27,070 bases of DNA, taken from a virus. A program made the translations under genes and the position numbers. The stretch spans positions 1-27,070 of the IMG/VR virus record IMGVR_UViG_3300042292_000611; one strand, written 5' to 3'. Positions 1 to 27,070 of this stretch are shown piece after piece. How positions within the stretch are numbered: position 1 is the first letter of the stretch; every line of letters starts with the position of its first letter. Below the pieces are notes generated by a model. It searched no databases. It saw only the letters and a list, made by a program, of their open reading frames with translations, and was not told the DNA's origin.

Positions 1-263
1 ACTGTATCAGGTAGTGAGTTAGCAAAATCCTCTTCACCTTCTGCGCGCAATGTAACTTTTAATTGTTTTATTGCATTTTTTAAAATATTGAAGGTACGTT
101 GATCTTCTACAGTCATATTAGAGAACACAGAGATTTTCTGTGAGCCCATATCGTAATCTGAATAGCCGCTTTTAACAGGGTCAAAAGTATAGATGTGTTT
201 CTGATTGTCGCCATCCGTTTGAGTAACAACATTCGTAAAAATTTCTGATAATATACCAGACAT
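1..263 (-). CDS. Hypothetical protein, C-terminus cut by window edge
   Basis: An open frame on the minus strand starts with ATG at 263 and runs off the left edge without a stop, giving about 87 residues beginning MSGILSEIFTNVV. A GAGG ribosome binding site lies 8 bases before the ATG, inside the hairpin at 266-301. I see no signal peptide, membrane segment or recognisable motif; the visible part looks like a soluble mixed alpha/beta protein. It lies downstream of the NADAR and Ser-rich genes on the same strand and has its own late-type promoter box (297-304), so it is probably a late gene. Function unknown; the window contains only part of it. Confidence 0.6.
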   Translation of the reverse strand, partial: MSGILSEIFTNVVTQTDGDNQKHIYTFDPVKSGYSDYDMGSQKISVFSNMTVEDQRTFNILKNAIKQLKVTLRAEGEEDFANSLPDT

Positions 264-265
264 AA

Positions 266-301
266 AAATACCTCAATAAAAATTGGTTCATTGAGGTATT
301 T
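266..301 (-). promoter_or_regulatory. RBS-sequestering hairpin (also terminator-like)
   Basis: A perfect 12-base inverted repeat, AAATACCTCAAT (266-277) and ATTGAGGTATTT (290-301), is separated by a 12-base loop. In a minus-strand transcript the second arm contains the GAGG ribosome binding site of the gene starting at 263, and the arm is followed by a run of U. It could therefore terminate transcripts from the gene ending at 313, block translation of the next gene, or both. A late-type box at 297-304 overlaps the first arm. Confidence 0.65.
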
Positions 302-304
302 ATC
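297..304 (-). promoter_or_regulatory. T4-type late promoter box GATAAATA
   Basis: On the minus strand this reads GATAAATA, one base from the T4 late consensus TATAAATA. Transcription would start about 5-7 bases downstream, near 290-292, which is at the loop end of the first hairpin arm. Late transcripts would then lack that arm and leave the GAGG site of the gene at 263 free. Confidence 0.5.
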
Positions 305-312
305 ACGGTGTG

Positions 313-816
313 TTATTGGATATAATCTTGACTTATTAGCTCATCAAAATCTAATTCAAGGTTAGCTCTTTTACATTGATCATCTAAACACTCATATTGA
401 TCATCAAAACAAACACGTCGACCACATATATAATTGTTTAGTTGATCAGCTACGTCAGCAATTTTTTCAAGATGAGCTTCATTTTTAGCCCATAACTCAG
501 GGTTAAAATACAATGCATTAATTTTATCAATGCCATACCATAAAGTACGTAAATAATATCTTAATTCTTCTGATATACAAGAATTCATCAACATAATATG
601 AGCTGATAGACCTTTACCTGTGTACTCATATATCAAATCTTCCGTAAATTTTAATTGATGTTGTGCAATGAGAAATTTACCACCAAACCCATGATCACCA
701 TCGATATTACTAAAATACAACTCTGGTTGAGTGTCAACCAAATGCTGCAATTCTTCTAACGTGTTGATATTGTCTACTATATTTCTATCATTCACAACTA
801 CTGGATGAACTATCAT
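313..816 (-). CDS. Hypothetical protein, 167 aa
   Basis: I chose the ATG at 816 (MIVHPVVVNDRN...), which has a GAG-type ribosome binding site just upstream. The frame stays open to 897, but those extra residues are an out-of-frame reading of the Ser-rich tail of the preceding gene and look like an artefact. The protein is acidic towards its C-terminus, with cysteines in a CFDDQYECLDDQC pattern near residues 137-155, which could be a small metal or disulphide site. No family is recognised. The start overlaps the end of the preceding gene by 29 bases, suggesting translational coupling within the late minus-strand cluster. Confidence 0.6.
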   Translation of the reverse strand: MIVHPVVVNDRNIVDNINTLEELQHLVDTQPELYFSNIDGDHGFGGKFLIAQHQLKFTEDLIYEYTGKGLSAHIMLMNSCISEELRYYLRTLWYGIDKINALYFNPELWAKNEAHLEKIADVADQLNNYICGRRVCFDDQYECLDDQCKRANLELDFDELISQDYIQ

Positions 817-1234
817 AAGAACTCGATGAATCACTTGAACTATAAGAACTACTTGAGCTTGAATCGTGACTATGAGAACCACTATTCGATGTATCACTCA
901 AATTACTACTTGATGTAAGCATACTTGCAGCAACATAATCATTCATTAAGCTTCGATTAAAGCTGTCATCTTTTAATATTCTTGGAGTTGAATATGCTGT
1001 ACATCTTTGAACTTGGTCACGCTCACCTGCTCTACGTATAGCATCGCGCTCAGCTACCGTTTGCAATGGTTTGGTAACGTTAGTTAACTCGCAATAATAC
1101 GGAATTCGAACCCACATACTACCATCAAATTCATAACCAACGTTAGAATCACCATCTAAAATTTGTGTACCTTTTTTAATCGGTATTGGTAACTCCTTTG
1201 ATTGAAATACCCCAAACAGGTGTTTAATGCTCAT
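788..1234 (-). CDS. Hypothetical protein with Ser-rich C-terminal tail
   Basis: A 148-residue protein. Residues 1-95 look folded (a GYEFDGSMWVRIP segment resembles a short beta module); the last ~40 residues are almost all serine with scattered Asp, Tyr and His, ending in SSSSSCE. Its ATG overlaps the stop of the NADAR gene as ATGA at 1231-1234, so the two are probably co-translated from the late promoter at 1812-1819. Such low-complexity Ser tails occur in phage structural and appendage proteins, but nothing here identifies one. The Ser codons are repetitive and the tail may vary in length. Function unknown. Confidence 0.6.
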   Translation of the reverse strand: MSIKHLFGVFQSKELPIPIKKGTQILDGDSNVGYEFDGSMWVRIPYYCELTNVTKPLQTVAERDAIRRAGERDQVQRCTAYSTPRILKDDSFNRSLMNDYVAASMLTSSSNLSDTSNSGSHSHDSSSSSSYSSSDSSSSYDSSSSSCE

Positions 1235-1767
1235 TTTACATCCTCACTATTCAATTTGAAATTGGGAATATTATGACCCGGTTTAGTATAAAATCTAGCT
1301 GGATCTGTCCTAATATCCATCCATAATTTACCTAAAATATTATCACCTTGCAATAAACCGTCTTTTTCGACAGCACCCCAATATGTATCTTTATGAGATT
1401 TTTCAACGATTGCACGTTGACCGGATTCATCTAACAACATCTTAATTGTACGATAATTATAATATAGTTTCAACTCTAAACAGTATCTCATAATATCGTT
1501 TTTAACTGTGTCCCAATCTTCACGGGTATGTGTTTTGCGGTATTTTTTACTAGTCATCTTACTAGCCATTCCAGAATGACCTTTTAAAATTTCCATTTGA
1601 ATTTCAGGGTAATCAGGGAATCTAGCTGCTTGGTATAAAGCTTCGGTATTTTTAATTTGAATACCGTTAACTTTAACGGGGCAGTCATTAGACATATTAG
1701 ATAACTCACCCCATTGTTCTTTAACTTTACTAAACCAACATACTGCATTTTTGGTATACGCTTCCAT
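1231..1767 (-). CDS. NADAR-family (YbiA-like) protein
   Basis: A 178-residue protein with the layout of the NADAR/YbiA (DUF1768) family. It has an N-terminal aromatic and ELSNMS segment (residues 18-27), a TEALYQAARF motif (41-50) carrying the conserved Glu42, and a C-terminal motif, D127-x2-WG, with GDNILGKLWMDIR at 141-153. Family members bind or cleave N-glycosidic bonds in ADP-ribose-type or riboflavin-intermediate substrates, and some remove ADP-ribose from guanine in DNA. A CGGAGAT ribosome binding site precedes the ATG, and a perfect late promoter box lies at 1812-1819. In a phage it may reverse host ADP-ribosylation defence or act in NAD metabolism; that role is inference. Family assignment is fairly secure. 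Confidence 0.8.
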   Translation of the reverse strand: MEAYTKNAVCWFSKVKEQWGELSNMSNDCPVKVNGIQIKNTEALYQAARFPDYPEIQMEILKGHSGMASKMTSKKYRKTHTREDWDTVKNDIMRYCLELKLYYNYRTIKMLLDESGQRAIVEKSHKDTYWGAVEKDGLLQGDNILGKLWMDIRTDPARFYTKPGHNIPNFKLNSEDVK

Positions 1768-1811
1768 TTTTACTATCTCCGTAAGAAATTAATGTCATGC
1801 GTATTATAAAA

Positions 1812-1819
1812 TATTTATA
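1812..1819 (-). promoter_or_regulatory. T4-type late promoter box TATAAATA
   Basis: A perfect TATAAATA on the minus strand, about 45 bases upstream of the NADAR gene start. It matches the T4 late consensus recognised by the gp55 sigma factor. It probably drives the NADAR, Ser-rich and 167-aa genes. Confidence 0.7.
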
Positions 1820-1827
1820 TGACTAAA

Positions 1828-2436
1828 TCAAGCATTTTTTAGATCTTTTGTAGATATAAGTACAGTAATATCACCATGACTAAAATCAGCACCCCAAACA
1901 GCACCAGAGCTATAATAAGACGTAAACTCTTTATACGACATTAACGGTACTAATAGATGACTCGCATTATTAAAGATATAGACATTATACCCAATTTCAA
2001 ACGCTGTTCTTATATTAGCTAGCCAAAAACGTTCACCATCGGATGTCTGCATTGTATCTGTTTGCATTGTTTTATATTTTTTCAATAAAAATCTAAAAAA
2101 CACAATGCGTGGTAAATCTTTTACACGTGATGATCTACTTGACCATAGCATTATTTGTGAGCAAGTGCGTCCTGCATTCGGTTCTGTTTTAACTTCATAA
2201 TTACAATAATACACGACTTGTTTAGTTGGATGGTATAAACCTACAATAAGATCTTCGCCACCTATGTTTATATTATAAAGATCGACACCATTAATATTAT
2301 CAATAAGTTTTTTTCTATCAAATTTTGCAAATAAATCGTATCTCATGCGATTAGAGTCAAGGTCATCAAAAGCATAATCTGTGAAGTCAGATATTCGCAT
2401 TGGGGGAGATTCTAAAATAATATCGGTTAATTTCAT
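1828..2436 (-). CDS. Hypothetical protein, 202 aa
   Basis: I chose the ATG at 2436 (MKLTDIILESPP...), with a weak GGA site upstream, over a TTG at 2448. The protein looks soluble and globular, with many aromatic residues, and has no signal peptide or membrane helix. The short N-terminal helix followed by ILESP is reminiscent of leaders on some T4-type capsid or core proteins cleaved at LxE sites, but that is only a resemblance. A CATAAATA late box lies upstream at 2467-2474. It is divergent from the topoisomerase gene. No family recognised. Confidence 0.6.
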   Translation of the reverse strand: MKLTDIILESPPMRISDFTDYAFDDLDSNRMRYDLFAKFDRKKLIDNINGVDLYNINIGGEDLIVGLYHPTKQVVYYCNYEVKTEPNAGRTCSQIMLWSSRSSRVKDLPRIVFFRFLLKKYKTMQTDTMQTSDGERFWLANIRTAFEIGYNVYIFNNASHLLVPLMSYKEFTSYYSSGAVWGADFSHGDITVLISTKDLKNA

Positions 2437-2466
2437 TTGTATATCCAATTATGTAACTTTATGTAA

Positions 2467-2474
2467 TATTTATG
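2467..2474 (-). promoter_or_regulatory. T4-type late promoter box CATAAATA
   Basis: CATAAATA on the minus strand, about 30 bases upstream of the ATG at 2436, one base from the TATAAATA consensus. Confidence 0.5.
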
Positions 2475-2501
2475 TTTGCTATTTTTAAAATGTTTTTGTG
2501 G

Positions 2502-2530
2502 TGGATTTAATTTTGTAATTATATTATAAT
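2502..2530 (+). promoter_or_regulatory. Possible early sigma70 promoter for topoisomerase genes
   Basis: A perfect TATAAT lies at 2525-2530 with TGGATT (a weak -35) 17 bases upstream at 2502-2507. A second candidate, TTGAAT (2550-2555) with TACACT (2573-2578) at 17-base spacing, is also possible. The 184-base gap 2449-2632 otherwise holds only the divergent late box and an AGG ribosome binding site (2624-2626) for the gene at 2633. Confidence 0.4.
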
Positions 2531-2632
2531 AGTGTTGAAATGGAATTAGTTGAATCATAAAAAATTGTAATATACACTCCCGACTCGATATATACGGACA
2601 AACTTAGTATTGAACATTGCAACAGGTAAAGT

Positions 2633-4405
2633 ATGAGTATTGAAAAAAAATACAAAAAGCTAGATGAGATAGAGCACGTACTAATACGACCAGGTAGGTA
2701 TATTGGTAGTACAGTTCCTCATACATCAGACGAGTTTTTAATAGTTGATAATAAATTTGAAAAGCGTGAGAATACCTATGTTCCCGGCGTTTTAAAGCTA
2801 TTTGATGAGATTATTACTAACTCAGTTGATCACAGTAAAACAGAAGCTGGTTCCCATGTTACTACAATTAAGGTAGATATTTGTAGAGAAACAAAAGTAA
2901 TATCAGTGTACGATGATGGTGGTATACCGGTAGTAAAACATAAAGAGCATGATCAGTATATTCCTGAAATGATTTTTGAGTTAAGATCTGGTTCAAACTT
3001 TAATGATGAAGAGCAAAGTGAATCAAGATTAGGAGGAACACATGGAGAGGGAGCAAGCTTAACTAACATTTTCTCAACATCATTTATTGTACATACAGCA
3101 GATGGCAAAAATTCGTTTTACCAAGAACACACAGACAATTCAAGAACAAAAACAAAACCTATTGTTAAAAAATCAAAAGATAAATTTACAAAGATCACGT
3201 ATACATTAGATTTTGATAAATTAAAACTAACAAGTGAAATATCTGACGGTGATTACGCTAAAATCATTAAGCGTGTTTACGATGTTGCTGGTTGTAACCC
3301 TAAATTAAAAGTTTTTTTAAACGATGAACAAATTCAAATTAACTCGTTTAAAGATTATATCAAAATGTATACAGATGAATATGTATTTGATAGTACTGAT
3401 GATTGGAGAGTTGGTGTTAGTAAAAGTGACGGTTCATTTAGTCATGTTTCTTTTGTTAACTCAGTTGAGACCAAAATTGGTGGACAACACGTTGAATATA
3501 TAGCGTACCAAATTATCGCTAAGTTACGTGAATACATTGCAAAGAAGCATCGTATACAAGTAAAACCTTCAGAAATAAAAAACCATTTAAATTTGTTTAT
3601 TGACGCTGATATCAACAAACCAAAGTTTGATAGTCAAACAAAAGAAAACATGATTACAGAGATTAAGAATTTCGGGACGACATTTGAAATAACAGATAAT
3701 TTCATTAAAAGTGTAGTTAAATCTAGTATAGTACAATCAATTTTAGATTGGGCACAAGCAAAAGAAAACGCACTATTACAAGCTGAGTTACGTAAATTGA
3801 ATAAGACAACAGATAGGTTGGATCCAATTCGTGTTGATAAGTTTGAAGATGCATCTGAAAAGAAGAATCGTAGTTTATGTACTGTATTACTTACAGAGGG
3901 GGATTCAGCAAGTAAAGCAATTTTAAATAGTCGTAACCCTAAATTACATGCAGTGTATCCATTAAAAGGAAAACCATTAAACGTGCTAACAATCGACCCT
4001 AAAAGATTGATGGATAACGAAGTGTTTAAGAATGTGTTAACTATTACTGGATTAAAATTAGGCGAAAAAGTTGAATCGTTATCACAATTACGGTTTGGTA
4101 AATTAGTAATATTAACAGATGCTGATTGTGTTACAGAAGAACATTATACACTAACGGAAAGCGGTGAAAAGCTAGTTTCAGATGTAAACGTTGGAGATAA
4201 AGTATTAACACATACAGGTCAATACAAAACCGTTGAATACGTTTGTGAACAAACAAAAACACAAATCATACGTATCCGATCAGGAAACACAGTGATTGAA
4301 TGTTCACCAGATCATAAACAACCGGTGGTGCGTAGCGGTGCTGTGCAGATTGTATTAGCTAAAGATATATTACCTACGGATTTGATATTATCTAAGAAAA
4401 AATAA
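2633..4405 (+). CDS. DNA topoisomerase II large subunit, N-terminal piece fused to split-intein N half
   Basis: A 590-residue protein. Residues 1-498 are the N-terminal part of the T4-type type II topoisomerase large subunit (GyrB-like): a GHKL ATPase with DEIITNSVDHS (about 62-72) and the nucleotide-binding DDGGIPV and GGTHGEGASLTN motifs (about 137-150), a transducer domain, and the start of TOPRIM with LLTEGDSAS (about 422-430) and LVILTDAD up to 498. At Cys499 (base 4127) the topoisomerase sequence stops and 92 residues of intein follow. In T4 this subunit is also divided, into gp39 and gp60. The protein lacks the last ~129 residues of the enzyme, encoded at 5813-6199, and should need trans-splicing to be active. 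Confidence 0.93.
   Translation: MSIEKKYKKLDEIEHVLIRPGRYIGSTVPHTSDEFLIVDNKFEKRENTYVPGVLKLFDEIITNSVDHSKTEAGSHVTTIKVDICRETKVISVYDDGGIPVVKHKEHDQYIPEMIFELRSGSNFNDEEQSESRLGGTHGEGASLTNIFSTSFIVHTADGKNSFYQEHTDNSRTKTKPIVKKSKDKFTKITYTLDFDKLKLTSEISDGDYAKIIKRVYDVAGCNPKLKVFLNDEQIQINSFKDYIKMYTDEYVFDSTDDWRVGVSKSDGSFSHVSFVNSVETKIGGQHVEYIAYQIIAKLREYIAKKHRIQVKPSEIKNHLNLFIDADINKPKFDSQTKENMITEIKNFGTTFEITDNFIKSVVKSSIVQSILDWAQAKENALLQAELRKLNKTTDRLDPIRVDKFEDASEKKNRSLCTVLLTEGDSASKAILNSRNPKLHAVYPLKGKPLNVLTIDPKRLMDNEVFKNVLTITGLKLGEKVESLSQLRFGKLVILTDADCVTEEHYTLTESGEKLVSDVNVGDKVLTHTGQYKTVEYVCEQTKTQIIRIRSGNTVIECSPDHKQPVVRSGAVQIVLAKDILPTDLILSKKK
4127..4402 (+). other. Split intein, N-terminal half (IntN, 92 aa)
   Basis: The intein begins at Cys1 directly after the TOPRIM residues DAD. 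Block A reads CVTEEHYTLTESGEKLVSDV with NVGDKVLT following; block B reads GNTVIECSPDHKQPV with the conserved His at intein position 63. It ends KDILPTDLILSKKK and a stop, exactly where full inteins carry their endonuclease domain. The reading frame is the same as that of the C-terminal half at 5651, so a single ancestral intein frame was opened by the endonuclease insertion. Confidence 0.93.
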
Positions 4406-4409
4406 TGTA

Positions 4410-5654
4410 ATGAAAATCCAGTGTAAAGAATGCGGCGAGCTAACGACTAAAATCCAAGATCATATTACCGCTAACCACGGTAATATGATTGATTATTGTA
4501 TTAAACATTTTACATATATAAGTGCTAATAACCACGATGAGTACTTAAAATTATACCAATTAGGTGAGTGTACAATATTAGCTAACCACAAAAACTGCAC
4601 ATACCGTTTAGTGCGTACTAAACCTAAAAAAACATGGACATGTAAGCATTGCAATGAGCAAATATCTGTAGCCACACGCACCGGTATAGGTACACACCTC
4701 AACAGTGATAAATGTGGGTTTAAACAATCAATCGTAGAATACGCGTACCAGTATTATACGGAAATTGAACCTGAGAAATTTAATCCAGACGAACGTTGTG
4801 CGTTTTGTGAAAGACCTGCGATTAATATTAGAGTTGATGTGGATGAGGTTAACGAAACATTTAGACGGTACCATATTAATTACTTTTGTTTTAACGATGA
4901 CTGTAAACGTGAAACATTTAAACGAATATGGCCTAATAGAACCTTTACGTACGAGCTATGGAATAAAATTGGAAGTACTAAAGAATATATTAGTGCTGTT
5001 AACCGAATATCAATCGATGACGCGAAACATAAGAAAGTACCCAGAGATTTTACAGAATGGTATAAGACAGGTGGTAAGACATGTTCATTAGCTGATTTTA
5101 TTTTAAGACATGGTGAAGAACTTGGTACTGAAAAGTATAAGGAGAGAGGTAGAAAAATTGGAAAATCTAATTCACTCGAATATTATAAAGAGCGGTATGG
5201 TTCTGAAATTGGCTCTTCAAGATGGTTCAAAAATATAGAAAATGCTAAACGAAAAACCCATGGAAACACCACATCGGTTCAGTGCACACAGTTGTTGGAT
5301 AGAATATCAAAATATTATAATATAGTGCGAGAATCAGGAATAATTTGTGAAAAACGTATTACTGTAGATTCGTTAATAATAGATCATAATATAATCGTTG
5401 AATATTTTGGTGATTATTGGCATTGTAATCCTGAGGTGTGGAGCGCAGACACGTACAATAAAACATTAAAATGCACAGCATCATTTAAATGGGCTAAAGA
5501 CACTACACGGTTAGATACGATATTATATACATCCCCTATTGAATATCGTGTGTTGGTTATATGGGAAAAAACTGCAAACCGGTTGACAGATATAGAGATC
5601 TGCAATTATATTGAAAAATTAAAAACAGGTGAAGAGAGGTTAATAATTATATGA
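4410..5654 (+). CDS. Vsr-like homing endonuclease with zinc fingers
   Basis: A 414-residue protein in a frame different from its neighbours. Three zinc-finger-like clusters come first: C5-C8-H18-H23, C78-C81-H96-C102 and C129-C132-C159-C164. Residues ~225-285 contain the lysine/tyrosine-rich helical segments (LRHGEELGTEKYKER, YYKERYGSEIGSSRW) common in phage homing endonucleases. The C-terminal domain (about 305-400) resembles Vsr mismatch endonuclease: D319, IDHNIIVEYFGDYWHCNP with E330 and H337, D363, then VLVIWEK. This agrees with the EDxHD/Vsr-like homing endonucleases of fractured genes. The start lies 4 bases after the preceding stop with no clear ribosome binding site, suggesting coupling; the stop overlaps the next ATG (ATGA). 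It probably cleaves uninterrupted topoisomerase alleles. Confidence 0.85.
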   Translation: MKIQCKECGELTTKIQDHITANHGNMIDYCIKHFTYISANNHDEYLKLYQLGECTILANHKNCTYRLVRTKPKKTWTCKHCNEQISVATRTGIGTHLNSDKCGFKQSIVEYAYQYYTEIEPEKFNPDERCAFCERPAINIRVDVDEVNETFRRYHINYFCFNDDCKRETFKRIWPNRTFTYELWNKIGSTKEYISAVNRISIDDAKHKKVPRDFTEWYKTGGKTCSLADFILRHGEELGTEKYKERGRKIGKSNSLEYYKERYGSEIGSSRWFKNIENAKRKTHGNTTSVQCTQLLDRISKYYNIVRESGIICEKRITVDSLIIDHNIIVEYFGDYWHCNPEVWSADTYNKTLKCTASFKWAKDTTRLDTILYTSPIEYRVLVIWEKTANRLTDIEICNYIEKLKTGEERLIII

Positions 5655-5812
5655 TAAGCGCAAATTATGATTTATCACAGTACGATTTATTAAGTATTGA
5701 TGAAATTAGTGTGATTGACAAAGAAATAACTACGTACGATTTTACGGTACAAGATGACCATACGTTTTATGTGCGTCATAAATCATCGTCGGATTATATA
5801 TTAACACATAAT
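5651..5812 (+). other. Split intein, C-terminal half (IntC, 54 aa)
   Basis: Block F is YDFTVQDDHTFYVRH with the conserved Asp and His. Block G is SDYILTHN, with the penultimate His53 and terminal Asn54, followed by Cys+1. All residues expected for standard Cys1/Asn/Cys+1 splicing chemistry are present. At 54 residues it is longer than many natural IntC pieces; the first ~18 residues precede the usual start of this region. IntN plus IntC total 146 residues, a normal mini-intein size. Confidence 0.92.
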
Positions 5813-6202
5813 TGTGATGGTGTTCATATTACAGGGTTACTAATTAACCTGTTTAATACATTTTGGCCTGAGTTATTTAAATTAGGTTTTGTTTGTAAAT
5901 TTAAAACACCAATTGTAAAAGTAACAGTTGGTAAAGAAGTAATTGACTTTTATACTGAAGAAGATTTTAAAGCATGGTCAAAGAAAACCAATAAAAAATA
6001 CACATCAAAATACTTTAAAGGTTTAGGTACAAGTACTTCAAAAGAATTTAAAGAGTATATGGAGAAATTTGACGAAAGTATAATTCCATACTCTATCGAA
6101 GATACACAAGATAAAGAAGCTGTTAAATTAGCTTTTAGTAAAGAAGAAGGTAAAGTTAGTACAAATAAACGTAAAGATTGGTTATCATTATTGGAGATCT
6201 AA
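5651..6202 (+). CDS. Split-intein C half fused to topoisomerase II large subunit C-terminal piece
   Basis: A 183-residue protein. Residues 1-54 are IntC; Cys55 (base 5813) is the +1 extein residue. Residues 55-183 (CDGVHITGLLINLFNTFWPE...) continue TOPRIM and the rest of the large subunit, matching GyrB DADVDGxHI followed by a helix ending in PEL. It corresponds in position to T4 gp60. Joined to the first piece it would give a 627-residue subunit, a plausible size for T4-type enzymes. An AGAGG site lies 12 bases upstream, and the ATG overlaps the endonuclease stop. On its own the product lacks ATPase and half of TOPRIM and would be inactive. Confidence 0.92.
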   Translation: MISANYDLSQYDLLSIDEISVIDKEITTYDFTVQDDHTFYVRHKSSSDYILTHNCDGVHITGLLINLFNTFWPELFKLGFVCKFKTPIVKVTVGKEVIDFYTEEDFKAWSKKTNKKYTSKYFKGLGTSTSKEFKEYMEKFDESIIPYSIEDTQDKEAVKLAFSKEEGKVSTNKRKDWLSLLEI

Positions 6203-6378
6203 TGAAAAAGTTAATTGTCATATCATTGTTATTGACTGGATGTGTTGCAGTACCGTATGGCCCTACATACTCTCAACCATACACATACGGTGCACCACAC
6301 TATCATTCACATTATGGTAGTAATTTTAATCGTTACCATGGCGGAAATTTTAACCCGTATCGTTCACGAAATAGATAA
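6202..6378 (+). CDS. Small predicted lipoprotein
   Basis: The ATG at 6202 overlaps the topoisomerase stop (TAATG) and follows a GGAG site at 6193-6196, so I prefer it to an upstream start at 6178. The 58-residue product begins MKKLIVISLLLTGC, a short lipoprotein signal with lipobox LLTG|C and Cys14 as the lipidated residue. The mature part is only ~45 residues, rich in Tyr, His, Asn, Gly and Pro, with repeated HYG/NFN-type segments. It should be anchored in a membrane of a Gram-negative host. Rz1-type spanins and phage superinfection-exclusion lipoproteins share this size, but no specific similarity is visible. Its place between two topoisomerase subunit genes is odd. Confidence 0.7.
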   Translation: MKKLIVISLLLTGCVAVPYGPTYSQPYTYGAPHYHSHYGSNFNRYHGGNFNPYRSRNR

Positions 6379-6390
6379 TAAAAGGATTTT

Positions 6391-7695
6391 ATGAAACTTA
6401 AAACATTTTTTGATGAAGAATTTAGATTATATTCAATTGCTGATTGCGTAAGATCTATCCCATCAGTGATAGATGGTTTTAAACCCTCGCAGCGTAAATG
6501 TATATACGGGATGATATCACGTGGTGAAAATGCCGGTGAAGGTAAAGTTGCGCAATTAAGTGGTCATATTTCAGCTGTATCGCAATATCACCATGGTGAA
6601 AATAGTTTAAACGAAACATTAGTTGGGTTAGCACAAGATTATACAGGCAGTAACAACCTCAATTATCTTAAACCTAATGGTCAGTTTGGTAGTAGGTTAT
6701 CGAGTGAAGCGTCGGCACCTCGTTATATTTTTACAGAGCTATCTGAATCATTTAGAAAAATATTCAAACGCGAAGATGATATTATTTTGAATTATCTTGA
6801 AGATGATGGTGAACGTATTGAACCAGATTATTACTTACCTATCTTACCTAATATATTAATTAATGGTGCAAGAGGTATGGGTACAGGGTACGCTACTCAT
6901 TTCTTAAAATATAACCCAATGGATTTAAGAGATGTAATTGTTTCTGTTATTAAAGGTACCGAACCAAAAGCTATATTACCATGGTATAGAGGTTTTAAAG
7001 GTACGGTAACAGCTGTTGATAATCAAATCACTAATACAGGTTGTTATGAAATTGTTAACACTACTACTATACGTATAACAGAACTACCAATTGGTGTATA
7101 TCTTGATGATTATAAAAAGCACTTATTCAAACTTCAAGATGCTGGCGTAATTAAAGATTTTGATAACAACTCAACAGAAAAAACATTTGATTTTCTTGTC
7201 AATGTACCTAAGACTACTACACAATTAACACACGAAGTGATCATTAATAAGTTCAAATTGTCAAGCAGAGATACACAAAACTTAACAGCATGGACCGAAA
7301 CTGGACATATTAAAGTATTTGAAGATGTTCAAGAAATTATTGAACATTTTATTGAATTTAGATTAGGTAAATACGAAGAACGTCGTAATAAACTAATTGA
7401 GATATTAACTACTAATCTCGAGTTAATGACTGAAAAACGTAGATTTATTGAATTTTATATTAACAACTCAAAAGATATTGCTACTAAAAATAAAAAAGAG
7501 CTTGAACAAATATTAGTAGATAATAACTTTGTAAATATCACTAAATTATTAGATATTAGAATTTACAATCTAACCAAAGATGATATCGCTAAGCTGGAAT
7601 CACAAATTGAAAAAACGACAAAAGATGTCGAAACTTTAAAGAAAACAACATGTGTTAAAATGTATCTTAAAGAACTTGAGTCATTAGATGTATAA
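6391..7695 (+). CDS. 52: DNA topoisomerase II medium subunit (gp52-like)
   Basis: A 434-residue GyrA/ParC-type breakage-reunion subunit, close to T4 gp52 in size. SIPSVIDGFKPSQRKCIYGM (residues 22-41) is the typical DGLKPxxRR start. HHGE (67-70) and NLNYLKPNGQFGSR (89-102) follow, and the active-site Tyr112 lies in SAPRYIFTEL. Later segments include ILPNILINGARGMGTGYAT and a long C-terminal coiled coil (about 320-434) for dimerisation. It lacks the GyrA beta-pinwheel, as expected for T4-type enzymes. AAGGA precedes the ATG. It would assemble with the trans-spliced large subunit to form the phage topoisomerase used in replication. Confidence 0.95.
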   Translation: MKLKTFFDEEFRLYSIADCVRSIPSVIDGFKPSQRKCIYGMISRGENAGEGKVAQLSGHISAVSQYHHGENSLNETLVGLAQDYTGSNNLNYLKPNGQFGSRLSSEASAPRYIFTELSESFRKIFKREDDIILNYLEDDGERIEPDYYLPILPNILINGARGMGTGYATHFLKYNPMDLRDVIVSVIKGTEPKAILPWYRGFKGTVTAVDNQITNTGCYEIVNTTTIRITELPIGVYLDDYKKHLFKLQDAGVIKDFDNNSTEKTFDFLVNVPKTTTQLTHEVIINKFKLSSRDTQNLTAWTETGHIKVFEDVQEIIEHFIEFRLGKYEERRNKLIEILTTNLELMTEKRRFIEFYINNSKDIATKNKKELEQILVDNNFVNITKLLDIRIYNLTKDDIAKLESQIEKTTKDVETLKKTTCVKMYLKELESLDV

Positions 7696-7921
7696 CCATA
7701 TTTGGACGTTGCAACGTGGATTATTCACTTACGTGTTCAATATCAACGTCGATTGGATGTATGATGGTGAACATGGTGATTGTTTAGTATGTACAGTGAA
7801 AGAACTACCTAATCTTAAAATAATATACTACAGTTCACAGGAACGATGGCATGATGCTTTCCTACATACTGCTCAGCATATCAAGAATATCTCAGATTTA
7901 CGGGCCCAATATAAACGATAG
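7688..7921 (+). CDS. Hypothetical protein, 77 aa
   Basis: A small ORF beginning 8 bases before the end of the topoisomerase medium-subunit gene, so it is probably translated by coupling; there is no strong ribosome binding site of its own. The product is rich in aromatic residues (Trp, Tyr, His) with no signal peptide or membrane helix. The segment NVDWMYDGEHGDCLVCTVKE suggests a small beta-rich fold. No family recognised. Its reality rests on the overlap, length and strand agreement with neighbours. Confidence 0.55.
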   Translation: MYNHIWTLQRGLFTYVFNINVDWMYDGEHGDCLVCTVKELPNLKIIYYSSQERWHDAFLHTAQHIKNISDLRAQYKR

Positions 7922-8028
7922 TATTGGTATACCTTTGATCTCCCGAATGACCATATAAAACTAATACCTAGATATAAAATAAGTTTTATCATTTGATCTT
8001 CATTATTTACCAATGCAGAAAACATATG

Positions 8029-8036
8029 TATAAATA
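8029..8036 (+). promoter_or_regulatory. T4-type late promoter box TATAAATA
   Basis: A perfect TATAAATA, 31 bases upstream of the gp21 ATG at 8068, in the 146-base gap 7922-8067. A second partial box, TATAAATG, lies at 8046-8053. The gap also has a weak 8-base inverted repeat (7955-7962 with 7982-7989). A GAGG ribosome binding site is at 8059-8062. Confidence 0.7.
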
Positions 8037-8067
8037 CATAATTAGTATAAATGTATATGAGGTATAA

Positions 8068-8703
8068 ATGAAAACGCAAGTATTGATTGAGTCCATGTCA
8101 AATGGAAGTCACAATCTTATTACAGAGTCATCTACAGATGGTAAAGGCTTATATTTGAGTGGTTGTTTCATGCAAGCAGAGACACGTAACCGTAACGGTC
8201 GTATCTATCCCTTGACAGAAATGCAAACAGCTGTTGAGCAACTCAACAAAATGATTAAAGAAGAAGGTAGTGTATGGGGTGAATTAGATCATCCACCTTC
8301 TTTGCAGGTTGCGAGTGATCGTGTTAGTCATGAAATTACTGAACTTCGTATTGAAGGTAATATGGTATTTGGTAAAGCTAAAATCTTACCTACACCAATG
8401 GGTAATATCGCTAAAGTATTAATGACTGAAAGTAAAAAGAAAATTGGTGTAAGTAGTCGCGGTGCTGGTGAAGTAAATGAAAACGGTATAGTAAGCGGGT
8501 TTAACTTAGTAACGATTGATTTAGTTGGTACCCCAAGCTGCTCAAACGCTTACCCAACTTCTATATATGAATCAATTGAACGTGCTAAAAACGGTCAACA
8601 AATCATTACATTAGCAGAATCAGTTATTCACGATGATGCAGCACAAAAATACCTTGTTAAAGAAATCATGAAAATGTTGCGTGACGATATCTTTAAGAAA
8701 TAA
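8068..8703 (+). CDS. 21: Prohead core protein and protease (gp21-like)
   Basis: A 211-residue serine protease of the T4 gp21 (S77) type, which matures the prohead by cleaving core and capsid proteins at LxE-type sites. It has ETRNRNGRIYP (38-48), the catalytic His75 in WGELDHPP, the catalytic Ser in IGVSSRGAG (Ser129 or Ser130), and LVTIDLVGTPSC (147-158), with Asp151 as a possible third residue. Size matches gp21. A late promoter and good ribosome binding site precede it. In T4 gp21 lies between core genes and gp22/gp23; here a core-like gene is convergent downstream and no scaffold or major capsid gene follows in the window. Confidence 0.92.
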   Translation: MKTQVLIESMSNGSHNLITESSTDGKGLYLSGCFMQAETRNRNGRIYPLTEMQTAVEQLNKMIKEEGSVWGELDHPPSLQVASDRVSHEITELRIEGNMVFGKAKILPTPMGNIAKVLMTESKKKIGVSSRGAGEVNENGIVSGFNLVTIDLVGTPSCSNAYPTSIYESIERAKNGQQIITLAESVIHDDAAQKYLVKEIMKMLRDDIFKK

Positions 8704-8710
8704 AAGACAT

Positions 8711-8737
8711 AAAAAAAGGGCGATTAATCGCCCTTTT
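8711..8737. terminator. Bidirectional rho-independent terminator
   Basis: The palindrome GGGCGATTAATCGCCC (8718-8733) is preceded by a run of A and followed by TTTTCTTT. It sits between the convergent gp21 gene and the acidic core gene and can serve both strands. Confidence 0.9.
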
Positions 8738-8753
8738 CTTTGATTTAAAAATC

Positions 8754-9104
8754 TTATTTTAAATCGTGATCGTCTTCGTCGAAGTCAAAGTCGTATTCTT
8801 CTTCGTCATCTTCTTCAGATTTGGTATCTTCATCTTCTGATTCTTCGTCATCTTCTGATTCTTCGTCATCTTCTGATTCTTCGTCATCTTCTGATTCTTC
8901 GTCATCTTTTTCAAGATCGTCATCATCTTCGTCATCATCTTCTAAATCAGAAGAATCTGTTGGCATTTCGTCGCTTTCTTCAGGGTATTCTGCTTCAAGT
9001 AAGCTACGAATACGATCTACTGCATGAGCATGGAAAGCAGCTTGAGCTGTTTCTGTATCTTCAGCAATGATCGCATCTACTAATTCTTGTATTTTAATTG
9101 TCAT
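8754..9104 (-). CDS. Acidic prohead core protein (gp67-like)
   Basis: The ATG at 9104 has AGGAG 9-10 bases upstream; a GTG at 9125 lies before this site and is rejected. The 116-residue product begins MTIKIQELVDAI, and its first ~40 residues (LVDAIIAEDTETAQAAFHAHAVDRI) resemble the N-terminus of T4 prohead core protein gp67. L35-L36-E37|A38 fits the LxE cleavage motif of gp21-type proteases. The rest is almost wholly Asp/Glu/Ser, with four exact EESEDD repeats. Such proteins fill the prohead core and are degraded during maturation. It is convergent with the protease gene. Identity with gp67 is inferred from pattern and context. Confidence 0.65.
   Translation of the reverse strand: MTIKIQELVDAIIAEDTETAQAAFHAHAVDRIRSLLEAEYPEESDEMPTDSSDLEDDDEDDDDLEKDDEESEDDEESEDDEESEDDEESEDEDTKSEEDDEEEYDFDFDEDDHDLK
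8833..8904. repeat. 18-base tandem repeat, four exact copies
   Basis: The unit TCTTCTGATTCTTCGTCA is repeated four times without change (8833-8850, 8851-8868, 8869-8886, 8887-8904). It lies inside the acidic core gene and encodes four copies of a six-residue Asp/Glu/Ser unit. Exact identity suggests recent expansion by slippage. Confidence 0.9.
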
Positions 9105-9166
9105 TTGTTTAAAACTCCTAAACACACATGTTTGAAATATTGGTACTAAATCTATTATTTATTTAG

Positions 9167-9180
9167 TATTTAGCTAAATA
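9167..9180. promoter_or_regulatory. Palindromic back-to-back late promoter boxes
   Basis: The 14-base palindrome TATTTAGCTAAATA holds GCTAAATA on each strand (9173-9180 plus, 9167-9174 minus), two bases from TATAAATA. It lies between divergent genes starting at 9104 and 9230. Other AATAAATA-type boxes lie nearby on plus (9184-9191) and minus. It is probably a divergent late control region. Confidence 0.45.
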
Positions 9181-9229
9181 AAAAATAAATATTATATAAC
9201 ATTGCTAATCACTTTAAAAGACCGATAAT

Positions 9230-12094
9230 ATGGCACTTTCTGCATCTGAACTTTTACAACTACAACAGGCGTTAACACAACTTGCAAAAGCTTCAAGTAG
9301 CATCGCTTCGTTTGCGACACAATTAGGTAACGTTCAAAGCGATAACATAACTGCCGCGCAAGCAGAGACAAAAAAACGACGAACAGTAATCGATGATTAT
9401 GATTCATTATCAAAAGTATTGCAAGATCAGGCAAAAGACTTTAAAAATGTGCAAAAAACCGTCGACGGGTTTTCTCAAAACTTAGATGATGCTAACCGTC
9501 GACATAAAATGGTGTCTAATGCATTAGATACATTACAATCTTCTATTTCAGCTGCCGGTAATGCAACAGCAGCTCAAACATTAAAACAAACCTTGTTGTC
9601 TCGTACACTCGCAAATGTTGCTGCTGAAAGAGAAACAGAGCGCAGTAGAATAGTAGAACAAAGTAGAAACGTTAGTGCGACAATTTCTAGTCTCGTACAA
9701 TCATCGAACGCTAACGCTGCACAAAGAAATGAGCAAGAAAAGCAGTTTTATGGTAGAAAGTTACCTGAAACGATGCAATCAGCTTTGCGAGGTGTGTCAC
9801 AAGTAGCTGGTTCTCAACTTGGTAGACAATTACCTACATCTATACAATCTGCACTAAGTGGGTTAGCTAAAATAGCTGGACCCCAACTTAGCCGCCAGTT
9901 GATGTCGTACACTAATACTGGAGCTTTAACACGTTTTAACGATGTTCAACAACGTGCGACACAATCATTAATAGCTAATAACCAGAGTATAGGTGATTCA
10001 AGTGCTAGGTTAGCTCAACAATACGGAGATTTAGGTAGAAGTTTAGATACCACAACATCTAATTTTGACCAATTAACGTCACAATTACCCGGAGCAGCTG
10101 GTGGAACTGTTAATTTAAGTTCCGAATCAGTAGGTTCAATAGTTAATGCGCAGCAACCTGTAGACGCATCTGACCAAAACTATAGCAGAGCGATGTCGAG
10201 TGGTATTACCGCAATAGCTAGACATTTTAATAATAACAACTCTAATGTTAGGTCCATGGTAAACACGGGGTTACCTCCAGGTGTACCGCCAAGTCCTGTT
10301 CGACCAAGAACGTTACCACCAGGAATACCACCTGGTAACTATCCCGGTCCACAACCTAGTACACCACCTGGTGGTGCACCACCTGATTCAGTAAAAAACC
10401 TTGAAAAAGCAACAGAGATGTTAAAAGCTGGTGCTGGAGCTGTTGGTACATATTTTACAGCAGAATACGACGCATTAACAAATTTTGTACAAACAAACCG
10501 GTTAGTAGCTCTACAGTTGAACATGACTGAAGAGCAATATCGCCAGTCAAGAGCTGAGACTAAAGAAGTATGGAATATTGCTGCTGATAGTGGTCAAAAA
10601 CAACTTGACGAATTTTTAACATCACGAAGAAATCAGTTAGAAGATGCGTACGGTTCTGAACCTATGCTACGTGATAAAATGGGTGCGGGTTTTTACAAAC
10701 TAAACCAAGTACTAGGCGTAGCTGACACAGAAATCGATGGGATGGTTAAGGGGTTTGAAAAACTTAGCTTAACATCAAGAATGAGTACTACAGGATTGAC
10801 AGAGTTATTCTTCAATCTTACAAATTCAAATGAAAGTCTTGTTTATATGAACGGGTTAGACGAAAAAGGTCGGCAAGTGCGCGTTCAAGAAATTAGAAAA
10901 ACTGTTGATATGGTTTCAAAGCTTGGCTTAGCTGGCGAAGCTGCTGAACAGTTCGCAAAAGCTTTAATTGAAACAGCTCCCAAAGCACCTGATGTATCAG
11001 AGCTTATGAGTACGTATGGTTCTACACAAGTATTAAACCAGTTTATTACCAACTTATCGCAACAATTAGGTATCAAGCCTGCTTTATCTCAAGAGCAAGT
11101 AACTGAGTATGGTGGTTTACGCATGCTTCAATTAGAAGGTAGATCGTTAAATTTTGAACAAACTAAAAAACTAACAGAGTATTCAAACGCAATTGTTAAT
11201 TTTAAAGCTGACGCAAATAAAAAACTAAACGAAATAACTCAGCAACAAAGTGACCCACGTGCAGCAGCGTTTTCAATTTTACAACAAACGCAGATGCTGC
11301 ATAAAATCGACGAGTTTACAGCTACAGCAAAACTAGACCCGTTATTAGAACCACTAAACCAACAAAAACTTGTTCAACAAAAATATAATGAAACAGGTGA
11401 TAAATTAATAACGAGTAATGATGAGTTAGTGAAAGCATTAACACGTAAAGATGAGCAAGCAGATCAACGAGCTGAAGATATAGGAATACGCAAACAGGTA
11501 ACAGGGGTTATCGCTGAAGTGTACCGTGCGTACTTAGCAGCGCAAGGTACGCTAGCTATGACACTAGCTAAATCAACCGGGTTAACAGACCTTGCCGAAA
11601 AAGCGGCTCTTAGACGGTTAGGTGGGGGAGCTGGTGGAACAGCTCTAAATTCGTTCAATGCTACAGGAGGAGGTGGTGGAGGTGCTGGTGGTTCAGGTGG
11701 TGTACCGAGTGCTGCGAGATTAGCTGCAGGTGCTGGAATTGCATATGAAATGCGAGATAACGGGAACGGCACCCCGACTTCACAAACAGACCAACCTTCA
11801 GAATCTGAACGTGCTAATACCCCGTTACCGTCGAGTCAATTATCAGCTGCTTCTACAGCAGAATCGACATTATCGTTGACTGAACAATTTACAAAGTATT
11901 TTAATAGTGTCGATATTCAAAACACAATGATGTCAGGGTTCTTAAAACAATTAGCTGATAATTCATCAGGTGTGGGAAAAGATGTTAAGGAATGGTATCA
12001 ATTATATCAAGATACCCACTCCATAACACCTTTAGATGGTAAAACTAAAAAAGAAAATACGGACCCATTAACACAAGGTAACGTAAAACCCTAA
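9230..12094 (+). CDS. Large coiled-coil virion-type protein (possible tape measure)
   Basis: A 954-residue protein with no recognised family. Residues 1-~300 are Gln/Ala/Ser-rich alpha-helical coiled coil. Residues ~345-385 form a proline-glycine linker with PPGVPP and PPGIPPG motifs. A mainly helical globular part follows (~390-760), then a hydrophobic Ala/Leu segment with a Gly-rich stretch (GGGAGG, GGGGGGAGG, about 795-825) and a Ser/Thr/Gln-rich tail. Helical length, linker and hydrophobic/Gly segment resemble tail tape-measure or internal virion proteins; it is much longer than T4 gp29 (about 590). No clear ribosome binding site precedes the ATG. It ends 3 bases before the convergent gene at 12098. 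Confidence 0.6.
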   Translation: MALSASELLQLQQALTQLAKASSSIASFATQLGNVQSDNITAAQAETKKRRTVIDDYDSLSKVLQDQAKDFKNVQKTVDGFSQNLDDANRRHKMVSNALDTLQSSISAAGNATAAQTLKQTLLSRTLANVAAERETERSRIVEQSRNVSATISSLVQSSNANAAQRNEQEKQFYGRKLPETMQSALRGVSQVAGSQLGRQLPTSIQSALSGLAKIAGPQLSRQLMSYTNTGALTRFNDVQQRATQSLIANNQSIGDSSARLAQQYGDLGRSLDTTTSNFDQLTSQLPGAAGGTVNLSSESVGSIVNAQQPVDASDQNYSRAMSSGITAIARHFNNNNSNVRSMVNTGLPPGVPPSPVRPRTLPPGIPPGNYPGPQPSTPPGGAPPDSVKNLEKATEMLKAGAGAVGTYFTAEYDALTNFVQTNRLVALQLNMTEEQYRQSRAETKEVWNIAADSGQKQLDEFLTSRRNQLEDAYGSEPMLRDKMGAGFYKLNQVLGVADTEIDGMVKGFEKLSLTSRMSTTGLTELFFNLTNSNESLVYMNGLDEKGRQVRVQEIRKTVDMVSKLGLAGEAAEQFAKALIETAPKAPDVSELMSTYGSTQVLNQFITNLSQQLGIKPALSQEQVTEYGGLRMLQLEGRSLNFEQTKKLTEYSNAIVNFKADANKKLNEITQQQSDPRAAAFSILQQTQMLHKIDEFTATAKLDPLLEPLNQQKLVQQKYNETGDKLITSNDELVKALTRKDEQADQRAEDIGIRKQVTGVIAEVYRAYLAAQGTLAMTLAKSTGLTDLAEKAALRRLGGGAGGTALNSFNATGGGGGGAGGSGGVPSAARLAAGAGIAYEMRDNGNGTPTSQTDQPSESERANTPLPSSQLSAASTAESTLSLTEQFTKYFNSVDIQNTMMSGFLKQLADNSSGVGKDVKEWYQLYQDTHSITPLDGKTKKENTDPLTQGNVKP

Positions 12095-12097
12095 TAG

Positions 12098-13195
12098 TTA
12101 TTGTTGTACTGGTTGAGCTTGTGTGTGCTGTGATTGTACTTGACTTTGTTTCGTTTTTGATGTTAACTGTTGTTGCAAAACACGTAACTGATCATCATAC
12201 ACTTTCATAGCACGCATTTTACGTGTATTAATATCAGCGATGCGGGTTTGCAATAATTGTATATCTGTATTAGTATCTTCTACTACAGTTTCAACAGCTT
12301 CAACAGCTTCTTCGTTTAACTCAGTCATTGTTTGTAAAAATGACATATCTGCCTCGTATGTGGTGTTTTTAACTACGTCGTTGCGATATTTTGCTAATTT
12401 AGCAATACGATCTTTTTCTCTTTTTTCATCAGCTTGTTTTTTGAAATAATCATCAGCTTTAAGCATATCTTCTTCATTTTTTACTTTGATATTAGATAAC
12501 TGTACAGAGAATTTCGCAGTTTCAGCTTCTGATTCTTTCGCTTTTGCCACAGATTCAGCTCGTTTTGCTTCAGCATCAGCTCGCAACATATCAATAACTT
12601 TTAACAATATGCTTTCACTATCTGGCTGAGCTGGTGGAGCTGGTTCAGGTAATGGTTCTTCAACTGGTTCTTCACCTGGTTTAGGTTCACCTTCTGGACC
12701 TTCTTCACCTGGTTTAGGTTCACCGTCTGCATCTTTGTCTAATACGTTTTCTGTTTCTTCATCTTCTGGCATACTTGGCCAATCAACAAATAAAATATTA
12801 AACGTATTACGCAAATTAAATAAGATTTCAGCAATATCTAATTTATCATCGGTTCTAAGTAAGTTGCTTAGTTCACGTTTAAAATCATGTTCTTGTGCTT
12901 TATCGATATGGACTTTAGTAATATTACCATCTTCATCTTCTATCCCATAAGCAACAGAATCTTTTTTCAATTTATCCGTACGTTCAGCGTTTGTCATTTT
13001 AGACTTAACGTCAAAGTGGTTAAATTCTGGGTTAGCATCTTCACCCAATTTAATTTTTTTAAATTTTAATTTTTTATTAGTTTTTCCGCGTTTGATAGGT
13101 GTGCAGCCCATCATAGGTTGGTGGAATCCAGCAATTGACGCCGTACCAACCGTTCCCAACGCAGCTTCTTCTTTCAAAAAATTTGAAAAGTTCAT
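12098..13195 (-). CDS. Acidic, proline-rich virion or core-type protein
   Basis: A 365-residue protein preceded by AAGGAG and a CATAAATA late box. The N-terminus (MNFSNFLKEEAALGTVG) contains LKE|E, close to an LxE processing site, followed by a basic stretch (KRGKTNKKLKFKKIKL, about 37-52). Residues ~150-195 are acidic and proline-rich with repeated EGEPKPGEE units, then a long Lys/Glu/Ala coiled coil (about 200-345) and a Gln-rich end. The make-up (basic leader, acidic linker, long helix) fits a head-core, scaffold-like or internal virion protein, but no family is recognised. It ends 3 bases from the convergent 954-aa gene with no terminator visible between them. Confidence 0.6.
   Translation of the reverse strand: MNFSNFLKEEAALGTVGTASIAGFHQPMMGCTPIKRGKTNKKLKFKKIKLGEDANPEFNHFDVKSKMTNAERTDKLKKDSVAYGIEDEDGNITKVHIDKAQEHDFKRELSNLLRTDDKLDIAEILFNLRNTFNILFVDWPSMPEDEETENVLDKDADGEPKPGEEGPEGEPKPGEEPVEEPLPEPAPPAQPDSESILLKVIDMLRADAEAKRAESVAKAKESEAETAKFSVQLSNIKVKNEEDMLKADDYFKKQADEKREKDRIAKLAKYRNDVVKNTTYEADMSFLQTMTELNEEAVEAVETVVEDTNTDIQLLQTRIADINTRKMRAMKVYDDQLRVLQQQLTSKTKQSQVQSQHTQAQPVQQ
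12668..12724. repeat. Two exact 24-base repeats, 33-base period
   Basis: The sequence TTCTTCACCTGGTTTAGG plus TTCACC occurs at 12668-12691 and 12701-12724. It encodes the two GEPKPGEE units of the acidic proline-rich protein and probably arose by a small internal duplication. Confidence 0.8.
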
Positions 13196-13224
13196 ATAAT
13201 TGGTACTCCTTATAGCAATAACAT

Positions 13225-13244
13225 TATTTATGCTGAACTAAATA
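13225..13244. promoter_or_regulatory. Divergent pair of late promoter boxes
   Basis: CATAAATA on the minus strand (13225-13232) serves the gene starting at 13195, and ACTAAATA on the plus strand (13237-13244) faces the protease gene at 13273. Both are near the TATAAATA consensus and at suitable distance, about 28-30 bases from the start codons. Confidence 0.45.
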
Positions 13245-13272
13245 CTTCTTTTGATAATACCATAATATACAT

Positions 13273-13767
13273 ATGACTACATTAGTTTTAGATATTAATC
13301 CAACTGTAATTCCTATTGCTGAAGAAACAACTGTTGCAGCCCCAGTAGTACAAAAACCAGAAGAAATGACTACAAAGCCAGATGGTCACGATGCAATACA
13401 TATACCTATTTTGATATATGGGTTAGGTCATGAAGAATTTACAGGTAAAGTAGATACCGGTGCTCAATGCTGTTCATTAGGTGCAACAGATATTAAACAT
13501 GACGATGAGGTTGTTGAATTTACTATCAATAACAAACGTTACCGTACACAATGCTCTGGTTTGGTAAATATTCAAAATGCAGAAGGTACCGAACAACGTC
13601 CAACAATTCAGGTAAGTTGCAAAATAAAAGGTACATTATTGCGTGATATCAAATTTAATCTTAATGATAGATCACAAATGCCTGATCAAATATTGATTGG
13701 TATGAATTTGTTAACCCACCTTGATCTTGATATTAACTCACATGAAGAAACCAATCATACAGATTGA
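13273..13767 (+). CDS. Retropepsin-like aspartic protease
   Basis: A 164-residue protein with a single-chain half-pepsin fold. The active-site motif DTGA (residues 61-64) is followed by CCSLGA, then strands, NLNDRSQMPDQ (129-139) and the hydrophobic-hydrophobic-Gly motif LIGMNLL (141-147). The pattern, including NLxDRSxM before the second motif, is close to the RimB/PF05618 group of retropepsin-like proteases, which would work as homodimers. Residues 1-40 are a low-complexity leader. There is no good ribosome binding site; a late-type box is 28 bases upstream. It lies directly before baseplate genes and overlaps the next gene by 26 bases, so it probably processes a virion protein. Fold assignment is strong, substrate unknown. 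Confidence 0.8.
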   Translation: MTTLVLDINPTVIPIAEETTVAAPVVQKPEEMTTKPDGHDAIHIPILIYGLGHEEFTGKVDTGAQCCSLGATDIKHDDEVVEFTINNKRYRTQCSGLVNIQNAEGTEQRPTIQVSCKIKGTLLRDIKFNLNDRSQMPDQILIGMNLLTHLDLDINSHEETNHTD

Positions 13768-14239
13768 TGAATTTTTATCACCATTAAGATGTAAGTCATC
13801 AAATGTATTAGACTACACAGATCAAAAAATTATACAGGTAATCCCGTATATTGAAGAGTATTATAATGTAAAAATTATAGATCATACAAAAGCGTCATTA
13901 TTTACAGACTTAAAAACAAAAAGTGACAATAGTATATTACGAGGAAATTGGGTAAAAGTTAAAAATATTGATTTTACCTGTTATATCCCACTATTTACAT
14001 TTAATAATAAACCTCCATTTGACCCAGAAACAGACGTATATGGAGGAGGTTTTCATTTTAACTTTTTCAATTATACAATTGCACCGACGATGGGAAGATT
14101 ATTAGTCTTCCCATCTGCGCCTAATTTTACACATACACACGAACCTATTAAAATTGGTTCATTTAATTACATGAAAATATTCCTCACATGCGATAAACCA
14201 TATGTTTATGATTTAACAAAATGGAATAACAAACTATAA
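13742..14239 (+). CDS. Possible double-stranded beta-helix (2OG-Fe(II)-like) protein
   Basis: I use the ATG at 13742 rather than a TTG at 13721, giving 165 residues and a 26-base overlap with the protease gene. The C-terminal half has GRLLVFPSAPNFTHTHEPIK followed by GSFNYMKIFL, which resembles the end of prolyl-hydroxylase-type 2-oxoglutarate oxygenases (GxLvxFPSxxxHxxxPVxxGxRysi). The usual HxD iron motif is not clear upstream, and the Arg that binds 2-oxoglutarate appears replaced by Phe/Asn, so it may be a catalytically dead or structural relative. It is followed by gp5 after 17 bases. Confidence in the gene is high, in the fold modest. Confidence 0.6.
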   Translation: MKKPIIQIDEFLSPLRCKSSNVLDYTDQKIIQVIPYIEEYYNVKIIDHTKASLFTDLKTKSDNSILRGNWVKVKNIDFTCYIPLFTFNNKPPFDPETDVYGGGFHFNFFNYTIAPTMGRLLVFPSAPNFTHTHEPIKIGSFNYMKIFLTCDKPYVYDLTKWNNKL

Positions 14240-14256
14240 GCTTTTGGAGTTAATAA

Positions 14257-17200
14257 ATGTATAGTCCTAATCCTAACGTATACACCACTATTGCTACTGG
14301 TACTGTTATGGATACCAGTGACCCACAAGGTAAAGGTCGTATTAGAGTTTATTGCTCTGATTACGGTGACTTACCCGGTACACCCGTTGAAGCGTTACCT
14401 TGGTGTAGATACCTTTCTCCTTTTGGTGGAATGGTAACATCAGATGATATGACGCGCGGACCAAAAAACAGTAAATCATCAGGATCAGTCGCATACGGAA
14501 TGTGGGCTTTACCAAAAGTTGGCGCAATTGTAGCTATTATGTGTATTAACGGTGATCCATCGCGTAGAATATTCATTGGATGTTTACCACCTGATAACGC
14601 TGAACATACAATGCCGCATGGTCGATACTTAGGTGATACTGGTGATGGACCACTATCAAGTACTGAACAACCAATTGAACCGCTATACAGCAACATGCAA
14701 AAAGCGTTTGGTAGTGATAAATCCAAACATGAATTTAAATCACGTGGTGCAGATAGTAGTGTTACAGGTTTGACGCAAGATAGTGTAGATCGTGGACTAA
14801 CCTCATCAGGTCAAAAAGATTCTAACACAGGTTTTAAGCAATCTAGGTTACACCCTGATAAAAAAACCAGTTCTACGGGTACATCGTTTGATTCGCAAAT
14901 ATTTTCTCTAACTACGCCAGGTTTTCATTCTATATCAATGGATGATAGCGCTGATAATGGACGTATTAGAATTCGTACAACTTGCGGTCATTCTATTATA
15001 CTTGATGATACCAATGAGCGAATTTATATCAATACAGCTGAAGGAAATAATTGGATTGAAATTGATCAAGATGGTACAATTGACATCTACGCAGCTAAAA
15101 CAATTAGTATAAATTCGGATACAGATATTAACTTACATGCAAAAAAATCTATTCGATTAGATTCAGAAAACATTTACCTCAATGCTTCTAAAAATATAAG
15201 AGGAACAGCTACTGATAAGATTGATTTTTCTGCTGACGCTATTAACAATAGTGGGAAAAGTAAATTTAGTGTTAAGACAAAAGCGTGTAATTTAAAAAGT
15301 AAATCCTTAAGTTCAACTGCTACTTCAACAAGTATATCGTCTGGAATGTCATTGACATTATCAGGGTTAGCTACATCTATATCTGGCGGTGTATCATTAG
15401 CTACCAGTGCACCAATGGTATTGGCAAGTTCACCTACACGGTTATATAATCCACTTGGTCCATTATCTGCGCTGACGTCAATGGCATCAACAGCTGCAAG
15501 CGCAGCTGGTGCAATAAGCTCTATTTCAAAAGCAATGAGTAGTGTATCAAACCCATTAGGTTCAGTGCTTGCTAACATGCCAAGTGTTGATTTAGGTGCA
15601 GCATTAACAAAAATGGATATTGGAGATGTTAGTAGTATGGTATCGCAACTTGAACCAGATGAACTAACAGGAATGCTTAATAACTTACCCACAGGTGATT
15701 TAAAAACATTAATCAATACCTTACCTGGTGACGCTGTAGGTTCAATCATGAACGCCATGCCTACGGATGATGTATTTGATATGTTCACAAATATGCCAAG
15801 TTTTGATGTTGGTAATGCATTGATTAAACTACCTGGTAACGCAGCTGGTACATTAATTAAGAGTATGAATAACGAAGGTCTTGGAAATCCGTTATCGATT
15901 ATATCGAGCGGTCAAGTTGGTACCATACTTAACGCGTTACCATCAAGTGACGTCGGTAATGCGTTATCAACTCTACCTACAAACCTTATTAACAATTTAA
16001 AGATTGGTGATATTGGTGCATTATTGCAAAATGCTCCTGACACCGACCATATAACGTCATATTTACCCGATGACCTATTGGGTATTTCATTAGGTAGCAC
16101 AAGCAACGATCAAGCTTCGAGTATACTATCGAAAATGACGCCAATGCAATTAGAAAACGTCATACCACATACACCTACATCTAAAATACCTTCTAATGAA
16201 AGATACCAATCTATTATTGATAGACAACCATTAGTAGATATGACAGATATTATTTCTAATGCTCCGCACGTTGTACAGTCATATTTCCCAAGCAATAGAA
16301 TGTCTCGAGCAGATATAGGCCATACGTTTAGGAATATGCCTGTACCAGCAATGTCAGGTATGTTCGCTACTATGAGTCCACTACATACTAACATGCTTAT
16401 GCAATTAATGCATGGTGCAGATATTGGACACGTACTCGGTAACATGGCTGACCCTCATGGTGTTTTAAGAAATCTAGACTCTGACGTATTATTAAATATG
16501 GTTAGTCGCGTACCAGGTGCTAATTTTTCTGATATGTTTAACCGTATGGATCACGTTGATATTGCATCCGTTATTAATACCTTAGGTTGCAGTGGCATGG
16601 GTAACATGTTATCAGGTATGCACGGCGGGGACATATTAGGTACATTAGGTATGTACTCTAACGTGTTAAGCGGGTTACCTGATGCAATAGGTAACGCATT
16701 ATCTAATTTCCCTGATGTGTCAGAAATGCTAGGTAACGCACTCGGAAACATACCAAACGTGGGTGAAATTGTAGATGATTTAATGTCACAAATACCTGAC
16801 GTAGCAGGTATGCTAGGAGGTATACAAGCGTTGTTAATGGCTTTACCGGTATCGTTACATATGCCACCTCTTGAAATACCAGGGTTAATGGATTTGTTAG
16901 AATCGGCTGCGTCAACATTAAGTAATTTTATGGGTGTGATAGGTGGTAATGTTGCAGGTTTAATGAACAATTTAGCTGCTGTTGGTGCAGCAAGTATCGC
17001 AGGTGCAGTAGCGGGTGTAGCCGGTGAGATAGTAGCTGATGCCGCCAGTTTAACATCCATGTTAAATACATTACCATCTCTAAGTATGTTAGGTAGTATG
17101 CAAGGATTATTAGGAGCAGCTGTAGGTGTAGCTGGCAGTACTTTAGATTTAAATCACTTGGGTAAAATGACGGGTTCATTATCAGCTGGACAATTAAACG

Positions 17201-17673
17201 GAATGAATGGTGTTGGACATTTAATGAGTTGTATGACAGGTTATAGTGCTGGTCATGTATTAGGCCATGCTCATTCAGGTGATTTAAATAACTTATTATA
17301 CGCTATACCAAACGGGTCAATGAAAAACGTGCTAGATCGTATTCCAACAGAATTAATGGGTTCGATGATGGGTAATATGCCAGTAGATGGTATGAGTAGC
17401 ATGTTAGGTAAAATGTCTGCAGATGAAATCACAGGTGTATTTGATAGTATGGATCCTAATATTGCTAGTATGGTGTTACCTAAAATGCAAGGTCCAAGAA
17501 AAGCTAATCCTGGTAACCCTGAGCATGCAGGTTACGTGACAAGGTTACCAGGCCATGAACCTTGGGGTAGAACATTCTCAGCTGGTGAATATGATCGTAC
17601 ACCCATGCATGGGTATGACAGTCCACATATTGGTACAAACGGTACTAAACGTAATGAATATTGGAGAAGATAA
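14257..17673 (+). CDS. 5: Baseplate central hub/spike protein (gp5-like) with long repeat extension
   Basis: A 1138-residue protein; T4 gp5 is about 575. GGAG precedes the ATG. Residues 1-~130 match the gp5 OB-fold domain (TGTVMDTSDPQGKGRIRV, WCRYLSPFGG). Residues ~209-330 resemble the gp5/VgrG beta-helix (HSIILDDTNERIYI, NWIEIDQDGTIDIYAAKTI). I find no lysozyme domain. From about 465 to 1070 there are tandem 12-residue units such as LPTGDLKTLINT, MPSFDVGNALIK and LPSSDVGNALST, interrupted by Ala/Leu/Gly-rich stretches (~830-970). The end (about 1085-1138) has LPGHEPWGR, like the tails of related gp5 proteins. Its stop overlaps the gp25 ATG. Hub identity is secure; the repeat region is unusual. 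Confidence 0.88.
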   Translation: MYSPNPNVYTTIATGTVMDTSDPQGKGRIRVYCSDYGDLPGTPVEALPWCRYLSPFGGMVTSDDMTRGPKNSKSSGSVAYGMWALPKVGAIVAIMCINGDPSRRIFIGCLPPDNAEHTMPHGRYLGDTGDGPLSSTEQPIEPLYSNMQKAFGSDKSKHEFKSRGADSSVTGLTQDSVDRGLTSSGQKDSNTGFKQSRLHPDKKTSSTGTSFDSQIFSLTTPGFHSISMDDSADNGRIRIRTTCGHSIILDDTNERIYINTAEGNNWIEIDQDGTIDIYAAKTISINSDTDINLHAKKSIRLDSENIYLNASKNIRGTATDKIDFSADAINNSGKSKFSVKTKACNLKSKSLSSTATSTSISSGMSLTLSGLATSISGGVSLATSAPMVLASSPTRLYNPLGPLSALTSMASTAASAAGAISSISKAMSSVSNPLGSVLANMPSVDLGAALTKMDIGDVSSMVSQLEPDELTGMLNNLPTGDLKTLINTLPGDAVGSIMNAMPTDDVFDMFTNMPSFDVGNALIKLPGNAAGTLIKSMNNEGLGNPLSIISSGQVGTILNALPSSDVGNALSTLPTNLINNLKIGDIGALLQNAPDTDHITSYLPDDLLGISLGSTSNDQASSILSKMTPMQLENVIPHTPTSKIPSNERYQSIIDRQPLVDMTDIISNAPHVVQSYFPSNRMSRADIGHTFRNMPVPAMSGMFATMSPLHTNMLMQLMHGADIGHVLGNMADPHGVLRNLDSDVLLNMVSRVPGANFSDMFNRMDHVDIASVINTLGCSGMGNMLSGMHGGDILGTLGMYSNVLSGLPDAIGNALSNFPDVSEMLGNALGNIPNVGEIVDDLMSQIPDVAGMLGGIQALLMALPVSLHMPPLEIPGLMDLLESAASTLSNFMGVIGGNVAGLMNNLAAVGAASIAGAVAGVAGEIVADAASLTSMLNTLPSLSMLGSMQGLLGAAVGVAGSTLDLNHLGKMTGSLSAGQLNGMNGVGHLMSCMTGYSAGHVLGHAHSGDLNNLLYAIPNGSMKNVLDRIPTELMGSMMGNMPVDGMSSMLGKMSADEITGVFDSMDPNIASMVLPKMQGPRKANPGNPEHAGYVTRLPGHEPWGRTFSAGEYDRTPMHGYDSPHIGTNGTKRNEYWRR
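15649..15972 (+). repeat. Tandem 12-residue protein repeats in gp5
   Basis: Nine consecutive 12-residue units occupy residues 465-572, beginning LEPDELTGMLNN and including LPTGDLKTLINT, LPGDAVGSIMNA, MPTDDVFDMFTN and MPSFDVGNALIK. Pattern: (L/M)Pxx(D/A)hxxxhxx with h hydrophobic. Further units of the same type appear about residues 685-800 (MSRADIGHTFRN, MHGADIGHVLGN) and 975-1070 (MPVDGMSSMLGK). The period and composition recall the helical repeats of the MgtE N-domain. Confidence 0.8.
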
Positions 17674-18167
17674 TGGCTACTTATATTGGCTATTCAACAA
17701 TGAACTTTAAATCAGGAACGACAACAAATGGTCAGTTCCCATCTAAGCATACCGGTGTTATTGTTGCAGAAGATACCAATACCTATACATTTAATATTAC
17801 TGCACCATTTAGTACTATAGTACAGTTAGAGAATCCCGGGAGCAATACATTTAAATTGATAGATATACATTTAGTAGAAAGAAACCTTCTAAATCATATA
17901 TTTACCAGTAAGGGTTCAAGAAGAATGATGGGTAAATTTGGAACATCAATACCTGATTTATTATTTGAACCACTAACAGAAGATGCTATTGAATCAATAA
18001 GAAGTGATCTTAACTCTGTAGTTGAATACGACCCACGTGTTAAGCTTCAATCTTTAACAATAACACCAGATTACGATAACCATACTATTGCTTGCAATAT
18101 GACACTATATTATATTGAATTGAATATGTCGAACCGGTTATCACTTAATTTAGAATTCACCTCATAG
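17673..18167 (+). CDS. 25: Baseplate wedge protein gp25
   Basis: I use the ATG at 17673 (MATYIGYSTMNF), which overlaps the gp5 stop as TAATG and follows GGAG at 17663-17666. The 164-residue product matches the GPW/gp25 family: an IDIHLVERNLLNHIFTSKGSRRMM segment followed by FGTSIPDLLFEPL (typically NHLFTxPGERxMxPxFGTxLxxLLFEP) and a C-terminal beta part. T4 gp25 is 132 residues, so there is a longer N-terminus. gp25 links baseplate wedges to the hub and primes the sheath. Its position directly before gp6 supports the call. Confidence 0.92.
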   Translation: MATYIGYSTMNFKSGTTTNGQFPSKHTGVIVAEDTNTYTFNITAPFSTIVQLENPGSNTFKLIDIHLVERNLLNHIFTSKGSRRMMGKFGTSIPDLLFEPLTEDAIESIRSDLNSVVEYDPRVKLQSLTITPDYDNHTIACNMTLYYIELNMSNRLSLNLEFTS

Positions 18168-18168
18168 C

Positions 18169-18176
18169 TATAAATA
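18169..18176 (+). promoter_or_regulatory. T4-type late promoter box TATAAATA
   Basis: A perfect TATAAATA in the 44-base gap between gp25 and gp6, 35 bases upstream of the gp6 ATG. Confidence 0.7.
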
Positions 18177-18211
18177 TTTTGGTTACTACAATACCGGACA
18201 ATTAAAAGACA

Positions 18212-21200
18212 ATGTCAAAAATCCAATTATCAAAAGCAGAATCTTGGGATGCTATATACAAAGCATCTAAGTTTATTAATTTTACGTCATTAGATTTTGC
18301 TACAGTTAAGCAATCTTTGATTGATTATTTTAAACTCATGCATCCAGAGTTCAATAACTGGATTGAGACAGATGAGTTTGTAATGAATATAGAAGCGTTT
18401 GCGTATATATGTGAATTATACGCATACCGCTTAGATATGTTATCAAATGAGAATTTAATGAGTCTTGCTACTCGAAAAGATTCTATTCTTAGATTAGCAA
18501 AATTTATAGCATACAAGCCATCAAGAAACAACCCTGGTATAGGGTTAGTAAAACTGACGTCTGTTATTACGACAGAAGCGGTTTACGACATCAACGGTAA
18601 TAATTTAGCTAATACTAAAATTATTTGGAACGATGCAAACAACCCAAACTGGAAACATCAGTTCTTTGCTGTTATTAATCAAGTACTCAAACAATCCTTT
18701 GGTAACGTTGAGCCATTGCAACGCACGCAAGTATACGATCAAGTATTTGAAGTATACTCAATCAATAATATACCACTTGTTAATTGTGTTATACCATTCA
18801 CGGTAAACCATCAAAATAAAACTATTAATATGGAACTCGCATCAGCTGAAATTGATGCAAACGGTCCATACGAACAAAGACCGCACACCACTAACCAGTT
18901 TAATATTTTATATAGTACAGATGGGTTAGGTGATTCCTCTCGCAACACAGGTTTTTTCATATTAGTTAAGCAAGGTACCTTAACGCGTATGCGAACATCT
19001 TTTACCACTTTAACACCTCACGCGTCATTTCAACCATCGCAAACAAATATTAACGATGTTGATGTGTGGGTAAATAAAATTATAATTAACAATACAAACG
19101 AAAATTTAAATCAATTAGAAACCCCGCTATGGGTTAAGGTTGATACCTCAAATGCTCAAAACGTTATTTTTAGTGATAGTAGTAGTAAGTATAGATACGA
19201 AATTGAGACGCTAGATAAAGATGGTATTAAAATATGGTTCGGTGATGGTGATTATGCTAACATCCCGTATGGAAATTTTGATATATGGTTACGCACATCG
19301 GATCCCAACCCTGTTACGATACCGCCAACCGCTATTAACAGCGTTACATCTAATATCAAATATCTTGGTGGAGATGACAACGATTACAATTTAATTTTTG
19401 AATTTTCATTATTAAATGCAATTCAAAATGGTACCGCAAGCGAAAGTATCGAACATATAAAAATAAATGCACCTTCTACCTATTATACGCAAGATCGTAT
19501 GGTTACCGCGCGTGATTATAATACGTACTTAATGCAAAGTAGTTCTATATTGAAATTAAAATCAATTAATAGAACGTATAGCGGAGCATCAAAATATACT
19601 GATCTTCACGACCCATCCGATACATACCAAAATATTACTCATCTTGGTACAGATTTATCATTATACCTCGATATATCTACTGAAACTATTAAGGTGCCGT
19701 TATCGTACGCACCTGTTGCTTTAGTTACAAATTATATTCAACCAATACTATCAAACGCTAATGCTGCGTTCTATAGAATGCAAGGTGGTTTAGTTAGTAG
19801 ACGCTACTTTACGAATACCGAATTACATAGTATATTATTTGATTTTATGGGTTCAAGATACTATTCGACAGATGGAAGTCCACCTAATGCAAAGTATCCG
19901 TTTACAATTTACGGTACAACTACCGGTTATTCAGCAACTTTACCATCTACCGATGATTGGCTATTCCATATTGATGCATCAAAAACAGAATACACAATTA
20001 GATATAATATAGCTAAATTAAATGTGTTTAGTCCAACGACCAAATTTAGAGCGTATGATAGTGGAGACTCTATTACGCTTTTATCTACAAATACATCTAA
20101 TAATAGAACAAGTACATCTACGGATTTTTTACCTTACAATATTGAGTTTCCAGTAACAGGTGCTAAAAAATACAACGCATTGAATGAGCTTAATGGGTTA
20201 ACAGATTATAATAGTTTAGAGGTAACCATTAACGATAAAAACAATGATGGTATCCCGGACGTTGCTGATTTAGCATACGTACTCGATAATACAATATCAG
20301 TTGATTTAACAGCTGAAAACTATTATACCTCACATTACACAAATGGACTATTTAACCATGTATTTGATACCGCTTTTGATTCATTAGATGTCACGTTACC
20401 TACATTAAATTTAGGATATGAAGTGTTGGTTATGGATATCACGTTAACAGGTGATGTAGATAATAACATTGTATATGACGAACAAAAAAGCGTATTAACT
20501 AAAACTATTACTATTTCATCATACGGTAACAATAAAAAGGTTACTATATCTATCAAAGATTATGTGTATTTTACACGCTCATCTATTAATGACCCGTTTG
20601 TTATTACTGATCAAATCGCTAAAAGACAGTGGTATTCAGAACACCAAGCTAACAATAACGTCTTTTACACTCGTAAACCAGGTCGTACTAACTTATCGTA
20701 TGTGTGGAAACACATGACTCCATTAGCTAATAGAATAAATCCGTCGACGACTAATATTATTGATTCATTTATCATTACTAAAGGTTATTATGATAGTATG
20801 ATTAGTTGGTTAAGTGGTGCTACTCCAAATAGACCCGCTAAACCATCACAACTCGAATTATCAACATCATATAATTACCTAACTGGTAATAAAATGATAT
20901 CGGATGAACTTATTATAAGATCAGGTGAGTTTAAAGTGGTATTTGGCAGTAAAGCTGATACAAAACTTCAAGCGAAATTTATTGTAGTTAAATCACCATT
21001 GGCAACATACACTGATATTCAAATCAAATCAGCCATTATAACAGCAGTTAATGAATTTTTTAATATTACGTATTGGAATTTTGGTGATACCTTCAATTTT
21101 ACTGAACTATCAACTTCTATCCACAATAGTATGTCGTCGCAGATATCGTCAATCGTAATAGTACCTAAAGAAAGTTTAAACCATTTTGGAACACTATTTC

Positions 21201-21298
21201 AAATTAGCGCAGAAGAAAATGAAATTTTAATCCCTCACATATCAATCGATGATATCGAGTTTGCATTAGCGTTAACTCCCACATCAATTAATATGTAA
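18212..21298 (+). CDS. 6: Baseplate wedge protein gp6 (enlarged)
   Basis: A 1028-residue protein; T4 gp6 is 660. The N-terminus matches gp6/baseplate J-type wedge proteins: FTSLDFATVKQSLIDYFKLM, then MNIEAFAYICELYAYRLDMLSNENLMSLATRKDSILRLAKFIAY (about 56-100), the conserved helical module that builds the inner baseplate ring. The middle includes IWFGDGDYANIPYG and the motif TARDYNTYLM (about 430), conserved in gp6 proteins. The C-terminal part (about 900-1028) with KSPLATYTDIQIKSAIITAVNEFF is also family-like. The extra ~370 residues lie mainly between these parts and look beta-rich. No strong ribosome binding site; a late promoter lies just upstream. A terminator follows. Confidence 0.9.
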   Translation: MSKIQLSKAESWDAIYKASKFINFTSLDFATVKQSLIDYFKLMHPEFNNWIETDEFVMNIEAFAYICELYAYRLDMLSNENLMSLATRKDSILRLAKFIAYKPSRNNPGIGLVKLTSVITTEAVYDINGNNLANTKIIWNDANNPNWKHQFFAVINQVLKQSFGNVEPLQRTQVYDQVFEVYSINNIPLVNCVIPFTVNHQNKTINMELASAEIDANGPYEQRPHTTNQFNILYSTDGLGDSSRNTGFFILVKQGTLTRMRTSFTTLTPHASFQPSQTNINDVDVWVNKIIINNTNENLNQLETPLWVKVDTSNAQNVIFSDSSSKYRYEIETLDKDGIKIWFGDGDYANIPYGNFDIWLRTSDPNPVTIPPTAINSVTSNIKYLGGDDNDYNLIFEFSLLNAIQNGTASESIEHIKINAPSTYYTQDRMVTARDYNTYLMQSSSILKLKSINRTYSGASKYTDLHDPSDTYQNITHLGTDLSLYLDISTETIKVPLSYAPVALVTNYIQPILSNANAAFYRMQGGLVSRRYFTNTELHSILFDFMGSRYYSTDGSPPNAKYPFTIYGTTTGYSATLPSTDDWLFHIDASKTEYTIRYNIAKLNVFSPTTKFRAYDSGDSITLLSTNTSNNRTSTSTDFLPYNIEFPVTGAKKYNALNELNGLTDYNSLEVTINDKNNDGIPDVADLAYVLDNTISVDLTAENYYTSHYTNGLFNHVFDTAFDSLDVTLPTLNLGYEVLVMDITLTGDVDNNIVYDEQKSVLTKTITISSYGNNKKVTISIKDYVYFTRSSINDPFVITDQIAKRQWYSEHQANNNVFYTRKPGRTNLSYVWKHMTPLANRINPSTTNIIDSFIITKGYYDSMISWLSGATPNRPAKPSQLELSTSYNYLTGNKMISDELIIRSGEFKVVFGSKADTKLQAKFIVVKSPLATYTDIQIKSAIITAVNEFFNITYWNFGDTFNFTELSTSIHNSMSSQISSIVIVPKESLNHFGTLFQISAEENEILIPHISIDDIEFALALTPTSINM

Positions 21299-21302
21299 AG
21301 GT

Positions 21303-21328
21303 ATAGACCCCGAAAGGGGTCTATTTTT
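21303..21328 (+). terminator. Rho-independent terminator after gp6
   Basis: A 9-base stem ATAGACCCC / GGGGTCTAT with a GAAA tetraloop (21303-21324) is followed by a run of T. It terminates the structural operon on the plus strand and abuts the stop of the convergent ligase gene; its minus-strand tail has no T run. Confidence 0.92.
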
Positions 21329-22694
21329 ATTGTAAGTATTTTCGAATATTATCAATTGCTGATTCAAATTTAGCTTGAATCTCGGGTAATGTATCACCTT
21401 TAGATTTATCGTTACGCAATTCTTTGAACCTTGGTAAAAATAACGAATATGAGTCACCTTCTTTTTTAGGTTTCATAATCGAATTAGCTTTACCTGTTAA
21501 TATTGTCCCGATCAGTTGTTCACGTGTATTCGATAGCTCTTTGCGTACAGCATCTTTAAACCCAGAAAAATTAACTTCTAACAAACCATCCCCAGATCTG
21601 CATAAAATAGACCCAAATAAGTCTTTATTTTTCCCGTTACCTGGGTTAAAACTAACAACCTCAAGATCAACATCATCAACTTCAAGTTTTAATTTGACTT
21701 GAAATTTACTTGTCGTGTCTTCCCAAATAGCATCAGGTTGTTTTAGAACCGTACCTTCTAATCCTAAACGTAACATTTCTTCAAAATGATCAATAGCTTC
21801 ATCTACACTATAAACGATTCTTGTTTCAATAATCTGTACGTATTTGTGATCTTCCGGCAGCTGTTCACATTGCCGTCTTAAATTAGCTAATCGATCTATG
21901 TATTTTACATGGTATTTGTTACTAGGTTTTGATTCTGATAACGGAATTTGATCCCACACCAAATAAACAGCTTCTTCACCGGGACCAAAATCACCTCCTT
22001 TAGCGACACTATTCATGATACCGTTACTAATTTCACGGTCAAGAATTTTACCATCTCTCATAACGAGGAATTCACCATGTGTTTGAGTATCATCGTCAAA
22101 ATATTCATTTAACACTTCAACCACACCAGCAAACTTTTCATTTGGTAACGCTATACCAGAGCGACTTAGTAACTCAATTTCACCTGATTTAATTTTGTTA
22201 CCATTGTTGTATCTACCGTCAGCTTTTAACTGTGATACAACACCTTTTGACCAATCCCACGTCTTAACCTTTGACGAACTTAATGATGAACATCTCATAT
22301 AAGGAAACTCAGGGATTAAATCTTTCCAAATTTTATTGACTGTAGCGGTGTTAACACCACATCTTAAATCACGTTTAATAATTCGTTCAATAATTGACGC
22401 ATCTTCACTACTAACACGCATTAAGATATTTTTAAGATGTTGAATACCTTCACCACCTGTATAGATGCGTGACGATAGCTTATCTAATTTATCAATAGCT
22501 TTTGATAATGATAATTCTTCACTAATTTGAGTGTAGATTGGAATAGCTTTTATATAATAATTAACAGTAGGGTTTAAAGCTCTTTCAAATACTTTTGATA
22601 ATTCTTGATTATCAATGCTATCTTTTAAAATTTGAAGCTTACTGTTAGTTTTTGGTTCGTTTGCAAGCGACGATAATATCTCATGAACACTCAT
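21327..22694 (-). CDS. 30: ATP-dependent DNA ligase (gp30-like)
   Basis: A 455-residue ligase, close to T4 gp30 (487). The N-terminal helical part (1-~130) includes RDLRCGVNTATVNKIWKDLIP, typical of T4-type ligases. Nucleotidyltransferase motifs are present in order: motif I KADGRY with the adenylated Lys157, Ia ELLSRSG, III THGEFLVM, IIIa VYLVWDQIP, IV LGLEGTVLKQP and V FQVKLKLE. The OB-fold C-terminus follows. It seals nicks in replication, recombination and repair. GGAG precedes the ATG, and a well-formed sigma70-type promoter lies at 22726-22754, so it is probably expressed early from its own promoter. Confidence 0.95.
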   Translation of the reverse strand: MSVHEILSSLANEPKTNSKLQILKDSIDNQELSKVFERALNPTVNYYIKAIPIYTQISEELSLSKAIDKLDKLSSRIYTGGEGIQHLKNILMRVSSEDASIIERIIKRDLRCGVNTATVNKIWKDLIPEFPYMRCSSLSSSKVKTWDWSKGVVSQLKADGRYNNGNKIKSGEIELLSRSGIALPNEKFAGVVEVLNEYFDDDTQTHGEFLVMRDGKILDREISNGIMNSVAKGGDFGPGEEAVYLVWDQIPLSESKPSNKYHVKYIDRLANLRRQCEQLPEDHKYVQIIETRIVYSVDEAIDHFEEMLRLGLEGTVLKQPDAIWEDTTSKFQVKLKLEVDDVDLEVVSFNPGNGKNKDLFGSILCRSGDGLLEVNFSGFKDAVRKELSNTREQLIGTILTGKANSIMKPKKEGDSYSLFLPRFKELRNDKSKGDTLPEIQAKFESAIDNIRKYLQ

Positions 22695-22725
22695 TTCTTC
22701 TCCAGGTTCCTAATATTAAAAACAT

Positions 22726-22754
22726 ATTATAAATTATTTAAATGAATAAATCAA
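22726..22754 (-). promoter_or_regulatory. Sigma70-type early promoter for DNA ligase
   Basis: On the minus strand TTGATT (22749-22754) and TATAAT (22726-22731) are spaced by exactly 17 bases, about 32 bases before the ligase ATG. It is a near-consensus host-type promoter, which contrasts with the TATAAATA boxes of the structural genes. Confidence 0.75.
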
Positions 22755-22779
22755 CATTTAATTCTACATAGTAGAGGTA

Positions 22780-22858
22780 AAGGAGAACAAATGATGTAAA
22801 ATAGATATACCTATGTATATAATACATATTATCATTTAATCTCCCTAAGGAGAACAAA
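22780..22858 (+). repeat. Two 12-base direct repeats AAGGAGAACAAA
   Basis: AAGGAGAACAAA occurs at 22780-22791 and 22847-22858, in the 170-base gap between ligase and the zinc protein gene. Each looks like a strong plus-strand ribosome binding site, but the first is followed by ATGATGTAA and the second by no start codon. A TATAAT at 22818-22823 lies between them. This may be the remains of a lost plus-strand gene. Confidence 0.45.
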
Positions 22859-22864
22859 GATTTG

Positions 22865-23143
22865 CTATAGTACCGCTATACGTTTTTCACAAAATTTACA
22901 AAGTGTTACACCTTCATGATCAACAAGGTGGTCAATAGGGTGAATACACTCATGTACCATTTGTTGTCTCAGATCATTAATTTGATCAATGATAGGTTCT
23001 TTACTAGCTTCAATTTCAGCAATTTGCTCTGCTAGTACATTAACTTGATTAATCAATGTTTGTAGATTTTCATATTTACGTAGCCAAGAAGTTTTATCTA
23101 ATTGTGAACTTTGACGGAAAATAACTTTTTTAGTATCTTTCAT
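22865..23143 (-). CDS. Small coiled-coil protein with C-terminal zinc-binding motif
   Basis: A 92-residue protein. Residues ~20-65 form a helix with coiled-coil pattern (NLQTLINQVNVLAEQIAEIE). The C-terminal segment HECIHPIDHLVDHEGVTLCKFCEKRI contains Cys/His pairs (H-x-C, then CKFC) that look like a small zinc ribbon. The start lies 2 bases downstream of the preceding stop, so it is the third gene of a minus-strand operon headed by gp44. Small proteins with a CIHP...CKFC ending are known as uncharacterised phage proteins. Function unknown; a DNA- or protein-binding role is only a guess. Confidence 0.65.
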   Translation of the reverse strand: MKDTKKVIFRQSSQLDKTSWLRKYENLQTLINQVNVLAEQIAEIEASKEPIIDQINDLRQQMVHECIHPIDHLVDHEGVTLCKFCEKRIAVL

Positions 23144-23145
23144 AA

Positions 23146-23661
23146 TTACGCAGCCTGAATATTAGATAATTGAGATAATTCTTCTTTTTTAAGTAGCGCT
23201 ATATTATGTGCTTGGTCTGGTGTATCAAACGAACCAAGATAATATTTAACACCTTCATGCATTATATTAGCACAATATTTTCCTTGATTTTTTACTACCC
23301 ATTTATAGCCTGATGATTGAGTATTCTGAAACCTGTAAACTAAATTATCATACCTAAGGTTCGATGAATTTCCATCCTTAAATTTAAGAACACCATTAGG
23401 GTCATTTCTATTAACTAATTTCCAAATAATTTTTTTAATTGAATAGTACTGTCCTAATAACCTTACATGGCTGCATCGATTGTTAGTCCCTGCTGTCGGT
23501 TGTGACCCAGCTGATTTACCTGCTAATCTTGAATTAATAATCGACATAGCGGTTTTTGTTTTGAAATGAGACATCGGTCTTTCTTTCCACGTAAACTCTC
23601 CTGTTTCAAAATTATAATCAAAACATTCAATCAAATACTCATATTCCGGTAGTGCACTCAT
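23146..23661 (-). CDS. HNH/AP2-type protein, nuclease site probably degenerate
   Basis: A 171-residue protein with AAGGA before the ATG. It follows the layout of phage HNH homing endonucleases that end in an AP2-like DNA-binding domain: GEFTWKERP (21-29), YYSIKKIIWKLVN (72-84, normally HRLIWxxxxG), VLKFKDGNSSNLRYDNL (91-107, normally DHINGNxxDNRxxNL) and SGYKWVVKNQGKYCANI with YYLGSFDTPDQAHNIA (AP2-like, 117-154). The key His residues of both HNH halves appear replaced (Ser74; Phe/Lys at 94-95), so cleavage may be lost while DNA binding remains. It lies 11 bases after gp44, where T4 has the gp62 gene. Confidence 0.72.
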   Translation of the reverse strand: MSALPEYEYLIECFDYNFETGEFTWKERPMSHFKTKTAMSIINSRLAGKSAGSQPTAGTNNRCSHVRLLGQYYSIKKIIWKLVNRNDPNGVLKFKDGNSSNLRYDNLVYRFQNTQSSGYKWVVKNQGKYCANIMHEGVKYYLGSFDTPDQAHNIALLKKEELSQLSNIQAA

Positions 23662-23672
23662 ATTCTAATTCC

Positions 23673-24563
23673 TTAAATCATACTCAATTCTATTACACAC
23701 GCTAACAGGTAAATAAAATCGTTAGCACCCTGTTTACACATCCAATTAGCAATAGTAACAATACCATTTTCGTAATTAGATTCATTTTTAAATTTTTGCG
23801 CTGTTTGTAAGTTCTCATATAATGAAACAAACACCTCCTCTACCTCGATTGTATCTCGGTTAGATTCAATATAAGATCTCAATTCTACCCATTTACCATT
23901 TTCGATATAACTGATAATATCGAATGTCTGTACTTTGCTTACCTTTAACGTTCCTGTCTTACTATTTTGCTCAACAGATTTGATAATTTGTCTCATATCA
24001 GGGTACAATTTATCAACATAATAATCAACATCATCTAAATTAAATTGTACGTTTTCTTTAAGTAGTAACATTGAAACATTATCAGATAATGCTTCTTTTG
24101 AAGGTGATTGGAAACGTATAATTTTATCACACCTTGATTTTAATGCACCAATAATCTTATTTTCGTAATTACAAGCAATAATGAATTTAACACTGTCAGC
24201 ATACTCATTCATTGGTACTCGTAAAGCTGCTTGAGCGTTAGCTGATAGGTAATCCGCTTCATCTAAAAAAATAACTTTATACTCACCCATTGACGATGTT
24301 GATGAGAATGTAGTAATAATATCTCTAATAACATCGACGCCGTTCTCAATCGAAGCGTTGATTATTTTAACATCATATGGATCAATATTAAATTTTTTAA
24401 TTAATATCTCTGCTAATGTTGTTTTACCAGTACCTGGCGTACCACATAAAAATAAATTTGGAACATGTGTTAAATTTGAAAAATACTCCGCATCCTCATC
24501 TGTTTGGAACACAAATTTTGTCAAGGTACACGTTTGATGCTTAATATCCCAAGGTAATTCCAT
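23673..24563 (-). CDS. 44: Sliding clamp loader ATPase (gp44-like)
   Basis: I use the ATG at 24563, with GAG 7 bases upstream; a GTG at 24575 is an alternative that adds 4 residues. The 296-residue product is an AAA+ ATPase of the RFC small-subunit/gp44 type: Walker A GTPGTGKT (41-48), Walker B VIFLDEAD (97-104), sensor 1 Asn in IIACNYEN and the arginine-finger SRC motif (143-145). T4 gp44 is 319 residues. It loads the gp45 clamp for the phage polymerase, normally with gp62, whose gene is not next to it here. A sigma70-type promoter lies just upstream. Confidence 0.93.
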   Translation of the reverse strand: MELPWDIKHQTCTLTKFVFQTDEDAEYFSNLTHVPNLFLCGTPGTGKTTLAEILIKKFNIDPYDVKIINASIENGVDVIRDIITTFSSTSSMGEYKVIFLDEADYLSANAQAALRVPMNEYADSVKFIIACNYENKIIGALKSRCDKIIRFQSPSKEALSDNVSMLLLKENVQFNLDDVDYYVDKLYPDMRQIIKSVEQNSKTGTLKVSKVQTFDIISYIENGKWVELRSYIESNRDTIEVEEVFVSLYENLQTAQKFKNESNYENGIVTIANWMCKQGANDFIYLLACVIELSMI

Positions 24564-24594
24564 ACTGGTACTCACGTTAGATTAATAAAATATT

Positions 24595-24623
24595 AGTATA
24601 ATATATTACTCAGGTTTTTTCAA
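24595..24623 (-). promoter_or_regulatory. Sigma70-type early promoter for gp44 operon
   Basis: On the minus strand TTGAAA (24618-24623) and TATACT (24595-24600) are spaced by exactly 17 bases, about 30 bases before the gp44 start. It would drive gp44, the HNH-like gene and the zinc protein gene. Confidence 0.75.
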
Positions 24624-24624
24624 G

Positions 24625-24632
24625 AATAAATA
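24625..24632 (+). promoter_or_regulatory. Possible late promoter box AATAAATA
   Basis: AATAAATA lies 22 bases upstream of the lysozyme ATG, one base from TATAAATA. It sits directly beside the divergent early promoter of gp44. AAGGAG is at 24643-24648. Confidence 0.45.
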
Positions 24633-24654
24633 TAGGTTTCGTAAGGAGATTACT

Positions 24655-25119
24655 ATGTTAAATGAATCAACAATAAAACTTGTTAAAGAATTTGAAGGAT
24701 GCAAACTAACAGCATACGAATGTGCTACCAGTTTATCGTTACCAGCAAGTAAAAAGTTCTACACCATCGGTTGGGGTAACACAACATACGAAGATGGAAC
24801 AAAAGTGAAGAAGAATGACACTATAACACAAGACCGTGCTGATAAATTATTGCACAATTTATTAGATAACTTTGAAGCTCAAGTTCAAAAATTAGTTCGC
24901 GCTCCATTAAATGAAAACCAAAAAGGAGCGATTGTCAGCTTTGCATATAATTGTGGGATCGGCAATTTAAAAGCTTCAACATTGCTAAGACGTCTTAATG
25001 ATGGTGAATACGAGGTTAGTAATGAATTCTTAAAATGGAACAAAGCAAACGGTAAAGTCTTAGCAGGACTATCACGTCGCAGAAAAGCAGAAGCTGAGTT
25101 ATTTACAAAAGCTGTTTAA
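24655..25119 (+). CDS. T4-type lysozyme / endolysin (GH24)
   Basis: A 154-residue muramidase of the GH24 family with an excellent AAGGAG site. The catalytic Glu14 is in EFEGCKLTAY; the position of T4 Asp20 is taken by Cys23 (YECA); Thr37 is in YTIGWGNT. Glu-Cys-Thr sites are widespread in GH24 endolysins. A short insertion (SLSLPASKK, 26-34) separates Cys from Thr. The C-terminal half has NENQKGAIVSFAYNCGIGNL and the GLSRRRKAEAELF end typical of the family. There is no signal peptide, so release would need a holin. It may be the lytic enzyme or, since gp5 here lacks a lysozyme domain, serve in entry. Confidence 0.92.
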   Translation: MLNESTIKLVKEFEGCKLTAYECATSLSLPASKKFYTIGWGNTTYEDGTKVKKNDTITQDRADKLLHNLLDNFEAQVQKLVRAPLNENQKGAIVSFAYNCGIGNLKASTLLRRLNDGEYEVSNEFLKWNKANGKVLAGLSRRRKAEAELFTKAV

Positions 25120-25120
25120 T

Positions 25121-25128
25121 TCTAAATA
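25121..25128 (+). promoter_or_regulatory. Possible late promoter box TCTAAATA
   Basis: TCTAAATA, one base from the late consensus, lies 33 bases before the fibre-like gene at 25162. There is no clear ribosome binding site. Confidence 0.35.
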
Positions 25129-25161
25129 CCTATTTGTTATACAAATATTGAGTGTATAAAA

Positions 25162-26202
25162 ATGCCATATACGATTAATTTTTCAAAACCAACATTATTT
25201 GGTAAAACCGCGATTACAATCGCTGATAGTACTACTAACAGTACCGGGACATCGTTGGTTCTATTAGGTAAAGGATCATCACCGTTTGGTGATACATTAT
25301 GGGCTAACATGGTCCATATGTTAGAAAATTTTTGTAGTGATACAGCACCGTCGAATAGAACCTTAGGTCAGTTATGGTACGATTCAACTGCCAAGAAATT
25401 AAAGTTATGTGAATTAGATGTACCTGGTTCAGGTACCATATGGACTGAAATCGGTGGTACACCAACCACTCCAACATCGTACTTTACGCCCGATTCAAAC
25501 GGGTTGTCATTGTTAAATTACGATTTGAATGTTGCGACAAGTGCTAAAATCAATGCAAACTTAACAGTTGTAGGTGATACGACAGTTGGTAAAGTAACAG
25601 CGTCGAAAGCGGTATTATCATCAGCTAAAAATGCTGATAATACTTATATGAATATGATTACCAGTGATGACCCACAATTTAAACCTTATTTTGTTACTAA
25701 AGAATACGCGGATGAGCATTATTTAAAAGGTACTAACTATCAAAATGCTAATGAGTTTGATACATCAGCATCGTTTGACGTTATAAAGTTACCTGGTTCA
25801 GTCATTTTTTCTGGTATGATTAAAGAACATACTGTCACTGTTGCATGCCCTGCTGGATCAAATTTTATTGATTTATCTGGTGATACATTCACAGAAGGTA
25901 CAATATTTAACGTAACAGGTTTCCAAGGTAGTTCAACAGCAGGTAGTTTACCGACAATTAAATTACCGAGCGGCATTGATTATAATGGTCAAACTATAAC
26001 AGTAGCAATTAGTTATGACGGTGCTAATGGTCGCAATAAAGTACTACATGCAAAAGATATGAGTACTGGTGGTTCTGGTACAGAAGCTAGATGGGTTGGT
26101 GGTATAGGTCCAACGACGTCAGCTACTGGTACAGATCTAATAACGTTTAGAAGTATTGCTGATAAATGGTACGGGGAAGTCATTGGTCTCGGTTTTGCGT
26201 AA
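25162..26202 (+). CDS. Tail-fibre-like virion protein
   Basis: A 346-residue protein. The N-terminal ~90 residues contain TSLVLLGKGSSPFGDTLW, NMVHMLENFCSDTAP and GQLWYDSTAKKLKL, a module found at the start of structural/fibre proteins of T4-like marine phages. A middle segment (about 115-185) has repeated short beta elements (NANLTVVGDTTVGKVTAS) and DPQFKPYFVTKEYADEHYLKG, a pattern common in phage fibre shafts. The C-terminal ~150 residues are Gly/Ser/Thr-rich beta sequence, possibly the tip. It is followed 15 bases later by a paralogue. Likely an adhesin or baseplate-attached fibre; the role is inferred from pattern. Confidence 0.65.
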   Translation: MPYTINFSKPTLFGKTAITIADSTTNSTGTSLVLLGKGSSPFGDTLWANMVHMLENFCSDTAPSNRTLGQLWYDSTAKKLKLCELDVPGSGTIWTEIGGTPTTPTSYFTPDSNGLSLLNYDLNVATSAKINANLTVVGDTTVGKVTASKAVLSSAKNADNTYMNMITSDDPQFKPYFVTKEYADEHYLKGTNYQNANEFDTSASFDVIKLPGSVIFSGMIKEHTVTVACPAGSNFIDLSGDTFTEGTIFNVTGFQGSSTAGSLPTIKLPSGIDYNGQTITVAISYDGANGRNKVLHAKDMSTGGSGTEARWVGGIGPTTSATGTDLITFRSIADKWYGEVIGLGFA

Positions 26203-26217
26203 TTTAGAGAATAGTAT

Positions 26218-27070
26218 ATGACAGATTATATAATAAAATTTACAGCACCGTCGACTGCACCTTTCTATAAACAACCATTTACAGTTGTAGATGGATCGCT
26301 GAATACGGTAAACACCTCATTGGAATTGTGCGGGCATAATTATCCAAATTATGGACCTAAATTATGGACTAATATGGTTCATATGTTAGAGAATTTCTGT
26401 TGCGATACATACCCCACGCATAGTACTAGAGGTCAAACTTGGTACGATTCTGTACACGATAAGTTGATGGTATATGATGGTACCGATTACGTGTATGTTA
26501 GTGGCGATGATAGATTTTTACTTAACTGGGCTAATTTAGATGGGTTGTTTAAAGATCAATCACCTCCGTATTTGGATGGTAGGTATGTTAGTAGAACCGG
26601 TGATACTGGTGTTGGTTCAATTGAATTTGCAATTAATAAAAATTTAACACTGACTGGTGAAGGTACCGTAAAAACTCAACATGAAGCAGCTGTTGATGAT
26701 GATGTTGTTAACCGTAAATATCTTGGAAAGTTGTTTTCATATCTCGGGTACGATATTGATAATTTTGGTACTACAACTAGCGCTACCATGTATTTGGAAC
26801 TAATCGGCGGTACAATGAAAGCTGATGCAAATATTAAGTTTGCAGGTAGTGGTACCGTTAAAGTTAATGACGACCCAGTTGAATCAATAGACGTTGTTAA
26901 TAAAGGTTACGCTGAAAATCACTATGTATCGTTTGCACCTGGTGCAAATACAAAATCTGTAGCTAATTTAATAATGAGTGGACCATTAACATTGTACCCT
27001 GATTCTTGCGATTTAGCTGATGATTCGTTAGAAGCGGTTCCGGCACAATGGGTAACAGATAAAATACGTG
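26218..27070 (+). CDS. Second tail-fibre-like protein (paralogue), C-terminus cut by window edge
   Basis: An open frame from ATG at 26218 to the window end (284 residues seen, no stop). The N-terminus repeats the module of the preceding gene: TSLELCGHNYPNYGPKLW, NMVHMLENFCCDTYP and GQTWYDSVHDKLMVYDG. Two DDDVVNRKYL / ESIDVVNKGYAENHYV segments, the tail-fibre 'NKxYxD' type repeat, follow, each after a beta-rich stretch, and another (AVPAQWVTDKI) begins at the edge. It probably arose by tandem duplication of the 25162 gene followed by divergence of the distal part. No recognisable ribosome binding site. Likely a fibre or adhesin. Confidence 0.7.
   Translation, partial: MTDYIIKFTAPSTAPFYKQPFTVVDGSLNTVNTSLELCGHNYPNYGPKLWTNMVHMLENFCCDTYPTHSTRGQTWYDSVHDKLMVYDGTDYVYVSGDDRFLLNWANLDGLFKDQSPPYLDGRYVSRTGDTGVGSIEFAINKNLTLTGEGTVKTQHEAAVDDDVVNRKYLGKLFSYLGYDIDNFGTTTSATMYLELIGGTMKADANIKFAGSGTVKVNDDPVESIDVVNKGYAENHYVSFAPGANTKSVANLIMSGPLTLYPDSCDLADDSLEAVPAQWVTDKIR

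Follow-up and report, generated by a model that had tools for sequence, protein, structure and literature searches.

A predicted mobile split intein interrupts the TOPRIM motif of a phage topoisomerase II large subunit

The topoisomerase II large-subunit gene in the 27,070-nucleotide stretch of viral DNA analysed here (the window; IMGVR_UViG_3300042292_000611, a single environmental virus record) consists of two ORFs with a predicted endonuclease ORF between them. Each of the two outer ORFs carries one half of an intein, joined to its portion of a single host protein. We consider it very likely that this is a mobile split intein lodged in the TOPRIM catalytic motif, between DAD and the +1 residue, that the two chains would yield a 627-residue enzyme, and that the endonuclease would drive homing of the element. 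We infer both trans-splicing and homing from sequence, and the two protein halves very probably need joining by splicing after translation.

The three ORFs, all on the plus strand, span positions 2633–4405 (ORF1, 590 residues), 4410–5654 (ORF2, 414 residues) and 5651–6202 (ORF3, 183 residues). Residues 1–498 of ORF1 (2633–4126) form the N-extein, with the ATPase, the transducer and the first part of TOPRIM; it ends in ...LTDAD, matches PHROG 543 (topoisomerase II large subunit; E 1e-139) and Pfam DNA_gyraseB and Toprim, and is 91% identical in amino acids to the corresponding protein of a related contig, L027. The next 92 residues (499–590; 4127–4402), from Cys1 to ...LILSKKK, are IntN, which aligns with seven other topoisomerase inteins and gp41-1, and the TAA stop codon follows directly at 4403–4405. 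ORF3 opens with the 54-residue IntC (5651–5812), which carries block F (...TYDFTVQDDHTFYV...) and block G (...YILTHN) and matches the NCBIfam family intein_Cterm, TIGR01443, above its cut-off (22.7 versus 15.6 bits). It continues as the 129-residue C-extein (5813–6202 with the stop codon), C(+1)DGVHITGLL..., which holds the rest of TOPRIM and TOPRIM_C (Pfam TOPRIM_C, E 1e-24; PHROG 543) and is 88% identical to L027. The ORFs thus sit exactly where an earlier note, made from the sequence alone, had placed them: a large subunit ending at DAD/C (the slash marks the splice junction), intein blocks A and B and a stop, a separate endonuclease ORF, and an ORF with blocks F and G that runs through HN/C into CDGVHI. 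The host protein is complete, because the PHROG 543 matches of ORF1 (residues 1–498, profile positions 23–518) and ORF3 (residues 54–179, profile positions 518–637) meet at position 518 and the halves join with neither gap nor overlap. Once the exteins are joined, ATPase, transducer, TOPRIM and TOPRIM_C all lie in one protein, and the adjacent gene (6391–7695, plus strand) encodes the partner small subunit, a GyrA/ParC-like protein of 434 residues (Pfam DNA_topoisoIV, E 2e-96; PHROG 551), as expected of a T4-type topoisomerase II large subunit. Phage genes surround the split gene.

The intein halves carry Cys1 and block B His63 in IntN, block F Asp30 and His37 together with His53 and Asn54 in IntC, and Cys55 of ORF3 as the +1 residue. 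The earlier note's claim that all splice-site residues are present is borne out for C1, H63, D30, H53-N54 and C+1, a set typical of a class-1 intein (Cys1/Asn54/Cys+1). Across eight intein alleles of this gene the invariant positions are C1, T10, G13, D24, V26, H63, D85, the D and F of block F, and L-T-H-N, and these fall in blocks A, B, F and G in an alignment with gp41-1, for which we assumed a sequence and half lengths. The ORF3 proteins of the other alleles are only 34–56% identical to that of the window, yet C1, H63, the block F Asp, H53, N54 and C+1 are kept. Splicing needs a nucleophile at +1; every one of the eight intein alleles has Cys there, and not one of 52 empty alleles does. When a profile of the eight inteins was compared with the PDB, gp41-1 was the best match over its full length (E 3e-13), followed by AceL NrdHF-1 (9e-9) and by other inteins and Hint proteins. 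Between the window and the allele of contig L031, dN/dS was 0.31 for IntN, 0.20 for IntC and 0.13 for the C-extein; dS is high, which makes these values rough and weakens them as estimates of selection.

In the mechanism that we propose, the two chains would associate through IntN and IntC. After Asp498, Cys1 would form a thioester, which would be attacked by the second chain's Cys+1, and Asn54 would cyclise; the 627-residue large subunit would be released and would pair with the 434-residue small subunit. The endonuclease would cut alleles that lack the intein, L027's among them, at the TOPRIM motif, and repair would copy the intein halves and the endonuclease into the cut empty allele. A point against this explanation is the charge of the fragments: all seven split alleles have an acidic IntC (pI 4.1–5.8), but their IntN varies between mildly acidic and basic, so that docking of the fragments is only presumed.

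The large subunit of the T4 topoisomerase is also naturally split, yet functional without splicing (PMC2988022), and the chains of the window might likewise assemble non-covalently as a gene in pieces, with the intein halves as inert remnants. The two cases share the host gene and the part of TOPRIM that is broken by the insertion of an endonuclease (in T4, mobA splits gp39/gp60), and the T4 break lies only a short way upstream of the DAD/C site. However, T4 has no intein and its endonuclease is of the HNH type, and T4 gp60 has the whole TDADHDG on one chain, whereas in the window 92 IntN residues are fused directly after the catalytic DAD. The TOPRIM metal-binding motif is here divided, with DAD on the first chain and the next Asp on the second chain behind IntC; given what this motif is known to do, an enzyme left unspliced would be expected to lack activity. 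Assembly without splicing is further opposed by the invariance of the splice residues over deep divergence, by the strict association of Cys+1 with the presence of an intein, and by a contiguous allele (L032) that must cis-splice to give an intact TOPRIM. We therefore regard it as improbable, and favour trans-splicing of a split intein.

In L027, which is an IMG/VR contig of 75–80% nucleotide identity to the window and collinear with it, the large subunit is encoded by one uninterrupted 626-residue ORF that reads ...LTDADTDGVHITGLL..., with DAD/TDG at the site in question. The joined exteins of the window align with it over 626 residues without a gap and at 90% identity; DAD is followed by tgt (Cys) in the window and by aca (Thr) in L027. 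On this alignment, DAD/TDG of L027 is the empty site of the intein. The 627-residue product predicted in the earlier note accordingly agrees both with the gapless two-part match to PHROG 543 and with this uninterrupted relative.

We searched IMG/VR for further alleles with the endonuclease as query and then with alignments of IntC and the C-extein; most of the allele data are metagenomic contigs. Seven more distinct phage contigs have an intein at exactly the same codon, six of them split and one contiguous, and all other relatives, of which the tree set holds 52 distinct ones, have an empty site. A homologous endonuclease lies between the halves in three of the split relatives, L031, L034 and L035 (the same contig as L001); one, L036 (= L037), has a different ORF of 390 residues there; and two, L038 and L039, have no endonuclease and only 66 and 63 bases, respectively, between the ORFs. 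L032 (= L033) has a contiguous mini-intein of 141 residues within a 766-residue ORF. The inteins at this site have an IntN of 90–94 residues and an IntC of 49–55, with Cys/Cys nucleophiles and an LTHN/CDG junction. The forms seen at DAD/C are thus empty, contiguous mini-intein, split with a Vsr-type endonuclease, split with an unrelated ORF, and split without an endonuclease. The 390-residue insert of L036 looks GIY-YIG-like by eye only; it had nothing above cut-off in Pfam and matches PHROG 20046, whose function is not known. A scan of 84,980 prokaryote genomes for the junction, with a narrow pattern, returned no relative, and among INPHARED isolate phages no intein was found in the topoisomerase large-subunit gene at detectable similarity. 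An intein of Lak-C1, matched by tblastn, was rejected as an allele, being contiguous and located in an ORF other than a topoisomerase.

These alleles also bear on the possibility that the stop codon at 4403 or the start codon at 5651 is an assembly or sequencing artefact, or that the gene is a decaying pseudogene. The window is one environmental virus record, which leaves room for such an error, but the split recurs at homologous positions in the six other split contigs, and the endonuclease ORF, intact in the window, has homologues in three of those contigs. IntN, IntC and the two exteins are likewise open, unbroken reading frames. Six independent contigs with the same break exclude an assembly error for practical purposes, and the uninterrupted 626-residue allele likewise contradicts an artefact at either position; we hold this explanation to be very improbable. 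The split intein at the TOPRIM site is instead upheld by the family matches, by the relatives with and without the intein, and by the match to gp41-1.

In a maximum-likelihood tree of 60 distinct exteins (8 with the intein, 52 empty), the intein label needs at least seven changes, all forced by well-supported branches, and its scatter is about that of shuffled labels (7 versus a mean of 7.7). Four sister pairs of an intein allele and an empty one are fully supported: the window and L027, L034 and L075, L036 and L070, and L039 and L107. A mobile element that is gained and lost repeatedly should leave such scatter and such pairs.

ORF2 is predicted to be a free-standing homing endonuclease of the Vsr/EDxHD type, on the strength of its homologues between the same intein halves in L031, L034 and L035 and of a model of its nuclease domain. 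It has a zinc-finger-like N-terminal part with Cys and His residues, helical repeats, and a nuclease domain at about residues 290–414; the three homologues share both the Cys/His clusters (C78, C81, H96; C130, C133, C160, C165) and the C-terminal nuclease domain. Searched alone, ORF2 matched no Pfam family above cut-off and gave no credible match in a single-sequence search of the PDB. Among 19 nuclease domains from IMG/VR, the E, F, G, W and H of EYFGDYWH do not vary, nor does a WE near the end, and three Asp residues are almost invariant, one of them before EYFGDYWH and one after it; in a profile comparison, the active-site region of Vsr lines up with the Asp that precedes the motif and with the WH. 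An AF2 model built from this alignment (pLDDT 94, pTM 0.87) retrieved Vsr at ranks 1 and 2 in Foldseek (1vsr and 1cw0; E 1e-3 and 5e-3, prob 1.00). VIA-align gave Z 10.9 for Vsr 1cw0 (127 aligned, 4.0 Å), Z 10.0 for I-Bth0305I 3r3p (94 aligned, 3.6 Å) and Z 9.7 for 3hrl, in agreement with the earlier note's Vsr-like assignment; some mitochondrial ribosome proteins score equally high, so the fold alone is no proof of nuclease activity. The nuclease profile placed 3hrl, 3r3p and Vsr on top of 177,635 PDB sequences, with weak E-values of 0.002–0.1. A poor full-length model from four sequences (pLDDT 65), with which Foldseek still ranked Vsr first, is superseded by the 19-sequence domain model. 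The stop codon of ORF2 overlaps the start ATG of IntC as ATGA in all four Vsr-type alleles, which suggests translational coupling.

Related Vsr-type endonucleases are found in phage introns (PMC12350094), and the insert might accordingly be a group I or II intron that carries an endonuclease and is excised from the RNA. However, coding continues across IntN and IntC as far as homologous stops and starts, and Rfam detected no family in 2400–6600 even at E up to 1, and none in the window at gathering scores. Removal from the RNA is thus exceedingly improbable, and a protein-level split intein is the reading we retain.

ORF2-family endonucleases adjoin intein halves elsewhere as well, in a gp41-like helicase at its P-loop (L004, L008, L025), in the gene of a gp46-like P-loop protein (L019), and in L010, where the host gene probably encodes a ribonucleotide reductase. 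They also occur at PolB in the isolates Campylobacter CP21 and Klebsiella KP13-7 and in Lak-C1, with the same order of IntN, Vsr-like endonuclease and IntC and with HN/S or HN/T junctions, although the host there is a DNA polymerase broken at a YGDTDS-type motif. Compared with I-Bth0305I (3r3p) and Vsr (1cw0, 1vsr), ORF2 shares the nuclease fold and conserved acidic, His and Trp residues, but is only about 16% identical, has a long extra N-terminal region with Cys/His clusters, and is a free-standing gene flanked by intein halves, not part of an intron or a repair operon. EDxHD/Vsr endonucleases in phages have been described, with credit to Dassa 2009 (PMC12350094).

The window has the arrangement of a fractured gene, as the earlier note had it, with ORF2 free-standing between the intein halves here and likewise in L031, L034 and L035. 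Fractured genes with split inteins were reportedly described by Dassa in 2009 for eight types of DNA enzymes, together with a family of Vsr-like endonucleases. The window resembles those cases in that a conserved phage DNA enzyme is broken by a split intein with such an endonuclease between the halves, and differs in its host, the topoisomerase II large subunit, and in its site, DAD/C in TOPRIM. The nearest solved intein by profile, gp41-1 (PDB 6qaz, 6riz), also has Cys1, an S-x-x-H block B and an LTHN block G and is split near the usual endonuclease site; the window differs from what we take to be the gp41-1 values in its IntC (54 versus 37 residues, with an extra N-terminal segment, DLSQYDL), its IntN (92 versus 88) and its +1 residue (Cys versus Ser). 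In the partial set of literature that we searched, we found no description of a split intein in a phage topoisomerase. Thus the fractured-gene arrangement is already known, while the host gene and the DAD/C site are apparently undescribed; "a new natural split intein", the earlier note's phrase, is fair, and "a new kind" would overstate the case.

Topoisomerase and the DAD/C site so join the small set of fractured genes, and the divided TOPRIM motif offers a simple activity test of trans-splicing. The topoisomerase split inteins are related to the very fast split intein gp41-1 and make ready candidates for use in protein ligation. Of greater value is the range of alleles at this one site, which forms a natural series for studying how inteins come to be split and to lose their endonuclease. 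Tentatively, and at somewhat less than even confidence, we suggest that DAD/C may be a hotspot with every life-cycle stage of related inteins, that the split form may outlive its endonuclease, and that topoisomerase activity may depend strictly on trans-splicing as these phages' only route to the enzyme, given that the metal-binding motif is itself shared out between the chains.

In L034, L035, L036 and L038 the second ORF extends into small-subunit sequence; among the empty relatives, L067, L070, L074 and L075 each have one ORF, about 1,090–1,114 codons long from stop to stop. Splicing in those four split alleles would thus yield a single-chain topoisomerase II of about that size.

In L034 (5986-7893) and L035 (6010-7902), two IMG/VR contigs carrying the same-site split intein with a homologous Vsr-like endonuclease, as well as in L036 (5998-7890) and in L038 (5995-7893), which is split without an endonuclease, the C-terminal part of the large subunit is fused with the small subunit in a single ORF. 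Together with the empty-site relatives L067, L070, L074 and L075, these fused ORFs suggest phage type II topoisomerases that consist of a single chain of ~1,090-1,114 residues. In the window, the genes for the two topoisomerase subunits are separated by a short ORF (6202-6378) that carries a lipoprotein-like signal (LLTGC) and whose ATG shares one base with the large-subunit stop.

A DLSQY(D/E)-type segment opens IntC in the window (5651-5695) as well as in L034 and L035. This segment, a possible docking element, is recognisable among the split alleles and is missing from the contiguous intein of L032. The window IntC (5651-5812) is acidic with a pI of 4.3 (4.1-5.8 across the family), and IntN (4127-4402 in the window, and its family) is mildly acidic to basic, with pI values of 5.6-9.6. 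Cyanobacterial DnaE split inteins have the opposite charge pattern.

In L036, the same intein halves flank a 390-residue ORF (4825-5994) that occupies the endonuclease's position, is unrelated to it and belongs to PHROG 20046, which has no annotated function. This ORF contains repeated units and by eye looks GIY-YIG-like.

The window's endonuclease family also breaks PolB, with IntN and IntC halves, in Klebsiella phage KP13-7, Lak-C1 and Campylobacter phage CP21, and the CP21 halves are annotated as polymerase pieces only. Separately, L032 encodes a UvsW-like helicase (1672-3420) whose P-loop is interrupted by a contiguous intein of its own (junctions SPTS/C...HHN/SGKS).

Elsewhere in the window, a PHROG 99 HNH endonuclease gene (23146-23661, minus strand), probably encoding a second homing endonuclease of the same phage, adjoins a clamp-loader-like ATPase gene (23673-24575). 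An extremely acidic Glu/Asp/Ser repeat protein (8754-9125, minus strand) has a counterpart at 9043-9429 in the empty-site relative L027. Finally, TATAAATA, which matches the T4 late promoter core, occurs at 18169 (plus strand), at 1819 (minus strand) and at 8029 (plus strand), the last shortly upstream of an ORF starting at 8068.
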